Positions 1-64,000 of a stretch of DNA of 64,000 bases are shown here, piece by piece (position 1 is the stretch's first letter; every line of letters starts with the position of its first letter). Source of the stretch: Halorarum halophilum (GTDB lineage: Archaea > Halobacteriota > Halobacteria > Halobacteriales > Haloferacaceae). The position numbers and the translations under genes were made by a program. The stretch covers positions 1 to 64,000 of the forward strand of contig NZ_CP058529.1 in assembly GCF_013401515.1 (NCBI RefSeq), read 5' to 3'. The notes under the pieces are model-generated. The model searched no databases and had not been told where the DNA came from. It saw nothing but the letters and a program-made list of their open reading frames with translations.

Positions 1-81
1 TTCATAGGGACCACCCGCCACGGTACACCCGATGAACAGTCGCGGTCGCACACGCCACGAAGTCGACCGAGGCGCGATCCG

Positions 82-2232
82 ATGAGCGACCGCCGGGACG
101 AGCACGCGGACGAGATCCGCGCCCTCGACGACCGAACGGTCCGCGAGATCGCCGCCGGCGAGGTCGTCGAACGCCCCGCCTCCGTCGTGAAGGAACTCGT
201 CGAGAACGCTCTGGACGCGGGCGCCGGGCGCGTCGCCGTCGCCGTGGAGAACGGCGGCATCGACGGCATCCGGGTCCGGGACGACGGCGCGGGGATGTCC
301 CCCGACCAGCTCCCGAAGGCCGTCGCCAAGCACGCGACGAGCAAGCTCGGCGACATCGGCGACCTCGACTCGGGCGTCGCCACGCTTGGCTTCCGCGGCG
401 AGGCGCTCCACACCGTCGGCGCAGTGGCGGAGCTGACGGTGCGCTCGCGCCCGCCGGAGGCCGACGCCGGTGCGGAACTGACCGTGGACCACGGCGACGA
501 CGGCGGCGTCGAGCCGGCGGGCTGTCCGGTCGGCACGACCGTCGAGGTGCGTGACCTGTTCGGCGAGACGCCCGCGCGCCGGAAGTTCCTCAAGACGCCC
601 GCGACCGAGTTCGACCGGATCAACGCGGTCGTCTCGGCGTACGCGCTCGCCAACCCCGACGTGGCCGTCTCGCTGGAGCACGACGGCCGCGAGGTGTTCG
701 CCTCGAACGGCGACGGGAACCTCCGCTCGGCCGTGCTCGCGGTGTACGGCCGGGAGGTCACGGAGTCGATGGTCGACGTCGACCGCGAGGGGGACGCCGG
801 CGTCTCCGTCTCCGGACTCGTCTCCCACCCCGAGACGACCCGCGCGGGTCGGGAGTACCTCACGACGTTCGTGAACGACCGCTGGGTGCGCGACGGCGAC
901 CTCCGCGGTGCCGTCGTCGACGCCTACGGCGGCCAACTCGCCCCCGACCGCTACCCGTTCGCCGCCCTGTTCGTGGAGGTGCCGGCCGGCGCCGTCGACG
1001 TGAACGTCCACCCCCGGAAGACCGAGGTCCGCTTCGACGACGACGCCGGGGTCGTGGGGGCGGTCCGCTCGGCGGTCCGCGAGGCGCTGCTGGACCACGG
1101 GCTCGTCCGGAGCTCCGCCCCGCGAGGTCGTTCCGCGCCCGACGAGGCCGCGGTGGATCCCGAAGTCGTCGGCGGTGCGGGGACCGAGCACGAGCGGGCG
1201 GCCGCGGACGCAAGAGGCGACGTCGAAGCAGGTGACCACGCGACGCCCGACACGACCTCCTCGGTGCTCGACGCATGGGGCGGTTCGTCCGCGACGGGGC
1301 CGGAACGAACGGAGGACGATAATATTCCGGACGACCCGGTCGACGATGTCAGCTCCGGCGCTGATTCCCCGGCGGAGACCGATACGGTCGCCGAGTCTGC
1401 GACTAAATCCTCATCCGACGATCCCGCCGGAACTGAGGCGACCGACCGCCCCACCGACCACCCGGTCCGCCGGCCGGGCCAAGGCGCGTCGGGGGCCGAC
1501 CGGCCGTCACCGCGCGGGTGGCAGAACCCGGACCCCGAAGACGACGACCGGGGGTGGAGCGCGCCCCGCCAGTCGACCCTCGGCGGGGGCACCACCGACG
1601 AGCGGTCGGAGCACGACTCCCTGCCGGCGATGCGCGTACTCGGCCAGTACGACGGGACGTACGTCGTCTGCGAGACTGACGAGGGGCTGGTGCTCGTCGA
1701 CCAGCACGCCGCCGACGAGCGGGTGAACTACGAGCGCCTCCGGGCGGCCGCGCGGCGCGACGCGCCCGCACAGACGCTCTCACAGCCGGTGGAGCTAGAA
1801 CTCACCGCCCGCGAGGCCGAACTGTTCGAGACGTTCCGCGACGCGCTCCGCGAGGTCGGCTTCGCGGCCGAGCGCGCGGGCGACCGGACCGTCGCCGTCA
1901 CCGCCGTCCCGGCCGTGTTCGACGCGACGCTCGACCCGGACCTCCTGCGGGACGTGCTCGCGGCGTTCGCCGACGAGGTCGCCGCGGACGACCGGCCGGT
2001 CGCGGCGGTGGCCGACGCCCTGCTCGCGGACCTCGCGTGCTACCCCTCGGTCACGGGGAACACCTCGCTCACCGAGGGCTCCGTGGCGGACCTGCTCGCC
2101 GCGCTCGACGACTGCGAGAACCCGTACGCTTGCCCGCACGGCCGACCCGTGCTCGTGGAGTTCGGCCGCGGCGAGATCGAGGACCGGTTCGAACGGGACT
2201 ACCCCGGCCACGCGGGTCGACGCGAGGAGTAA
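82..2232 (+). CDS. mutL: DNA mismatch repair protein MutL
   Basis: This 716-residue protein is the mismatch-repair ATPase that couples mismatch recognition by MutS to downstream strand removal. The N-terminal GHKL ATPase is clear: ENALDAGA, DDGAGM and GFRGEALHTVG lie in the first ~120 residues. A low-complexity acidic linker spans roughly residues 345-510. The C-terminal domain carries the endonuclease metal motif DQHAADERVNYE from residue 540 and a late ACPHGRP motif, so it looks like a nicking-type MutL rather than an E. coli-type one. The start is the first ATG in the frame. mutS is not in the window; upstream would be the natural place for it. Confidence 0.97.
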   Translation: MSDRRDEHADEIRALDDRTVREIAAGEVVERPASVVKELVENALDAGAGRVAVAVENGGIDGIRVRDDGAGMSPDQLPKAVAKHATSKLGDIGDLDSGVATLGFRGEALHTVGAVAELTVRSRPPEADAGAELTVDHGDDGGVEPAGCPVGTTVEVRDLFGETPARRKFLKTPATEFDRINAVVSAYALANPDVAVSLEHDGREVFASNGDGNLRSAVLAVYGREVTESMVDVDREGDAGVSVSGLVSHPETTRAGREYLTTFVNDRWVRDGDLRGAVVDAYGGQLAPDRYPFAALFVEVPAGAVDVNVHPRKTEVRFDDDAGVVGAVRSAVREALLDHGLVRSSAPRGRSAPDEAAVDPEVVGGAGTEHERAAADARGDVEAGDHATPDTTSSVLDAWGGSSATGPERTEDDNIPDDPVDDVSSGADSPAETDTVAESATKSSSDDPAGTEATDRPTDHPVRRPGQGASGADRPSPRGWQNPDPEDDDRGWSAPRQSTLGGGTTDERSEHDSLPAMRVLGQYDGTYVVCETDEGLVLVDQHAADERVNYERLRAAARRDAPAQTLSQPVELELTAREAELFETFRDALREVGFAAERAGDRTVAVTAVPAVFDATLDPDLLRDVLAAFADEVAADDRPVAAVADALLADLACYPSVTGNTSLTEGSVADLLAALDDCENPYACPHGRPVLVEFGRGEIEDRFERDYPGHAGRREE

Positions 2233-2281
2233 CTTCGCGGTCGGACCTCGCGGGTGTCGTGCGGCACGGCCCGATGCGCAG

Positions 2282-2827
2282 TCACCACAGGTCGCGAACG
2301 CGGGCCGGACCGTCGACGTCGTCCAGCACCGCGGAGACGCCGGCCGGCACGTCCTCCCGCCAGGAGTCGTCGCCCGCGGCCATCCGTCGACGGATCTCCG
2401 TCCCGCTCACGGTCCGTTCGGCGCGGACCGTCCGCACCTCCCGTCCGTGCTCGCGCAGGCGGTCGGCCTTCACCTCGTGCCAGTCCTCCAGCACCCTGAG
2501 GAAGTGGACCGCGTCGGCGGGCGCGTAGTGCTCCCAGAGTTCGGGGCGGTTCACCGGGAACGGGAGCACGCGAACTGGAACGCCGAGGTCGGCGTCGGCG
2601 ACGGCGGCGCTGATCATCCGGTCCCGCTCGTGGTACCGGAACGGGTTGTTCCGGGGTTCGCTGCGCTCCGGGTCGGCCGACTCGTCGCGGACGTGCGAGG
2701 GGTCGGCGTTCGTCACCCCGACGAACAGTTCGTCGCACTCGTCGGCCGCCCACCGGAGGTACGCGAGGTGGCCGCCGTGGAACGGCTGGAAGCGTCCGTG
2801 GACGTGCCCGACGATTTCCCGGCTCAC
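2282..2827 (-). CDS. nadM: Archaeal nicotinamide-nucleotide adenylyltransferase (NadM type)
   Basis: A 181-residue nucleotidyltransferase predicted to join NMN and ATP to form NAD in the cytoplasm. The signature HxGH is seen as GRFQPFHGGH near the N-terminus, and the family's C-terminal ISGT-type motif appears as TVSGTEIRRRM. Length is that of archaeal NadM. Translation starts at a GTG that overlaps the TGA of the SelD-like gene upstream (GTGA), so the two are probably translationally coupled as the last two genes of a three-gene operon. Confidence 0.92.
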   Translation of the reverse strand: MSREIVGHVHGRFQPFHGGHLAYLRWAADECDELFVGVTNADPSHVRDESADPERSEPRNNPFRYHERDRMISAAVADADLGVPVRVLPFPVNRPELWEHYAPADAVHFLRVLEDWHEVKADRLREHGREVRTVRAERTVSGTEIRRRMAAGDDSWREDVPAGVSAVLDDVDGPARVRDLW

Positions 2828-4131
2828 GCGGAGTCACGCTCCCCGAGTCCCCCGTCCCACCGCGCTGCGCGCTCGACGTACCGGGAGGCCTCACACCCCG
2901 GTGCAGCAGAGAGCCGCGGGCCGCCCCTGACGACCGTCCCGAGTCGCGTCGGTCGTGAACCCGATACCTCGACGAGTCGGTCGGCAACCCGATCGAGGGC
3001 GCCGGACCGCGCGACGATCGCCAGCGGGCCGTTCGTCTCGACGGTGACGTCGGGCACGGTCCACGCGTCGGCGACCTCGTCGACGCCGGGGAGCAGCGGA
3101 AGCGCCTCGACCCGGAGGGACCGCCCGGCGTCGGCGACGACCCGCCCGATGCCCGCGACCCCCTCGCCTGACACGTCCGTGACGCGGGCGACGTGGCGGT
3201 CGGGGTCGAACGGCTCGCCCGAGTCAGGTCGAAAGGATGCCAGCGCCTCCGCGATCGGTCGCGTGTCGGTCCGCAGCCGTTCGAGTCCGCGCTCGCGGAA
3301 CTCCCTGTCATCGGATGCTACGCCGTGAGCGAAGAGCGCCAGCCCTCCGAGCGGACGGGTGAGCAGGACCTCGACCCCGGGTTCGAGCGGGGGGCGAGCC
3401 GGCGCACGCTGTGCGACCGCGCGGACGCTCGCGCCGAACAGCCACCCCCCACCGTCGTGTTCGACGGTCGCCGGCCGAAGCGCCGTCGCGTCCACCGGAA
3501 CCGAGTCGTCGGTCCACGTTGCGACGGTGTCGTCCGCGGGCAGTTCACCGCGCGGTGCGGCGACGAGCGGTCGGACCTCGCGGTCGGCGACGGCGCCGAC
3601 GGCGTGGAGGTCGTTGCAGGCGTTCAGGATCGCGATCCGGAGCGACTCGGCGGGCGACAGTCCGGGGAAACCGTGGATAACGTCGACGCTCGCCGCCAGC
3701 ACGCCGTCGCGCCGCGGCCCTCGCGGGCGGAGGTGTTCGAGCCAGAGCGCCCCGTCGTCGGCACCCGGAACCTGCACGGCGTGGCCCTTCCCGATCGTGA
3801 CCGGCTGGCCGTCGAGGGCGGCGTACGCCTCGCCCACGGCCCCGGCGAACCGCTCGGAGTCCGCGAGTCGGTCGCCGGCGAACGCGGCGGCGAGGGTCCA
3901 CGCTTCCCCGTCGTCCGTCGGCCCGGTCGGCGCTCGACCGTTCAGCGCCACGACCTCGGTGTCCGACTCGACGCGGTCGCATCGCGGGAGCAGGGCGGCG
4001 TCCCGGTCGGGGCCGAGCGACACCGACGTGTCCGCGAGTCGGGAGCGGATGCGCTCGCGGGCGGGGAGCACGACCCGGTCGAGCGGCGTCTTGCCCGCAC
4101 AGCCGCACCGAACGGCGGCCTCGCGGTTCAT
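2824..4131 (-). CDS. SelD/AIR-synthase-related (PurM-fold) protein
   Basis: This 435-residue protein resembles selenophosphate synthetase. Its N-terminus has C9, C11 and K14 (CGCAGK), matching the catalytic Cys/Lys patch of SelD. The middle has RIAILNACNDLHAVGA, matching the SelD segment R-IA--NA--D--A-G, followed by a LLTRPLGG block like the SelD LTKPLG. An extra segment of about 100 residues separates the N-terminal patch from the core, and the GGHS motif of true SelD is not evident. An upstream ATG at 4143 is in frame; I prefer 4131, whose ATG overlaps the TGA of the upstream gene. It may act in sulfur or selenium chemistry as an ATP-dependent kinase, but the substrate is unknown. Confidence 0.75.
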   Translation of the reverse strand: MNREAAVRCGCAGKTPLDRVVLPARERIRSRLADTSVSLGPDRDAALLPRCDRVESDTEVVALNGRAPTGPTDDGEAWTLAAAFAGDRLADSERFAGAVGEAYAALDGQPVTIGKGHAVQVPGADDGALWLEHLRPRGPRRDGVLAASVDVIHGFPGLSPAESLRIAILNACNDLHAVGAVADREVRPLVAAPRGELPADDTVATWTDDSVPVDATALRPATVEHDGGGWLFGASVRAVAQRAPARPPLEPGVEVLLTRPLGGLALFAHGVASDDREFRERGLERLRTDTRPIAEALASFRPDSGEPFDPDRHVARVTDVSGEGVAGIGRVVADAGRSLRVEALPLLPGVDEVADAWTVPDVTVETNGPLAIVARSGALDRVADRLVEVSGSRPTRLGTVVRGGPRLSAAPGCEASRYVERAARWDGGLGERDSA

Positions 4132-5426
4132 TCCTCGGGCCATAGCGGTCGAACCTCCCGCGTCGGGTAGTCGGGAACTCGCGGCGACCGCCGGAGGCCG
4201 TCGAGCAGCACCCGATCCGCCGCCGACCGTGCGATCCGGAGGAAGTCGCGCCCGCGGACGCGCCCCAGTCCGCCCCCCGCGGCGGGGCGCTCGCCCGTCG
4301 CGGTCACGTCGTCGGTCCGGACCGACTCGGCCGCCACCGTCAGCGGCACGGGCTCGCCCGAGTGGACCACGTCCTCGGTGCTCGGGGTCGTGTGGTCCGC
4401 CGTGACGACCGTGACGAGCTTCGGGTCCGCGAGAGCGCGCTCGACGACCGGTTCCAGCGACGCGTCGATGGCTTCCAGTTCGTCGCGCTTGGCCGCGGGA
4501 CCGGCCGCGTGGGACACCTCGTCCGGTTCGGGGTAATGGACGTGGACGAACTCGTTCGCCTCGACGGCCGCGAGCGCGGCGTCCGCGCGGGCGTCGTACC
4601 CCTCGGGCGGGTCCTCGTGGGTGATGCCGAGGGTTCGCGCGAGGCCGGTCAGCACCGGCTTCGGCGTGAGACTCGCCGCGTCGAGGCCGTGTCGTTCGCG
4701 GAAGGGTTCGGGTTTGGTCGGGGCGCCCGCCCACTTTGAGAGGACCACGTCCGCGGGCGATTTTTCGGTTCGGCCGAGGGGTTCGCCGGCGTCGGCGAGC
4801 ACCTCGCGCGTTCGACGGGTGTACGTCCGGAGCGCCGACGCGGTTCGCTCGGCGGCGTCCGGGTCGGCGGCATCCGCGAGCGGTTCGGCCGCGAGGACGG
4901 GGAACCCCGTGGCGAACGGGTCCACGTCGGTCACGTCGGGCGAGAGCGTGTTCGGCGATTCGACGGTCACCAGCCCGCGGTTCTTCCAGGTGTACTCGAA
5001 CGAGACGGTCGCCTCCGTCGTCTCGACGCGGGCGACGCCCTCGCGCTCGGCCAGCGCCGGGAAGTCGGCGGCGTCGCCCGGGAGGTGTCGGTCGACGATG
5101 GTGGGTCCGTCGAGTTCGGCGAAGGAGGCGGAGCAGACGACGCTTCCCGGCTTCGGGTCGCGGCCGAATCCTCTTGCCTCCAGCACCCCGCGACCAGGAA
5201 CCTCGGCGAGGTCGTAGCCGAACAGGATGGTGTGCGCGCGGTCGCTCGACAGTGGCGTCCCCGGCGCCGAGACGTCCATCTGGCCGTTGATGCCCGCGGC
5301 GGTGAGGCGGTCGAGGTTCGGCGTGTCGGCCGCCTCCAGGGGAGTCCGGCCGTCCAGCGCCGGCGCGGTGCGGTCCGCGGCGCCGTCGAGCAACAGGAGG
5401 AGGATCCGTCGGTCCTTCCCGCGCAT
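4128..5426 (-). CDS. ApgM-type 2,3-bisphosphoglycerate-independent phosphoglycerate mutase homologue
   Basis: A 432-residue member of the alkaline phosphatase/iPGM superfamily. The first metal Asp is in LLLDGAADR, the nucleophile region is SSDRAHTILFGYD (S61-D62-x-A-H65, as in archaeal ApgM), and the late metal ligands are in VTADHTTP and HSGEPVP. The simplest role is interconversion of 3- and 2-phosphoglycerate in gluconeogenesis and glycolysis. However, it heads an operon with a SelD-like protein and NadM, so a different phosphoryl substrate is possible. Its stop overlaps the next start (ATGA). The gene lies 47 nt past the acyl-CoA dehydrogenase stop on the same strand. Confidence 0.82.
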   Translation of the reverse strand: MRGKDRRILLLLLDGAADRTAPALDGRTPLEAADTPNLDRLTAAGINGQMDVSAPGTPLSSDRAHTILFGYDLAEVPGRGVLEARGFGRDPKPGSVVCSASFAELDGPTIVDRHLPGDAADFPALAEREGVARVETTEATVSFEYTWKNRGLVTVESPNTLSPDVTDVDPFATGFPVLAAEPLADAADPDAAERTASALRTYTRRTREVLADAGEPLGRTEKSPADVVLSKWAGAPTKPEPFRERHGLDAASLTPKPVLTGLARTLGITHEDPPEGYDARADAALAAVEANEFVHVHYPEPDEVSHAAGPAAKRDELEAIDASLEPVVERALADPKLVTVVTADHTTPSTEDVVHSGEPVPLTVAAESVRTDDVTATGERPAAGGGLGRVRGRDFLRIARSAADRVLLDGLRRSPRVPDYPTREVRPLWPEE

Positions 5427-5473
5427 CTCAGTTCTCCTCCCGGCGGGTCCCGCTGGGTCTCACGCTCCGCATC

Positions 5474-6736
5474 TCACTCCAGCCCGAGGGTGCGCGCGAT
5501 GGTTCGCTTCTGCACCTCGGTCGTGCCGGCCGGGATGCGCAGGTTCCGCGCAACCCGGAAGACGCGCTCGACGCCGCCGGCGCGCATCAGGCCGTAGCCG
5601 CCGAGCACCTGGATCGCCCGGTCGGACCAGTCGAACAGCCGGTCCTCGGGGTAGTACTTCAGCATCGAGAGCCGGCGCCTGGCCGCCTCGGGCTGGCGGA
5701 GGTCCGCGAGGTCGGCCATCCCCTCGTACTCCGCGAGCATCGTGGTCGCCATGTTGCGGACCGCGTGGATCTCGGTGGCCGTCTCGGCGATGGGCCACTG
5801 GATCGCCTGGTTGCTCCCGATGGGCTCGCCGAACGTCTCGCGCTCCTTCGCGTACGAGAGCATCCGGTCGAGCAGGTACCGGCCCATGCCGACGCACATG
5901 CCGGGGCGGCACGCCCGCCGCCAGTTCACCCAGGTCAGCGCGAGCGGGAGGCCGTCGCCGATCTCGCCGACGAGCTGGTCGTCGCCGACCCGGCAGTCCT
6001 CGAGGTGGACGTCGGCGGTGATGCCGTCCATCATGATGTTCTCGTTCATCCGCCCGACCTCGTATCCCGGGTTGTCGGTGTCAACGAGGAACATCGCCAT
6101 CCCCTCGGTCCCGTCCGCCTGATCAGTCCTGGCGAGCACCTGCGCGGTGTCGGCGTACACCGCGTTCGTGATGTAGCGCTTGTGCCCGTCGATGACCCAC
6201 TCGTCGCCGTCCCTCCTCGCCTCCGTCTCGATGGCCGTCACGTCGGAGCCCGCGTTCGGCTCCGTGATGCAGATGCACGCGGACTCGGTCCCGTCGACGA
6301 GCGGATCGAGCCACTCCGCCCGCTGGTCGTCGTCGAGGTGGGTGAGCATGGGCGAGGGACCTTCCGTCCACGCCATGACCGCCCGCGCGAGACTCGACCC
6401 GAACCCGGTGCCGTACCGGAAGACGGCCTCCTGCACGTAGAAGTGCTTGACCGGGGAGAGCCCGCCGCCGCCCACCTCCTCGGGCATGTGGAGCGCGTAG
6501 ACGCCGGCCTCCCCCGCCCGCTCCTCGATCTCGTCGCGCAGGGCGCGCGCCTCGGGGGTCATCCGGCCCTCGTCGTCGAGGTAGTCGAGCGGGCCGCCGA
6601 CGTGCTCTGCGTGCTCCTCCTCGAAGGGGAGCACCTCCTCCTCGATGAACGTCAGCACGCGGTCGACGACCGGTTCGACGTCCTCGGGGACCGCGAACTC
6701 GTCGGCGAGCGCGTCGTCCCTCGGGATGCTCGTCAT
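5474..6736 (-). CDS. Acyl-CoA dehydrogenase family flavoprotein
   Basis: A 420-residue enzyme expected to use FAD to make an alpha,beta double bond in an acyl-CoA and pass electrons to an electron-transfer flavoprotein. The ITEPNAGSDVT block (FAD/substrate loop) and the C-terminal VLGGYGL and GTTEVQKRTIARTLGLE segments are family hallmarks. The usual YEGT catalytic Glu position reads PAGT; in isovaleryl-CoA dehydrogenase-like members the base sits elsewhere, so this does not imply inactivity. It starts at ATG 6736, shortly after the divergently read uspA promoter, so the two genes share a ~120-bp control region. Confidence 0.93.
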   Translation of the reverse strand: MTSIPRDDALADEFAVPEDVEPVVDRVLTFIEEEVLPFEEEHAEHVGGPLDYLDDEGRMTPEARALRDEIEERAGEAGVYALHMPEEVGGGGLSPVKHFYVQEAVFRYGTGFGSSLARAVMAWTEGPSPMLTHLDDDQRAEWLDPLVDGTESACICITEPNAGSDVTAIETEARRDGDEWVIDGHKRYITNAVYADTAQVLARTDQADGTEGMAMFLVDTDNPGYEVGRMNENIMMDGITADVHLEDCRVGDDQLVGEIGDGLPLALTWVNWRRACRPGMCVGMGRYLLDRMLSYAKERETFGEPIGSNQAIQWPIAETATEIHAVRNMATTMLAEYEGMADLADLRQPEAARRRLSMLKYYPEDRLFDWSDRAIQVLGGYGLMRAGGVERVFRVARNLRIPAGTTEVQKRTIARTLGLE

Positions 6737-6827
6737 TGTCTATCGTGACCCTTCGCCGGCCCATAAGCCCACCGTCGCCCCCCACGAGTCGCCGGAATTT
6801 TCACGAACCGTGCAATCGACGCCCGAC

Positions 6828-6832
6828 TTTAT
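6828..6832 (+). promoter_or_regulatory. Probable TATA element of the uspA gene
   Basis: CTTTATG lies 25-29 nt before the uspA ATG. That spacing would put the transcription start almost at the start codon, giving a leaderless or very short-leader message. Confidence 0.45.
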
Positions 6833-6856
6833 GTCACCGGGAGAAGAGGGGCGACC

Positions 6857-7294
6857 ATGTATTCGACCGTTCTGCTCCCCACCGACGGGAGCGAGGGCGC
6901 GGCGGTCGGGGTCGACGTCGGCCTCCGGCTGGCGGCCCGACACGACGCGACCGTCCACGCGCTCTTCGTGATCGACGAACGGTACGTCAGGCGGGAGTAC
7001 GACCACGTCGTCGAGAAGGCGGAACGCGAGGCGGAGGCGGCGCTCGACGCCGTCGGTGACCGGGCGGACGAGATCGGCGTCCGGGTCGAAAAGCACGTCC
7101 GGTGGGGCGTTCCACACGAGGAGATCCTCGCGGCCATCGACGCGTACGGCGCGGACCTGGTGACGATGGGGACGCACGGACGGACGGGCATCGATCGGCT
7201 CGTCCACCTCGGAAGCGTCACCGAGCGCGTGGTACGGCTGGCCCCCGTCCAGGTCCTCACGGTCCCGCTCGGTCGTAGATCCTCGGACGACTGA
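6857..7294 (+). CDS. Universal stress protein, UspA family
   Basis: A 145-residue single-domain UspA protein. The N-terminus STVLLPTDGSEGA and the C-terminal ATP-binding glycine loop GTHGRTGIDRL followed by GSVTERV are diagnostic of the ATP-binding subclass. Such proteins form cytoplasmic dimers that respond to stress, with no defined enzymatic reaction. It is a lone gene, divergent from the acyl-CoA dehydrogenase and convergent with the J-domain gene. Confidence 0.93.
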   Translation: MYSTVLLPTDGSEGAAVGVDVGLRLAARHDATVHALFVIDERYVRREYDHVVEKAEREAEAALDAVGDRADEIGVRVEKHVRWGVPHEEILAAIDAYGADLVTMGTHGRTGIDRLVHLGSVTERVVRLAPVQVLTVPLGRRSSDD

Positions 7295-7306
7295 CCGACG
7301 ACCGGG

Positions 7307-7360
7307 ACTCCTCGACGTGGTTCAGCGCGGTCTCACTCCTCGACGTGGTTCAGCGCGGTC
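7307..7360. repeat. 26-bp perfect direct repeat at the J-domain gene 3' end
   Basis: Positions 7307-7332 and 7335-7360 are identical over 26 nt with a 28-nt period. The copy at 7335-7360 is the coding tail of the J-domain gene (TALNHVEE); the other lies past its stop. It looks like a slippage or short-homology duplication. Confidence 0.9.
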
Positions 7361-7938
7361 GTGTACGCCTCCCGAACGCGGGTGAAGTCGTCCCGGCTCC
7401 CGCCGCGGTCCGGGTGGGCCTCCTTCACCCGTTCGCGGTACGCCGACTCGACGGCGTCCTCCCCAGCACCCCGGGGAAGTCCCAGGGTCTCGAAGGCGGC
7501 CCGCACCGGGTCGGCGCCCGACCCGCGGCGACGGCGGACGTCGGGCACGTCGAACGGGAGGCGACGACCGAGCTGGTGGCCCGGCATCTCGTGTTCGCAG
7601 AGCACGACGTGGAGGTCGCTCTCCGCGTTCGTCAGCCGGAAGTACGCCTGCGCGTCGAAGGTGATGGCGACTCGACGCTCCGGGAGGTAGAACGCGACCT
7701 CCTGGCCGTCGACGACGTGCCGTTCCGCGAACGGTTCGTCGATGGCGCGGAGGAACGCCCGGATCTCGGCCCTGCGGCGGAGCGAGCCGTCGGACTCCCC
7801 GACCGTCTCCGCGGGCGGGTCGGGGAACCACCGGTTGGCCGCGAGGAAGACGGCCGCGACGAGGACGGACGCGCCAGCCCCCAGACCGACACCGAGCACG
7901 AGCCACGCCGGGAACCCGGCGAGCCACTCCTCGAACAC
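7333..7938 (-). CDS. Membrane-anchored J-domain protein
   Basis: A 201-residue protein with one N-terminal membrane segment (about residues 10-35, FPAWLVLGVGLGAG...) and a C-terminal J domain (about 130-200) containing the HPD motif in EAHPDRGG. J domains stimulate the ATPase of DnaK (Hsp70), so this is probably a membrane-tethered DnaK partner. The middle region (residues 50-130) is unassigned. It starts with GTG. Its final 26 nt are duplicated perfectly just past the stop codon (see the repeat entry). Confidence 0.82.
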   Translation of the reverse strand: MFEEWLAGFPAWLVLGVGLGAGASVLVAAVFLAANRWFPDPPAETVGESDGSLRRRAEIRAFLRAIDEPFAERHVVDGQEVAFYLPERRVAITFDAQAYFRLTNAESDLHVVLCEHEMPGHQLGRRLPFDVPDVRRRRGSGADPVRAAFETLGLPRGAGEDAVESAYRERVKEAHPDRGGSRDDFTRVREAYTTALNHVEE

Positions 7939-8060
7939 ACCTCCCGTTAGGGGGCGTCGAATTTGAACCCCTCGGCGCGCGCAAAACTGGAGCTACTGGA
8001 GCGGAGTTCGGAGAACGAAACGGGGACGTGATGCTCCGCGCCGCGTCGGGTTCCGGGCCG

Positions 8061-8324
8061 TCAGATCATCCCTTCCGCCTTCAGCCCCGTCATGACGTCG
8101 TCGACGAGGGTGTCGACGTCGTCGTAGGGGAACTCCTGGTGGGACCCGAGCTTCGCCGCCATCTCCATCGCGGTGAAGGAGGTGTCGCCGGCTTCGAAGC
8201 GGGTTCCCGGCCCGTTCGGGAGCGCAGGGACGAGGTCCATCTGGTTCGAGACCGGGTAGTCTGCGCCCTCGAACGCCTCGGTGAGCTGGGAACGGAGTTC
8301 GGCTTCGACGTCGTCGTCGGTCAT
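8061..8324 (-). CDS. MTH865-family small protein
   Basis: An 87-residue protein resembling the MTH865 family, a small helical archaeal protein of unknown function known from a Methanothermobacter structure. The features I rely on are the N-terminal ELRSQLTEAFEGADYPV, the middle FEAGDTSFTAMEMA and the C-terminal VDTLVDDVM pattern. The frame stays open upstream as far as 8453, but the extension overlaps the divergent M42 peptidase region and has non-native composition. The ATG at 8324 (MTDDDVEAEL) gives the family's usual length. Confidence 0.8.
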   Translation of the reverse strand: MTDDDVEAELRSQLTEAFEGADYPVSNQMDLVPALPNGPGTRFEAGDTSFTAMEMAAKLGSHQEFPYDDVDTLVDDVMTGLKAEGMI

Positions 8325-8451
8325 GTCACGTACCCCGGCCGTTGCCCCAAAAAACGTTCCGGAACCCCCGAAAACGCCGGCGGGGTTTCCACTGGCGGCC
8401 GCGTCGGCCGGAACTCGTGGCTTTAACCCCGGCGACCCGACACGGGGGGAC

Positions 8452-9528
8452 ATGGGATTCGACTTCGACTTCGACCTCCTGCGGGAACTGACTGAGACGA
8501 GCGGCGTCCCGGGCTACGAGGATCGCGTCCGCGACGTCGTCCGACGCGAACTCGCCGAGCGAACCGACGAGGTGCGGACCGACGCGATGGGGAACGTCGT
8601 CGGCACGGTCCACGCCGACGGTGGCGACGACACGGACGGAGATGGGAACTACGAGGTGGCGGTCGCGGCTCATATGGACGAGATCGGTTTCATGGTGAAG
8701 CACGTCACCGACGACGGCTTCCTCAAACTCGACGCGCTCGGCGGGTGGGACGCCCGCGTCCTGCGGGCCCAGCGCGTCCGCGTCCACGCGGACGGGGGCG
8801 ACGTCACGGGCGTCATCGGCTCCGTGCCGCCGCACACGCTCTCGGACGAGGAGAAGGGGACGGAGGAGAGCGTCGAGGACGCCGTCGTCGACCTCGGGAT
8901 GGACGCCGAGGCCGTGGCGGAGGCCGTCTCGGTCGGCGACCTCGTCACGATGGAGCAGTCCACGGTCGAACTCGGGGACTGCGTCACAGGGAAGGCGCTC
9001 GACGACCGCGTCTGCGTGTTCGCGATGCTGGAGGCGGCCAGTCGCATCGAGGACCCGGACGTGACGGTGCACTTCTGTGCGACCGTCCAGGAGGAGGTCG
9101 GCCTGCGCGGCGCGACGGCGCTCGGCGTCGACGTGGACCCCGACCTCGCCGTCGCGCTGGACGTGACCGTCGCGAGCGACGTTCCCGGGGTGAAGGAGGA
9201 CAAGCACGTGACGGAACTCGGCGAGGGGACCGCGATCAAACTGAAGGACTCCTCGGTCATCACGACGCCGAAGGTCCACCGCCGGCTCCGCGACGTAGCC
9301 GAGGCCGAGGGGATCGACCACCAGCTGGAGGTGCTCCCCTCGGGCGGCACCGACACGGCGGGCTTCCAGAACACGAACGGCGCGAAGCCCGTCGGCGCCA
9401 TCTCCGTCCCGACGCGCTACCTCCACACCGTCACCGAGACGGCCCACGGCGACGACATCGCGGACACCGTCGACCTCCTGACGGCGTTCCTCGACTCGGA
9501 GACCGGCGAGCACGACTACTCGCTGTAG
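8452..9528 (+). CDS. M42-family metallopeptidase (glutamyl aminopeptidase/deblocking type)
   Basis: A 358-residue dinuclear zinc or cobalt peptidase likely to trim peptides from their N-termini in the cytoplasm as large oligomers. Visible ligands and motifs are AAHMDEIGFMV (first metal His/Asp), DDRVCVF, the ATVQEEVGLRGA catalytic Glu pair, SGGTDTAGF and a final RYLHTV His. The frame is open further upstream, but ATG 8452 gives MGFDFDFDLLRELTE, the normal M42 N-terminus, and avoids antisense overlap with the MTH865 gene. Confidence 0.93.
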   Translation: MGFDFDFDLLRELTETSGVPGYEDRVRDVVRRELAERTDEVRTDAMGNVVGTVHADGGDDTDGDGNYEVAVAAHMDEIGFMVKHVTDDGFLKLDALGGWDARVLRAQRVRVHADGGDVTGVIGSVPPHTLSDEEKGTEESVEDAVVDLGMDAEAVAEAVSVGDLVTMEQSTVELGDCVTGKALDDRVCVFAMLEAASRIEDPDVTVHFCATVQEEVGLRGATALGVDVDPDLAVALDVTVASDVPGVKEDKHVTELGEGTAIKLKDSSVITTPKVHRRLRDVAEAEGIDHQLEVLPSGGTDTAGFQNTNGAKPVGAISVPTRYLHTVTETAHGDDIADTVDLLTAFLDSETGEHDYSL

Positions 9529-9684
9529 GAACTCCTCGACGTCTCCACGATCGGATTTCGGGATCGCCCCGTTCGACGGTAAACCTTCCTTCTGTAGGTC
9601 GGGGGTTCCTCCGCGGTCGCACTCCGACTCCCACCGCGAGCGTGGGCCGGAGGCCCGAGCGAGCGGCATTTTGTCGACGAGGGG

Positions 9685-9742
9685 TTTTGCGGGGGTTCGA
9701 CGAGCGAGGTCGAAGGCCGAGCGAGGAGGACCCCCGTCAAAA
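9685..9742. repeat. Imperfect inverted repeat between the peptidase and halocyanin genes
   Basis: Arms at 9685-9698 (TTTTGCGGGGGTTC) and 9728-9742 (GGACCCCCGTCAAAA) can pair almost fully around a ~29-nt loop rich in CGAGCG. The hairpin may be a terminator for the peptidase gene or part of a dispersed intergenic element. Confidence 0.5.
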
Positions 9743-9795
9743 GCGGTCGGTGGCGAACCGACGGATTCACCTTAGGGACGCGCCAATCCCGGTGC

Positions 9796-10491
9796 ATGAG
9801 CGACCAGATGAGCCGCCGGAGCTTCGTCCGGGGGGTCGCGGGGGCGACGGCGCTTTCGGCCGGCGCCGGGGCCGCGGCCGCGCAGGAGGAAACTGGGACC
9901 GGTACCGGCACGAGCACCGGAACCGGAACTGGCGGCGGCACCGGAACCGGCGGCGAAGGAGGCGGTGGCGGCGGGACAGGAACCGGCGGTGGAGGCGGAA
10001 CGGGGACCGGCGAAGGTGGTGGCGGAGGAGGCGGCGGCGGTGGCGGCAGCGCCTCCGTCACGGTCGGTCCCGGCGGCGACTTCGTGTACACGCCGGGAAC
10101 GGACGAACCCCTCTTCATCACGCCCGGGACGACGGTGACGTTCACCTGGGAGTCGGACAACCACAACGTCGTCGTGGACAGCCAGCCCGATGGGGCGGGC
10201 TGGGAGGGTCACGAGCCGATCGAGAACACCGGCTTCTCGTTCGAGAGCACCTTCGACACGCTCGGTACCTACGAGTACCACTGTGACCCCCACGAGAGCC
10301 AGGGGATGGTCGGCACCATCGAGGTCGTCGAGCAGACGCCGACGGCGGCGCCCACCGCGGCCGGCCCGCCCCAGGTGCCCGACTCCGCGAAGAGCCTCGG
10401 CGTCGCCTCGTTCATCGCGATGTGCGCGACGCTCGGGCTGGCGTTCTTCTTCACGAAGTACGGCGGCGACTACGAACCCCCCGAGGAGTAA
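9796..10491 (+). CDS. Halocyanin-like blue copper protein, Tat-exported and membrane-anchored
   Basis: A 231-residue exported electron carrier. A twin-arginine signal (SRRSFVRGVAGATALSAG) is followed by a Gly/Thr-only linker (about residues 33-92), then a plastocyanin domain. The type-1 copper ligands are visible: His in DNHNVV, and Cys, His and Met in YEYHCDPHESQGM. A C-terminal hydrophobic segment (FIAMCATLGLAFFF) would anchor it on the outer face of the membrane, so it probably shuttles electrons among membrane complexes. A second ATG (MSRRSF) lies four codons in. Confidence 0.93.
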   Translation: MSDQMSRRSFVRGVAGATALSAGAGAAAAQEETGTGTGTSTGTGTGGGTGTGGEGGGGGGTGTGGGGGTGTGEGGGGGGGGGGGSASVTVGPGGDFVYTPGTDEPLFITPGTTVTFTWESDNHNVVVDSQPDGAGWEGHEPIENTGFSFESTFDTLGTYEYHCDPHESQGMVGTIEVVEQTPTAAPTAAGPPQVPDSAKSLGVASFIAMCATLGLAFFFTKYGGDYEPPEE

Positions 10492-10552
10492 CTCGGGTCG
10501 CGTTTCCCGAACTCCCCGGCCTTCTCGACCGTCCGCCTTCGACGCCGATCCG

Positions 10553-11422
10553 TCAGTCGAGCACCAGCCACGGCACGTCCACGAGCGTCGGGATGTGCGT
10601 CTCGACGTGGTGTTCCCACACGTCCTGCTCGCCGAACGCCTCGCCGTGGTCCGAGGTGACGACGACTCGCCCCTCGAGGTCCGCCGCGAGGTCCGATGTG
10701 GCCGCGAGGGCCAGCCTGAGGTTCTCCTCGTAGTACGTCTCGATGGTCCGACGGAGCCCGCGGGTTCCCAGGTCGAACACGCTCGCTGGGTCCAGCTCCA
10801 CGAGCATCCCCAGCGCCATCGCCAGTTGGCTCCGTCCGAGACGGCGCTCGAAGCGCCGACGGAGGGCGCCGACGCCCGGCCAGTCCCGGTGGCCGTTTTC
10901 GCCGGCGCCCTCGGGTTCGAGAACCCCGCCGCGGATGCGCTCGAGCTTTCGGCCCCGTCCCCTGCGGAGGTACGGCGCGTGGGGCTGGAGGTAGTGGACG
11001 ATCATCCGGTCGCTCCCGCGAGCCCCGTCGAGTCGTTCCCTGGCGGCGGCCGTCACCGCCTCCGGCACGACCGCGCCGAGGTCGTCGTCCCAGGCCTCCC
11101 GCCAGAGGTCGACCACCTCGGCGATGTGGTCGGCCGCGGCCCAGTCGTACTCGCACGAGGCGCCCCACTTCAGCTCGTTCAGCGGGATGCCGAGGCTGTT
11201 GATGAAGGGGTTCGCCGACAGGTACGTCAGGTCGACGTGGTCGGTGAACGTCTTGGCCGCCCACTCGGGCGTCGCCGACCCGCGACTCCGCCGCTTCTCC
11301 AGCGTCCCGTCCAGGTATTCGTCGTACAACTCCTCGAAGAAGTCGTACCGGCAGGCGTCCAACACGACGAGGTAGTCCCACTCCTCCTCGACGACGTTCT
11401 GGTCGGGGGGCGTGGTCGTCAT
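10553..11422 (-). CDS. Sulfatase-like/alkaline-phosphatase-superfamily hydrolase
   Basis: A ~289-residue protein with the alkaline phosphatase fold: YLVVLDACRYDFF (first metal Asp plus the Cys/Arg-type nucleophile region), HYLQPHAPYL in the middle and VTSDHGEAFGEQ late in the protein. Haloarchaeal proteins of this kind are annotated as sulfatases, and several sit in surface glycan loci. The start at 11422 (MTTTPPDQN) is preferred; an in-frame start at 11440 would add six residues. It follows the flippase-like and glycosyltransferase genes on the same strand. Substrate is unknown (sulfo- or phospho-ester). Confidence 0.8.
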   Translation of the reverse strand: MTTTPPDQNVVEEEWDYLVVLDACRYDFFEELYDEYLDGTLEKRRSRGSATPEWAAKTFTDHVDLTYLSANPFINSLGIPLNELKWGASCEYDWAAADHIAEVVDLWREAWDDDLGAVVPEAVTAAARERLDGARGSDRMIVHYLQPHAPYLRRGRGRKLERIRGGVLEPEGAGENGHRDWPGVGALRRRFERRLGRSQLAMALGMLVELDPASVFDLGTRGLRRTIETYYEENLRLALAATSDLAADLEGRVVVTSDHGEAFGEQDVWEHHVETHIPTLVDVPWLVLD

Positions 11423-11461
11423 CGTTTGGTGTTCACACACTTAGCTGTTATCCGTGTTGCT

Positions 11462-12499
11462 TCATTCGGCACCGCTGGCGGCCGTATCGGCCCCGAGCGC
11501 GCCCGTCACCGCCCCGCCGACGACGATGGGCAGCCAGTAGACCCCGGCGCGGTGGACGAGCACTGCTGCCGTCGCATCGGCCGCGGGGACCGCCGTCATC
11601 GTCGCCAGGAGCGCGACGAACGCCGCCTCGATGCTCCCGAACCCGCCCGGGAGCGGCGTGAACCCGGCCGCGTTCGCCACGGGGACGACGACGAGCAGCG
11701 TCGCCGGGTCGACGGTGTAGCCGACCGCGGACAGCGCCGCCCACAGCGCAGCGACGTGCGCGAGCCACCCCGCGAGGGAGAACGCGAGCGCGGCGGCCAG
11801 TCGGGACCGATCCCCGGCCACTCGCTCGACGTCGGCGAGGAACCCGTCGAGGCGCTCGCGAACCTGATCGGGGTCCAGCGTCGGTACCGGCGGGACGACG
11901 CGCCCGAGGGCCGTCACGAACCGGGCGATGATCCGGGTGACGGATCTGACCATGGCCCCTCGAAACCGCCAGGCTAGTAGGGAGAGCACCGCGAGTGCGA
12001 CGATCGCCACGAACAGTACGTCGTTCCCGATCGCATCGGCCCTCACCGAGATGCTCACCCCGTAGTACCCGACGCCGACGGCGACGAGCGTGAGGGAGGT
12101 GACGACGTTAAGCGCGTCGACGCTCGCGACGGCCGCGAGGGACGTCTCGTAGCGGACTCTCGCGGTCCGGCTGACGACGAGCGCGGTGACGGGTTCGCCG
12201 CCGGCCTGCCCCAGCGGCGTGACGTTGTTCGAGAACGCGGCCGCCGCGTACAGCAGCGCGCCCGCCCGACGGGTCACGGCGACGCCGAGCGTGCCGAGGA
12301 CGGTCCGGAGCGTCTGCCCCCAGATCGCTATCTGTGCGAGCGCGAACCCCGCGACCGCGGCGAGCCACCACGGATCCGCCCGGACCAGCGCCTCGCCGAC
12401 TCGGCCGACGCCGACGAGCAGGATGAGTCCGCCGACCAGGATGAGCGAGGCGACGAAGCCGGCCGCCAAGACGAGCGGTCGTTTCACTCGCCGGTCCAC
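11462..12499 (-). CDS. Flippase-like membrane protein (UPF0104/LPG-synthase transmembrane family)
   Basis: A 345-residue polytopic membrane protein with about eight hydrophobic segments. Conserved family stretches are NNVTPLGQAGGEP (about residue 90) and the late FTPLPGGFGSIEAAFVALL. These match the lysylphosphatidylglycerol-synthase transmembrane/flippase-like family, often found beside glycosyltransferases in archaea. A role in moving or modifying lipid-linked sugars is an inference from that context. The start is probably GTG at 12499; a second GTG four codons in is also possible. Confidence 0.85.
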   Translation of the reverse strand: MDRRVKRPLVLAAGFVASLILVGGLILLVGVGRVGEALVRADPWWLAAVAGFALAQIAIWGQTLRTVLGTLGVAVTRRAGALLYAAAAFSNNVTPLGQAGGEPVTALVVSRTARVRYETSLAAVASVDALNVVTSLTLVAVGVGYYGVSISVRADAIGNDVLFVAIVALAVLSLLAWRFRGAMVRSVTRIIARFVTALGRVVPPVPTLDPDQVRERLDGFLADVERVAGDRSRLAAALAFSLAGWLAHVAALWAALSAVGYTVDPATLLVVVPVANAAGFTPLPGGFGSIEAAFVALLATMTAVPAADATAAVLVHRAGVYWLPIVVGGAVTGALGADTAASGAE

Positions 12500-12613
12500 C
12501 CCGGTTCTCGGCGCTCGGCGTCACCGGAATCGACGTCGCGGACGCGAGCGTCACGGTCGGTCGCCACCGGGATCTGTTGGACCGCCGCCGGCAAGAAGGC
12601 TCGCCAGGCGTGC

Positions 12614-13675
12614 TCAGAACAGCCCCTGGTCCGCGACGACCGCTTCGTAGTGGGTCTCGTACTCGTCGAGGATCGCGTCGTGGTCGAACCCCGCGAACCC
12701 CTCGTTCACCGCCATCGTCTCGAGTTCGCCGCTCGCGACGATCTCGTCGGCGAGTTCCTGGGGACTGGTGACGAGTCGGCCGCGGTCGAGCCCCTCCACG
12801 AGTTCGTGGGCGCTCGACCCGGCCTGGTACTCGACGATCCCGACGCAGCCGCAGGCGAGCCCCCACAGCAGGTTCGTCGCGAAGGGCTCGTACGTCGCGG
12901 TCTGTGCGAACGCGTGGGCTCCCTTCATAAGCGGGACGAACTCCTCGGGCGACAGGTCCCCGAGGAACGTCACGCGGTCGTCGATCCGGAGGTCACGCGC
13001 CGTCCGCTCGGCGTCGCCGCGCGCGGGGCCGTCGCCGACGACCGCGGCCGTCCAGTCCCGGTCCCGTAGCTCCGCGAGGCCGAGGAGGAACGTCCCGACG
13101 TTCGCGTCGCCGTCGAGGTGGCGGGCGTACACGACGTCGACGCCGTCGTCGACGGGCGCCTCGCGGACGAGGTCGAAGTCGATGCCGTTGGGGACCACGG
13201 TCACGTCCTCGGCGGCCGCGCCGAATTCGCGGACCGCCGTCCGAACGGTCTCGGAGGGGGTGAACACCGCGTCGGGCTTGCTCGCCGCCTTGCGGTACTG
13301 CTTCCGCGAACCGATCTCGGGGTCGCGCTCCCACCAGTCGACGACGACGGGCGTCCGGAGGAGGCGACCGGCCGTCTTCGCCGTCGCGACGTGGGCCGGC
13401 GGGACGTTCACCGCGTGGACGACCTCCGGGTCGGCCTTCCTGAGCGCGAACGGGAGCTTCGAGCGGAACGTCCCGGCCGCGGGCGCCTCCGTGAGCGCGC
13501 GGTAGTCGACCCCCTCGTGCTCGAACCGGTCGATCTCGCCCTCCCACCACTTCGCGCCGAGCCAGATCACCACGTGTCCGCGGGCGGCGAGGCCCTCGGC
13601 GACGCGACGCGCTCGCCGGAACGCCGGGGTGTCCCGGTGGTCCGGCGTGAACATCGAGACGAACGCGACGCGCAT
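12614..13675 (-). CDS. Glycosyltransferase family 4 (GT-B fold)
   Basis: A 353-residue predicted GT4 enzyme. The N-terminus (VAFVSMFTPDHRDTPAFRR) and glycine-rich acceptor-side loop are typical, and the donor-binding domain contains VVPNGIDFDLV and FLGDLSPEEFVPLMKGA, then YEPFATNLLWGLACG with the E-x7-E region. It likely transfers a sugar to a lipid or protein glycan at the membrane. It is the first gene of a same-strand set of three with the flippase-like and sulfatase-like genes; the 115-nt gap to the next gene leaves operon status open. Confidence 0.88.
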   Translation of the reverse strand: MRVAFVSMFTPDHRDTPAFRRARRVAEGLAARGHVVIWLGAKWWEGEIDRFEHEGVDYRALTEAPAAGTFRSKLPFALRKADPEVVHAVNVPPAHVATAKTAGRLLRTPVVVDWWERDPEIGSRKQYRKAASKPDAVFTPSETVRTAVREFGAAAEDVTVVPNGIDFDLVREAPVDDGVDVVYARHLDGDANVGTFLLGLAELRDRDWTAAVVGDGPARGDAERTARDLRIDDRVTFLGDLSPEEFVPLMKGAHAFAQTATYEPFATNLLWGLACGCVGIVEYQAGSSAHELVEGLDRGRLVTSPQELADEIVASGELETMAVNEGFAGFDHDAILDEYETHYEAVVADQGLF

Positions 13676-14138
13676 CGTTAGCCGTCGCTTGCCTCGGGGC
13701 GATAAAAATCCGTGTGGTCCGATTATGCCGGGCGAGAACGCCCCGGTTCGTCGCTACCGTCCACGACGGGACGACCGTGAAAGCCCCCGACCGTTCCGCT
13801 CCCGCGGACCGCGCTGCGCGCGCTCCCTCCGGTCGCTCGCGTGCTTACTACGGGAGACGGTCCTGCTCGCTCGGCTTCGCCTCGCTGTGCGGGCTGCGAC
13901 TCCCGAGGCTCGCCTCGCAGGCTCGGCTCACCGAGTCCGGGGTTCTCGGAACGGTCGGCCCCTTTCAGTCCCACCCGGAGTTGCTCTCGCCGGGCGCGAA
14001 AACCCGACTACCGCTGTGCTCGCCGTCGGTAGTCGGGCGAACGGTCTCCCGTGGCCAGTTGGTGAGGCATCGCGCTCCCGGACACGGTGTTTCCCACCCG
14101 AACGCTTTCCCCCGGTCCGGCGGTAGTGGACCCCACAA
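13676..14138. other. 463-bp intergenic stretch containing an element with inverted ends
   Basis: I see no convincing gene here. The reading frames have repetitive arginine/serine-rich products and no recognisable domain. The stretch holds an element with inverted ends (13777-13966) built of many short CGCTCGC/GCGAGCG palindromes. A possible promoter for the S9 peptidase lies near its right end. Confidence 0.6.
13777..13966. repeat. Non-coding element with inverted ends (TGAAAG...CTTTCA)
   Basis: The left part has TGAAAG followed by CCGACCGTTCC (13787-13797). The right part has the exact reverse complement GGAACGGTCGG (13948-13958) followed by CTTTCAG. The interior is a run of small palindromes with CGCTCGC cores. 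A second element sharing GAAAGCCCCC lies at 49749-49926. It could be a MITE-like or structured intergenic element. Confidence 0.55.
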
Positions 14139-16043
14139 ATGAGCGACTCCCCCGACGCCCCCCTCGCCCCGGACGAGGGGTACGACATCGAGCGCTACCT
14201 GAACATCAGGAGCGCCCACGGCGCCGACTTCGCGCCCGACGACACCCTCGCGTTCCTCATGGACACCACGGGCACGCCGCAGGTGTGGACGCTCGAGGAG
14301 CCGGGCACCTGGCCCGTCCAGCACACCTTCTTCGAGGAGCGCGTGACGTTCGTGGACTGGTCGCCCGAGCGCCGCGAACTCGTCTTCGGCATGGACGAGG
14401 GCGGCAACGAGCGCGCGCAGCTCTACCGGCTCACCCCCGACACCGGACGCATCCGGAACCTCACTCGGCGACCCGCGGCGAAGCACCGCTGGGGCGGCTG
14501 GCGCTCAGACGGCGAGCGGTTCGCGTTCGCCTCGAACCGCCGGGACAACGCCGTCTTCGACGTGTACGTGCAGGACCGCGACGCGACGGGCGGGGACGCG
14601 GAGCTGATCCACGAGGGCGACGGCTGGCTCTCCGTGGCCGGCTGGGGGCCGGACGACCGGCGACTGCTCGTCCACGAGGCCCACTCGAGCTTCGACCACG
14701 ACCTCCACTCGCTCGACGTCGAGACGGGCGAGTTCATCCACCTCACGCCCCACGAGGGGAACGCCCGGTTTCAGAGCCCGGAGTGGGGGCCGGACGGCGA
14801 CTCGGTGTACCTCTGTACCGACCGCGACACCGACACCCTCCGACTGGAACGCCTCGGGCTCGACACGGGCGAATTGACGGTACTGGTCGACGGCGACGGC
14901 TGGAACGTCGACGGCGTCGCGCTCGACGAGGACTCCCGGCGGCTCGTCTACTCCCGGAACGTGGACGGGTACACGGAGCTCACGGCCGGCGAACTGGTCG
15001 GCCCGGACGACCTCGAACCGTTCCCCGACCCCGACCTCCCGCACGGCACCGCCGGCGGCGTCTCCTTCACCGAGGAGGCCGACCGATACGCGCTGACCGT
15101 CTCCGGGAGCACCGTCAACGCGAACGTCTACGTCGCGGACGCGACCGACGGCGGGGCCGAGCGGTGGACGTACGCGGCGACGGCCGGCATCCCGGCGGAC
15201 ACGTTCGTCGAACCCGAACTCGTCCACTACCCCACCTTCGACGGCCGCGACATCCCGGCGTTCTTCACCACCCCCACCTCGGCGGCGCCCCGTGCCACCT
15301 CGGGCACCCACCTCGACGGCGACGAGGATGCCGCCTCGGGCACCGACGAATCGCACGAGGGCGACACGCCGGTCGTCGTCGACATCCACGGGGGCCCCGA
15401 GAGCCAGCGCCGGCCGTCGTTCAACGGCGTGAAGCAGTACCTCCTCTCGCAGGGCTACGCGGTGTTCGAGCCGAACGTCCGCGGCTCCTCGGGCTACGGG
15501 AAGGCGTACACCCACCTCGACGACGTGGAAAACCGGATGGACTCGGTGGAGGACGTCAGGGCGGGCGTCGAGTGGCTCCACGACTACCCGGCGGTCGACC
15601 CCGACCGGATCGCCGTCATGGGCGGCTCCTACGGCGGCTTCATGACGCTCGCGGCGCTCACGGAGTTCCCCGACCTCTGGGCGGCCGGCGTCGACATCGT
15701 CGGCATCGCGAACTTCGTCACGTTCCTGGAGAACACCGGCGACTGGCGCCGCGAACTGCGCGAGGCGGAGTACGGAAGCCTCGAGGAGGATCGCGAGTTC
15801 CTCGAGTCCGTCTCGCCGATCAACAACATCGAGCGCATCGCGGCGCCCCTGTTCGTCCTCCACGGCGCGAACGACCCCCGCGTCCCGGTCGACGAGGCGG
15901 AGCAGATCGTCGAGAAGGCCCGCCAACAGGGCGTTCCCGTGCGGAAGCTGATCTTCGACGACGAGGGACACGGCTTCGCGAAACTGGAGAACCGGATCGA
16001 GGCGTACAGAGCGGTCGTGGAGTTCCTTGACGAACACGTCTGA
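14139..16043 (+). CDS. S9-family serine peptidase (acylaminoacyl/prolyl-oligopeptidase type)
   Basis: A 634-residue cytoplasmic peptidase. Residues ~1-370 form a beta-propeller with repeated strand motifs such as VDWSPERRELVFGMD and VAGWGPDDRRLLV. The C-terminal alpha/beta hydrolase has the nucleophile Ser497 in GGSYGGFM, Asp579 in GANDPRVP and His611 in DEGHGF. Such enzymes process short peptides that can enter the propeller. No signal peptide is seen. An acidic, glycine-rich insertion occurs around residues 385-410 before the hydrolase domain, which is common in haloarchaeal homologues. Confidence 0.93.
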   Translation: MSDSPDAPLAPDEGYDIERYLNIRSAHGADFAPDDTLAFLMDTTGTPQVWTLEEPGTWPVQHTFFEERVTFVDWSPERRELVFGMDEGGNERAQLYRLTPDTGRIRNLTRRPAAKHRWGGWRSDGERFAFASNRRDNAVFDVYVQDRDATGGDAELIHEGDGWLSVAGWGPDDRRLLVHEAHSSFDHDLHSLDVETGEFIHLTPHEGNARFQSPEWGPDGDSVYLCTDRDTDTLRLERLGLDTGELTVLVDGDGWNVDGVALDEDSRRLVYSRNVDGYTELTAGELVGPDDLEPFPDPDLPHGTAGGVSFTEEADRYALTVSGSTVNANVYVADATDGGAERWTYAATAGIPADTFVEPELVHYPTFDGRDIPAFFTTPTSAAPRATSGTHLDGDEDAASGTDESHEGDTPVVVDIHGGPESQRRPSFNGVKQYLLSQGYAVFEPNVRGSSGYGKAYTHLDDVENRMDSVEDVRAGVEWLHDYPAVDPDRIAVMGGSYGGFMTLAALTEFPDLWAAGVDIVGIANFVTFLENTGDWRRELREAEYGSLEEDREFLESVSPINNIERIAAPLFVLHGANDPRVPVDEAEQIVEKARQQGVPVRKLIFDDEGHGFAKLENRIEAYRAVVEFLDEHV

Positions 16044-16135
16044 ACCTGGCCAGTTTGTTCTCCTCGAGCCGGTGGGAATTCAGCCCCGCTCGCGACGAAT
16101 GAATTATTGCGGGTCGGTCTCACGTCCTTCGTGAG

Positions 16136-17323
16136 ATGCCGAACTCCCTCGTTGGCGCGCGGGTCCTCGTCGCGGTGCCGGACACCGACGAGCCACCGAA
16201 CTCGGCCGACGTGACCGATCTCGCGGACGAACTCGGTATCGAGGTGATCACCAAGCGCGGCGCGATGGCGATCGAGTACCTGCGCGAACTCGGACCGACC
16301 GTCGAGTGCGTGATCTGCGTCGGCGACTGCGCCTCGTGGGTCGGCGACATCGCGGACGCGGCGCCCTCCGTTCCGGTCGTCGTGTACGCCGCCGACGCAC
16401 CGACCGCCCCCGTGGACGGCATCGTCGCACGGGACGGCGGGACTGGGGTGCTCGCCGCCTGCGTGACCGACGAGATCCGCAGGGGCCGCGAGCGCGACCG
16501 ACTCGACGAGGCGAACGCCAAACTCAACGCGCTCAACACCTACACCCGCGGGATAACCGCCTGCGAGACGCCGGAAGACGTCACCGACAAGGTGGTCAGC
16601 GCGGTGACGGACGCGCTCGCGTACGACCGCTGCGTCCTCGGACTCCGCGAGGGAGACGAGATCGTCCCGTACGGCAACACGCTCCGGGAGGAGGGGAGCG
16701 TGCGGTTCCGGACGGACGAGGGCATCGCCGGGCTGACGCTGCAGTCCGGCGAGACGCAGATAGTCGGCGATTACCAGTCCCACTCGAAGCGACAGCGGGC
16801 CACCGACCAGGTCAGGTCCGTGCTGAGCGTCCCGGTCGGGGACCACGGCGTGCTACAGGTCACCGCCGACGAGCACGACGCGTTCGACGAGCGGGACGCC
16901 GAGTTCCTGGAGATCGTCGGCTCGCACGCCCGCGAGGCGCTCTCCCGGCTCCGCCGCGAGACCGACCTCCGCGTCGAGCGCGACCGACTGCACGCGTTCT
17001 TCGAGGGCCTCCCCGCGCCGACGGTGTACGTCGAGGCCGACGAGACCGAGTCCATCGTGCTCCGCGACGCCAACGCCGCCTACGAGGGCGCGTTCCCCGG
17101 CGCGCCGGTCGGCGCGCCCGTCGACGAGGCGTTCCCGACGGCCGAGGAGCGGGCGCTCGTCCGCGAGTCGATCCGCGCCGACGGGAGCGTCACGAAGCTG
17201 ATCCAACGGGACACCGCCGCGACGCCGGACTGCGAACTGTACGTGACGCTCGTCCCCGTGCAGACCGCTGGCCTCGATGCGGCCGGGTTCGTCGTCTACG
17301 TCACGGACGTCTCCCTCCCGTAG
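16136..17323 (+). CDS. Receiver-like/GAF/PAS sensor protein without a kinase domain
   Basis: A 395-residue signalling protein. Residues 1-120 resemble a degenerate receiver (VLVAVPD..., VVVYAADAP). After a short helix (about 120-145) comes a GAF domain (about 150-285, LNALNTYTRGITACETPEDV... RSVLSVPVGDHGVLQV), then a PAS-like segment (about 290-395). No histidine phospho-acceptor or HATPase follows, and no helix-turn-helix is visible. It may sense a small molecule or redox state and act through a partner. ATG 16136 is the first in frame after the S9 gene and lies 92 nt from it. Confidence 0.78.
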   Translation: MPNSLVGARVLVAVPDTDEPPNSADVTDLADELGIEVITKRGAMAIEYLRELGPTVECVICVGDCASWVGDIADAAPSVPVVVYAADAPTAPVDGIVARDGGTGVLAACVTDEIRRGRERDRLDEANAKLNALNTYTRGITACETPEDVTDKVVSAVTDALAYDRCVLGLREGDEIVPYGNTLREEGSVRFRTDEGIAGLTLQSGETQIVGDYQSHSKRQRATDQVRSVLSVPVGDHGVLQVTADEHDAFDERDAEFLEIVGSHAREALSRLRRETDLRVERDRLHAFFEGLPAPTVYVEADETESIVLRDANAAYEGAFPGAPVGAPVDEAFPTAEERALVRESIRADGSVTKLIQRDTAATPDCELYVTLVPVQTAGLDAAGFVVYVTDVSLP

Positions 17324-17331
17324 TCGGTTCT

Positions 17332-17841
17332 CTACGCCACCTCGCCGTCCCCGTCCCCCGCTCCTAGCTCGTCCGGTATCCCATCACCGTCGGGGCCACC
17401 GACCCGCTCCTCCGTGTCGGCGACGCGGACGACGAGCGTGTCGGCCGCGAGGTCGCCAAGGCGCTGATCCCGGTCGCTGATGGCGACGACGATCGCGCCG
17501 AGGAGGTAGAACGCGGGGAGCCAGTCGACGAACCGGAGGAGGTTCCGGATCGCGGCCGCGGCGACGTCCGGCGCGCCGCCCTCCTCCGTCACGACCACGA
17601 GGCCGAGCGCCTTCTTGCCGAGCGTCTGACCCGAGTGGGTCTCCAGCGCGGTGAATTACAGGAAGGTGGTGATTGTCCCGAGCGCGCTCGCCGAGGCTGA
17701 CCCCGCCTCGCCGAACACCGCCAGCGGCGCCCAGACGGCGCCGTTGACGAGCGCGAGCAGGACGAGGTCGACGAGGACCGCGCCGACGCGGCGGTCGAAC
17801 GTACCGCCGACGGTGTCGAGGTCCGGGTCGGGTCGCTTCAT
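17332..17841 (-). pseudogene. RDD-family membrane protein interrupted by an in-frame stop
   Basis: The frame runs from ATG 17841 (MKRPDPDLDTVGGTFDRRV) for 61 codons, meets a TAA at 17656-17658, and resumes in the same frame to 17332. The downstream part starts FTALETHSGQTLGKKALGL and continues with the RDD core IRNLLRFVDWLPAF and a QRLGDLAADTLVV ending. Aligned with the intact neighbour, the TAA replaces a Tyr codon of the IYFEGKSGQ segment. A single base change would restore it, so this is either a recent nonsense mutation or a sequence error. RDD proteins are small polytopic membrane proteins, some implicated in ion transport. Confidence 0.85.
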
Positions 17842-17907
17842 GGCGGCCGGGTCGTCGCGTCGCGAGAAAAACCCTCTGGGGCGGTCGTCGGGGAGGTCAG
17901 GCCGGTC

Positions 17908-18366
17908 CTACCGCGTCCGGACGACGACGGTGTTGGCGACGATGTCGCCGACGCGCTGGTGCTCGTCGGTGACGTACATCACGATGAGGCCGACGAGGTA
18001 CGGGATGACGATGCCGAGCTGGTCGACGATGCGCAGGACGTTCCGGATGGCGGCGGCGCCGTAGTCGCAGTCGGTGCCGTCGTCCTTCACGACCACGATG
18101 CCCATGAGGCTCTTGCCGGGGGTCTGACCCGACTTGCCCTCGAAGTAGATGAAGTAGCCGTACTGGAGGAGGATGAACACCGGAGTCAACAGGAGGATGG
18201 CCCCGGTCATGCCGTTCTCGCCGCCGAGGCCGACGCCGATACCGCCGACGACGAGCGCCAGGACGGCGGCCACGATGCCGATGACGATGCTGTCGATGAT
18301 GAACGCGACGATGCGCGCGCCGAACACGTCCCCGTGGGTGTCCATCCGCGGTTGTGGGCGACTCAT
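17908..18366 (-). CDS. RDD-family membrane protein
   Basis: A 152-residue polytopic membrane protein with about three or four hydrophobic segments. The family core is seen as FGARIVAFIIDSIVIG, FEGKSGQTPGKSLMGIVVV and HQRVGDIVANTVVVR. It is the intact paralogue of the broken gene immediately downstream (66 nt between them), so the pair arose by tandem duplication. Function in haloarchaea is unproven; some bacterial RDD proteins are linked to Na+ or H+ transport. Confidence 0.88.
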   Translation of the reverse strand: MSRPQPRMDTHGDVFGARIVAFIIDSIVIGIVAAVLALVVGGIGVGLGGENGMTGAILLLTPVFILLQYGYFIYFEGKSGQTPGKSLMGIVVVKDDGTDCDYGAAAIRNVLRIVDQLGIVIPYLVGLIVMYVTDEHQRVGDIVANTVVVRTR

Positions 18367-18543
18367 GACAGGTCCGACAGCCGAGAGTGGTAAAGCCGTT
18401 CCGGTAGCCGCGAGGAATCGCCGACGGGGTCCCGACGGCGCCGGAGTTCCCCGCTATCCATCCCGGACGGTTATCATTACCGACAAGACCGATCCCGCGT
18501 CGATGGGAACCACGTGAACGTCCGTTAGAGTCAAACGATGCGC

Positions 18544-18557
18544 CCCCGATATCGGGG
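18544..18557. promoter_or_regulatory. 14-bp perfect palindrome touching the mutase subunit start
   Basis: CCCCGATATCGGGG ends two bases before the ATG at 18560. Its position on the start codon suggests an operator or a translational hairpin for the mutase/MeaB operon. Confidence 0.4.
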
Positions 18558-18559
18558 AT

Positions 18560-18982
18560 ATGAGCACGCAGGAGCAGGAGGAGCGGACCATCCGCTGTCT
18601 CATCGCCAAGGTCGGGCTCGACGGGCACGACCGCGGCGCCCACGTCATCTCCCGGGCGTTTCGCGACGCCGGCTTCGAGGTCATCTACTCGGGGCTCCAC
18701 CGGGCGCCCGACGAGATCGTGCAGGCGGCCGTCCAGGAGGACGTGGACGTGCTCGGCATCTCGATCCTGTCGGGCGCGCACAACACGCTCGTGCCGAAGA
18801 TCATCGCCGGCCTGGAGGAGTACGACGCGTTCGAGGACACGCTCATCCTCGTCGGCGGCATCGTGCCCGACGACGACCGCGAGGAGCTGCTGGAGATGGG
18901 CGTCTCGGCCGTGTTCGGTCCCGGTACCCCGATGGAGGACACCATCGAGTTCGTCCGGGAGAACGTCCACGAACGGAAATGA
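18560..18982 (+). CDS. Methylmalonyl-CoA mutase, B12-binding (C-terminal) subunit
   Basis: A 140-residue free-standing cobalamin-binding domain. The base-off B12 motif DxHxxG is D21-G-H23-D-R-G26, followed by the typical VIYSGLHRAPDEIVQAA, the SILSGAHNTLVPKI S-x-L region and a final GG...FGPGTPMED. It pairs with a separate catalytic TIM-barrel subunit (not in the window) to interconvert methylmalonyl-CoA and succinyl-CoA. The gene overlaps the MeaB gene by ATGA, making a mutase-chaperone operon. Confidence 0.95.
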   Translation: MSTQEQEERTIRCLIAKVGLDGHDRGAHVISRAFRDAGFEVIYSGLHRAPDEIVQAAVQEDVDVLGISILSGAHNTLVPKIIAGLEEYDAFEDTLILVGGIVPDDDREELLEMGVSAVFGPGTPMEDTIEFVRENVHERK

Positions 18983-20103
18983 GCCCGGCCGAATCGGACG
19001 GGGAGGTCGGGGCCGAGGCGGACGGCGAACCGAGCGACGGGTCGAACGGCGCGTCGGTCGAGTCCGAACTCGTCGCCGACGTCCTCGACGGGAAGCACCG
19101 GGCGCTCGCCCGCGTCATCTCCAAGATCGAGGACCGGTCGCCGGGCTACCGCGACATCGTCTCGGAGCTCCACCGCCACACCGGCCACGCCGAGGTCCTG
19201 GGCGTCACCGGCTCGCCCGGGGCCGGGAAGTCGACGCTCGTGGACAAACTGGCGAGGACGTACCGCGACCAGGGGGAGACCGTCGGCGTCATCGCCGTCG
19301 ACCCGTCCTCGCCGTACACCGGCGGCGCGGTGCTCGGCGACCGCATCCGGATGGCCTCGAACGTCGGCGACATGGACGTGTTCTTCCGGTCGATGTCCGC
19401 GCGCGGCACCCTGGGCGGGCTCTCGACGGCCACCGCGGACGCCGTGAAGGCGCTCGACGCCTTCGGCAAGGACCGGATCATCATCGAGACGGTCGGCGCC
19501 GGCCAGAACGAGGTGGACATCGTCCGTACCGCCGACACGGTCTGCGTACTCGTCCAGCCGGGCTCCGGCGACGACGTGCAGATGCTGAAGGCGGGAATCC
19601 TCGAAATCGGCGACGTGTTCGTCGTCAACAAGGCAGACATGGACGGCGCCCAGCGAACCGTCGCCGAACTGGAGGAGATGATCCACATGCGGCAGAACCC
19701 GGGGAAGAACCTGGACACCGGCCACCACGGCCCGGTCGACGAGGACGAGATGGCCGACGTCGCGATTGACGACGCCGAGGAGGAGGCGTGGGACCCCGAG
19801 GTCGTCGAGACGGTCGCCACGAGCGGGGACGGCATCGAGGAACTCGTGGAGACGCTCGCGGCCCACCGGACGTGGCTGGAGGACACCGGCGCGCTGGCGG
19901 AGAAGGCGCGCACCCGCTACGCCGCGGAGATCAGGCAGTTGCTCCGGGCGGACGCCGCGCGGATCCTCGAGGAGGAACTGGCCGACCGGGGCGGCGTCGA
20001 CGGGCTCGCAGACCGGGTCGTCGACCGCGAGACCGACCCGTACACCGTCGCCGCCGAGGTCATCGAACCAATCGAGGAGTGCGTCCGCGAACGGCGGGAG
20101 TGA
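18979..20103 (+). CDS. meaB: Methylmalonyl-CoA mutase-associated GTPase MeaB (ArgK-type)
   Basis: A 374-residue G3E GTPase that guards and reloads B12-dependent methylmalonyl-CoA mutase. The P-loop is GSPGAGKST; DPSSPYTGGAVLGDR and the NKAD base-recognition motif follow. The first ~35 residues are an acidic, probably disordered extension. ATG 18979 overlaps the stop of the B12-binding subunit; an open frame continues upstream but only as an out-of-frame shadow of that gene. Confidence 0.94.
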   Translation: MSPAESDGEVGAEADGEPSDGSNGASVESELVADVLDGKHRALARVISKIEDRSPGYRDIVSELHRHTGHAEVLGVTGSPGAGKSTLVDKLARTYRDQGETVGVIAVDPSSPYTGGAVLGDRIRMASNVGDMDVFFRSMSARGTLGGLSTATADAVKALDAFGKDRIIIETVGAGQNEVDIVRTADTVCVLVQPGSGDDVQMLKAGILEIGDVFVVNKADMDGAQRTVAELEEMIHMRQNPGKNLDTGHHGPVDEDEMADVAIDDAEEEAWDPEVVETVATSGDGIEELVETLAAHRTWLEDTGALAEKARTRYAAEIRQLLRADAARILEEELADRGGVDGLADRVVDRETDPYTVAAEVIEPIEECVRERRE

Positions 20104-20320
20104 GTCGCGCCCCCGTTTGCGACCGGCTTCGATCGCTCAGCAACGCGGCGGTTCGGCGGGTTCCGGACCGTGTGTCGGCCGATCGAGCGGTCGACCCTGT
20201 CGGCGAGCGTCCGCGTCTCCGAGAACAGTAGTACGTGTTGGGGGGTACCGCTTGCATCTTCCCGCGCCTCCAATCGGGTTCCGCCGCCCGAACTAAGTCT
20301 CCCGCCGCCCTACAGGGGGT

Positions 20321-21286
20321 ATGAGCTTCCGGTCAAAGATCGGCGGCGCGCTGAAGTTCACACTCCTCGGCGCGGGGATAACCGTCGCGGCCACGCGGGC
20401 ACTCCGCGCGAAGGCGGGCGATCTCGAACCGCCGCTGTCCGGTCGGCAGGGCGCGTTCCGGTGGCGCGGGATGGACGTCGCGTACACGGAGGCCGGCGAC
20501 GCGGACGACGAGACGGTCGTCCTCCTCCACGGGATGAACGCGGCGGGCACCTCCGGCGAGTGGCGCGAGGTCTTCCCGCTGCTCGCCGACGACTACCACG
20601 TCGTCGCGCCCGACTTCCCGGGGTTCGGCTGTTCGGACCGGCCGCCGCTGCGCTACTCGGCCGCGCTATACGAGGACTTCGTCCGGGACTTCCTCACCGA
20701 GTTCGAGGAGCCGCGCGTCGTCGCCTCGTCCCTCTCGGGCGCCTACGTCGCGGCCGTCGCCGACACGGTCGACGTAGCGGGACTCACCCTCGTCTGCCCG
20801 ACCGGCGGCGCCGGCGCCGACCCGCCGAAGGCGTGGCTCCGGGAGCTGGTCCGCGCGCCGGTGCTCGGCGACGCCGCGTTCGGCATGCTCACGACCCGCG
20901 CGTCCATCCGGTACTTCAACGCCGACCACGGTTACTGGGACCCCGAGAAGGTGGGCGACGAGTGGCCCGACTACGAGTGGCGGACGACCCACCAGCCGAA
21001 CGCGCGCTTCGCGGCCGCCTCGTTCCTCGCCGGCGACCTCGACAGCGACCTCGAACTGGGCGACGTGCTCGCCGACCTCGACGTCCCCGTGACGATCGTC
21101 TGGGGTCGGGAGGCGGACCTGCCGCCGCTCTCCGAGGGCCGCACGCTGGCCGAGCGCGCGGACGCCGAACTGATCGTGTTCGACAACGCGATGCTGCTCC
21201 CGCACGTCGAGTTCCCCGAGGAGTTCGCCGCGACCGTCGCGGGCGACCGCCCCGACGACTCCGTCGAGACGCGGTCGAGCGAGTGA
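20321..21286 (+). CDS. Alpha/beta-fold hydrolase
   Basis: A 321-residue hydrolase. A short hydrophobic N-terminal segment ([13 protein letters not shown]) may anchor it to the membrane. The oxyanion region is [14 protein letters not shown] and the strand-turn is [15 protein letters not shown]. The nucleophile elbow is degenerate (ASSLSGAY rather than GxSxG), the acid region is [15 protein letters not shown] and the late His is in [11 protein letters not shown]. Substrate is unknown. It stands alone between meaB and the convergent thiolase operon. Confidence 0.85.
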
Positions 21287-21303
21287 GCGCGTAGCGGGGT
21301 CGC

Positions 21304-21705
21304 TCAGGCGGGTCGGAAGACGACGAGCGGGCGGCCGTCCGGTCCGTCGGGTTCCACGTCCGGGGCCACGCTATCGCCGATGGCGACCTCGTCGGCCGAA
21401 ACGTCCCGCAGGACGCCCGTGAGCCGAACCGGTCCGAAGTCGACGACTGCGGTGACGTACGGCGTCTCGTCCGCGAACGCCGGCGCGGCGACGTGGACCT
21501 CCGAGAACGTCGCGACGGTCCCCGTCCCCGGGAGCGCACGCTCGGCGAGGTCGGTGTAGCCACACTCGGGGCAGACCCGACGCGGCGGGAGCGAGCCGTG
21601 GCCGTCGCCGCACTCGAGGTAGAAGCCACCCTCGGCGAGCGCGTCGACCCACTCCTCGTAGCTCCCGTTCCGAGGCGTCTCCTCGCCCTCTCCCTCCCCC
21701 GTCAT
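21304..21705 (-). CDS. DUF35 zinc-ribbon/OB-fold acyl-CoA-associated protein
   Basis: A 133-residue protein with a rubredoxin-like zinc knuckle (C in LECGDG, then CPECGYTD) followed by an OB-fold (GTVATFSEVHVAAPAFADETPY... ADEVAIGDSV). In archaea such proteins hold acetoacetyl-CoA thiolases together with HMG-CoA synthase. Its ATG overlaps the TGA of the thiolase gene, so the two are translationally coupled and probably form a complex. HMG-CoA synthase is not adjacent here, so the complex may serve other acyl-CoA chemistry. Confidence 0.92.
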   Translation of the reverse strand: MTGEGEGEETPRNGSYEEWVDALAEGGFYLECGDGHGSLPPRRVCPECGYTDLAERALPGTGTVATFSEVHVAAPAFADETPYVTAVVDFGPVRLTGVLRDVSADEVAIGDSVAPDVEPDGPDGRPLVVFRPA

Positions 21706-22868
21706 TCCGCCACCTCCAGTACGTGGACGACCGCGCTGGCGACCGTGCCGCCGGCGTTGTGGGTGAGTCCGACGGTCGCGTCGGGGACCGCGTCGCTGTT
21801 CGGGTGGTCGCCCCGGAGGATGCGGGTCATCTCGGCCAGCTGCGAGCCGCCGGTCGCACCGACCGGGTGACCCTTCGCCTTCAGACCCCCCGAGAGGTTC
21901 ACGGGCAGGTCGCCGTCGCGGGTCGTCTCCCCGCGACGGGCGGCGCCGATCCCCTCGCCCGGTTCGTAGAAACCAAGCGACTCGAGCGCGGCGACCTCCG
22001 CGATGGTGAAGCAGTCGTGGACCTCGGCCACCTCCACGTCGTCGGCGGTGATACCAGCGTCGGCGTACGCCTCGTCGGCCGCGTCGGTGGCCGCCGGGGT
22101 CAGAGCCATGTCCGCGCGGTCCTGGAGCGCGGCGCGGTCGCCGCCCTGCCCGGTCCCGGCCACCGAGACCGGCGCGTCGAGGTCGTGCTCGGCGGCGTAC
22201 TCATCGGAGACGAGCACGAGCGCGGAGGCGCCGTCGGTGATCGGGCAGGCGTCGAACAGGCCGAGCGGCGAGGCGACCGTCGGCGCGTCGAGCACCTCCT
22301 CGACCGTGACCTCGCGCTGGTACTGGGCGTACTCGTTGTTCAGCGCGTTCGAGTGGTTCTTCGAGGCGACGTGCGCGAGGTCCTCGCGGTCGCCGCCGTA
22401 GCGGTCGAAGTAGGCGCGGGCCATCAGCGCGTACGCGCCGGGGAACGTAACGCCGGCGCGGACCTCGAACAGTTCGTCGGCCGCGACGGCGAGCGACTCG
22501 GTCACCTCGGCCGTCGAGAGGTTCGTCATCCGCTCCATCCCGCCGGCGAGGAGCATGTCGGCCTCGCCCGACCGGATGGCCCGGACGGCCTCTCGGACGG
22601 CGACCCCAGCGGAGGCGCACGCCTCCTCGTAGCGCGTTCCCGGGCACCGGAGGCCGGCGGCCTCGACCATCAACGGTGCCTGGTGGCCCTGGCGCTCGGC
22701 GAGCGCGCCCATGAAGTTGCCGTAGTTCAGGTGTTCCACGTCGCCGGACTCGACGCCCGCGTCCGCGAGCGCAGAGAGCGCCGCCTCGGCGAACAGGTCG
22801 CGACCCTCCCGGCCCTCGTGTCTGCCGAACGGGGTGAGACCGACGCCGGCGACTCGGACTCCAGTCAT
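21702..22868 (-). CDS. Thiolase (acetyl-CoA C-acyltransferase, archaeal/SCP-x-like)
   Basis: A 388-residue thiolase. The active-site Cys is in YEEACASAGVAV, the conserved GHPVGATGGSQ loop is present, and the C-terminal motif is LTHNAGGTVASAV, as in SCP-x-like and archaeal thiolases rather than the bacterial CIGGG type. It should condense or cleave acyl-CoAs in the cytoplasm. It is coupled to its DUF35 partner downstream (4-nt overlap). Confidence 0.93.
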   Translation of the reverse strand: MTGVRVAGVGLTPFGRHEGREGRDLFAEAALSALADAGVESGDVEHLNYGNFMGALAERQGHQAPLMVEAAGLRCPGTRYEEACASAGVAVREAVRAIRSGEADMLLAGGMERMTNLSTAEVTESLAVAADELFEVRAGVTFPGAYALMARAYFDRYGGDREDLAHVASKNHSNALNNEYAQYQREVTVEEVLDAPTVASPLGLFDACPITDGASALVLVSDEYAAEHDLDAPVSVAGTGQGGDRAALQDRADMALTPAATDAADEAYADAGITADDVEVAEVHDCFTIAEVAALESLGFYEPGEGIGAARRGETTRDGDLPVNLSGGLKAKGHPVGATGGSQLAEMTRILRGDHPNSDAVPDATVGLTHNAGGTVASAVVHVLEVAE

Positions 22869-23103
22869 GCGAGAACCTAGGGCCTGGACCGGCTAAAGGC
22901 CTGCCGGAGTCGTGTCTGAGCGACACGTTTCGGGAAAATCGTGACTCGAATCCGGGTAGTGATCTTCGCCGTCTCCGTGCCCGCAGTCGAGCGTCGTGTA
23001 CCTGCTCGCCGTAGAGCGCCTTCCGAGCGCACCCGAGCGACAGCGTTCACGAGAACGGTGTCCCCACTCTTCGGCGGGAGAATCCGAAAACGGCGCGCGT
23101 CGG

Positions 23104-23634
23104 TTACCGAACGAGCAGGTCCTCGCCGCGCTCCACGACGATGCTGCACGGCGGCGACATCTTGTTGTACGCGCGACGGAACGCCTCCTTTACCGCGTCG
23201 GCGTCCTCGGGCTTCACGTAGGCCGTGAACACCGGCTCGTTCACGCTGATGCGGGCGGCCGTGCCCACGGGCTTGCCGAACGACTGGCGCATGCCGTCGG
23301 AGACGCGGTCCGCGCCGGCGCCGGTCGCCTGCTTGTTCTCCCGGAGCACCTGGTGGGGGAACTTGCGCAGGACCATCTTGTAGTTCTCCTCGCCGATCTC
23401 GGTGAGGAGGTGGCGGTTGGCCGAGAGGCGTGCGGACTCGAGCGAGCCGTGCCGGATCTGCACGTCCTCGTCGACACACAGGGAGATCTGCACCGGGTAG
23501 TCCTCGGGACCCGTCTGCAGGTTCCCCATGTTGTGCTGTGCGATCTTCGATCCCGGGATACCAGTGATGTACTCGCGCCGCGTGAAGGACGGCTTGTCGA
23601 TAGTCCGGTACATCGAGGCCGGCTTGTCTGACAT
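23104..23634 (-). CDS. rpl10e: Large-subunit ribosomal protein L10e (uL16 family)
   Basis: A 176-residue core ribosomal protein near the peptidyl-transferase region. It begins [20 protein letters not shown] and contains [27 protein letters not shown] and [15 protein letters not shown]. Longer frame extensions upstream are shadows of the nucS gene; ATG 23634 gives the family's usual length. It is monocistronic here. Confidence 0.97.
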
Positions 23635-23666
23635 GGTTACTTGAGCGGAACGACGGTGCTCCCGCG

Positions 23667-23680
23667 AATAAAGCCTTCGA
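23667..23680 (-). promoter_or_regulatory. Probable promoter (BRE/TATA) of the L10e gene
   Basis: On the minus strand TCGAAGG (BRE-like) precedes CTTTATT (TATA-like), about 33-40 nt before the ATG at 23634. This predicts a leader of roughly 10 nt. Confidence 0.5.
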
Positions 23681-23771
23681 AGCCCGTTGCCGGACGCGAC
23701 GGGTCGAGGCGGGGACGGGACGAGCCCGAGACGACCGGCGTCGCCTGCCCGTCCCCTTCGCGGTTCGGGCC

Positions 23772-24554
23772 TCACCCCACTGTGTCGTCGTCCCCGACCA
23801 CATCGGTTTCCTCCAGCTCCGTACCGTCTGTCTCCGCGACGAGTCGGTCGACCGCCACGTGGTCGAGTCCCTCCTCCGCGAGCAGTTCCGCGGCGCGGTC
23901 CGTGACCGACGGCGCGACGAGCACGCCGCCGACGGGGGTGCCGTCGGGTTCCTCGCGCTCGACGGCGCTCACGTAGCGTGCGAGTTGGCCGACGGCGTCC
24001 GGGCCGACCCGTCGACGCTTCAATTCCACGACGACCGGATGGCCGTCGGCGTCGACGCCGAACACGTCCACCGGACCGGCGTCGGTCTCCCGCTCGGTCG
24101 CCTGCGGTTCGAACCCATCGGCGACGAGCGAGGGCTCCTCCAGGATACGGGCCTTCAGATCCGCCTCGCTGCCGACGACGTCGACGCTCCGGCCGCCGGT
24201 CACGGCGTACGCCGCCAGGTGGTCCACTGCGGAGAACCGGACGTTGAGCGTCTCGGACGGGTTCGTCCGAGTGCTCCGGACGCGGAGGCGGCCGTCGCGG
24301 ACCGCTGCGCGGTGCTCGCTCCCCGGCGGCTGCCAGTTCACCGGGGTCCGCCCCTCGTCGGTGTGGACGAGCGCGGTGCCGTCGGGTTTGAGGACGAGCA
24401 GGCGAGCGCCCGGCCCGAGCGACGACGCCGCCCGCCCGTCGTACTCGACGGTGCATTCGCCGAACACCGACACTGTGTCCCCGCGTGCGAACGCCGCCTC
24501 CAGCTCCCACAGCGTCTCGCGATGGCTCGGCTCGTGGAGGCTCACGACGCTCAT
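23772..24554 (-). CDS. nucS: Endonuclease NucS (EndoMS)
   Basis: A 260-residue nuclease. The N-terminal half is the DNA-binding beta-sandwich ([34 protein letters not shown]). The C-terminal half is a RecB-like nuclease with [21 protein letters not shown], giving the D-(x)n-E-x-K active site, then [11 protein letters not shown]. Archaeal NucS/EndoMS cuts branched DNA or both strands at mismatches, and its C-terminal tail often binds PCNA. The start is MSVVSLHEP at 24554; 39 upstream codons lack homology-like character. Confidence 0.95.
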
Positions 24555-24815
24555 CCGACGCACCCCCGGAAAGACTGCGGGGCTGTGGTCTCGGGAACCG
24601 ACGTCACTGTGGCCCCGCGTAGGTCTGGAACCCGGAAAAGGGGAACGCTCCGGGCAGGTGCCGACCGTCATTGACGGCCCTTCCGATCGATCACTCGGGA
24701 CTCGACGGAGGGTCCGCAGGGCGGAACCCGGCGGACCGCGGCCGCTCCGCTCGTCGGTGTAGCGTCGAAAGAAGTCGGATCGATTGCTCGCCCGATGTCG
24801 GGTGTCTGTGCCGAG

Positions 24816-25010
24816 TTACAGGCGCTCGAGGTTCGTCGCGCGCGGGCCCTTGGGGGCCTGCTCGATGTCGAACTCGACCTCCTGACCCTCTTCGAGGTCC
24901 GGACCGCCGATGTCCTCCATGTGGAAGAACACGTCCTCGTCCGCATCGTCGCTCTCGATAAACCCGTAGCCGCCGGTGTCGTTGAAGAAGTCGACCTTCC
25001 CTTTTGCCAT
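24816..25010 (-). CDS. Cold-shock protein (CspA family), copy 1
   Basis: A 64-residue cold-shock domain that binds single-stranded nucleic acid. RNP1 is GGYGFIES and RNP2 is DVFFHME; the C-terminus GPRATNLERL is a haloarchaeal form. It differs from the copy 205 nt upstream at only a few positions (for example K/E at residue 5 and the acidic loop DDADED/DDEDDD). The start MAKGK at 25010 has a TATA-like element ~23 nt before it. Confidence 0.95.
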   Translation of the reverse strand: MAKGKVDFFNDTGGYGFIESDDADEDVFFHMEDIGGPDLEEGQEVEFDIEQAPKGPRATNLERL

Positions 25011-25032
25011 ACCGGTCAAAGTGCCCGACCGT

Positions 25033-25038
25033 GTATAA
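25033..25038 (-). promoter_or_regulatory. TATA element of cold-shock gene copy 1
   Basis: GGTTATAC on the minus strand ends 23 nt before the ATG at 25010, with GGAAAG directly upstream. A leaderless transcript is predicted. Confidence 0.5.
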
Positions 25039-25221
25039 CCTTTCCGAGATAGGATGGATGCTGGAGGGAACCCGCGGTCGGGACCTCGGTGCAGTAGCGG
25101 CCCCTGCCCCGATTCCTGACGCTCGCTCGTCGGGTAATCGACGTGGCGCAGTCGCTCGGGGGAGTAGATCCGATAAGAACGCGAATCGTTCGGTCGCCGT
25201 GAGGCGACGTCACGAACCTGA

Positions 25222-25416
25222 TTACAGGCGCTCGAGGTTAGTCGCGCGCGGGCCCTTCGGTGCCTGTTCGATGCTGAATTCCACTTCCTGCCCTTCCTCG
25301 AGGTCCGGACCGCCGATGTCCTCCATGTGGAAGAACACGTCGTCGTCCTCGTCGTCGCTCGAAATGAAACCGTAGCCGCCAGTGTCGTTGAAGAAATCGA
25401 CTTCGCCTTTCGCCAT
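25222..25416 (-). CDS. Cold-shock protein (CspA family), copy 2
   Basis: A 64-residue cold-shock domain, nearly identical to copy 1, with RNP1 GGYGFISS and RNP2 DVFFHME. ATG 25416 gives MAKGEVDFF, matching copy 1; an in-frame ATG at 25425 (MDAM...) is less likely. Each copy has its own TATA-like element, so they are tandem duplicates with separate promoters rather than an operon. Expected role: RNA chaperone during temperature or growth changes. Confidence 0.95.
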   Translation of the reverse strand: MAKGEVDFFNDTGGYGFISSDDEDDDVFFHMEDIGGPDLEEGQEVEFSIEQAPKGPRATNLERL

Positions 25417-25880
25417 TGCATCCACTACTCCCCCTCGGCGACGGATAAGGCTTCGCTATTCGTCCGGGAACCGTCTCGAATCCCGGACGAACGTCCGGGT
25501 GTTGTCGAATCCTGTCTCGGAATTTCCAGTACGGATGCGCCTCGATCTATGGCTGTCTAATCAGGCGGTTCGCGGTGCTGGAACTGGGGGTCTGGCGATT
25601 CCATCGATTCCGGAGCACGTTCGCCTGCGGACACACGGGTATCGCCTTCCTCCCCCCTCGGAGTCGGGAACGCATCGACGGATCGCCGCGGGGGATGGTC
25701 GCGTCGCTTCCTCATTCGTGTGGTCGAAACGAGAGGGGGTCGATCCAGCGTTCGACCGGGAAGAACAGCCGAATCGCTGGTATACAGCGTCGAATTAGGG
25801 TGATTGGAGCACAAAGCCCTCGCGCCCCATCCTCGCTCGTCGGCGATGACTTACAAGGGGCCACGGTCCGATTCGTCTCC
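25417..25880. other. 464-bp intergenic stretch
   Basis: Apart from the cold-shock promoter region at its left end I see no supportable feature. Open frames across 25500-25800 have no recognisable motif and overlap each other on both strands. Composition is less GC-rich than in the flanking core genes. Confidence 0.5.
25444..25489 (-). promoter_or_regulatory. TATA element and adjacent inverted repeat of cold-shock copy 2
   Basis: CTTATC (25444-25449, minus strand) lies ~28 nt before the ATG at 25416. Just upstream, CGTCCGGGA (25461-25469) and TCCCGGACG (25481-25489) form a perfect 9-bp inverted repeat with an 11-nt spacer, placed like an activator or repressor site. Confidence 0.5.
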
Positions 25881-26204
25881 ATGGACCTGAAGGAAACTGT
25901 CGGTGATCGGAAGCGACTCGTTCGCACACTCCTCGCTGCCGGCCTGACGGGCGTCGCGATCCGCTCGCTCCGGAAGGGGAGGCGATTGAACGGGCTGCTC
26001 GCTGGTGCGGGGGCTGCTGTACTCGGATACACCGCGACGTCCCAGTCGGAAGACCTGGCGGAGACCATCGGTATCGGCACGACCGACGAGGACGCCGGAC
26101 TCCGCTGTGCGATCTGCGGTGAACCCATCGTCCCGGGACAGGCACGCGGTCCGAACGAGAACGGTAAGACCGTCCACGACGCCTGCCGGGAATCCGCCGA
26201 ATGA
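25881..26204 (+). CDS. Small membrane protein with a C-terminal zinc-finger-like motif
   Basis: A 107-residue protein I do not recognise. Residues ~15-55 are hydrophobic in two short stretches (LLAAGLTGVAI, LLAGAGAAVLGYTA). The C-terminus holds CAICGEPI and a later HDACRES, giving a C-x2-C ... H-x2-C pattern that could bind zinc. ATG 25881 is the first in the frame with this composition. It is a single gene in a region of unrecognised genes. Confidence 0.6.
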   Translation: MDLKETVGDRKRLVRTLLAAGLTGVAIRSLRKGRRLNGLLAGAGAAVLGYTATSQSEDLAETIGIGTTDEDAGLRCAICGEPIVPGQARGPNENGKTVHDACRESAE

Positions 26205-26449
26205 GGGCGTGTGAGGGCACGCATCTTTGGCGGTTCGACTCGCGGTCGTAGAACCGGATTCGCCGACGAGGGTTGATCGGGGACGTTCGCGTCGTGGTCG
26301 GCGGTACTACCCCGCCTCCCGAAAACGATCCTCGCTCCCATCCCACGCTCACTCGGCGATCCGAAATCCGCCGGCGTCGCGTCCATCGGTCCGCTCTCCG
26401 ACGTTCGCGAGCGGACGCCTCACCCGCGCTGTGGAGGTCGGATTCGACG

Positions 26450-27232
26450 TCACCTGTCGGATTCAGCTTTTCGCCACCGATGGCCGTAGATCCGGGGCAG
26501 TGCGTCGGCCTTCGAGTACGGAACCTTCGATGGAACGGTCGATAACCGGGTCGAGACGCTGTTCGGAAGCGGCCCCGACGGAAGCGACGAAACCTTCGTT
26601 GGATCTCGAACGGCCGACTGCCTGTTAGCGCTCCTGACCCGTGTTTTGTTCGACTCGTAAAGCCGCTCGGACGCCGCGTGTTGTTCTATCACCGCTGCTC
26701 GAACGTTCTTCGACTTCGCCTGGGCCTCCTGTTCTGCCACCGCGTTTTTTGCTTCGGGAAGGAGCGACGAGACGAACTCCCTGGCGTCCGAAACCGCTTT
26801 CGAGTCGCCACTGACGCCATCGAGGGCGCCTCCTCCGGGCAGGTCTTCGAGTTCCTCCTCCAACCGTCGCCTCGCTCTCTCGAATTCGAGCAAGTCGACC
26901 GCGTTCCACAGCTCCCGAACGTGGACGACCCTCTCCAGGTGACTCAGGTCGAAGGCCAGGTCGGGGTTGCGTTCCCTGACGGCCTCCGAGAGGCGATCGA
27001 GATCTACGAGATTCGGAAGCTCACCCACTTCGACGACGTCCGGCAACTCGTCGAGATCGATCGTTTCGAGGAGCGCATCGGTCGATACGAGTACGTCGAA
27101 CAGCTCCTTCACCGGTCCCGCCAACGAGGCACCGGACTCGTCCTCGTTGAACGTCGATTTCACGCGGTCTATCTCCGCTTCGATTCGCTCCGTGAGCCGG
27201 TCAGGTTCGGAACGGGTAGGGGTAGCGCTCAT
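26450..27232 (-). CDS. Hypothetical soluble protein, function unknown
   Basis: A 260-residue acidic, helical protein. It begins MSATPTRSEPDRLTERIEAEID and has a run of short hydrophobic-acidic turns (LDELPDVVEVGELPNLVDLDRL) around residues 60-85, reminiscent of a solenoid or amphipathic repeat. The C-terminal ~60 residues are basic and serine-rich. There is no signal peptide or membrane segment. Codon choice is less GC3-biased than in neighbouring core genes, which fits accessory origin. I cannot assign a family. Confidence 0.6.
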   Translation of the reverse strand: MSATPTRSEPDRLTERIEAEIDRVKSTFNEDESGASLAGPVKELFDVLVSTDALLETIDLDELPDVVEVGELPNLVDLDRLSEAVRERNPDLAFDLSHLERVVHVRELWNAVDLLEFERARRRLEEELEDLPGGGALDGVSGDSKAVSDAREFVSSLLPEAKNAVAEQEAQAKSKNVRAAVIEQHAASERLYESNKTRVRSANRQSAVRDPTKVSSLPSGPLPNSVSTRLSTVPSKVPYSKADALPRIYGHRWRKAESDR

Positions 27233-27384
27233 GGGCGGGGATCGATATCCCTACGCTAGAGACAGGGAAAACCCTGCGCCCTAAGCGTTCGAATTCCAAC
27301 TCGATGCCCGCGAGGGGACCGACTTCCGTATGCGCTTAGCCGCTGTGACTCGTCTTTTCAAATCGGCTCGGGAGGCCATCGACC

Positions 27385-27437
27385 GATTCCGGCGGCCCAC
27401 TAGGTCGCTCCGCTCCCTCGTTCGCAGTGCCGGAATC
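27385..27437 (-). repeat. Inverted repeat just downstream of tRNA-Phe
   Basis: GATTCCGGC (27385-27393) and GCCGGAATC (27429-27437) are exact reverse complements. The outer arm lies 7 nt past the tRNA 3' end. It may serve 3' processing or termination. Confidence 0.4.
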
Positions 27438-27444
27438 AGAAGGA

Positions 27445-27518
27445 TGCCGCCTCCCCGATTTGAACGGGGGACAGCTCGATCTTCAGTCGAGTGCTCTCCC
27501 AGTCTGAGCTAAGGCGGC
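27445..27518 (-). tRNA. tRNA-Phe (GAA)
   Basis: A 74-nt cloverleaf. Acceptor strands GCCGCCT and AGGCGGC pair fully, followed by the discriminator A. The D stem is GCTC/GAGC. The anticodon stem CTCGA/TCGAG holds loop CTGAAGA with anticodon GAA. The T stem is CCCCG/CGGGG with loop TTCAAAT. No intron is present and CCA is not encoded. Confidence 0.97.
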
Positions 27519-27569
27519 TCATCCGAATCGACTGCGGGCACCGGAAAAAGGGTTTCGAAACGGGTCCCG

Positions 27570-28142
27570 TCAGAGGACGTCGCGCCGCTCGGTGAACGTG
27601 CGGGTCACGTCCTCGGACCGCACGGTCGTCTGGATCGTGATCCAGCCGTCGTTCTGGCGGACCTTGAACCCCTCCGAGTAGCTCAGCTTCACGCGCTTGG
27701 TCGCAGTCGTGGTCTCGCCGGCGTCCATCCCCCCGACCTCCTCCTTGCCCTGCCAGACGGGGTCCTTCGACTGAGTCTCGTTGCCGGCGAAGATCCGGAC
27801 GTAGACGTTGACGTTGCTGGCACTCCGGTCCCGGTTGTTCGTCAGCTCGACCGTGACGTCGCGGCACGTCTGTCCGCACTTCTCCGTCTCCGTCACCGAG
27901 AAGTAGTACGGCGGGAGGTCCTGCCCCGCGTCGTCGCCGGAGCCTCCGGAGTCACCCGAACCGCCGGAATCGCCGCCGCCGCCCCCGGAGCTCCCGCTCG
28001 CGGTCGGCGTCTGCGTGGGGAACTCGCCGATGTCCTCCTCACCCGTGTCGAACGGGCCGACGCCGGCGACGAACGCCCCGGCGGTCCCGACGACCAGGAA
28101 CAGCGCCACCACGCCGATCGCTGCTGCTTTTCCGGTTTCCAC
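27570..28142 (-). CDS. Exported or membrane-anchored protein with Ser/Gly linker, function unknown
   Basis: A 190-residue protein. The N-terminus (KAAAIGVVALFLVVGTAGAFVAG) is one hydrophobic segment, either a signal or an anchor. A low-complexity Thr/Ser/Gly/Asp linker covers about residues 44-75. The outer domain (about 78-190) looks beta-rich, with two Cys in EKCGQTCRDVTVEL and a possible Ig/CARDB-like character. It starts with GTG at 28142. It lies 52 nt upstream of tRNA-Phe on the same strand. Confidence 0.65.
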   Translation of the reverse strand: METGKAAAIGVVALFLVVGTAGAFVAGVGPFDTGEEDIGEFPTQTPTASGSSGGGGGDSGGSGDSGGSGDDAGQDLPPYYFSVTETEKCGQTCRDVTVELTNNRDRSASNVNVYVRIFAGNETQSKDPVWQGKEEVGGMDAGETTTATKRVKLSYSEGFKVRQNDGWITIQTTVRSEDVTRTFTERRDVL

Positions 28143-28418
28143 TCTACTTCCCCCTCGTCGACGTTCCCGTTCTCGTCATTACCACGTGGTATGTATCCGT
28201 CGCAAAAAGGTCTGATTACTCGTTCGTTGACTCTTCTCGGTCGGCGAATCGCCCGGCAGCAGCAGGGCGGTACCACGTCGAACGGATTCGACTGTGACGA
28301 TCCGTTCCCGAGGTGGTGCACCGCGAGTTACGCCGTCGAAGAAAACAATGACCGGCTTCCGACTCGGCCCGTGTGAGCCGAGGTCGGAAACCGTGTCCGC
28401 TACCGAATCACGGGCCGA

Positions 28419-29180
28419 CTACGAGTCGGTCTCGTTGGCCGGCGGCTGCTCCAGGTGGGGGTCGAAGTGGACGCCCTCGGAGACGGGCATCCCGCTTCCG
28501 TTCGCGGGTTCACCCGTCACGGGATCGGTCACGTTCTCCCCGTCGTGACTGGAGGGGCCGTCGCTTGCACCCCAGTAGTTGTTCGTCGCGTTCACCATAT
28601 CGTCGTCGTGGTTGATGATCCCGTACCGCCACTCACTGTACGGTTCGAACGCGAGTTCGAACACGTTCTCGTGGGCGGTGATCACCACGCCGGGGTCGGG
28701 ACAGAGCTTCGTCTCCTCGACCTCTACTTGCCTGACCGCGGACAGTCTATTGTGCTGCAGGGAGATCGGCCCGGCCGCGCTCTCGACGTACACACCGTAG
28801 TAGCCGGTCAACGAGTTGTTCTCGATCACGTGGCCCGACCCGCGGAGTTGAATCGAACCGCCCTCCCCGTCCTGGATCTCGCCGCCGCTGAATTCGTTGT
28901 TCCGGAACGTGTGGTTGACTCCGTATACGCTGACAGCCCACCATAACGCACTTGCATCGTTGTTCGCGACCGTGTGGTTCGAGCCGCGAACGACGATTCC
29001 GCGGTCATCACCCAGTGCACTGTTCCCGACCAGGGTGTTGTTGCTTCCGCTTACAGAGATGGCCCGGTCGACATCCTCGACCGTATTGTTCGAGATGACG
29101 TTCCCGGATGATCCGCTTCCGAGGCTGATCCCGTATCTCGTCCTCTGAACGACGTTGTCACTGATCTCGGATCGGTTCAT
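28419..29180 (-). CDS. Right-handed parallel beta-helix protein, probably missing its N-terminus
   Basis: A 253-residue protein of repeated beta-helix coils of the NosD/pectate-lyase type: ISNNTVEDVDRAISV, NNTLVGNSALGDDRGIVV, NHTVANNDAS and NHTFRNNEFS. Such proteins are normally exported and act on or bind carbohydrate, but here the first codon (29180) falls inside the helix repeats, with no signal peptide or cap. Coding sense stops at a GC-rich palindromic stretch next to tRNA-Val. The best reading is a 5'-truncated gene. N-glycosylation sequons (NNT, NHT, NAT) are common. Confidence 0.7.
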   Translation of the reverse strand: MNRSEISDNVVQRTRYGISLGSGSSGNVISNNTVEDVDRAISVSGSNNTLVGNSALGDDRGIVVRGSNHTVANNDASALWWAVSVYGVNHTFRNNEFSGGEIQDGEGGSIQLRGSGHVIENNSLTGYYGVYVESAAGPISLQHNRLSAVRQVEVEETKLCPDPGVVITAHENVFELAFEPYSEWRYGIINHDDDMVNATNNYWGASDGPSSHDGENVTDPVTGEPANGSGMPVSEGVHFDPHLEQPPANETDS

Positions 29181-29251
29181 TCCCCCCCCACACCGATCGC
29201 CGAACCACGGTCGCACGTTCGCCTCGCTACCGCTCGGCGCTGCGTGCTCCC

Positions 29252-29349
29252 TGGTTCGACTCCGCGTACGCCATTTCGGCGACACGGACGGCTCGCTTCG
29301 CTCGCCGTCGGTGTGTCGCCGAAAAGTGGGCTCGGGCGGAGTCGAACCA
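29252..29349. repeat. Nested inverted repeat built on the tRNA-Val T arm
   Basis: TGGTTCGACTCCGC (29252-29265) is the exact reverse complement of 29336-29349, which lies in the T arm of tRNA-Val. Between them, arms 29274-29292 and 29304-29324 form a strong imperfect hairpin with an 11-nt loop. The structure sits between the truncated beta-helix gene and the tRNA 3' end. Confidence 0.75.
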
Positions 29350-29399
29350 CCGATCTCTTCCTTGTAAGGGAAGCGTCATAACCACTAGACCACGAGCCC
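29327..29399 (-). tRNA. tRNA-Val (TAC)
   Basis: A 73-nt cloverleaf. Acceptor strands GGGCTCG and CGAGCCC pair fully, with discriminator A. The anticodon stem CTTCC/GGAAG encloses CTTACAA, giving anticodon TAC. The T stem is GGTGG/CCGCC with loop TTCGACT. There is no intron. Its 3' end faces the truncated beta-helix gene. Confidence 0.97.
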
Positions 29400-29489
29400 G
29401 TATCCGAACGAATCGGGTCGGGTGGAATAACGCTTGTCCTTTTCCCCACGCGACGACACGCTTTCACACCCGGAACGCGATGCCGCGGT

Positions 29490-29978
29490 GTGGACCGCCG
29501 TCGAATCGTTCCCCTCGCACTCCTCGTCCTCGCGCTCGCACTTGCCGGCGTTCTCGCGTTCGCGCCCGGCCTCCTGGTCACCGGCGAGTACGACCGGACT
29601 ACCGTCGCGATCTACGACGCCGACGGGACGGACCTAGCGACCGTGAACGTGAGCGTTGCCGACACCTACCCGAAGCGTTACGTCGGCCTCAGCGACACCG
29701 AGTCGCTCGACGAGAACGAGGGGATGCTGTTCGTCCACTCCGGGACCGGGAAACACGCCTACGTAATGCGCGAGATGGACTTCCCCATCGACATCGTCTT
29801 CGTCGCCGCGAACGGCACGATAACCCGCATCCACCACGCCCGACTCCCCGCCGACGGGAGCGGCGACCGCACCCGGTACCGGGGGACCGGGAAGTACGTC
29901 CTCGAGGTGCCGTACGGCTACACGAATCGGACGGGCGTGGACGAGGGCGACCGCGTCGTCATCGCCGGCGACTACTGA
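29490..29978 (+). CDS. DUF192 family exported or membrane-anchored protein
   Basis: A 162-residue protein. An N-terminal hydrophobic segment (LALLVLALALAGVLAF) is followed by the DUF192 core: RYVGLSDTESLDENEGMLFV, MREMDFPIDIVFV and a late GKYVLEVPYGY. The molecular function of this family is not established. GTG 29490 is the only start that retains the hydrophobic segment. It is a single gene, 91 nt from tRNA-Val and divergent from it. Confidence 0.88.
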   Translation: MDRRRIVPLALLVLALALAGVLAFAPGLLVTGEYDRTTVAIYDADGTDLATVNVSVADTYPKRYVGLSDTESLDENEGMLFVHSGTGKHAYVMREMDFPIDIVFVAANGTITRIHHARLPADGSGDRTRYRGTGKYVLEVPYGYTNRTGVDEGDRVVIAGDY

Positions 29979-30013
29979 GCTCGGAGTCGGCCCATTTCGA
30001 TTCGAAGCGAACC

Positions 30014-30018
30014 CTTTA
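30014..30018 (+). promoter_or_regulatory. Probable promoter of the ABC exporter gene
   Basis: CGAA (BRE-like) is followed by CCCTTTAGG, about 28-32 nt before the ATG at 30046. This places transcription start near the start codon. Confidence 0.45.
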
Positions 30019-30045
30019 GGGCGCCCGCTTCGTCCGAATCGACCA

Positions 30046-32007
30046 ATGAGTCACCCCGCCGAGGAGGACGATCCCTTCGAGGACGTCCGCGAGCGAACGG
30101 ACAACGCGATGCCGCGGTTGTTCCGTGAGTACGGCCGCGAGAACTGGTACCAGTTCCTCGTCGGGTTCGTCGCGAGCGTCTTCGCGCGGGTCCTCGACCT
30201 CTTCCCTCCCCTCGTGCTCGGCGTCGCCATCGACGCGCTGTTCAACCCCGACGCGAACGTCTCGTACGCCGAGGCGGTCGCCGCCCTCTTCCCGGCCGTC
30301 AGTCCGGCGATGCTCGCCGGCGTCGTCCCCGCCAGTAGACAGGGCCAGTTCAACTTCTCGATCGCGCTCATCTGCGTCGGCTTCTTCGGCGGCGCCGCTT
30401 TCCACTGGTCGCGCAACTGGGGCTGGAACTCCTTCGCGCAGAACATCCAGCACAGCATCCGCGTGGACACGTACAACAAGATGCAGCGGCTGAACATGGA
30501 CTTCTTCGCCGACAAGCAGACCGGTGAGATGATGTCCATCCTCTCGAACGACGTGAACCGCCTGGAGCGGTTCCTCAACGACGGGATGAACTCCTTCTTC
30601 CGGCTCGCGGTGATGGTGCTCGCCATCGCGGCCATCCTCTTTTCCCTCAACTGGCAACTCGCCCTGGTCGCGCTCGTTCCGGTCCCGCTCATCGCCTTCT
30701 TCACCTGGAAGTTCATCGAGACCATCCAGCCGAAGTACGCCGACGTGCGCTCGTCGGTCGGCGCCATGAACTCCCGGCTGGAGAACAACCTCGGGGGCAT
30801 CCAGGTCATCAAGACGTTCAACACAGAGAGCTTCGAGTCCGACCGCGTCGACGACGTGTCGATGGACTACTTCGACGCGAACTGGGACGCCATCGAGACG
30901 CGCATCCTGTTCTTCCCCGGCCTCCGCATCATCGCGGGAATCGGCTTCATCCTCACGTTCTTCGTCGGCGGCCTCTGGGTGTTCTCAGGGCCGCCGTGGA
31001 TCTTCTCGGGCGAGCTCGGACTCGGCCAGTTCGTCATCTTCATCACGCTCACCCAGCGGTTCATCTGGCCGATGGCCCAGTTCGGGCAGATCATCAACAT
31101 GTACCAGCGGGCGCGCGCGTCCTCCTCGCGCATCTTCGGGTTGATGGACGAACCCTCTCGCATCGCTGAGGACCCCGAGGCGGACGAACTGGTCGTCGGG
31201 GACGGGGAGGTCGTGTACGACGACGTCACCTTCGGCTACGACGAGGAGGAGACGATCATCGAGGACGTGAGCTTCGAGGTCGGCGGCGGCGAGACGCTCG
31301 CGCTCGTCGGCCCCACCGGCGCGGGCAAGTCGACCGTCCTGAAGCTCCTGCTCAGGATGTACGACGTGAACGAGGGCTCGATCACCATCGACGACCAGGA
31401 CCTCCGGGACGTCACCATCCCGAGCCTCCGCCGGCAGGTCGGCTACGTCAGCCAGGAGACGTTCATGTTCTACGGCACGGTCCGGGACAACATCGCCTAC
31501 GGCACGTTCGATGCCGACGACGAGGCGGTCGTCGAGGCCGCGAAGGCGGCCGAGGCCCACGAGTTCATCCAGAACCTCCCGGAGGGCTACGACACGGAGA
31601 TCGGCGAACGCGGCGTGAAGCTCTCGGGCGGCCAGCGTCAGCGGCTCTCCATAGCGCGCGCCGTGCTCAAGGATCCCGAGATCCTGATCCTCGACGAGGC
31701 GACCTCCGACGTGGACACGGAGACTGAGATGCTCATCCAGCGCTCGCTCGACCAGCTCACCGCGGACCGCACGACGTTCGCCATCGCCCACCGCCTCTCG
31801 ACCATCCGGGACGCGGATCAGATCATCGTCCTCGAGGACGGCCGCGTCGCAGAGCGCGGCGAGCACGAGGAGTTGCTCGACGAGGACGGGCTCTACGCGC
31901 ACCTCTGGGGCGTCCAGGCCGGCGAGATCGACGAGCTCCCCCAGGAGTTCATCGACCGCGCCGCCCGCCGGGCGTCCAGAACCGAGGCCGAGGCGAACGA
32001 CGACTGA
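30046..32007 (+). CDS. ABC transporter, fused permease and ATPase (exporter type)
   Basis: A 653-residue half-transporter that should work as a homodimer. The N-terminal ~340 residues carry six membrane segments. The ATPase domain has Walker A GPTGAGKST (about residue 422), Q-loop GYVSQETFMF, signature LSGGQRQR (about 526), Walker B ILILDEATSD (about 546) and H-loop AIAHRLS. The family exports lipids, drugs or peptides; nothing here fixes the substrate. An unusual soluble insertion follows the second membrane helix region (about residues 75-110, NVSYAEAV...SRQGQ). Confidence 0.93.
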   Translation: MSHPAEEDDPFEDVRERTDNAMPRLFREYGRENWYQFLVGFVASVFARVLDLFPPLVLGVAIDALFNPDANVSYAEAVAALFPAVSPAMLAGVVPASRQGQFNFSIALICVGFFGGAAFHWSRNWGWNSFAQNIQHSIRVDTYNKMQRLNMDFFADKQTGEMMSILSNDVNRLERFLNDGMNSFFRLAVMVLAIAAILFSLNWQLALVALVPVPLIAFFTWKFIETIQPKYADVRSSVGAMNSRLENNLGGIQVIKTFNTESFESDRVDDVSMDYFDANWDAIETRILFFPGLRIIAGIGFILTFFVGGLWVFSGPPWIFSGELGLGQFVIFITLTQRFIWPMAQFGQIINMYQRARASSSRIFGLMDEPSRIAEDPEADELVVGDGEVVYDDVTFGYDEEETIIEDVSFEVGGGETLALVGPTGAGKSTVLKLLLRMYDVNEGSITIDDQDLRDVTIPSLRRQVGYVSQETFMFYGTVRDNIAYGTFDADDEAVVEAAKAAEAHEFIQNLPEGYDTEIGERGVKLSGGQRQRLSIARAVLKDPEILILDEATSDVDTETEMLIQRSLDQLTADRTTFAIAHRLSTIRDADQIIVLEDGRVAERGEHEELLDEDGLYAHLWGVQAGEIDELPQEFIDRAARRASRTEAEANDD

Positions 32008-32258
32008 CCGGCCGACCCCCTCCCCGCCCCCGATTCGCCCAGACCCCCCTCTCCGGCTGAAGGTTCTTATCCGAAGACGGGACCACCGTCCCCGTGCGCT
32101 GAGATCGGCGGCGCGCCGGGATGCGGTCGTGCGGCCCGACGGTGCGCCGGAACGGCCCCGAGCACGGCCGCCTGTCAGCCATCACCGAGCGACGCCGGAC
32201 CCGCCAGCCGCCTCGACTTCCGCACCTTCTAAGTCTCGGTCGGCCGTTCGTTCACCCG

Positions 32259-33488
32259 ATGAGTGGCTTCCGCACGCTGGAGGACCTTCCCGCCGACAGC
32301 CGCGTCCTCGTCCGCCTCGACCTCAACTCCCCCGTCGAGGACGGACGAGTGCAGGACAACCGCCGCTTCGACCGACACGCGACGACCGTCGCGGAACTCG
32401 CCGAGGCCGGCCACCGCGTCGCGCTCCTCGCCCACCAGGGCCGCCCGGGCAGGGATACCTTCGTCTCGCTGGAGCAACACGCGGACATCCTGGCGGAGCA
32501 CGCCGGCGTCGACGTGGACTTCGTCCCGGACACCTTCGGCGAGGAAGCGGTCCAGACCATCCGGGAACTCGACGCGGGCGACGTGCTCCTCCTCGAGAAC
32601 ACCCGGATGACCGACGACGAACTCCCGGAGAAGGAGCCCGAGGAGCACGCGAACAGCGACTTCGTCGAGACGCTCGCGCCGGAGTTCGACGCCTACGTAA
32701 ACGACGCCTTCTCCGCGGCTCACCGCAAGCACGCCTCGCTCGTCGGCTTCCCGCTCCGCCTCCCGAGCTACGCCGGGCGTGTGATGCAGACCGAGTACGA
32801 GGCGAACACGGCGATCGCCTCCCGGGAGTTCGAGGGCGACGTCACGATGGTCGTCGGGGGGACGAAGGCGACCGACGTGATCGGCGTGATGGAGTCCCTC
32901 GACGCGACGGTCGACACGTTCTGCCTCGGCGGCGTCGCCGGCGAACTGTTCCTCCGCGCCGCGGGGTACCCCGTCGGCCGGGACGTGGACACCGACCTGT
33001 TCGACGAGCAGTGGGACGCCAACGAGGACACGATCCGCGACGTGCTGGACGAGCGCGGCGAGCGGGTCGACCTCGCTTCGGACCTCGCGTTCGAGGGCGA
33101 CGACGGCGAGCGCACCGAGATCGCCGTCGAGGACATCGAGGAGAAGGAGCACGCCTTCCTCGACGTCGGCTCCGAGACGGTAGCCGACTACGAGTCGGTC
33201 ATCCGTGACTCCGAGGCAGTCTTCGTCAAGGGCGCGCTGGGCGTCTTCGAGGACGAGCGCTTCAAGGACGGCACCGTTGGCGTCCTGCGCGCCATCGCCG
33301 AGACGGACTGCTTCTCCGTCGTCGGCGGCGGCGACACGTCCCGGGCGATCGAGATGTACGGCATGGACGAGGCCGACTTCTCGCACGTCTCCATCGCCGG
33401 CGGTGCGTACATCCGCGCGCTGACGGGAGAGCCGTTGCCGGCGGTCGAACTACTGGAGCGGAACGCGGCCGGCGAGTTCGACGATTGA
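32259..33488 (+). CDS. pgk: Phosphoglycerate kinase
   Basis: A 409-residue archaeal PGK interconverting 1,3-bisphosphoglycerate and 3-phosphoglycerate with ADP/ATP. Visible motifs are RVLVRLDLNSPV, LLAHQGRPG, LLLENTRM, NDAFSAAHRKHAS, the nucleotide-domain VVGGTKATDV and the hinge FSVVGGGDTS. ATG 32259 gives MSGFRTLEDLP; the frame is open upstream but those codons are not PGK-like. The type II GAPDH gene lies 1.5 kb away in opposite orientation. Confidence 0.96.
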   Translation: MSGFRTLEDLPADSRVLVRLDLNSPVEDGRVQDNRRFDRHATTVAELAEAGHRVALLAHQGRPGRDTFVSLEQHADILAEHAGVDVDFVPDTFGEEAVQTIRELDAGDVLLLENTRMTDDELPEKEPEEHANSDFVETLAPEFDAYVNDAFSAAHRKHASLVGFPLRLPSYAGRVMQTEYEANTAIASREFEGDVTMVVGGTKATDVIGVMESLDATVDTFCLGGVAGELFLRAAGYPVGRDVDTDLFDEQWDANEDTIRDVLDERGERVDLASDLAFEGDDGERTEIAVEDIEEKEHAFLDVGSETVADYESVIRDSEAVFVKGALGVFEDERFKDGTVGVLRAIAETDCFSVVGGGDTSRAIEMYGMDEADFSHVSIAGGAYIRALTGEPLPAVELLERNAAGEFDD

Positions 33489-33534
33489 CTCCTCACGGCC
33501 GGCACTGACGGCGGAGGCGTTACCGTTCGGCGGG

Positions 33535-34326
33535 TCACCGCCGCCGCTCCATCGTGGCACGCGGCGTGGGGCGTTCGAGCACCACGTTGAGTACCGCGCC
33601 GACGAGGAGGATTATCCCCGCGAAGTAGAGGAACAGGACGAACAGCAGGATCGCACCGAGGATACCGTACGCCGCGTATCGGCTCGCCTGTCCGGCGTAG
33701 TACGTGAACCCTACCTGGAGCAGAACGACCCCGACCGCCGCGAGCACCGTCCCCGGGAGCGCGTGTCGGACGGTGACTGGGACCGGGGGGAGCACGTAGT
33801 AGAGCGGCAGGAACGCGATCGCGACGACGACCACGGCGAGGACGTTCCCGACGAGACGCGGGTAGGGGATCCGGAACGAGCCGAACGTGAGCGCGAGTCC
33901 GGTCGCCGCCAGCAGGCCGAATGCGAGCAGGACGAGTCCGAACACCACTACGCCGTCCTTGAGCTGCTGGACGAGCGACGGGTCGGACTTGGTGTCGTAC
34001 ACCTCGGCGAACGCGGTCGAGAGGCCCCGGAACACCTTGAGTCCGCTCCAGAGTGCCAGGAGGAGCCCCGCGACGCCGGCGACGCCCCGGCCGCTCCCCC
34101 CGGTCAGCGCCCGTTCGAGTACCGTGGCACCGCTGGGCGACAGGTACGAACGGATCGCCGCGACGAACGCCTCCGCCGCCCCGAGATACGAGAGGACGGC
34201 GAGCGCGACGAGCAGGAGGGGTACGAGCGAGGCGAGCGCGTAGTGGGCGAAACTGGCCGCCATGAACGGGACGTTCCGGTCGCGAGTCGTTCCGACCACG
34301 CGGCGCGCGTCGTCGGCGAAGCTCAC
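33535..34326 (-). CDS. YihY/BrkB-family membrane protein, copy 1
   Basis: A 263-residue polytopic protein with about six membrane segments. Family features are AASFAHYALASLVPLLLVAL, ALWSGLKVFRGLSTAFAEVYD and a late GILGAILLFVLFLYFAGIILLVGAVLN. It starts with GTG 34326. Bacterial relatives were once misannotated as ribonuclease BN; the role is unknown. A second family member lies at 51772-52590. Confidence 0.9.
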   Translation of the reverse strand: MSFADDARRVVGTTRDRNVPFMAASFAHYALASLVPLLLVALAVLSYLGAAEAFVAAIRSYLSPSGATVLERALTGGSGRGVAGVAGLLLALWSGLKVFRGLSTAFAEVYDTKSDPSLVQQLKDGVVVFGLVLLAFGLLAATGLALTFGSFRIPYPRLVGNVLAVVVVAIAFLPLYYVLPPVPVTVRHALPGTVLAAVGVVLLQVGFTYYAGQASRYAAYGILGAILLFVLFLYFAGIILLVGAVLNVVLERPTPRATMERRR

Positions 34327-34478
34327 GTCGTCTCACCTGCCATGGTGCGCACATCGAGTTCCGGGTCCATGAGGGTTGTCGCCGTCGCCGGTCGGTTCGA
34401 CGCACCGTCGACCGAGCTGAACGGGGTTGTGTCCCGGTCGGGACAGGCTTGATACGCCGTCCGCGCGAACGACGTCCC

Positions 34479-34967
34479 ATGCGAATCGGCGTCGTCTCCG
34501 ACACCCACGACAACGAGCGGTACGTCGAGGCCGCAGTCGACCTGTTCTCCGGGACAGCCGACGCGGTCGTCCACTGCGGCGATATCGTCGCCCCGTTCTC
34601 GGCCACACCGTTCGACGAGGATTTCGAGTTCTACGCCGTCCGCGGCAACAACGACGGCGAGTGGGCGCTCGCCGACACCGTTCGCTCCTTCGGCGCGTAC
34701 CTCGGCGAGATGGGCGAACTCACCTTCGACGGGTACGAGTTCGCCGTCTACCACGGTACGAGCGAGCCCATCGTGGACGCGTTGGTCGAGTGCGGGAGCT
34801 ACGACTACGTCCTGCGCGGGCACACCCACGAGCGCGTCCACGACGAACGCGACGGGACGATCCATCTCAACCCAGGCGGCGTACCGATTCCGGGGAACGA
34901 GGAGGAACCGGCGGGGATACTGATCGACACGGGGACCGGGGACGTGGAGTTCGAAGAACTGGGTTGA
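34479..34967 (+). CDS. Metallophosphodiesterase, MJ0936/YfcE family
   Basis: A 162-residue calcineurin-fold enzyme. Metal ligands are in GVVSDTHDN, HCGDIVAPF, VRGNNDGE, YHGTSEP and LRGHTHERV. Related archaeal enzymes hydrolyse phosphodiesters, but the natural substrate is unclear. ATG 34479 gives MRIGVVSDTHDN, the standard N-terminus. The gene is convergent with the GAPDH gene, with 27 nt between their stops. Confidence 0.92.
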   Translation: MRIGVVSDTHDNERYVEAAVDLFSGTADAVVHCGDIVAPFSATPFDEDFEFYAVRGNNDGEWALADTVRSFGAYLGEMGELTFDGYEFAVYHGTSEPIVDALVECGSYDYVLRGHTHERVHDERDGTIHLNPGGVPIPGNEEEPAGILIDTGTGDVEFEELG

Positions 34968-34994
34968 GGAGCGAGCCGCGAACCGGGTCGAAGT

Positions 34995-36068
34995 TTAGTC
35001 GTCCGCTTCCCGCGGTACGACCCGCCGGCGAGCGCCGTGGAACAGCGACTCCAGCCCGACGCCGAGCGTCTCGTCGGTCGTCGCCATGCTCGTCTGCTTG
35101 TCGTCGCGGTCGAGCAGCGCGCGGATCGCGTCGATGTTCTCCGGGATGACGTCCGACTCCTGGTGGATCGACTGGAACAGGTAGAGGTCCCGTCCCTCCG
35201 TCGAGATGGACTCCTCCCAGATGCAGTTCTCCCAGAGGTCGCCTCGCGGACGTCCGGTGTCCTGGGCGAACTCCTTCAGTTTGCCCGTGCCGTCGATGCC
35301 GGCCTCCTCGGGCACGAGGAACAGCCGTGACTCGTCCGAGAGCAACTTCCGGACGTCCGTGGCCGAGGGCTCCGCGTCGAGCGTGACGTTCACGGAGTGG
35401 AGGTGCATCAGGGTCGCGGGGACCTTCACGCCGAGCGTGTCGATGTCGACGTCGGGGAAGATGGTGTTCACGTCCGGGCCGTGGTGGGAGGGAACGGTGA
35501 CGGGGTCGGGGAGGATGTCGTTGATCGGACCGCGGGACGTCTGTCCCGGGTCCCCTCCGCGTCGGACGAGCGTGACGCGCGCCTTCTCGACGCCGTAGGA
35601 CTCGCGGAGCGGGGCGAGCAGGCGCGAGAGGCCCGTCGTGTTGCAGGAGACGACGCGGACGTAGTCGACGTCCTCGTCGGTGGCACCGTCGTAGTTGGCG
35701 CGCGCGACGAAGCTCGTGTCCGCGACGTCGGGATCCTCGCCGCCCTGGAACGTCGCCGGCGTGTCGTACTGTTCGTACAGTTCGCGGTTCTGTGCGCCGA
35801 TGCCGGAGGGTGTCGTGTCCACGACCACGTCGGCCTTCATCACCATGTCCTCGACCTCGCCGGTGAGGTCGATGCCGGCCTCGTGGAACTGGTCCGCGCG
35901 GTCGGGGATCGCCGCGTACAGGGGATACCCCTTCCGGACGGCCGTCTCGGCCTCGTAGTTCGGTCGGGTCTTCGCGACCCCCGCGAGTTCCATGTCCGGT
36001 TGGGCAGCTACCGCGTCGGCGACGCGTTTGCCGATGGTGCCGTAGCCGTTGACGCCCACCTGAATCAT
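34995..36068 (-). CDS. gap: Type II glyceraldehyde-3-phosphate dehydrogenase (archaeal, phosphorylating)
   Basis: A 357-residue NAD(P)-linked enzyme making 1,3-bisphosphoglycerate reversibly; in haloarchaea this class is mainly tied to gluconeogenesis. The Rossmann motif is [17 protein letters not shown] and the active-site Cys142 is in [12 protein letters not shown]. The TRPNYEAE block is the usual type II N-terminal signature. ATG 36068 is chosen over the preceding GTG codon. On the minus strand GATTAACCC, about 30 nt upstream, could be its TATA region. Confidence 0.96.
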
Positions 36069-36253
36069 CACTCGAACAACGCCCGCCGCGAGGGTTAATC
36101 GTTACGGACGAAACCCCGAGAAAACAACTACAGAGCGAGTAAGGCGGGCGAATCCGATATAGATACTTTCCGATGCCTCCCGCGGATCGTCGCCGGTTTG
36201 ACCGCCAGTCGCGCTCCGATAAACCCTAACGCCCGGCGGCCGACCCCGTCCAC

Positions 36254-37204
36254 ATGGACGACGAACTCCGGGTCGCGGCCGAGACCGCGGTCCACCAGTG
36301 CATGAACCTCGGGGGCGACGAGTCCTTCCTCGTCGTCACCGACGACGAGCGCGAGGAGATCGGCGAGGCCCTCTACGCGGTCGGCAGCGAGGTCACCGAC
36401 GACAGCGTCGTCGCCCGCTACCCGCCGGGCGACCAGCACGGCGCCGAACCGCCGGGACCGGTCGCGGCCGCGATGCGCGACGCGGACGTCGTCGTCGCCC
36501 CGACCACGAAGAGCCTGAGCCACACCCGTGCACGCGGCGAGGCGAACGACCACGGCGCCCGCGTGGCGACGATGCCGGGCATCACGCGCGAGGTCATGCT
36601 CGCCGGCCTCGACGCCGACTACGCCGCCATCGAGCAACACTGCCACGACGTGCTCGAACAGGTCGCGACCGCCGAGAAGATCCGCGTGACGACGGGGAAG
36701 GGGACGGACATCACGTTCACCCGCGGGGACCGCGAGTGGCTCTCCGACACCGGGATGGTCCACGACGCGGGCCGGATGTCGAACCTTCCCGCCGGCGAGG
36801 TGTTCCTCGCGCCCGAGAGCGCCGACGGAACCTACGTCGTCGACGGGACGATGATGCCTCACGGCCTGCTCGAGAAGGGTCGGGAGCTCTCCTTCGAGGT
36901 GGCGGACGGGTACGTCACCGAGATCTCCGACGACGAGATCCGCGAACAGGTCGAGACCGCGGCCGAGGAGGTCGGCGACGCCGCGTACAACCTCGCCGAA
37001 CTCGGCATCGGAACCAACGTCGGCGTGACGGAACTCGTCGGCTCGGTCCTGCTCGACGAGAAGGCGGCCGGCACCGTCCACGTCGCCATCGGCGACGACG
37101 CGGGCATCGGCGGCGATTCCGAGGCGCCGCTCCACCTCGACGGGATCGTCCGGGACCCGACGGTTACAGCGGACGGGGAGGAAGTGGAACTCCCTCGGCC
37201 GTAA
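36254..37204 (+). CDS. M29-family (aminopeptidase T-like) metallopeptidase
   Basis: A 316-residue predicted aminopeptidase. The archaeal M29-like pattern shows in FLVVTDDEREEIGEALY, VVVAPTTKSLSHTRAR, TTGKGTDITFT, LPAGEVFLAPE and the C-terminal NLAELGIGTNVG and VHVAIGDDAGIGG. It should remove N-terminal residues in the cytoplasm with two metal ions. It is a single gene with a TATA-like GATAAACCC about 30 nt before the ATG. Confidence 0.87.
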   Translation: MDDELRVAAETAVHQCMNLGGDESFLVVTDDEREEIGEALYAVGSEVTDDSVVARYPPGDQHGAEPPGPVAAAMRDADVVVAPTTKSLSHTRARGEANDHGARVATMPGITREVMLAGLDADYAAIEQHCHDVLEQVATAEKIRVTTGKGTDITFTRGDREWLSDTGMVHDAGRMSNLPAGEVFLAPESADGTYVVDGTMMPHGLLEKGRELSFEVADGYVTEISDDEIREQVETAAEEVGDAAYNLAELGIGTNVGVTELVGSVLLDEKAAGTVHVAIGDDAGIGGDSEAPLHLDGIVRDPTVTADGEEVELPRP

Positions 37205-37228
37205 CGGAGCGTCGGACCAACTACTCGA

Positions 37229-37660
37229 TCAGGACTCGGTCGCGTGTTTTCGTGCGAGTGCTCCCACGAAAACGAGCTTCAGCGCCATCGAGACCGCGGC
37301 CGCGAGTACGGCCCTGGCCGGTCGCCTCCGGTACGCGGAGAGCAGGGCGTACCCGAACACGATCGAGTTCAGCAGGTTGAGGCGGGTCCAGGCGCCGGGG
37401 TCGAACTCCTCGCGGAGCCACGCGCGCTCCGCGTCGACGACGCGGGTCATCCAGGCGAGGTCGTCGTCGCGGTCCACGGGCGGGAACGCCACGGGGTTCA
37501 CGAGCGTGAAGCCGAGCGCCAGCGCGAGGGCGCGGCGGTCGCGTGCGTAGGCCGCGTAGAGGATCAGCGGCGTCGCGAGGAACCGCGACCAGCCGCTCCG
37601 CGGGTTCGCGTGGCGCTCCCAGAACCAGTCCGAGTCGGCGATGCGGGCGGCGAGGGACAC
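37229..37660 (-). CDS. Small haloarchaeal membrane protein, function unknown
   Basis: A 143-residue protein with about three or four hydrophobic stretches (FLATPLILYAAYA, LALALGFTLVNPVAF, LLNSIVFGYALLSAY, AVLAAAVSMALKLVFVGAL). Conserved-looking polar motifs are WFWERHANPRSGWSRF at the N-terminus and VVDAERAWL in the middle. I know similar haloarchaeal proteins only as a domain of unknown function. It is not part of an obvious operon. Confidence 0.75.
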   Translation of the reverse strand: MSLAARIADSDWFWERHANPRSGWSRFLATPLILYAAYARDRRALALALGFTLVNPVAFPPVDRDDDLAWMTRVVDAERAWLREEFDPGAWTRLNLLNSIVFGYALLSAYRRRPARAVLAAAVSMALKLVFVGALARKHATES

Positions 37661-37720
37661 GCCCGACGTACGCGGTACCGTCCCTAAATTCGTTCGTGTG
37701 CTGGCGTCCTGTCTGGCCAG

Positions 37721-38389
37721 TTAATCCAGATCGACCGGACACCCGCGTATCTCGCCGCCCCGCATGCCCTCCGCGAGCCAGTACAGCGAGAGTCCGAGGG
37801 GTACCAGCGCGAACAGGGTGAACTCGACTCCCTCGAACGGGAGCAACAGGAGCAGCCCCGACCCGCCGACGAGCGACAGCAGGCCGACCAGCACCGCGGA
37901 CCCGCAGGCGGCACAGCCGGCACCGAGCGCGCCCAGGAGGACGCCGATGGCGCTGCCGGCCCCGCCGGCCCCGCCTGCCCCTCCCACGCTACCGGAATCA
38001 CCGACATCGCTCACGTCCCCGCCCTCGCGTCCGAGCGAGATCCCGTGTTCGCGAACGTGGTAGGCCGCGACGGCGACGTTGACGCCGGTGAGCAGGGCGA
38101 CGAGACCGAGTAACAGACCCGCCAGCGGGCCGTAGCTCGTGCCGACGAACGGGTACTGTTCGACCAGGATGGTGAGTCGCGCGTCGAGCGGGAGCGCCCC
38201 GCCGAGCACGGTGTCACGGACGAGCGCGACGTTCTGCGAGAGGACGAATCCGGAGAGCGCGAGCGCCGCCGCGCCGAGGGCGACGATGGCGTATAGGGGG
38301 ACACCGAGTACCAACCGAACGGTCCGACCGACGAGCCTCGCGTCCCGGCGCGAGCGCGGAAGCCGCGGGAGCCGTCCCCGAACGCTCAC
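37721..38389 (-). CDS. Polytopic membrane protein with a CxxC pair, coupled to a DsbA-like gene
   Basis: A 222-residue membrane protein with about five hydrophobic segments (around residues 29-52, 85-112, 146-170, 172-187 and 190-208). A Gly/Ala/Ser low-complexity loop precedes a segment with C159-x2-C162 (GAGCAACGSAVLVG); a third Cys, C217, lies near the end. Its GTG start overlaps the TGA of the DsbA-like lipoprotein gene. The pairing suggests that the CxxC could exchange electrons with the thioredoxin-fold partner, but the family is uncharacterised to my knowledge. Confidence 0.78.
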   Translation of the reverse strand: MSVRGRLPRLPRSRRDARLVGRTVRLVLGVPLYAIVALGAAALALSGFVLSQNVALVRDTVLGGALPLDARLTILVEQYPFVGTSYGPLAGLLLGLVALLTGVNVAVAAYHVREHGISLGREGGDVSDVGDSGSVGGAGGAGGAGSAIGVLLGALGAGCAACGSAVLVGLLSLVGGSGLLLLLPFEGVEFTLFALVPLGLSLYWLAEGMRGGEIRGCPVDLD

Positions 38390-39096
38390 AGTTCGAGGGC
38401 CAACGCGACGGTCTCGTAGCTCACGCTGCCGGACGCGCGGGTGCGGTACGTCCCGTCGCTGAACAGGAACAGCGTCGGCGTCCGGTTCGCCCCGGCGGCC
38501 TCACCGGCGTCGAGGTCGGCCTGCACGGCGTCGTCGTACGCCTCCGTCCTCGCGTCGGCGACGACCTCGTCCGCGTCGAGGTCGGTGTTGTCCGCGAGCC
38601 AGTCGCGGGTCCGCGGAAGCACGTTCTCCCCGTCGAAGGAACCCTGCTGGGCGAAGTAGTGGTCGAACAGCCCCCAGAAGGCGTCCGCGTCGCGGGCGTA
38701 CGTCGCCTCCAGTGCCTGCGTCGCGGGTTCGCCCCAGGGGTAGATGATGGGGTAGGTGCGGACCACGAAGCGGAGACGGCCGTCGGCAACCGGCCCCTCG
38801 CGGAGTCGAGCGCCCGCTCCGCGCTCGAACTTCCGGCACGTCGGGCACGACGGGTCCTCGAAGGCGACGACGGTGGCCGGGGCGTCGGCCTCGCCGAGGG
38901 AGGGCTGGTCGTCGAGCCCTCGACTCGCCGGGTGCGTGCCGAGCGTCTCTGCGTCCTCGTCGCCGCCGTCGTCACCGTTCCCGTCACCTCCGGCACGGCT
39001 ATCGCCACCGTCCCCGCCGCGGACGCCGCCGAGACAGCCGGCGAGCGCCGCCCCCGCGCCGATCGCCGCGAGCACCGTTCGACGCCTGTTCGTCAT
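38386..39096 (-). CDS. DsbA-family thioredoxin-fold protein, Tat lipoprotein
   Basis: A 236-residue exported oxidoreductase. The Tat/lipobox signal is NRRRTVLAAIGAGAALAGC. After an acidic, Gly-rich linker (about residues 25-50) the DsbA domain shows the active site DPSCPTCRKF, a helical insert (FWGLFDHYFAQQGSF) and the cis-Pro region in NRTPTLFLF. It probably forms or shuffles disulfides outside the membrane. ATG 39096 is preferred because upstream codons lack signal-peptide character. It overlaps the downstream membrane protein gene (GTGA). Confidence 0.9.
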   Translation of the reverse strand: MTNRRRTVLAAIGAGAALAGCLGGVRGGDGGDSRAGGDGNGDDGGDEDAETLGTHPASRGLDDQPSLGEADAPATVVAFEDPSCPTCRKFERGAGARLREGPVADGRLRFVVRTYPIIYPWGEPATQALEATYARDADAFWGLFDHYFAQQGSFDGENVLPRTRDWLADNTDLDADEVVADARTEAYDDAVQADLDAGEAAGANRTPTLFLFSDGTYRTRASGSVSYETVALALEL

Positions 39097-39277
39097 ACTA
39101 CTGACAACGTGACGGGATGACAGGCCGTTTTCCCGGTCGGGCGCGTGACATGCACGAGCGGTACGTTCCGTCGAGATCACTGGGAATCTACGGGGCGGTC
39201 GTCGCCGTCGCGAGGCACCGTCGAACCCGCCAATCGGCCCCACTCAGCACCCAACGTCCGCCAATCAGCACGGAGAG

Positions 39278-39282
39278 TTTAA
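39278..39282 (+). promoter_or_regulatory. Probable TATA element of the RPA operon
   Basis: AGTTTAACAG lies about 27-31 nt before the ATG at 39309, which fits a leaderless transcript for the three-gene operon. Confidence 0.45.
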
Positions 39283-39308
39283 CAGTGGTCCCGAACTAGA
39301 CCCGAGCG

Positions 39309-40574
39309 ATGGACGTCGACAAACACGCCGAGGAGCTCGCCTCCGCTCTCGGCGAAGATAAAGAGGAGGTCAAGCAGGACTTGCAGAACCTACTGGAGTA
39401 CAGCGTCCCCATCGACGAGGCCAAGCAGTCGGTCCGCCGGAAGTACAGCGGCGGCGGCGGCGTCGACGCGACCCCTACGTCGATGGATATCGCGGACATC
39501 ACCACCGACTCGGGCAACGTGAGCGTCACCGCGCGCGTGCTGACCGTCGGCACCCGCAGCATCCGCTACCAGGGTGACGACACGACCATCCGCGAGGGCG
39601 AACTCGCCGACGAAACCGGGACGATCAGCTACACCGCCTGGCAGGACTTCGGCTTCGAGGAGGGCGAAACGATCACCGTCGGCAACGCCGGCGTGCGCGA
39701 GTGGGACGGCGAACCCGAACTCAACATGGGCGAGTCGTCCTCGGTGGCGCTCGAGTCCGACCCCCTCGAGGTCCAGTACGTGATCGGCGGCGAGCGCGAC
39801 CTCGTCGACGTCGAGGCCGGCGACCGCGGCCTCACCGTCGAGGCCCGCGTGATGGAGGTCGAGGAGCGCGTCATCGACGGTCGCGACGGGGAGACCACCA
39901 TCCTCTCCGGCGTGCTGGGCGACGAGACCGCACGGCTCCCGTTCACCGACTGGGACCCGACGCCGGAGGTCGAGGAGGGCGCGGAACTCCGCATCGAGGA
40001 CGTGTACGTCCGGGAGTTCCGCGGCGTCCCCTCGATCAACCTCACCGAGTTCACGACCGTCTCCGAGGCCTCGGTCGAGGTGACCGACGAGGCGCCCCGC
40101 GTCTCCATCGCCGAAGCGGTCGGCTCCGGCGGGATGTACGACGTCGAGGTCGTCGGGAACGTGCTCGAGGTCCGCGACGGCTCGGGGCTCATCGAGCGCT
40201 GCCCCGAGTGCGGCCGGCTCGTCCAGAACGGGCAGTGCCGCAGCCACGGCCAGGTCGACCCGGAGGACGACCTCCGCGTGAAGGCCATCCTCGACGACGG
40301 GACCGACACCGTCACCGCCATCCTCGACCGCGACATCACGGAGGCCGTCTACGGCGGCACCCTTGAGGACGCCCTCGAGGCCGCCCGCGAGGCGATGAGC
40401 CGCGAGGTCGTCGCCGAGGACGTGCGCGGGAAGCTCGTGGGCCGGGAGTACCGCGTCCGCGGACACCTCTCCGTCGACGAGTACGGCGCGAACCTGGACG
40501 CGGACGAGTTCGAGGACAGCGAGGACGATCCCGCTGAGCGTGCGACTGCGGTGTTACGAGAGGTGAGCCAATGA
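39309..40574 (+). CDS. Replication protein A, single-stranded-DNA-binding subunit
   Basis: A 421-residue ssDNA-binding protein for replication and repair. An N-terminal helical region (residues 1-48) is followed by three OB folds (about 65-160, 170-262 and 275-400). The third has a zinc motif beginning at C298 (CPECGRLVQNGQCRSHG). The repeated SVTARVLTVGTRS and TVEARVMEVEERV strands mark successive OB folds. Its TGA overlaps the next ATG. Haloferax volcanii has comparable RPA operons, with an RPA-associated gene and, in at least one case, a phosphoesterase. Confidence 0.95.
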   Translation: MDVDKHAEELASALGEDKEEVKQDLQNLLEYSVPIDEAKQSVRRKYSGGGGVDATPTSMDIADITTDSGNVSVTARVLTVGTRSIRYQGDDTTIREGELADETGTISYTAWQDFGFEEGETITVGNAGVREWDGEPELNMGESSSVALESDPLEVQYVIGGERDLVDVEAGDRGLTVEARVMEVEERVIDGRDGETTILSGVLGDETARLPFTDWDPTPEVEEGAELRIEDVYVREFRGVPSINLTEFTTVSEASVEVTDEAPRVSIAEAVGSGGMYDVEVVGNVLEVRDGSGLIERCPECGRLVQNGQCRSHGQVDPEDDLRVKAILDDGTDTVTAILDRDITEAVYGGTLEDALEAAREAMSREVVAEDVRGKLVGREYRVRGHLSVDEYGANLDADEFEDSEDDPAERATAVLREVSQ

Positions 40575-42313
40575 GCTCGAACGGCGACGGCGACGACTCC
40601 GGGCCGGGCGCCCGCGAGGTCGCTCACCGGCTATTCGCCGCCGAGTTCGACGACGCCTCGCTGGAGTACTCCGAGAGCGACGAGGAGCGCGCCCCGAACT
40701 ACGTCGTCACGCCGACGGGCCTGCGCGTGAACCGCCTGTTCGCCGTCGGCGTGCTCACGGAGGTCGAGTCGGTGAACGAGGAGACGGTCCGCGGCCGCGT
40801 GGTCGACACCACCGGCGCGTTCGTCACCTACGCCGGGCAGTACCAGCCCGACGAACTCGCCTTCCTCGACCGAACCACGCCCCCGGCGTTCGTCGCGCTC
40901 ACGGGCAAGGCCCGGACGTTCCAGCCGGAGGACTCGGACGTCGTCTACACCTCGGTCCGCCCGGAAAGCATCAGCGAGGTCGATGCCGACACGCGCGACC
41001 GCTGGACCGTCTCCGCGGCGGAGGCGACGCTCGATCGCCTGGCCATCCTCGCCGCCGCACTGGAACTCGACGAACGGGGCGACGAGCTCCGCGCCCGGCT
41101 CGACGCCGCGGGCGCACCGGAGGCGCTCGCCAGCGGCATCCCCCGCGCGCTGGACCACTACGGGACGACGCCCGCCTACGTCGAGGCGGTCCGCCGTCTC
41201 GCCGTCGACGCGCTGGAGGTCGTCGCCGACGAGCGCGAGGAGGTCCGCGCGCTGGAGACCACTCCCGACGCGTCCGGACCGACCGAGATCGGTCCGCTCC
41301 CGGACCACGGGCTCGACCTCGCTGCGGCCCCCGACGAGCCGGCAGCGGAACCGACGACGACGGCCGAACCGACGACCGAGTCGGCCGCCGGCGCCTCGGA
41401 CTCCGAGGAGGCGGCGTCCGCCTCCGAGGACGACGCAGAGACGACAGCGTCCGCCGGTTCGACGACGGCGGAGCAGGCGTCGGACGACGGCGCCGAATCG
41501 ACCGCCTCGGCCGAATCGGCCGAGGCGCCCGCCGCGGGAACCGCAGACTCGGCACCGTCCGCCGAGACGGACGGTGACGCAGGGACGGATTCGCCGGCGA
41601 ACGTGGAAGAGGGGACCGGGACGGAACCGGAGACGGCGGCGGCCGGCTCGACGGCCGCGGCCGCGACGGAGGCCGAAGTGGACGCCGTCTCGGCGGAGTC
41701 GAACGACGCGGGTTCGGCCGAGTCGACCTCGACCGAGGACGACACGTCCCCACAGTCGGACGAGTCCGACGGGGAACTCGGCGACTTCGACGAGGAGGGG
41801 CTTGGGGACTTCGAGGACACGGATCCCGAGGACTTCGAGGACGCGATCTCCGACGAGGAACGCCGCGAGGTCGAGGAGGAGCACGGTGTCGAGTTCGCGT
41901 CCGGCAGCGAGATGCCAGAACCCGGCGACGCCGGCATCGAGACGCCGGAACCGGAGGCCGACGAGGCCTCCGAATCCGAGGGGACGGGGAGTGCCGAGGC
42001 CGCCGAGACCGCCGAACCCGGAGGTGAGGTGGGGGATGTCGACGAGGAGGCCAAGACGGACGAACCCGCGTCCGCGGACGCGGCCGACGGCTCCACCGAC
42101 GAGGAGCCGGGGGAGGACGTCGACCTCGAGGACGCGGTCGTCGACCTGATGGAGGAACTCGACGAGGGCGACGGTGCCGACCGGGGCGCGGTCGTCTCGG
42201 CCGCGGCCGAGCGGTTCGGCGTGACCGAGGACGAGGCCGACGACGCCGTTCAGGACGCGCTGATGAGCGGCAAGTGCTACGAGCCCAGCGAGGGGACGCT
42301 GAAGTCCATCTGA
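40571..42313 (+). CDS. RPA-associated protein (OB-fold, acidic linker, C-terminal winged-helix-like domain)
   Basis: A 580-residue partner of RPA. Residues ~1-125 form an OB fold (VTPTGLRVNRLFAVGVLTEV..., GRVVDTTGAFVTYAGQ), and a helical domain follows to ~250. Residues ~253-514 are an extraordinarily acidic Ala/Ser/Thr/Glu/Asp-rich tract, presumably disordered. The last ~65 residues (VDLMEELDEGDGADRGAV, ERFGVTEDEADDAV) resemble a small winged helix like the C-terminus of RPA32-type subunits. It overlaps the RPA gene by 4 nt and abuts the phosphoesterase gene. Confidence 0.9.
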   Translation: MSSNGDGDDSGPGAREVAHRLFAAEFDDASLEYSESDEERAPNYVVTPTGLRVNRLFAVGVLTEVESVNEETVRGRVVDTTGAFVTYAGQYQPDELAFLDRTTPPAFVALTGKARTFQPEDSDVVYTSVRPESISEVDADTRDRWTVSAAEATLDRLAILAAALELDERGDELRARLDAAGAPEALASGIPRALDHYGTTPAYVEAVRRLAVDALEVVADEREEVRALETTPDASGPTEIGPLPDHGLDLAAAPDEPAAEPTTTAEPTTESAAGASDSEEAASASEDDAETTASAGSTTAEQASDDGAESTASAESAEAPAAGTADSAPSAETDGDAGTDSPANVEEGTGTEPETAAAGSTAAAATEAEVDAVSAESNDAGSAESTSTEDDTSPQSDESDGELGDFDEEGLGDFEDTDPEDFEDAISDEERREVEEEHGVEFASGSEMPEPGDAGIETPEPEADEASESEGTGSAEAAETAEPGGEVGDVDEEAKTDEPASADAADGSTDEEPGEDVDLEDAVVDLMEELDEGDGADRGAVVSAAAERFGVTEDEADDAVQDALMSGKCYEPSEGTLKSI

Positions 42314-43069
42314 ATGGCCGCGGACGCGCTCGTCGAACCGGTGCCCGACGCGCCCGCGGCGACCGCGGACCTCGGGGACGAGACGGGGCTCCTCGTCGCG
42401 GACTACCACGCGGGGATCGAGATTGGACTGCGGTACGAGCGCGGCGTGGAACTGGCGAGCGCGGCGGACGAGCGCCGCGAGCGGCTGTGTGGACTGCTTG
42501 CCGAGACCCGCGCCGACCGGCTCGTCGTCCTCGGCGACTTCGGGCATCGGATCGGCGAGACGGGCCGCACCGAGCGGGAGGAACTCCGCGACCTGCTCGA
42601 CGCCGTCGGCGTGCCGGTGACGCTCGCGCTCGGGAACCACGACCCCGGCGTCGCCGAGGCGTTCGGCGACCGCATCGACGTGACGCCAGCGGACGGGGCC
42701 CGCCTCGGCGACGTGGGTATCCTCCACGGGCACACCTGGCCCGCGCCGGAGGTGCTCGCGGCCGACGTGGTCTGTATGGGGCACGAACACCCGTCGGTCA
42801 AGCTGGCCGACGAAGTCGGCGGCGCCCGTGTCGAACGGGCGTGGTTGCGCGGACCGCTCGCGCGGGAGGCGTTCGCGGACGCGGTCGACGTCGGCGAGTG
42901 GGGCGACCCCGAACTCGTCGTCTTCCCGGCGTTCAACGAGCGGTCCGGGGGAACGTGGGTGAACGTGGCCGGCCAGTCCTTCCTCTCGCCGTTCCTTCCC
43001 AACGGCCTGGAACGGGGTGACGTGTACCTGCTGGACGGAACGCGACTCGGCGAGTATCGCGCCGTCTGA
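42314..43069 (+). CDS. RPA-operon calcineurin-like metallophosphoesterase
   Basis: A 251-residue metallophosphoesterase. Metal ligands are in LLVADYHAGIE, VVLGDFGHRIG, LALGNHDPG, LHGHTWPA and CMGHEHPSV. It starts directly after the previous stop, with no gap. Its position in the RPA operon suggests a nucleic-acid end-processing or nucleotide-clearing role; the substrate is not shown by sequence. Some relatives are annotated as ssDNA-specific or DNA-repair exonuclease-like. Confidence 0.9.
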   Translation: MAADALVEPVPDAPAATADLGDETGLLVADYHAGIEIGLRYERGVELASAADERRERLCGLLAETRADRLVVLGDFGHRIGETGRTEREELRDLLDAVGVPVTLALGNHDPGVAEAFGDRIDVTPADGARLGDVGILHGHTWPAPEVLAADVVCMGHEHPSVKLADEVGGARVERAWLRGPLAREAFADAVDVGEWGDPELVVFPAFNERSGGTWVNVAGQSFLSPFLPNGLERGDVYLLDGTRLGEYRAV

Positions 43070-43150
43070 GCGAATATCACGTCACCGGTTATCACACGTT
43101 TCCGACGGTTTCACGGCGTGTGCTAGCCGTTTTCATCCACCTCACTCACC

Positions 43151-43317
43151 GGAGGGTTTATGTATGCCAGCCCTGTAGCAATGAGTACCAGAACGCCTCC
43201 GGGGCGTCGTGGCACCGCACGCTGAATGATACGGGGTTCTCACACACATCCGAACGCTCGCAGATTTCCCGTAGCGATCGCCACATCCGGAGCAGTATGG
43301 TGTCGAGGTAACGAATC
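43151..43317 (+). promoter_or_regulatory. Possible promoter and long leader of the coiled-coil gene
   Basis: GGTTTATGTA at about 43156-43165 is a good TATA candidate, yet the ATG lies 150 nt further on. The predicted leader would begin near 43185, close to a 14-codon frame (43181-43225) that opens with ATGAGTACC. Long leaders are uncommon in haloarchaea. Confidence 0.35.
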
Positions 43318-44241
43318 ATGGTAACGAAAGAGGAAGTTCTCGAAGAGTACGGACTTGACCAGCTCGAAGAATCGCGAAACGTCGAACTCAACGACGAGAA
43401 GCTCGAAAACGGCTCCAAAGGGGCACTGATCAAACTCGCAGGTCAGCTCCGCGACCGCCGTAACGAGCTCAACCAGATGGCCTCCGAGCGCGCGTCCAAG
43501 CGCGACGACCTGAACGCCAAGACGCGCGAACAGGTCGACGAGGCCCAGGAACACCGCGAGAAGCGGGACGAGCTGAACGAGCAGGTTCAAGAACACAAGG
43601 AGTCACGCAACGAGCTGAACGCCGAGGCCAACGAGCTGTTCGACGAGGTCGAGCAGCGAAAGCAGGACCTCGAACTCAGCTCGGGCAAGTCCATCGACGA
43701 GCTCAAGGAGGAGATCGAGGACCTCGAGTTCAAGCAGCAGACCGAGGTGCTCTCCACCGAGGACGAGCGCGAACTCATCGAGAAGATCGAGGAGAAGCGC
43801 GAACAGCTCGCGGAGAAGAAGGGCAAGGTCGAGCAGAGCGGCGACCTGGAGGAGCTCATCGAGGAGGCCGAGGAGGTCCGCAGCGAGGCGTCCACCCACC
43901 ACCAGAAGGTGACCGAACTCGCGGACGAGGCCCAGGAGCACCACAACCAGATGATCGAGGCCTACCGCGAGGCCGACGAGATCCGCGACGAGGCCGACGA
44001 GATGCACGAGCTGTTCGTCGAGGCCCAGGAGGCGGCCGACCGCCACCACGAAGACTTCGTCAGCGTCCAGAAGCGCCTGCGCGAGATGGACAAGGAGGAG
44101 GAGCAGGAGCGCAAGGCCGAGCGCGAGGAGAAGATGGAGGAGGAACGCGAGGAGGCCGAGGAGATCTACCAGAAGTTCAAGGAAGGCGAGACTCTCGACA
44201 CCGAGGACCTGATGAAGCTCCAGAAGACGGGGCTTCTCTAA
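43318..44241 (+). CDS. Archaeal coiled-coil protein (COG1340-like)
   Basis: A 307-residue protein that is almost entirely coiled coil. It is rich in Glu, Lys, Arg and Gln in heptads such as LRDRRNELNQMASERASKRDDL, with recurrent RDELNEQV/RNELNAEA motifs, and ends with EGETLDTEDLMKLQKTGLL. It belongs to a widespread family of archaeal coiled-coil proteins, sometimes misannotated as phosphoserine phosphatase. It may be a scaffold or cytoskeletal element; function is unknown. The T-rich stretch GTTTCGTTTTG just after the stop may be its terminator. Confidence 0.88.
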   Translation: MVTKEEVLEEYGLDQLEESRNVELNDEKLENGSKGALIKLAGQLRDRRNELNQMASERASKRDDLNAKTREQVDEAQEHREKRDELNEQVQEHKESRNELNAEANELFDEVEQRKQDLELSSGKSIDELKEEIEDLEFKQQTEVLSTEDERELIEKIEEKREQLAEKKGKVEQSGDLEELIEEAEEVRSEASTHHQKVTELADEAQEHHNQMIEAYREADEIRDEADEMHELFVEAQEAADRHHEDFVSVQKRLREMDKEEEQERKAEREEKMEEEREEAEEIYQKFKEGETLDTEDLMKLQKTGLL

Positions 44242-44377
44242 GCCGGCGTTCGAGTTTCGTTTTGCGCTGTATCTATTCACTCAGGTAGCTGTGGCTCTCT
44301 CGGGTGGACAGGCTGGCCGTTTCTCGTTCGCGGGCCCCCGCACCCACTTTTACGTCGCCGCCGTTCCTGCCCCGAGT

Positions 44378-45379
44378 ATGGAAGACTCGACACAAAACGC
44401 CGTCCGGATACTCGGAATTCTGGCGGCCGCACTCCTGGCTGCGATCCTCGGGTACGTCCTCCTGTACCGCGTTCCGGCCGACATCACCGACCTGCTCGGC
44501 ATCCTGCTCACCGTCGGACTCGTCCTGCTGGCGGTTCGGTTGGCGTCCCGCGTGCTCGCGCATCGGTTCGCCGACTACACCGTCGCGGAGGTCAAGGTGG
44601 CCGGGCCGATCACCCGAGACAGCGGGGGCGGGAGGCCCCTCCCCTCCTCGCCGACGACCCCTGACGCGGACGAGATCGTCGAGCAGATCGAGCGCGCCGA
44701 TGACGACCCGAACGTCGAGGCGCTCATGCTGAAGCTCAACACGCCCGGGGGTGAGGTTGTCCCGAGCGACGACATCCGCCTCGCGGCGATGGAGTTCGAC
44801 GGGCCGACCGTCGCGTACACGACCGACCTCTGCGCGTCGGGCGGGATGTGGATCGCCTCGGGCTGTGACGAACTGTGGGCGCGAGACGCGTCGCTCGTCG
44901 GCAGCATCGGCGTGCGCTTCTCCCAGACGCGGTTTGACGACCTCGCGGACCGGTACGGCATCTCCTACGAGCGCATCGTCTCGGGCGACTACAAGGACTC
45001 GCTCGGCGCCCCGTTCAAGGAACTGGAACCCCGCGAGCGCGAGTACCTCCAAGGGCTCTCGGACGCGTGGTACGACAACTTCGTCGAGCGCGTGGCCGAC
45101 TCGTTCGACCTGACCGAGACCGCCGTGCGGGACACCGAGGCGCGCGTGTTCCTCGGCGAGGACGCCGCGAGCATGGGGCTCGTGACCGCGCTCGGCACCG
45201 ACGAGGACGCCGAGGAGCGGGTCGGCGAACTCATCGGCGTCGAACCGGTCCGCGAGGAGTTCGAACCCCGGCGCGGGCTGACCGAACGGTTCCGCTTCGG
45301 CGCGGCCTCCGTCGCCTACGCGCTCGGCGCCGGCGCGGCGTCCGTGCTCGCCGGCGAGGACGGCGGGCTGGAACTGTAG
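44378..45379 (+). CDS. sppA: Signal peptide peptidase SppA
   Basis: A 333-residue membrane protease that degrades leftover signal peptides. Two N-terminal membrane segments (about residues 7-30 and 38-62) precede the ClpP-like protease domain. The catalytic Ser is in TDLCASGGMWIAS and the general-base Lys in VSGDYKDSLGAPF, giving the Ser/Lys dyad. ATG 44378 is preferred over ATG 44291, whose extra 29 residues are not hydrophobic or conserved-looking. Confidence 0.93.
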   Translation: MEDSTQNAVRILGILAAALLAAILGYVLLYRVPADITDLLGILLTVGLVLLAVRLASRVLAHRFADYTVAEVKVAGPITRDSGGGRPLPSSPTTPDADEIVEQIERADDDPNVEALMLKLNTPGGEVVPSDDIRLAAMEFDGPTVAYTTDLCASGGMWIASGCDELWARDASLVGSIGVRFSQTRFDDLADRYGISYERIVSGDYKDSLGAPFKELEPREREYLQGLSDAWYDNFVERVADSFDLTETAVRDTEARVFLGEDAASMGLVTALGTDEDAEERVGELIGVEPVREEFEPRRGLTERFRFGAASVAYALGAGAASVLAGEDGGLEL

Positions 45380-45406
45380 CGGATCGGAACCGCCGGTCCC
45401 TCGCGA

Positions 45407-45796
45407 TCAGTCGTCCACGACCGCCACCGCCTCCACCTCGACGAGCATCGCCGGGTCGACCAGCGCCGACACCTCCACCAGCGTCGTCGCCGGCCGTACC
45501 TCCCCGAACGCCTCGCCGTGGGCGCGTCCGACGGCCTCCCAGTCGTCGACGTCGGTGACGAACAGCCGGGTCCGGACGACGTCTTCGAGTCCGCTGCCGG
45601 CTTCCACCAGCGCGGTCTCGACGTTCCCGATGGCCACCTTCGTCTGCTCTGCAGCGTCGCCCCGACCGACGACCTCGCCGTCGTCGCCGGTCGCGGTGGT
45701 GCCGGCGACCTCGACGCGGTCGCCGACCCGGACCGCCCGCGAGTAGCCGACGGCCGACTCCCACTCGGTGCCCGAAGAGACCCGTTTCCGTGCCAT
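45407..45796 (-). CDS. RidA/YjgF family protein
   Basis: A 129-residue enamine/imine deaminase-like protein. Family marks are VAGTTATGDDGEVV, QTKVAIGNVETALVEAGSGLEDVVRTRLFVTD and the late TLVEVSALVDPAMLVEVEAVAVV. Many members clear reactive enamines released by PLP enzymes as ammonia and ketoacids. It is a single gene convergent with sppA and divergent from the first DUF373 gene. Confidence 0.9.
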   Translation of the reverse strand: MARKRVSSGTEWESAVGYSRAVRVGDRVEVAGTTATGDDGEVVGRGDAAEQTKVAIGNVETALVEAGSGLEDVVRTRLFVTDVDDWEAVGRAHGEAFGEVRPATTLVEVSALVDPAMLVEVEAVAVVDD

Positions 45797-45880
45797 GCTG
45801 GCGGCTCTCGTCCGGGCGGGGAAAACCCTCCGTCGTACTCATGTGAGGGGTTTTTCACCGGGGACTCCCTCGGCACGACC

Positions 45881-47008
45881 GTGACGACGCTGGTCCTCTG
45901 CGTGGACCGATCGAACGACGTCGGCCGGAAGGCCGGCGTCGAGACCCCGGTCGTCGGCTGGGAGGCGGTCCGCTCGCTCGTGACTGACCTCGGGCTGGCG
46001 GACCCGGAGGACGTCGGCGTCAATACGCTGCTCGAATCGCTCCGCGTCGCTCGCGACCTCCAGGACGGCGGCGAGGAGGCGGTCGTCGCGGTCGTCTCCG
46101 GCGCGGGCGACTCGGCCGTCCGGGCCGACCGCGCGATCGCCCGCCAGGTGGACGACCTCGTCGCGAACTACGACGTCGACTCGGCCGTGGTCGTCATCGA
46201 CAGCGCCGCCGACGAGCGCGCGGTCCCCATCGTCGAATCGCGACTCACCGTCGACTCGGTCGACCGCGTGGTCGTCCGGCAGGCCCGCGACATCGAGTCG
46301 ACGTACTACCTCCTCAAGCAGTTCCTGGCCGACGAGGAGCTCCGCGAGACGGTGCTCGTCCCGGTCGGCGTCGGCCTGCTCATCCTCCCCGCGCTACTCT
46401 ACCAGTTCTCGACCGCCGTCGCCGTCGCCGGCGTCGCCTCGCTGTTCGGCGCGATGCTGCTGTACTACGGGCTCGGAATCGACACGTTCGTCGAGAGCCT
46501 CCCGGACCGGGCGCGGGAGGCGCTCTACTCGGGGCAGGTGTCGGTCGTCACCTACGTCGTCGGCCTCGGGCTGACGCTCGTCGGCGCGTTCCTCGGCCTG
46601 CTGGAGGCCTCCCCGACGGACGGCGTGACGTTCGTCGCCGTCATGGAGTTCGCCTACAGCGCCGTCCCGTGGCTCGCGCTCGCGGCGCTCACCGCCTCGT
46701 TCGGCCGCCTGCTCGACGAGCTCATCCGCGACGAGGGCGTGCGGACGCCGTACCTCAACCTCCCGTTCGGCGTCGTCGCGCTGGGGCTCGTCGTGCGGGG
46801 GTTCACGGGCTGGTTCCTCGAACGCGAGGCCGGCCGGCCGGCGCTCTACGTCCTCGGGGCGCCGCTGGCCCCGACCGAACGGCTCGCCCTGTTCATCGTC
46901 TCCGCAATCCTGCTCGCGCTCGTCGGCGTGCGCGTCGCGGCGACGATGTCCGACGAGGCCCTCGACGACGTCATCGACGACGGGTTCGGCGGCAGCGAGA
47001 ACAGGTAG
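45881..47008 (+). CDS. DUF373 family membrane protein, copy 1
   Basis: A 375-residue protein. The N-terminal ~155 residues form a soluble alpha/beta domain (TTLVLCVDRSNDVGRKAG, SAVVVIDSAADERAVPIVESRL, VVVRQARDIESTYYLLKQFL). The remaining part has about six membrane segments. It starts with GTG 45881; the open frame upstream overlaps ridA antisense and is rejected. The family is archaeal and uncharacterised as far as I know. A diverged paralogue lies at 54917-56041. Confidence 0.87.
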   Translation: MTTLVLCVDRSNDVGRKAGVETPVVGWEAVRSLVTDLGLADPEDVGVNTLLESLRVARDLQDGGEEAVVAVVSGAGDSAVRADRAIARQVDDLVANYDVDSAVVVIDSAADERAVPIVESRLTVDSVDRVVVRQARDIESTYYLLKQFLADEELRETVLVPVGVGLLILPALLYQFSTAVAVAGVASLFGAMLLYYGLGIDTFVESLPDRAREALYSGQVSVVTYVVGLGLTLVGAFLGLLEASPTDGVTFVAVMEFAYSAVPWLALAALTASFGRLLDELIRDEGVRTPYLNLPFGVVALGLVVRGFTGWFLEREAGRPALYVLGAPLAPTERLALFIVSAILLALVGVRVAATMSDEALDDVIDDGFGGSENR

Positions 47009-47036
47009 TCGACGCCGACTCTGGAGGGGACTCCTC

Positions 47037-47777
47037 TCACTCGGACGCCGGCCGGACGACGTCCGCGAGCGCGACGAGCACGCCGAGCAGCCAGCCGAGC
47101 GGGACGGCGATGGCGAACCACATCAGCACGTACGCGACGCCCTGAAGCTGGAACCGCGAACGGAGCAGTTCGTCGATGCCGCCGACCGCGAGGACGTTGT
47201 CGAGCAGCCAGATCGCGAACGTCTGGCTGTTCGCGAACACCACGTCGGCGAGCGACGGCGAGTAGAGCGCGGCGACGACCGGCGGGAGGAAGAAGGCCGT
47301 CATCGCGGCGGGGTACGCGAACACGATGCTCGTGATCCGGCCGCCGACCCTGGAGAACAACACCGCGAGCGCGGCCGACACCGTGGCGACGACGCTCGCG
47401 ACCGCGACCGCGACGAAGCCGTTGAAGGAGATCTGGCTGAGCCACGTGGCAGCCGTCAGCGACCCCCACACGAGCAGGGACGCGAGGACCACGCCGACGA
47501 CGCCGACGCGGGCCACGGCTGTGTCGACCCGGCTAGCGTAGAAGCGGGCGGCGAACCCGACCAGCAACAGGGGGTAGCCGATCGCGACGAGTGGGGCGCC
47601 CAGCGCGGCCCAGAGGTAGTACGCGAGCTTCTGCGGGTCGGTCTCCGGGTGCCACTTGCCGACGACGCGCCCCGGATCGAGCTGTCGCGGGAACACCAGT
47701 TCCATCCACGTCGCGTGTAGGCGCTCGATGTCGATTCGGAGCGCGCCCAGCAGTCCCGGCGAAGCGCGTCGTTCCAT
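47037..47777 (-). CDS. Haloarchaeal polytopic membrane protein, function unknown
   Basis: A 246-residue protein with about six hydrophobic segments (for example LGAPLVAIGYPLLLVGFAARF and VAVASVVATVSAALAVLF). The N-terminal ~50 residues are cytosolic-looking, with TWMELVFPRQLDPGRVVGKWHPETD. No enzymatic motif is seen. It is convergent with the DUF373 gene, with 28 nt between the stops. Confidence 0.72.
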   Translation of the reverse strand: MERRASPGLLGALRIDIERLHATWMELVFPRQLDPGRVVGKWHPETDPQKLAYYLWAALGAPLVAIGYPLLLVGFAARFYASRVDTAVARVGVVGVVLASLLVWGSLTAATWLSQISFNGFVAVAVASVVATVSAALAVLFSRVGGRITSIVFAYPAAMTAFFLPPVVAALYSPSLADVVFANSQTFAIWLLDNVLAVGGIDELLRSRFQLQGVAYVLMWFAIAVPLGWLLGVLVALADVVRPASE

Positions 47778-47904
47778 CGGAGGGGTAGAGCCGGGGGTGC
47801 CGATTGAAGGTTACGACTTTCCGACCACTTGGTTCGGACCGGTCGTCGGTCGTGTTACCTCGTCTACCTATCCGGCACTGCAGTCGGCCGAACGATCCGT
47901 CGAC

Positions 47905-48744
47905 TCACCGGTTCCACGGACCGAAGTCCGGGTCGATCTGGCGGTCCGACCCATCGATGTCGTCGATGGCGGCGACGTCCTCGTCGTCGAGGTCGAGCGC
48001 GAGCGACTCCCAGTTGTCGCGGATGTGCGCCTCCCCCGTCGCCTTCGGGATGGCGGTGACGCCCTTCTCGCGCAGCCACGCTAGGCTCACCTGCGCGGGG
48101 CTGGCGTCGTGCTTCTCGGCGACCTCCCGGATCTCGGGAACGTCGAACACCTCGCCGCGCGCGAGCGGCGAGTAGGCGACGACCTCCACGTCGTGCTCGG
48201 CACACGTCTCGCGGATCTCGTCCTGCTGGAGCAGCGGGTGGCACTCGACCTGGTTGGCGAAGATCGGCGCGTCCGAGAGTCCGGCCGCTTCCTCGATCTG
48301 CTCGGGCAGGAAGTTCGACACGCCGATCCGGTCGACGAGCCCCTCGTCGTACAGTTCGTCGAACGCGTCGAGCGTGGCCTCCGCCTCGTACTCGCCGGCC
48401 GGCCAGTGGACGTACAGGAGGTCGACGGAGTCGACGCCCAGATCGTCGAGGCTCCCGCGGGTCGTCTCGTGGACGTCCTCGGGCGCGAGGTTGTCCTTCC
48501 ACACCTTCGTCGCGAGGAACACGTCCTCGCGGTCGACGTCGGCGTCGGCGATGCCGTCCCCGACGGCGGCCTCGTTGCGGTACACCTGTGCGGTGTCGAT
48601 GTGGCGATATCCCATGTCCAGCGCCGTCGCCACGCTCGACCGGCACTCCTCCGGGTCGTCGTTCTGCCAGGTGCCGAGCCCCAGCATCGGCATGTCGTTC
48701 GCGCGCGGTGCCTCCTCGGCGGAGAGCGACTGCTGGTCGGTCAT
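47905..48744 (-). CDS. Aldo/keto reductase
   Basis: A 279-residue NAD(P)H-dependent carbonyl reductase of the AKR superfamily. The TIM-barrel catalytic tetrad is visible: Asp and Tyr in GYRHIDTAQVYRNE, Lys in FLATKVWKDNL, and His in LLYVHWPAG. The substrate-binding IGVSNFLPEQIEEA and cofactor-binding AIPKATGEAHIRDN follow. ATG 48744 is chosen over the GTG codon before it. The physiological substrate is unknown. Confidence 0.93.
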   Translation of the reverse strand: MTDQQSLSAEEAPRANDMPMLGLGTWQNDDPEECRSSVATALDMGYRHIDTAQVYRNEAAVGDGIADADVDREDVFLATKVWKDNLAPEDVHETTRGSLDDLGVDSVDLLYVHWPAGEYEAEATLDAFDELYDEGLVDRIGVSNFLPEQIEEAAGLSDAPIFANQVECHPLLQQDEIRETCAEHDVEVVAYSPLARGEVFDVPEIREVAEKHDASPAQVSLAWLREKGVTAIPKATGEAHIRDNWESLALDLDDEDVAAIDDIDGSDRQIDPDFGPWNR

Positions 48745-48872
48745 CACCGAACCTACTGTCGTGACGGGGAAAGGGGTTGTGACAGGGCTCCCCTCTGCCG
48801 GTTTGCGGTGTGGTAGCGTCGGGCGATGTTGTGTGAACGACGTCGTGGTTCCCTACGCGCGGGGCCGACGAC

Positions 48873-49634
48873 TCACCCGATGTAGCGGAGTTCGTCCTCG
48901 CTCGGCATCCCGCCGCCGCCCTGCATCTCCTGGATCTTGCCGACGACCTCCTCCATCTCCTCGGCGCGCTCCTCGAGGTCAGCGAAGTCGACCTCGAAGC
49001 CGAGCGCGTTCTGGAGCACTTCGAGGACCGCCTGCGCGCTCTTGGGGTCGACGAGGTAGCCGGACGTCTCGCCCATCAGGCACGCCGCGTTCAGCCCGCG
49101 TCGCCCGCCGAGCCCGAGCACGAGCCCCGAGACGCCGACGATGCCGCCGGCCGGTTCGTCCTCCCTGAACTCCACGCCCGCCTCCTCGAGCCCCTCCCTC
49201 GCGTCGCGGTCGCTCACCGCGCCGAGTACGTCGTACTCGTCGTCCTCGATGAGTTCGCCGGTGGGGACGCCGCCGAGCGCGAAGGCACGCTCGCAGCCGA
49301 ACTCCTCTGCCACGTCGAGGAACGCGTCCGTGAGGGTGTAGTGGCCCTCGTTGCTCGCGGCCTGGTGGTCGCCAGTGAGGACCAGCAGGTCGACGCCCTC
49401 GGCGTCGACGTGGTGGAACTCGGCGTGTGTGAGTTCGGTGACGCCCTCGTCGTCGACGGTCACCTGCGGCGGGAACTGGGTGGTGTAGACGCGTCGGACG
49501 AGCGTCCCGTCGAACTCCTCGACGAGGTGTTCGGCGACGAGTTTTCCGACGTGGCCGACGCCCGGCAGCCCCTCGATGAACGTGGGGTCCTCGAGGTCGG
49601 GGTCCGACACGACCTCGATGTCGATAGGTTCCAT
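48873..49634 (-). CDS. Proteasome assembly chaperone 2 (PAC2) family protein
   Basis: A 253-residue protein of the PAC2/ATP-grasp-like family. Signature segments are FIEGLPGVGHVGKLVAEHLVE, LVLTGDHQAASNEGHYTLTD and LAINAACLMGE-type RRGLNAACLMGETSG. The C-terminal ~40 residues are helical. In archaea this gene is often downstream of nop10 and aIF2-alpha, as here, although a 353-nt gap with a structured element separates it from nop10. It may assist proteasome assembly or act in RNA-related complexes. Confidence 0.9.
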   Translation of the reverse strand: MEPIDIEVVSDPDLEDPTFIEGLPGVGHVGKLVAEHLVEEFDGTLVRRVYTTQFPPQVTVDDEGVTELTHAEFHHVDAEGVDLLVLTGDHQAASNEGHYTLTDAFLDVAEEFGCERAFALGGVPTGELIEDDEYDVLGAVSDRDAREGLEEAGVEFREDEPAGGIVGVSGLVLGLGGRRGLNAACLMGETSGYLVDPKSAQAVLEVLQNALGFEVDFADLEERAEEMEEVVGKIQEMQGGGGMPSEDELRYIG

Positions 49635-49987
49635 GTTCGTGAGACGGGGGTGCGCTTCATAAAGGGTCGTCGGCTTGGAATCGGGTTTTGGTGGTTTCGT
49701 TGGCTCGGAGCGTGTAGGTCCCTTTTCTCCACAGAATCGGAATGGTCCGAAAGCCCCCGCGGCTCTCGGCTCTCCCGTAGCTGTGCGAACCCCGACGAAG
49801 CAAACACCACAGCGCGACCGAAGGGAGCGCGAGGGTCAGGTGAGCGCTAGCGAACGCGACTTCCGGGGAGCTTGTTCCGAGGTAAAGCGCAGCGAGGCGC
49901 GGGAACGCAGAAGTCAGGGGGCTTTCAAGCCATCAGTAACCGTCTCACACGATCCGGACTCGCCGAATTCCACGGCTGTGATCCCGA
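49635..49987. other. 353-bp intergenic stretch containing an element with inverted ends
   Basis: No gene is supported. The stretch contains the 178-bp element 49749-49926 with perfect 10-bp inverted ends. Candidate reading frames have arginine/serine-rich low-complexity products and overlap on both strands. Confidence 0.6.
49749..49926. repeat. 178-bp non-coding element with 10-bp perfect inverted ends
   Basis: The ends are GAAAGCCCCC (49749-49758) and GGGGGCTTTC (49917-49926). The interior has many small palindromes with GCGAGCG/CGCTAGCG-like cores and no convincing frame. The same end sequence, in the same orientation, begins the element at 13777. Confidence 0.6.
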
Positions 49988-50182
49988 CTACTCGGAACCC
50001 GACGAAGAGGACCGTTCACGCGCACGACGCCGATACTCGCCGTACGGGTCCTCGGGGCTGAACGGCGCGGGCGCGGAGTTCACCGCGTCCGCGCCACACT
50101 CCGGGCACTCCGAATGCAGCGTGTACACCGGTCGCTCGTGACGGCCCTCCCACGCCGAACAAACTTTGATGTCCGATTTCAC
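49988..50182 (-). CDS. nop10: H/ACA ribonucleoprotein subunit Nop10
   Basis: A 64-residue subunit of the H/ACA RNP that guides pseudouridylation. The C-terminal signature FSPEDPYGEYRR is unmistakable. The zinc knuckle is unusual: the second half CPEC is kept, but the first half has only C8 followed by SAW instead of a CxxC. It starts with GTG 50182, preceded by GGAGGTGA, a strong Shine-Dalgarno sequence 7 nt away and within the end of the aIF2-alpha gene's 3' region. Confidence 0.93.
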   Translation of the reverse strand: MKSDIKVCSAWEGRHERPVYTLHSECPECGADAVNSAPAPFSPEDPYGEYRRRARERSSSSGSE

Positions 50183-50216
50183 GAGTTCCTCACCTCCGAG
50201 CCCACGCGACGTCGAA

Positions 50217-51017
50217 CTACTCGTCCTCGGTCTCGCGGTCGCGGTGGAACGAACCCTTCCCGCCCGCGGCCTCGATGGACTGGCGCGCGCGCTCAGCCGA
50301 CTCCTCCAGTTCGTTCTCGGCGACCTTGTAGTCCGGCGCACGGACCCTGATGCGGTACTCCGGGGCGCCGACGTAGGAGACGTCGAGTTCGACCTCGTCG
50401 GGCACCTCGCCGTTGCCCTCCGCGGCCTTCAGCGCCGCCTTCACGTCGTCCACGCCGTCCGCCTCCGCGGACTCGAGGTCGACGAAGCCCGTGACGTTCA
50501 CGTACGGGACGGAGACGTTCTCGCGGGCCGCCTCGACGATGGCCGCGATCTCCTCGCCGTCGAGGTCGGTGTCCTTGAGCGCCTCCTCGCCGTGGATGGC
50601 GGCCGCCTCGAAGCCGTCGTACATTGAGCCGAACTCGTGGTAGAGCGCCTCGGCGACGCGCGTGTACTTGTCGTCGCTCACGTCCTCGCCGAACGCGATG
50701 GTCATCCAGTTGTCCGCCTTGCGCTCGTTCTTCCACTCCTGGATCTTGTCCGAGCGCTGGTGGTCGTTGACGTCCTTGATCGAGAGGTCGATCTGCTGGG
50801 ACGACTCGTCGACGTCGAGCACCTTCGCCACGACGCGCTCGCCGACGTTCACGTGGTCGCGGATGTTCTTGATCCACCCGCTCGCCACCTCGCTCACGTG
50901 CGTGAGCCCGCGTTTGTCCTCGTACTCGTCCAGGTCCACGAACACGCCGAAGTCGGTGATCTCGTCGACCTCGCCGACGACGAGTTCGCCCTTCTCGGGC
51001 CAGCCGCTGAATTTCAT
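50217..51017 (-). CDS. eif2a: Translation initiation factor aIF2, alpha subunit
   Basis: A 266-residue subunit of the archaeal initiator-tRNA carrier. An N-terminal S1 domain ([35 protein letters not shown]) leads into a helical domain ([14 protein letters not shown]) and a C-terminal alpha/beta domain ([30 protein letters not shown]). It lies between S27e and nop10 on the same strand, in the conserved archaeal order. Confidence 0.96.
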
Positions 51018-51180
51018 GTCCGCTTGTTACGACCGGAGCGTAATACGGTTTCCCTCTTGCGGCGGCGTTCGCGGGGCTCGGTCGGCCGGAGCCGCTCACT
51101 GACGCGGCTCCGGGATCGCTGACGTGAGCGCAGCCGCTCGGGAACGGGGAGTGCGGAAGAAGTCGCCCGGCTCGGGCCGC

Positions 51181-51357
51181 TTACGCGCGCTGTTCGACGG
51201 TCTCGACGACCTCGCCGGCGAACGTGGCGTCGCCGCCGGTCGGGGTGGCGAGCGTCGTGCCGCAGACGGCGCAGTTGACCACCGAGGACGCCTTGCCGAA
51301 GACGACCTGCTCGTTGTCGCAGTCCGGGCACTGGATGCGGAAGAAGTTCCCTGCCAT
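51181..51357 (-). CDS. rps27e: Small-subunit ribosomal protein S27e
   Basis: A 58-residue zinc-ribbon ribosomal protein. The four zinc cysteines are in IQCPDCDNEQV and VNCAVCGTTL. Start MAGNFFRIQC at 51357 is 2 nt past the stop of the L44e gene, so the two are co-transcribed. Confidence 0.96.
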   Translation of the reverse strand: MAGNFFRIQCPDCDNEQVVFGKASSVVNCAVCGTTLATPTGGDATFAGEVVETVEQRA

Positions 51358-51359
51358 CG

Positions 51360-51641
51360 TTACTCCTGGAACGTCAGCCGGCCGGCGCGCCAGCCCTCGC
51401 GCATGTGGGCCTTGCCGCACTCGCTGCAGCGGTACTTGAGGTGGGTCTTCTTCGTCGGCTTGTCGCCACCCGGCACCTTCGAGAACTTGCCGGCGTTCCC
51501 GATGACGGACGTGCCGCGGGCCTGCTGGCGGTCGGTCCACTTCATGCCGGTCTCGCGGCCCCGGCGGACCTTCTCCACTTCGACCTCGTGGTGGGCGTTA
51601 CAGTGCGGGCAGTACGTGTTCAGGCGTCGTGGCATCTCCAT
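51360..51641 (-). CDS. rpl44e: Large-subunit ribosomal protein L44e
   Basis: A 93-residue zinc-binding ribosomal protein near the E site. Zinc cysteines are in [10 protein letters not shown] and [24 protein letters not shown] matches the usual MQMPRR-type beginning, so ATG 51641 is preferred over the internal ATG at 51635. It heads the L44e-S27e-aIF2alpha-Nop10 operon. Confidence 0.96.
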
Positions 51642-51771
51642 AGCGAAATCTCCTCTTGGACGTCCGTACTGGGGCACCGCTTAAAACGCATTTGGTCCGT
51701 CGTCGACGGCGTGCGTGTCGTTCGCACATCGTCACCGGGTTCCAGCCCGTCGCCGATCGTCGGTCCGCCGG

Positions 51772-52590
51772 TCACTCCGCGTCGACGTGGGGGAGCCAGC
51801 CGTGGTCCGGTTCGACGCGACCGGCCAGAAGCGCGTTGAGGACGACGCCGAGCAGCAGCGCGAGCGCGGCGACGTACAGCCAGGAGAGGACGAGCAGGAC
51901 GCCGCCGGCGAGGCCGTACAGCTTGACGCTCTCGGCCGTGGAGAAGTAGAGCCGGAACCCGAGCATGGAGACGGTCCACAGCCCCGCCGCGAACGCCGCC
52001 CCCGGGAGCACCTGGCGGACCGTCGAGTCGATCGCGAGCAGGTAGTACATCGGGACGAACAGCGCGACGAGCCCCGCGAACAGGAGCACCGGGCCGAGGA
52101 ACACCCACAGGATACCCGAGACCGCGACGGCGAGCGCGGCCCCACCGACGGCCAGGCCGACGAGGCCGATGGAGACGGTCGCCAGCACGAGCAGGCTGTC
52201 GAGGAGATGCTGGACCAGCGAGCGGCTCTTCCGCTCGCCGTACAGCGCGACGAAGTTGCTGTCGACGGCGCGGAACATCCGGAGGCCGCTCCAGCTCGTG
52301 ATGACCAGCGCGAGCACGACCGCACGGCTCTGCCCCGGCGCGTCGCCGCCGAACTGCTGGAGGAGCGACTGGAGCCGCTGGGGGTTGACTCCGGCCACGC
52401 GTTCGACGAAGGCGGGGATACCCGCGAGGTTCCCCGTCGCGGAGAACACGGTGATCACCAGCAGCAGCAGGGGAAGCAGCGCGTTGAACGCGTAGTATCC
52501 GAGGCTCGCCGCGCTCACCCCGATCTGCTCCTCCCGACCGACAGCGAGCATCGCCCGCAGCGTGTCCATCGGCCCCCGCGTGGAGTCCAT
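51772..52590 (-). CDS. YihY/BrkB-family membrane protein, copy 2
   Basis: A 272-residue polytopic protein with about six membrane segments. It contains SAASLGYYAFNALLPLLLLVI, SWSGLRMFRAVDSNFVALYG and a late LAGGVLLVLSWLYVAALALLLGVVLN. It is a clear but diverged paralogue of the protein at 33535-34326. Its function is unknown. It faces the L44e operon promoter region with the same strand orientation. Confidence 0.9.
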   Translation of the reverse strand: MDSTRGPMDTLRAMLAVGREEQIGVSAASLGYYAFNALLPLLLLVITVFSATGNLAGIPAFVERVAGVNPQRLQSLLQQFGGDAPGQSRAVVLALVITSWSGLRMFRAVDSNFVALYGERKSRSLVQHLLDSLLVLATVSIGLVGLAVGGAALAVAVSGILWVFLGPVLLFAGLVALFVPMYYLLAIDSTVRQVLPGAAFAAGLWTVSMLGFRLYFSTAESVKLYGLAGGVLLVLSWLYVAALALLLGVVLNALLAGRVEPDHGWLPHVDAE

Positions 52591-52916
52591 GCGTGGCGGT
52601 GTGGGGCCTCCCTCAAAGCAATCGCGGTGTCGGAACTGTACGCGGTAGTGGACGTTCGCACGATTCGACTACCTTCGAAACGAGTTCCGCAGTCCGTTCT
52701 ACGCCGGCGTCCGCTACGGTTCTACGCCAGCGGCGTGCGCTCGACGACCGTCCCAGTCCCACCTTTTTCCTCGTCGATGACGCTCGGACGTCCGAGGCCT
52801 CCGCGTTGCTCCGGCCTCGTCCTGCTCGCGTCACGCTCCTCGGAAAAATCTGGACCAAAAAGCCGCTCGCTCCCTCCTCACGCTCGGTCGCTCACGGGCA
52901 GCACCTCACGTCAGGG
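52591..52916. other. 326-bp intergenic stretch with echoed gene-tail sequence
   Basis: No gene is supported. The stretch has a near-perfect extra copy of the end of the radical SAM gene (see the repeat entry) and T/A runs flanking palindromic GC-rich sequence (52763-52862), including CCACCTTTTTCC and GGAAAAATCTGG, which form an imperfect inverted repeat. Confidence 0.6.
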
Positions 52917-52950
52917 TTACGCCAGCGGCGTCCGCTCGACGACCGTCCCG
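52699..52950. repeat. Extra copies of the radical SAM gene tail downstream of the gene
   Basis: 52723-52754 repeats 52918-52949 over 32 nt with one mismatch; the second of these is the coding tail (TVVERTPLA and stop). The extra copy still reads TVVERTPLA followed by a TAG. A third, decayed copy lies at about 52699-52719. Confidence 0.75.
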
Positions 52951-53912
52951 TCGTAGGTCGGGTACTGCTCGACGAGTTCGCCGTCCTCGAGGTCGCCCTC
53001 CTCGATCATCTCCTCCAGCAGCCACCACGCCACCTCGACGTGGTCCGTCTTTACCGTGTAGAACTCCTCGGGGACGCCGAGGTCGGCGAGGCGCGCGGCG
53101 TCGGCGTACGTCTTCCCGTACACCAGCGTGCCGTCCTCGGTCACGTCGTCGAACGGGCGCCGGACGTTCTTGGCCATCCGCTTCAGGCGGTTCCGGTGCT
53201 GGGCGGCGTCCTTGAACACGCTGGTGCAGAAGTAGACGCGCTCGTGGTCGCCCATCGCCTCGAGGATCTCCTCCTTCGAGCCGTCGACCGCCGACATGTG
53301 GCCCTCCTGGAGTTCGAACCCCTCCTCCTGCATCCGGCGGTAGTTCCCCTGGCTCATCTCGAACTCGTTGACGTTGCAAAAGTCCGCGGCTCCCTCGTCG
53401 AGGAACTCGAGGAACTCCTCCTCCGCGCGGATGCCGGGGATCTCGAACGCCGGCGTCAGTCCCTCCTCGCGTGCGACGTACAGGATGTCCTCCCACTCCG
53501 TGCCGTGCATGTCGCCCCAGAGCTCGTACGGCGGGTGGAAGCGGATCTCGTCGAGGCCCGCCTCGGAGAGGCGCCGCATGTTCTCGCGGCCGCCCGTGAT
53601 GCCGGTGTAGAGGTGCGTGTGGTGGTCCTCGCCGAACTCGTCCTTCAGCAGCGAGAGGTAGCGACAGGTCCGGTCCATCGCCTCCTGGGGCTCGCCGCCG
53701 GTGATGGAGGTGCCGAGCGCGTCCATCCGGTGTGCCTCCTCGAGCACGTCCTCGTCGCAGGTGACCTCCCGCTCGTTCGCGTACACCGTGTTCACGTTCT
53801 TCCGGTTCTCGCCGAGCGGGCAGTAGAAGCAGTCACGCTGGTCGCAGTAGCCGTAGACGAAGAGCACCATCTTGCCCCCCATCGCGCACTGTTCACAGCC
53901 CTTCGAGATCAT
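52917..53912 (-). CDS. Radical SAM protein (COG2108-like)
   Basis: A 331-residue radical SAM enzyme of unknown reaction. The iron-sulfur motif is C23-x4-C28-x2-C31 (YCDQRDCFYCP), one residue longer than the standard Cx3Cx2C spacing, and there is an extra C6-x2-C9 pair near the N-terminus. The GGE motif is in SITGGEPQEAM. The core continues with HLYTGITGG and FHPPYELWG, and ends in a helical domain. It is a single gene. It may be related to pyruvate formate-lyase-activating-like archaeal proteins, but the substrate is not predictable. Confidence 0.88.
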   Translation of the reverse strand: MISKGCEQCAMGGKMVLFVYGYCDQRDCFYCPLGENRKNVNTVYANEREVTCDEDVLEEAHRMDALGTSITGGEPQEAMDRTCRYLSLLKDEFGEDHHTHLYTGITGGRENMRRLSEAGLDEIRFHPPYELWGDMHGTEWEDILYVAREEGLTPAFEIPGIRAEEEFLEFLDEGAADFCNVNEFEMSQGNYRRMQEEGFELQEGHMSAVDGSKEEILEAMGDHERVYFCTSVFKDAAQHRNRLKRMAKNVRRPFDDVTEDGTLVYGKTYADAARLADLGVPEEFYTVKTDHVEVAWWLLEEMIEEGDLEDGELVEQYPTYDGTVVERTPLA

Positions 53913-54133
53913 TCAGTACCTGGCGTTCGCCGTCGAGCGGCAAAAGCACCCCGACTCCGGTCGACACCGTCGACCGTAGGTCAGTCTCCGCGATCGGGGG
54001 TCGCGCTCCCGGGCGTCGTGACGGGGTGGAGGTGAGCCGACGGTCCGTGAGTGGATGCGTGCGGGAACGCCAGTTATCACGCCTGAACGACGCACCACGA
54101 GACTCATATCGTTCGAACGCATCCGGTCCCTAC

Positions 54134-54793
54134 ATGACGAACAGACGGTCGTTCCTCCGTGCGGTAGGCGCGCTGGGGGTTGCGGGGGCGAGTGCGGGCT
54201 GTGTCGGCGTGATCACCGGGTCGGAACCGGCTGAATTCTCCTCGGGCACCGCGACGGTGCCCGGGTCGGCGCTCGAGGAGACCGGCTACGAGCTCGTCGG
54301 GGTCGAGCCGCTGGAGATCGATGAGACGTTCTCGGTCGCCGGACAGGAGCGGCGGGTGAAGGTGACGAACCAGCTCGCCCAGTACGATCGGTCCATCACC
54401 CTGCCGACCGGCGACAGCTACCAGGGCGCGCTGTTCGCCGTGCTGACGACGCCGGCGATCGAGGTCCTCGGTCGGACGATGAACCCGGTCGCGGAACTCG
54501 GGACCGGGGAGCTCGCCCGACGCGTGCTCGCCGACTACGAGGGGTTCGGGAACCTCCGCGAGGAGGGGACCGAGACGGTGACCGTCCTCGGGACCGAGAC
54601 CGAGGTCGGGCTGTTCCTCACCGACGCCGAGATCGCCGCCGGCGTGACGACCGAGGTCCGCATCCACGTCGCCGAGGCGGTCCGCGCGGGCGAGGACTTC
54701 GTGGTCGCCATCGGCGCGTACCCGACGCTGGCGTCCGGCGAGGCCGACTCCGTGCGGACGATGATGCGGGCGATCCAGCACGGGGACGACTGA
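54134..54793 (+). CDS. Tat-exported lipoprotein of a haloarchaeal family, function unknown
   Basis: A 219-residue protein. The signal NRRSFLRAVGALGVAGASAGC is a Tat signal ending in a lipobox. The mature part has repeated beta-strand character (LEETGYELVGVEPLEIDETFSV, VKVTNQLAQYDRSITL) and a central FAVLTTPAIEVLGRTMNPV helix. It resembles a haloarchaeal domain of unknown function (I believe DUF6517). ATG 54134 places the signal at the very N-terminus. Confidence 0.82.
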   Translation: MTNRRSFLRAVGALGVAGASAGCVGVITGSEPAEFSSGTATVPGSALEETGYELVGVEPLEIDETFSVAGQERRVKVTNQLAQYDRSITLPTGDSYQGALFAVLTTPAIEVLGRTMNPVAELGTGELARRVLADYEGFGNLREEGTETVTVLGTETEVGLFLTDAEIAAGVTTEVRIHVAEAVRAGEDFVVAIGAYPTLASGEADSVRTMMRAIQHGDD

Positions 54794-54916
54794 GCCGGTC
54801 ACGGGGGGAGCCCCGACGCGAGGTCCCACTCCGGGGGCGAACCGCTACCGGTCGACCGGATCACCCTCGTCCGTCCCCCGAAAACAGTTATACCCGGCAC
54901 GTCTTACCGCACCACG

Positions 54917-56041
54917 ATGCTGTTGGTCCTCCCCGTCGACCTCGACGACGACCTCGGCCGCAAGACCGGGTTCTCCACGCCGGTCATCGGCCGGGACGAC
55001 GTCGAGGCGGCCGCCGTAGAGCTGGCGACGGCCGACCCGGAGGACTCCGACCTGAACGTGCTCTTCCAGGCGGTCCACACCTACGACGAACTGGTCGCGG
55101 ACGAGACCGTGAACGAGGAGGTCGCCGTCGCGGCCGTCACGGGCGTCGACGGGGGCGACGTGCAGGCGAACCGGGCCGTGGGAGCCGAAGTCGACACGGT
55201 GCTCGCGGCGCTTTCGACCGGCGAGGACGTGCGCGCCATCGTCATCACCGACGGCGCGCAGGACGAGTCGGTGCTCCCCGTCATCCGGTCGCGCGTCCCC
55301 CTCGACGGCGTCCGTCGAGTCGTCGTCCGGCAGGCACAGGACCTCGAGTCGATCTACTACACGATGAAGCAGGTGCTCGCGGACCCGGAGACCCGCGGCA
55401 CCATCCTCGTTCCGCTCGGCGTGCTGCTGCTCATCTACCCGTTCTCGGTCATCGCGGGCATCCTCGAGATCCCCGGCGCGGTCGTGCTGGGGCTCGTGTC
55501 TGCCCTCCTCGGGCTGTACACCCTGTTCCGCGGGCTCGGGCTCGAACGGGCGGTCGACTCGGCCGCCGACCGGGTACGCAACAGCCTGTACGCCGGGCGG
55601 GTCACCATCATCACGTACGTCGTGGCCCTCGCGCTGCTCTTCGTGGGCGGCGTCCAGGGGCTCGAGACGCTCGAGACGGTCGAGTCGACGGTCGGCTCGC
55701 TCCAGCCGGAGGCCCAGGTCGCCGTGTTCGTCCACGCAGCGGTCCGGTGGGCCGCGGCGGCCGGCGTCACCTCCTCGATGGGCCAGGTGACCGACGAGTA
55801 CCTGAGCGACCGCTTCCGGTGGCGCTACCTCAACGCGCCGTTCTACGTCGTCGCGATCGCGATCGTCCTGTACGGGCTCTCGGGCTACTTCGTCCCGCCG
55901 TCCGCGGGCGGTATCGTCGTGCGGCTCAGCCTCTCCGAACTCGCGATCGCGCTCACCATCGGCACGCTGCTCGGCGTGCTCTCGACGCTCACGTTCGCGG
56001 TCGCGGAGTCGCGCGAGGAGGAGGCCGCGGGCACGGTGTAG
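54917..56041 (+). CDS. DUF373 family membrane protein, copy 2
   Basis: A 374-residue paralogue of the protein at 45881-47008. It has the same soluble N-terminal domain (LLVLPVDLDDDLGRKTGF, IVITDGAQDESVLPVIRSRV, VVVRQAQDLESIYYTMKQVL) and about six membrane segments (residues ~160-365). The most conserved block between copies is VRQA-D-ES-YY--KQ-L, followed by the first membrane segment. It starts at ATG 54917. Confidence 0.88.
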   Translation: MLLVLPVDLDDDLGRKTGFSTPVIGRDDVEAAAVELATADPEDSDLNVLFQAVHTYDELVADETVNEEVAVAAVTGVDGGDVQANRAVGAEVDTVLAALSTGEDVRAIVITDGAQDESVLPVIRSRVPLDGVRRVVVRQAQDLESIYYTMKQVLADPETRGTILVPLGVLLLIYPFSVIAGILEIPGAVVLGLVSALLGLYTLFRGLGLERAVDSAADRVRNSLYAGRVTIITYVVALALLFVGGVQGLETLETVESTVGSLQPEAQVAVFVHAAVRWAAAAGVTSSMGQVTDEYLSDRFRWRYLNAPFYVVAIAIVLYGLSGYFVPPSAGGIVVRLSLSELAIALTIGTLLGVLSTLTFAVAESREEEAAGTV

Positions 56042-56099
56042 TGTAGGCCACACAGGTTCGGACTGGGAGAAACGCCGCCGGTACTGGTCGGTTCGTCGC

Positions 56100-56561
56100 C
56101 TACTCGCCGAGCGTGACGCTCTCGTCGGCGCTGTTGGGGAGCGCGTCCGACCGGCCGTACGTTCCCGGCGCGATGGCCAGCGTCCGGAGGCCGCGCTCGT
56201 TCGCGGCCTCCAGGGCCGGCTTGAAGTCGGTGTCGCGGGAGGCAACCGCGATGGTGTCGGCGCGACCCTCCGCAGCGAACGTCGCCACGTCGACCGCGAG
56301 TTTCACGTCGACGTCGCCGCTGGTGACGACGACCTGGAACCCGTTCGCCTCGGCGGCCTGGATGAGCCCCGGCGAGGCGTGTTCGTTCAGGTACAGCCTC
56401 GCCGTGACGAGTTCGCCGACGTCGCTCGCGGCGGCCCGGAGGTCGGCCAGGTCCACGTCGAACTCCGCGCGGAGGACGTTCGGCCCGTCGACGAACAGCG
56501 CCACGCCTCGTCCGGCGTCCCGTCCCTCGATCCGCCCGAACAGTCGCCCCAGCAGCCCCAT
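56100..56561 (-). CDS. NYN-domain (PIN-like) protein
   Basis: A 153-residue predicted RNase-fold protein. Acidic active-site candidates lie in ALFVDGPNVLR, TSGDVDVKLAVDVATFA and VASRDTDFKPALEAA, and the TLAIAPGTYGRSDAL end is typical of the archaeal NYN group. It may process or decay RNA. It is convergent with the DUF373 gene, with 58 nt between their stops. Confidence 0.87.
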   Translation of the reverse strand: MGLLGRLFGRIEGRDAGRGVALFVDGPNVLRAEFDVDLADLRAAASDVGELVTARLYLNEHASPGLIQAAEANGFQVVVTSGDVDVKLAVDVATFAAEGRADTIAVASRDTDFKPALEAANERGLRTLAIAPGTYGRSDALPNSADESVTLGE

Positions 56562-56639
56562 GCCAGGTGCTCAGTTCGTGTCCCGATACGACTTCCGATT
56601 GAGGGGGGTCACTAAAGTGTGACGGAGGGTGACAGTCTG

Positions 56640-56815
56640 ATTTAACATTCTTTATTTGAGAAATAATGGCCGTTCGTGCCGTCCGAGGGAGTCACAGCGG
56701 TCGTGAGCGGCATACCGCTCCGACAACGTGCCATTTGTTTATTCCAGTATAGAGACTAAGATTATTTCTATTATATTTACTTTCTCATCAAAGGAATTAT
56801 TACCTCGTTCCCCGG
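56640..56815 (+). promoter_or_regulatory. AT-rich promoter region of the halolysin gene
   Basis: Two AT-rich blocks (about 56640-56671 and 56732-56803) contrast sharply with the GC-rich surroundings. AATTATTA at 56795-56802 lies about 29-36 nt before the ATG at 56831 and is the best TATA candidate; TTATATTTA at 56771-56779 is another. Confidence 0.55.
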
Positions 56816-56830
56816 TTGTGTGTCCGTTGC

Positions 56831-58393
56831 ATGTCAGATGACAACACGAGGCTCGACCTGTACCGACGCGGATTCCTGACGGCGGCCGGCGCGGCCGCCG
56901 GCGGTGCGGCGCTGACCGGCGTGACGAGCGCGACGCCCGGTCGGTCGCCCGGGGCGAAGGAGGACGAGGTGCTCGTCGGGGTCTCGGCGGCCGCCGACGA
57001 GGTGGCCGGCGAGGTGGCAAAGCACGTGCCCGGCAACGCCGAGGTCGTCCACGTCAACGGGAAACTGCGCTACGTCGCGGTGAAGTTCCCGAGCCAGGCC
57101 TCGGAGGTGGCCCGGGAGAACTTCATTGAGGCGATCACGTCCAACCGTCACGTCAAGTACGCGGAGACGAACGAGACGTTCGAGTCGCTGGAGGTGCCGA
57201 ACGACCCGCGGTACGACGACCAGTACGCCGACCAGATGGTGAACGCCCCGACGGCGTGGGACACGACGTACGGCGACTCGTCGGTCACGGTGGCCGTCGT
57301 CGACCAGGGGGTGAAGTACGACCACCCTGACCTCGACGGCAACGTCGGGTCGGACGAGGGCCACGACTTCGTCGACTCCGACTCCGATCCGTACCCGGAC
57401 TCGATGTCCGACGAGTACCACGGGACCCACGTCGCCGGCATCGCGGCCGCCGAGACGAACAACGGCGAGGGCGTCTCCGGCATCGGGAACTCGACGGTGC
57501 TCTCCGGGCGCGCGCTCTCGGAGTCGGGGTCGGGCAGCACGGCCGACATCGCGGACGCCATCCAGTGGGCGGCCGACCAGGGCGCGGACGTGATCAACCT
57601 CTCGCTGGGCGGCGGCGACTACACCAGCACGATGAAGAACGCCGTGAGCTACGCGACCGACAACGGCTCGCTCGTCGTCGCGGCCGCCGGCAACGACGGC
57701 AGCGGGAGCGTCTCGTACCCGGCGGCGTACTCGGAGTGTCTCGCCGTGTCGGCGCTCGACCCCGACGAGTCGCTCGCGAGCTACTCCAACTACGGCTCGG
57801 ACATCGAACTGGCCGCGCCGGGCACGAACGTCCTCTCGACGTGGACCGACGACGGCTACGACTCCATCTCGGGCACCTCGATGGCGACGCCTGTCGTCGC
57901 CGGGGTGGCCGGGCTCACGCTCGCCGCGCACGACCTGACGAACGCGGAACTGCGCGACCACCTGAAGGCGACCGCGGCCGACGTCGGCCTGTCGAGCGAC
58001 GAGCAGGGGAGCGGTCGAGTGGACGCCGGCGACGCCGTCACGACGGAGCCGGGCGACGGCGGCGGCGGTGACGGTTCCACGACCTCCAGCGTCTCCGGGT
58101 CGCTCTCGGGGTACTGGGACGGCACGTGTTACAGCTACGGGTTCGAGTACTCGGACCCCTCGCGGGTCGTCCTCGAACTCGAGGGGCCGTCGAACGCGGA
58201 CTTCGACCTGTACGCGAACGACGGCACCGGATCGTGTCCGAGCACCTCGAGCTACGACTACCGCTCGTGGTCGACGGACAGCCAGGAGACCATCGCCATC
58301 GACGATCCCGACACCTCGACGGAACTCCACCTCCTCGTGGACTCCTACTCGGGGAGCGGGAGCTACACGGTGACCATCACCGAGTACGAGTAA
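56831..58393 (+). CDS. Halolysin-like subtilase (S8 serine protease), Tat-exported
   Basis: A 520-residue secreted protease. A Tat signal (YRRGFLTAAGAAAGG, RR at 12-13) is followed by an inhibitor-type propeptide (about 45-118) and the S8 domain. The catalytic triad is D158 (VAVVDQGVKYDHPD), H197 (EYHGTHVAGIAA) and S350 (GTSMATPVVAG), with the oxyanion Asn in AAGNDGSGS. A Gly-rich linker leads to a C-terminal PPC-like beta domain (about 425-520) with two Cys. ATG 56831 is preferred to ATG 56816. Expected role: extracellular protein degradation in high salt. Confidence 0.95.
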   Translation: MSDDNTRLDLYRRGFLTAAGAAAGGAALTGVTSATPGRSPGAKEDEVLVGVSAAADEVAGEVAKHVPGNAEVVHVNGKLRYVAVKFPSQASEVARENFIEAITSNRHVKYAETNETFESLEVPNDPRYDDQYADQMVNAPTAWDTTYGDSSVTVAVVDQGVKYDHPDLDGNVGSDEGHDFVDSDSDPYPDSMSDEYHGTHVAGIAAAETNNGEGVSGIGNSTVLSGRALSESGSGSTADIADAIQWAADQGADVINLSLGGGDYTSTMKNAVSYATDNGSLVVAAAGNDGSGSVSYPAAYSECLAVSALDPDESLASYSNYGSDIELAAPGTNVLSTWTDDGYDSISGTSMATPVVAGVAGLTLAAHDLTNAELRDHLKATAADVGLSSDEQGSGRVDAGDAVTTEPGDGGGGDGSTTSSVSGSLSGYWDGTCYSYGFEYSDPSRVVLELEGPSNADFDLYANDGTGSCPSTSSYDYRSWSTDSQETIAIDDPDTSTELHLLVDSYSGSGSYTVTITEYE

Positions 58394-58426
58394 CTCCCCC
58401 GCGCCGACGCCCGTTCCGCCCCCTGA

Positions 58427-58576
58427 CTTTTCCCGATACCGTCCGCAGAGGAGACCGAGGGGTACACCGAGTTCTGGCGCGAACGCGCCGAGTCGTTCGG
58501 CCTCGACGTGGACGTCGGCGCGCCGGCGGCCGAGGGCGGCGGTGACGGGGCGGAGGGTTCCTCGCGGGCAGAGTGA
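58427..58576 (+). pseudogene. Orphan 3' gene fragment
   Basis: Fifty codons stay open from just after a TGA (58424) to a TGA at 58574-58576 and read like a protein tail (EETEGYTEFWRERAESFGL, then an Ala/Gly/Glu-rich end). There is no start codon and no upstream body, since halolysin ends 34 nt before. I take it as the remnant of a deleted gene; the family is not recognisable. Confidence 0.5.
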
Positions 58577-58673
58577 GGGGGGTCACGGGGGAGTTACGGG
58601 CAGTGGAGCGCGTGTTGGCTGGGTACGAGGCCGGAGGGAAATCCACATACCGTTCGCCCCCCATCGGTCCGAC

Positions 58674-59117
58674 ATGAGCGACTGGACCGACGCGATCGTT
58701 GGCGACCGGATGACCGTGGACCGCGAGTTCGGCGACCGGGTGCGGAACTCGCGCTTCTCGAACCAGGAGTGGGGGCTCATCATGACGGCGACGGAGTTCG
58801 ACATCGAGGACGCGGACGACCCGGAGGCCGCCCGGATCGTCGCGGACACAAGCAAACTCCCGAGCATCATCCCGGAACTCGAGAACATCTCGAACCAGAT
58901 GAACGCGACGGCCGGCGGCGGGTCGTCCGACGGGGGAACGTTCGGGAAGCTCCTCGGCGGCGTCAGGGACACCCTGTTCGGGGGCGGGTCCGGCGGCGTG
59001 GACGCGGAGAAGCTCGAGGCGGCCGAACGGCTTACGGGCGAGTACGCGACGGAACTCCAGCGACACCTCGAGTCGAAGGGGACCTGGGAACAGGTGCGGA
59101 TCTCCTACCAGGAGTAG
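58674..59117 (+). CDS. Small haloarchaeal soluble protein (DUF5799-like)
   Basis: A 147-residue protein starting MSDWTDAIVGDRMTVDREF and containing RVRNSRFSNQEWGLIMTATEFDI and ARIVADTSKLPSIIPEL. The linker is Gly/Ser-rich and the C-terminus helical. I recall it as a haloarchaeal domain of unknown function (DUF5799). ATG 58674 is chosen because upstream codons lack these motifs. It is a single gene. Confidence 0.78.
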   Translation: MSDWTDAIVGDRMTVDREFGDRVRNSRFSNQEWGLIMTATEFDIEDADDPEAARIVADTSKLPSIIPELENISNQMNATAGGGSSDGGTFGKLLGGVRDTLFGGGSGGVDAEKLEAAERLTGEYATELQRHLESKGTWEQVRISYQE

Positions 59118-59165
59118 CGACCCGGTTCGACGGCGCTCGGATCCCTCTCTACTCTACCCGGGCCC

Positions 59166-59315
59166 TCAGGGCACGTCGCCCGAGCGGAACATCGTCAGCT
59201 CCTCGGCCTCGTAGATGTTGATGAGCTCCGCGATCAGTTCGTCGTGGCTCTCCCCGTTCTCGCGGAGGCTCTCGAGCCGTTCGAGGGTCTCCTCGCTCAC
59301 CTCTATTTCCGGCAT
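59166..59315 (-). CDS. 49-residue ribbon-helix-helix-like small protein
   Basis: A short gene reading MPEIEVSEETLERLESLREN, then ESHDELIAELINIYEAEEL and a short tail. The beta-strand followed by two helices matches the ribbon-helix-helix (CopG-like) pattern of many small haloarchaeal proteins, which bind DNA as dimers or act as antitoxins. It is 31 nt downstream of the leuB stop on the same strand, so it may be the last gene of the ilv-leu transcript. Confidence 0.78.
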   Translation of the reverse strand: MPEIEVSEETLERLESLRENGESHDELIAELINIYEAEELTMFRSGDVP

Positions 59316-59346
59316 GGGAGGAGGTTGGCCGCCCGGGCGTAAAAGA

Positions 59347-60327
59347 TTACAGGCGGTCGAGCACCGCGTCGGTCACCTCGTCGGTTCCCGCGTCCCCGCC
59401 GAGGTCGGGCGTTCGCGGCCCGTCCGAGAGGACGTCCTCGACGGCCGCGCGGACGTCCGCGCCGTCCTCCTCGTGGCCCAGGAACTCCAGCAGCATCGCT
59501 GCCGACAGGATCGCCGCTGCCGGGTTCGCGACGCCCTCGCCGGCGATGTCCGGGGCGGTGCCGTGGACCGGTTCGAACAGCCCGCGCTCCGGGCCGATGT
59601 TCGCCGACGGGAGCAGCCCGAGCCCGCCGACCAGTCCCGCCGCGAGGTCAGAGAGCACGTCGCCCGCCAGGTTCGGGCAGACGACCGTGTCGAACCGCGT
59701 CGGGTCGAGACAGACGTGCGTCGCGAACGCGTCCATCAGCACCTCGTCGGCATCGACCCCGCGCTCCTCGGCCACCCGGAGGACGGCCTCGCGGAAGCGC
59801 CCGTCGGTCTCGCGCATCACGTTCGCCTTGTGGACGACGTGGAAGCCGTCCGCGTCGCGGTCGGCGACGAACTCGCACGCGAACTCGGCGAGCCGTTCGG
59901 ACGCCGAGGTGGTGATCACCCGCGTGAGCGTCGAGAGGTCGTCCGAGAGCCGGTCCTCGTGGCCCGAGTACACGCCCTCGGTGTTCTCGCGCAGGAAGAC
60001 GACGTCGGTCTCGGGCCGGACCGCGTCGACGCCGGGGTACGCGCGGGCGGGCCGGACGTTCACGAACGAGTCCACCGCCTCGCGCAGCGGGAGGATGACG
60101 TCCGCGGCCGTCTCGCCGGCCGCGCCGAACAGCGTCGCGTCCGCGGCGGCGACGAGGTCGTACGTCTCCTCGGGGAGCGCCTCCCCGGTCTCCGCCTTCA
60201 CGGCGTCGCCCGCGTCGGCCTCGACGAACGAGAACTCGCCTACGTGCTCCAGCATACGCCTTGCAGCGGGAACGACCTCGGTTCCGATGCCGTCGCCGGG
60301 GACGACGATGATCTCCTCGCCGGACAT
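59347..60327 (-). CDS. leuB: 3-isopropylmalate dehydrogenase
   Basis: A 326-residue NAD-dependent decarboxylating dehydrogenase, the third step of leucine synthesis. It begins [14 protein letters not shown] and contains [30 protein letters not shown] and [23 protein letters not shown]. It starts 1 nt after the leuD stop. Archaeal length and motifs place it in the isocitrate/isopropylmalate dehydrogenase family; substrate is assigned from the leuC-leuD context. Confidence 0.94.
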
Positions 60328-60328
60328 C

Positions 60329-60997
60329 TCAGTCGCTCGCCTCCGGGAGGTGGTCGTCGGTCACGTACGGCAGGGAGCCGGCCGTCTCGCGGACGGCGCC
60401 GGCGTTCGCCTTCATGAGCGCGGTCGTGTCCCACTCGCCCTCGACGAGCGCGCGCCGCTGGGCTTCGTCGACCGAGACGCTCATCTCGTTGTCGCCGTAG
60501 CGGAGGGTCTCCGCCGCGACGTCGACGTCGATCTCCCCGTCCGGGTTGTCGTCCACCCACTGCTGGAGCGCGTTGATCGACTCGTGGTCGGCCGTCACCG
60601 TCGGGACGCCGAGCGCGAGGCAGTTGCCCGCGAAGATCTCCGCGAACGACTCGCCGACGACCGCGTCGATACCCCACCGCATCAGCGCCTGGGGCGCGTG
60701 CTCGCGGGAGGAGCCGCAGCCGAAGTTCGCGTTCGCCACCAGCACGCTCGCGTCGCGGAACCGATCCTCGTTGAACGGGTGTTCCTTCTCGTTGTCCTCG
60801 TCGTCGTAGCGCAGGTCGAAGAAGGCGAACTGGCCGAGCCCCTCGAAGGTGACCGCCTTCAGGTACCGCGCCGGAATGATCTGGTCGGTGTCGATGTCGT
60901 TGCCGCGGACCGGCACGCCCGTCCCAGAGACGTACTCGACCGTTTCGGCGGGGCCGTCCGCGTCCGCGCTCCCCGTACCGTCGTCGTTCGAACTCAC
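60329..60997 (-). CDS. leuD: 3-isopropylmalate dehydratase, small subunit
   Basis: A 222-residue small subunit of the aconitase-like isomerase of leucine synthesis. Key segments are [32 protein letters not shown] and [17 protein letters not shown] 60997 (VSSNDDG) overlaps the leuC TGA. The first ~25 residues are acidic and variable. Confidence 0.93.
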
Positions 60998-62421
60998 GCT
61001 TCCGCCTCCTCGAGGGTCTCGAGGTCGCGGACGTCGGTCACCTCGCCGCGGACGGCCGCGGCCGCGACCATCACGGGACTCATCAGGACGGTCCTGCCGT
61101 CCTTCGAGCCCTGCCGGCCGACGAAGTTCCGGTTCGAGGATGACGCAGAGGCCTCGTCGCCCTCGAGCTGGTCCTCGTTCATGCCGAGACACATCGAGCA
61201 GCCCGCGTTGCGCCACTCGAAGCCGGCCTCGCGGAACGTGTCGGCGAGCCCTTCCTCCTCGGCGGCCCGCTGGACGTGCTGGCTGCCGGGGACGACCAGC
61301 GCGCGGACGTCCTCGTGGACCTCCCGGCCGCGGACGACCTGCGCCCCCCGCCGGAGGTCCGGCAGGCGCGCGTTCGTACACGAGCCGAGGAAGGCCACGT
61401 CCACCTGGTACCCCTGCATCGTCTCGCCGGGTTCCACGCGCATGTGGTCCTGCGCCCGGCGTGCTGTGTCCTGCTTGTCGGCGGGGAGGTCCTCGGGGGC
61501 CGGGATCGGCTCCGAGATGCCGACGCCCTGGCCGGGGGTCGTCCCCCAGGTCACCATCGGTTCGAGCGCGTCGCCGTCGATGGTGACGACGTCGTCGTAC
61601 TCGGCGTCCCCGTCGGAAGCGACGGACTCCCAGTACGGCTTCAGCCGCTCGAACTCGTCCGGGTCGTCGCGGAACGCCTCGGTGTCGCCCAGCCACTCGA
61701 AGGTGGTCTCGTCGGGGTTGACGTAGCCCGCGCGGGCGCCGCCCTCGATGGACATGTTGCAGATGGACATCCGGCCCTCCATGCCCAACGACTCGACTGC
61801 GTCGCCGCCGTACTCGTACACGTAGCCGACGCCGCCGTCGGTGCCGAGCTTCCGGATGATCTGGAGGATGACGTCCTTCGCCTCGACGCCGTCGCCGAGT
61901 TCGCCGGTCACCTCGATCCGGCGCACGTCACTCTTCTCCATGGCGACGCAACCGGTCGCGAGCACGTCGCGGATCTGCGAGGTGCCGATCCCGAACGCCA
62001 GCGCGCCGAACGCGCCGTGCGTCGAGGTGTGCGAGTCGCCACAGACGATGGTCTTGCCCGGCTGGGTGAGCCCCTGTTCCGGACCGACGACGTGGACGAT
62101 GCCCTGGTCGCCCGTCGACGGGTCGGCGAACTCGATGCCCGCGTCGCGGACGTTCTCCTCGAGTTCGCTCATCATCCGCTCGGCCGCGTCGTCGCCGTAG
62201 GGGCGCGACTGGTCTGCGGTCGGGACGATGTGGTCGACGGTCGCGTACGTCAGTTTCGGGTACGCGACCTCCATCTCGCGCTCGCGGAGCATGCCGAACG
62301 CCTGCGGGCTCGTCACCTCGTGGATGAGGTGGAGCCCGACGAACAGCTGGTCCTGGCCGGTCGGGAGCGTGGTCACCTTGTGCCGGTCCCACACCTTGTC
62401 GTACAGCGTTCCCTCGCTCAT
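60994..62421 (-). CDS. leuC: 3-isopropylmalate dehydratase, large subunit
   Basis: A 475-residue aconitase-fold subunit carrying the [4Fe-4S] cluster. Cluster cysteines lie in [12 protein letters not shown] and [10 protein letters not shown]. Other marks are [27 protein letters not shown] and the catalytic [17 protein letters not shown] end. ATG 62421 overlaps the stop of the 112-residue gene upstream. A longer frame reading into that gene was rejected. Confidence 0.95.
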
Positions 62422-62756
62422 TCGTCGCTCCCTACGTTGCTCGGTCGTTCGAACCCACGGGTCCACACGTCGTTCGCTTCGGGGTACGGCGGCTCGTGAC
62501 TCACGTCCGCCATCGACTCGTCGGTCCCGTCGGGTCGGCCCGAACCGTTCCGTCGGGTACGTCCGTGTCGGTCGTCGGCGCCGGGTCGCGGTGGCTCCTC
62601 GCCGCCGTCGGCCATCGCCGGTCCCCGGCGGTACACCGCCCAGAACGTCTCGCTCGTGTCGGGGTTGACGTGGCTCACGTCGGCCATCGTCCGGTCGTCC
62701 CCGTCCGACTGGTCGTCGGGGGTCGACGATCCGTCCGGGTCGTGTCGGTCGGTCAT
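62418..62756 (-). CDS. Uncharacterised 112-residue protein in the ilv-leu operon
   Basis: A small acidic, low-complexity protein with overlapping start and stop (ATGA) at both ends, so it is firmly embedded between ilvC and leuC. It contains the motif MADVSH twice: [20 protein letters not shown] at about residues 25-44 and [19 protein letters not shown] at about 82-100, separated by a disordered Gly/Arg/Asp tract. Each copy ends in an aromatic W-x-x-x-RR/R-G motif. The order ilvC-small ORF-leuC is, as I recall, shared by other haloarchaea. No known domain is apparent. Confidence 0.72.
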
Positions 62757-63817
62757 CCCCGCATCCCCACGCGGCCCTCCTCGTCCTCCTCCGTCTCGCT
62801 CCCCTCGGTCTCGCCGCCCCACGCGAAGAGGCTCCGGAGGTCCTCGCCGACCGCCTCGATGTCGTGGCTCTTCTCCGCGGCACGGAGCTGCGTGTAGGAC
62901 GGGCGGCCGGCCTGGTTCTCGGCGATCCACTCGCGGGCGAACGTCCCGTTCTGGACGTCGTCGAGCACGGTCTCCATCCGCGCGCGGACCTCGTCGTTCA
63001 CCACGTCGTCGCCGCGGGTGAGCCCGCCGTACTCGGCCGTGTCGGACACCGAGTCCCACATGTCGCCGAGCCCTCCCTCGTACATCAGGTCCACGATGAG
63101 CTTCAGCTCGTTCAGGCACTCGAAGTAGGCCATCTCGCGGCTGTACCCCGCGTCCACGAGCGTCTCGTACGCCTGCTTCACCAGCGCGGTGACGCCGCCG
63201 CACAGCACCGCCTGCTCGCCGAACAGGTCCGTCTCGGTCTCCTCGCGGAACGTGGTCTCGATGACCCCGGCGCGGGTGCAGCCGATGGCCTGGGCGTACG
63301 CGAGCGCCTCCTCCTTCGCGCGGCCAGTCTCGTCCTGATACACCGCGAGCAGGCCGGGCGTCCCCTGGTCCGCCTCGTAGTTCCGGCGGACGAGGTGGCC
63401 CGGCGACTTGGGGGCGATCATCGTCACGTCGACGCCCTCGGGCGGCCTGATCTGGTTGTAGTGGATGTTGAAGCCGTGCGCGAACTGGAGCGTCTGTCCC
63501 TCCTCGAGTTCGTCGCGGATGGCCTCGAACACGTCCGGCTGGACCGTGTCGGGCACGAGCATCGAGACGATGTCGGCCTCGGCGGCCGCCTCGACGGGCG
63601 TCGCGACGCGGAGGCCGTCGGCCTCGGCGGCGGCGCGCGAGGAGGAACTCTCGCGGAGGCCGACGATCACGTCGACCCCGCTGTCGTCGAGGTTCTGGGC
63701 GTGGGCGTGGCCCTGGCTGCCGTAGCCGAGCACGGCCACGGTCTTGTCGTCGATGTAGCTGCGATTCGCGTCGTCGTCGTAGTACACTGCGGATTCGAAG
63801 GTGTCGTCGTCAGTCAT
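62753..63817 (-). CDS. ilvC: Ketol-acid reductoisomerase, class I
   Basis: A 354-residue NADPH-linked enzyme that isomerises and reduces acetolactate in valine/isoleucine synthesis. The Rossmann motif is [17 protein letters not shown]; the Arg/Ser-rich loop RESSSSR fits NADPH. The knotted C-terminal domain has [12 protein letters not shown] and [19 protein letters not shown]. An acidic C-terminal extension follows. It overlaps ilvN by 8 nt and the small gene by 4 nt. Confidence 0.96.
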
Positions 63818-64000
63818 CGTAGTTTGGTGTCGCGTCGTCCGTTGCCGCCGAGTGCCCCGGCTCCTCGCCGGGCGTCGTCGGGGAGTCGCCGCGTTCGAGC
63901 GCGGTCTGGCCGGTCCGGGAGATCTCGATGATGCCGAACTGCCGGAACGCGTCGACCGCGTCGTCGATCTTCCGCTCGTGGCCCGTGATCTCCACGGTGA
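63810..64000 (-). CDS. ilvN: Acetolactate synthase regulatory (small) subunit, C-terminal part
   Basis: Only the 3' end is in the window; the gene continues past 64000. The visible part includes [35 protein letters not shown], the C-terminal domain of IlvN, then an acidic tail. This subunit binds valine to feedback-inhibit the catalytic IlvB. Its position at the head of ilvC fits the standard haloarchaeal ilvB-ilvN-ilvC order. Confidence 0.9.

Follow-up and report, generated by a model that had tools for sequence, protein, structure and literature searches.

Orphan SelD genes, to which no use could be assigned, have for a long time hinted at an undiscovered selenium trait (PMC2276186; PMC5029168). 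In SelD itself, Asp residues, a Cys-x-x-Lys motif and Asn87 are important, and the catalytic Cys is reported to be absent from other families of the PurM fold (PMC4210487). A SelD-like family, reported from Crenarchaeota only (Sulfolobales and Thermoproteales), was described in the same study and proposed to synthesize thiophosphate (Li et al., 2014; PMC4210487); this hypothetical role is the only one given to the family so far. The NCBIfam model NF038049 (SelD_rel_HyperS) appears to represent this same family, judging from its name, its description and one match over the cut-off in a control genome. This match was obtained in one of two control genomes, in the one that we take to be Sulfolobus.

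The stretch of DNA analyzed here (the window) comprises the first 64,000 nucleotides of contig NZ_CP058529.1 of the haloarchaeon Halorarum halophilum. A first-pass annotation had described three minus-strand genes chained by ATGA and GTGA overlaps, for an ApgM homolog, a SelD-like protein and NadM, and this arrangement is confirmed, from position 5426 down to 2282 (Table 1). The selD-like start was set at the ATG at 4131, which overlaps the apgM-like stop; the resulting protein has 435 amino acids, and the mechanically called frame of 636 amino acids from 4734 is over-extended. The three-gene view nonetheless requires correction. A flavoprotein gene lies 47 bases upstream of the apgM-like gene on the same strand. 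All haloarchaeal loci that contain an ApgM gene have the flavoprotein gene immediately before it, overlapping or abutting it on the annotated Halobaculum plasmids examined. The unit thus consists of four genes, encoding in order the flavoprotein and the ApgM-like, SelD-like and NadM-like proteins.

Table 1. Features of the four-gene unit, in window coordinates.
Feature	Coordinates	Strand	Basis
ACAD-superfamily (acyl-CoA-dehydrogenase) flavoprotein, gene 1 of the unit, 420 aa	5474..6736	-	homology to Rhodococcus flavoprotein
ApgM-like alkaline-phosphatase-superfamily enzyme, 432 aa	4128..5426	-	TIGR00306, PhpG and 2zkt comparisons
SelD-like protein of the PurM fold, 435 aa, putative chalcogen 'water dikinase'	2824..4131	-	NF038049, SelD model, AlphaFold
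NadM-like nucleotidyltransferase, 181 aa, GTG start	2282..2827	-	TIGR01527 and motifs
ATGA overlap, apgM-like stop/selD-like start	4128..4131	-	sequence
GTGA overlap, selD-like stop/nadM-like start	2824..2827	-	sequence

The SelD-like protein has no match in a Pfam search. Among NCBIfam models it scores 132.6 bits against NF038049 (cut-off 250), with its residues 8-268 aligning to model positions 21-285, insertion included, and 28.6 bits against SelD TIGR00476 (cut-off 125), a score on which identity with SelD was rejected. It belongs near the SelD-related 'HyperS' family NF038049, of which it is a divergent relative. The earlier label 'SelD-like' is right as to the closest family, which is SelD-related rather than PurM or ThiL, and wrong if taken to mean SelD. 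In one Halobacteriota genome, a full-score NF038049 member (L068:930-3492) is flanked by a rhodanese-like and a TusA-like gene, both identified by eye; SirA/TusA or rhodanese neighbors, present beside this true member, were not seen at the annotated loci of the SelD-like genes.

In an alignment of the haloarchaeal orthologs with a full NF038049 member and with SelD from E. coli, methanogens and haloarchaea, Cys17 and Lys20 of the E. coli enzyme correspond to C11 and K14, which belong to the CGCAGK patch already noted (residues 9-14) and are invariant throughout. The four metal-binding Asp of SelD are likewise present, Asp51, Asp68, Asp91 and Asp227 (numbers taken from the alignment) corresponding to D44, D150 (positioned manually where the alignment has gaps), D174 and D319. 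C11, K14, D150, D174 and D319 are invariant in 13/13 orthologs and D44 is nearly so, being Glu in the G123 locus (L032), while N170, the counterpart of Asn87, is Asn or, in some orthologs, His. The insertion reported by the first-pass annotation exists, but measures about 89 residues relative to E. coli SelD instead of about 100, with the first two metal-ligand Asp spaced 106 vs. 17; these extra residues are common to NF038049 and absent from SelD. As also noted then, the GGHS motif is missing, EHDGGGW standing in its place. Since searching the PDB with a profile of the SelD-like proteins gave no match, a fold search was performed with an AlphaFold model (mean pLDDT 89.6, built with 13 sequences). 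Selenophosphate synthetases fill the first 11 places among its PDB matches (best E 6e-16), followed by HypE, ThiL and PurM. In a tree with a small outgroup sample, the haloarchaeal clade and the NF038049 member group apart from SelD with 97% support.

The three partner proteins also deviate from their namesakes. The NadM-like protein retains the nucleotidyltransferase motifs GRFQPFHxGH and SGTxIR, but scores only 78 bits against TIGR01527 (cut-off 181.2), carries an additional loop, also found in the Rhodococcus NadM-like protein (see below) and in more distant relatives, and does not have the canonical NadM NP motif. These features set it apart from orthodox NMN adenylyltransferases; the orthodox NadM of the genome is encoded elsewhere (C1:195021-195512, 262.6 bits). 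The ApgM-like protein scores 247.9 bits against TIGR00306 (cut-off 320) and 163.4 bits against the PhpG model NF038358, far below the cut-off of 545. It matches the solved archaeal ApgM 2zkt at 1e-50, and this alignment upholds the claim of a full set of metal ligands and Ser nucleophile. The genome contains a second phosphoglycerate-mutase homolog, in which the match covers the last part only; it is presumably a bacterial-type GpmI, given its 531-aa frame. As for the flavoprotein, at the position assigned to the catalytic Glu base usual in acyl-CoA dehydrogenases, all haloarchaeal copies and Rhodococcus have Ala (PAGT or PAGA/S; 11/11 aligned), and the enzyme is perhaps not a dehydrogenase of the classical kind.

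Strong SelD-like matches were found in 11 of 391 Halobacteria genomes, and the NadM-like protein (E<=1e-30) in exactly those 11. At all loci examined the two genes are neighbors, overlapping by 4 bases in nearly every case, and this adjacency together with the co-occurrence indicates that the arrangement is not due to chance; gene order is conserved. ApgM-like proteins (E<=1e-40) occur in nine of these genomes and in no others among the 391, namely in the window genome and in eight others that belong to a single genus (Halobaculum, where a name is given). Counted by lineage, this amounts to a handful of genera, so that the co-occurrence is strong but does not represent 11 independent events. 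A scan of genome contigs with the SelD-like protein gave four relatives; all four genes are present in Halorientalis marina, and a Halobacteriales MAG has the SelD-like and NadM-like genes at a contig edge. Several copies lie on megaplasmids and the set is missing from the only further genome sampled in the genus of the window, which suggests that it is mobile. A phage origin was rejected, as phage records gave no match and viral contigs no SelD-like relative by the patterns used. Two matches of 32% identity to the NadM-like protein fall in contigs classed as viral, one of them (L085:4953-5570) without a SelD-like gene in the listed stretch.

The two sampled haloarchaea that lack the ApgM gene, G123 and Halorussus salilacus, encode beside the SelD-like/NadM-like pair a second adenylate kinase that scores over the cut-off, and in Halorussus a Mn-pyrophosphatase-like gene lies downstream. 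Neither ApgM nor the flavoprotein is found near the pair in these genomes, so that they are not obligatory. In G123, two adenylate-kinase homologs flank the pair (L032:6002-10451), in addition to the chromosomal adk. On the Halorussus salilacus plasmid (L074:1-12030), genes for a methionine adenosyltransferase, a TRZ/ATZ-type deaminase, a glycosyltransferase, a methyltransferase and an NMP kinase lie near the pair, surroundings resembling a small biosynthetic cluster.

A related operon exists in bacteria. Five Rhodococcus plasmids carry genes for an acyl-CoA dehydrogenase, SelD, a NadM-like and an ApgM-like protein, in an order unlike the archaeal one and, in the annotated R. aetherivorans copy, with a 4-base overlap at every junction. 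Their SelD proteins are 94-100% identical, and the five copies are therefore regarded as one lineage. The haloarchaeal and Rhodococcus flavoproteins share 43% identity over about 400 aa, and the ApgM-like proteins 35%. Here, SelD is genuine (371.6 bits vs. the cut-off of 125, with both Cys-x-x-Lys and GGHS), and our best evidence is that SelD and the SelD-like protein fill one and the same slot, which argues that they make the same kind of product. More distant NadM-like relatives, from R. opacus, R. pyridinivorans, Treponema and Enterococcus, adjoin dikinases of the PPDK_N type, once with a DHH/DHHA2 gene next, and these pairs show the same logic of a dikinase and a nucleotidyltransferase. 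Such pairs were seen on bacterial plasmids (L081:9983-14346, L079:2436-5737, L080:5801-9137, L082:9989-12499); after the pair come, in Treponema, a cysteine desulfurase and a radical SAM protein annotated as belonging to the viperin family, and in R. opacus a radical SAM protein.

The first-pass annotation had suggested that the set could be a phosphoryl-transfer pathway acting on sulfur, selenium or a nucleotide instead of plain glycolysis. For sulfur or selenium, this idea is well supported by gene order, by the invariant Cys and Lys, by the SelD-related family, by the orthodox NadM encoded elsewhere and by the Rhodococcus SelD, although the fourth gene had been missed and the NadM-like protein is not orthodox. 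We see about an even chance that the four genes encode a pathway of chalcogen activation. With ATP and a donor of hydrogen sulfide or selenide, the SelD-like protein would form thiophosphate or selenophosphate, AMP and Pi, as suggested by its fold, its residues and the SelD swap. Given their enzyme class and neighbors, the NadM-like protein would then join this product to an NTP, releasing PPi and leaving a nucleoside diphosphate that ends in a chalcogen, and the flavoprotein would, in a last step, oxidize or desaturate the product. Between these two steps, the ApgM-like enzyme could, in analogy to PhpF/PhpG, transfer the chalcogenophosphoryl group to an acceptor or hydrolyze it. The extra adk fits the release of AMP by a dikinase, and the pyrophosphatase-like gene of Halorussus that of PPi by a nucleotidyltransferase; a dikinase followed by a nucleotidyltransferase is thus a suggestive explanation for these neighbors, seen in two genomes and in one, respectively, but they could also be coincidental. 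As to the element, Rhodococcus favors selenium, while the affiliation with NF038049 favors sulfur. TusA, rhodanese or cysteine desulfurase, as suppliers of sulfur or selenium, were not seen adjacent to the unit. Counter-evidence comes from the loss of GGHS and from the His at the Asn87 position in some orthologs. Furthermore, the Rhodococcus SelD, whose operon is known from plasmids, could serve selenocysteine.

In another arrangement of the same enzymes, the NadM-like protein would make an NDP-activated molecule from a phosphate ester, thio- or selenophosphate would displace the NDP, and the ApgM-like enzyme would remove the phosphate. This fits all four enzyme classes equally well and follows the logic of selenoneine synthesis by SenB/SenC, where selenophosphate meets a nucleotide sugar (a UDP-sugar in SenB). 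It is nevertheless improbable in our estimation, as a SenB-like glycosyltransferase is absent from the unit and the ties of NadM-like relatives to PPDK-type dikinases suggest that the dikinase product is itself nucleotidylated. These same relatives, beside which chalcogen chemistry is not evident, would also be compatible with the SelD-like protein phosphorylating an organic substrate devoid of chalcogen, its Cys being structural and the unit producing an ordinary nucleotide-activated metabolite. The PurM-fold relatives ThiL, PurM and HypE indeed act on organic or other substrates, and the lost GGHS and the inserted 89-residue subdomain point in the same direction; we still consider this quite improbable in view of the Cys-x-x-Lys invariant in 13 orthologs, the reported lack of this Cys in other PurM-fold families (PMC4210487) and the true SelD in the same slot of the Rhodococcus operon.

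Taken alone, the family names would make the unit an ordinary operon of glycolysis and NAD synthesis, with a second NadM and ApgM placed by chance beside an orphan SelD-like gene. This was rejected as very improbable, since an orthodox NadM and another phosphoglycerate-mutase homolog are encoded elsewhere in the genome, the NadM-like protein is missing the NP motif, and co-occurrence and coupling are strict across genera and domains. Very improbable, too, is a phosphonate (C-P) pathway resembling that of phosphinothricin, with counterparts of PhpF and PhpG: the pairing of an NMNAT-fold and an ApgM-like protein recalls PhpF/PhpG, the PhpG model giving 163 bits here and 184 bits for the Rhodococcus protein, but none of the 11 genomes has a PEP mutase match that passes the cut-off (at best 99.5 vs. 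319.55 bits).

Chalcogen activation, if true, would imply a new selenium or sulfur metabolite and the nucleotidylation of a chalcogenophosphate, a reaction that, to our knowledge, belongs to no described pathway. A description of the gene set was not found in the open-licence literature searched, including two SelD surveys, a paper on SelD evolution and a review. The unit provides a concrete, testable pathway with defined partners in two domains of life, built around either a true SelD or a SelD-like protein. It is possible, albeit doubtful, that haloarchaea and Rhodococcus have in common a further SelD-based chalcogen trait, in which a nucleotidylated seleno- or thiophosphate is built into a small molecule unlike selenocysteine, selenouridine, the Se-cofactor or selenoneine.

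Compared with known systems, the NadM-like and ApgM-like proteins are homologous to archaeal NadM and ApgM and retain their catalytic motifs, but both fall under the curated cut-offs, and the former differs by its loop and missing NP motif. The PhpF/PhpG pair of phosphinothricin synthesis similarly combines an NMNAT-fold nucleotidyltransferase with an ApgM homolog, an analogy that is backed by publications for PhpF (PMC6697681; PMC8976061) and by an NCBIfam model name for PhpG; here, in contrast, a SelD-type dikinase is present, PEP mutase is not over the cut-off, and the PhpG score is far too low. With the selenocysteine, selenouridine, Se-cofactor and selenoneine traits, the proposed pathway would share activation of the selenophosphate type. 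SelD, YqeB and tRNA-Sec were not detected over the cut-off in the 11 genomes bearing the set, and we know of none of these traits with NadM-, ApgM- and ACAD-like partners. The SelD-like protein is homologous to NF038049 over most of its length, including the insertion, Cys-x-x-Lys and the acidic residues, but it is encoded next to NadM-, ApgM- and ACAD-like proteins, where the family has SirA/TusA, Prx-like or rhodanese neighbors, and its host is a halophile instead of a hyperthermophilic sulfur reducer. Finally, although set apart from SelD by its score (28.6 bits vs. 125), its 89-residue insertion and the lost GGHS, it shares with SelD the fold and the catalytic residues, and a true SelD occupies its slot in Rhodococcus.
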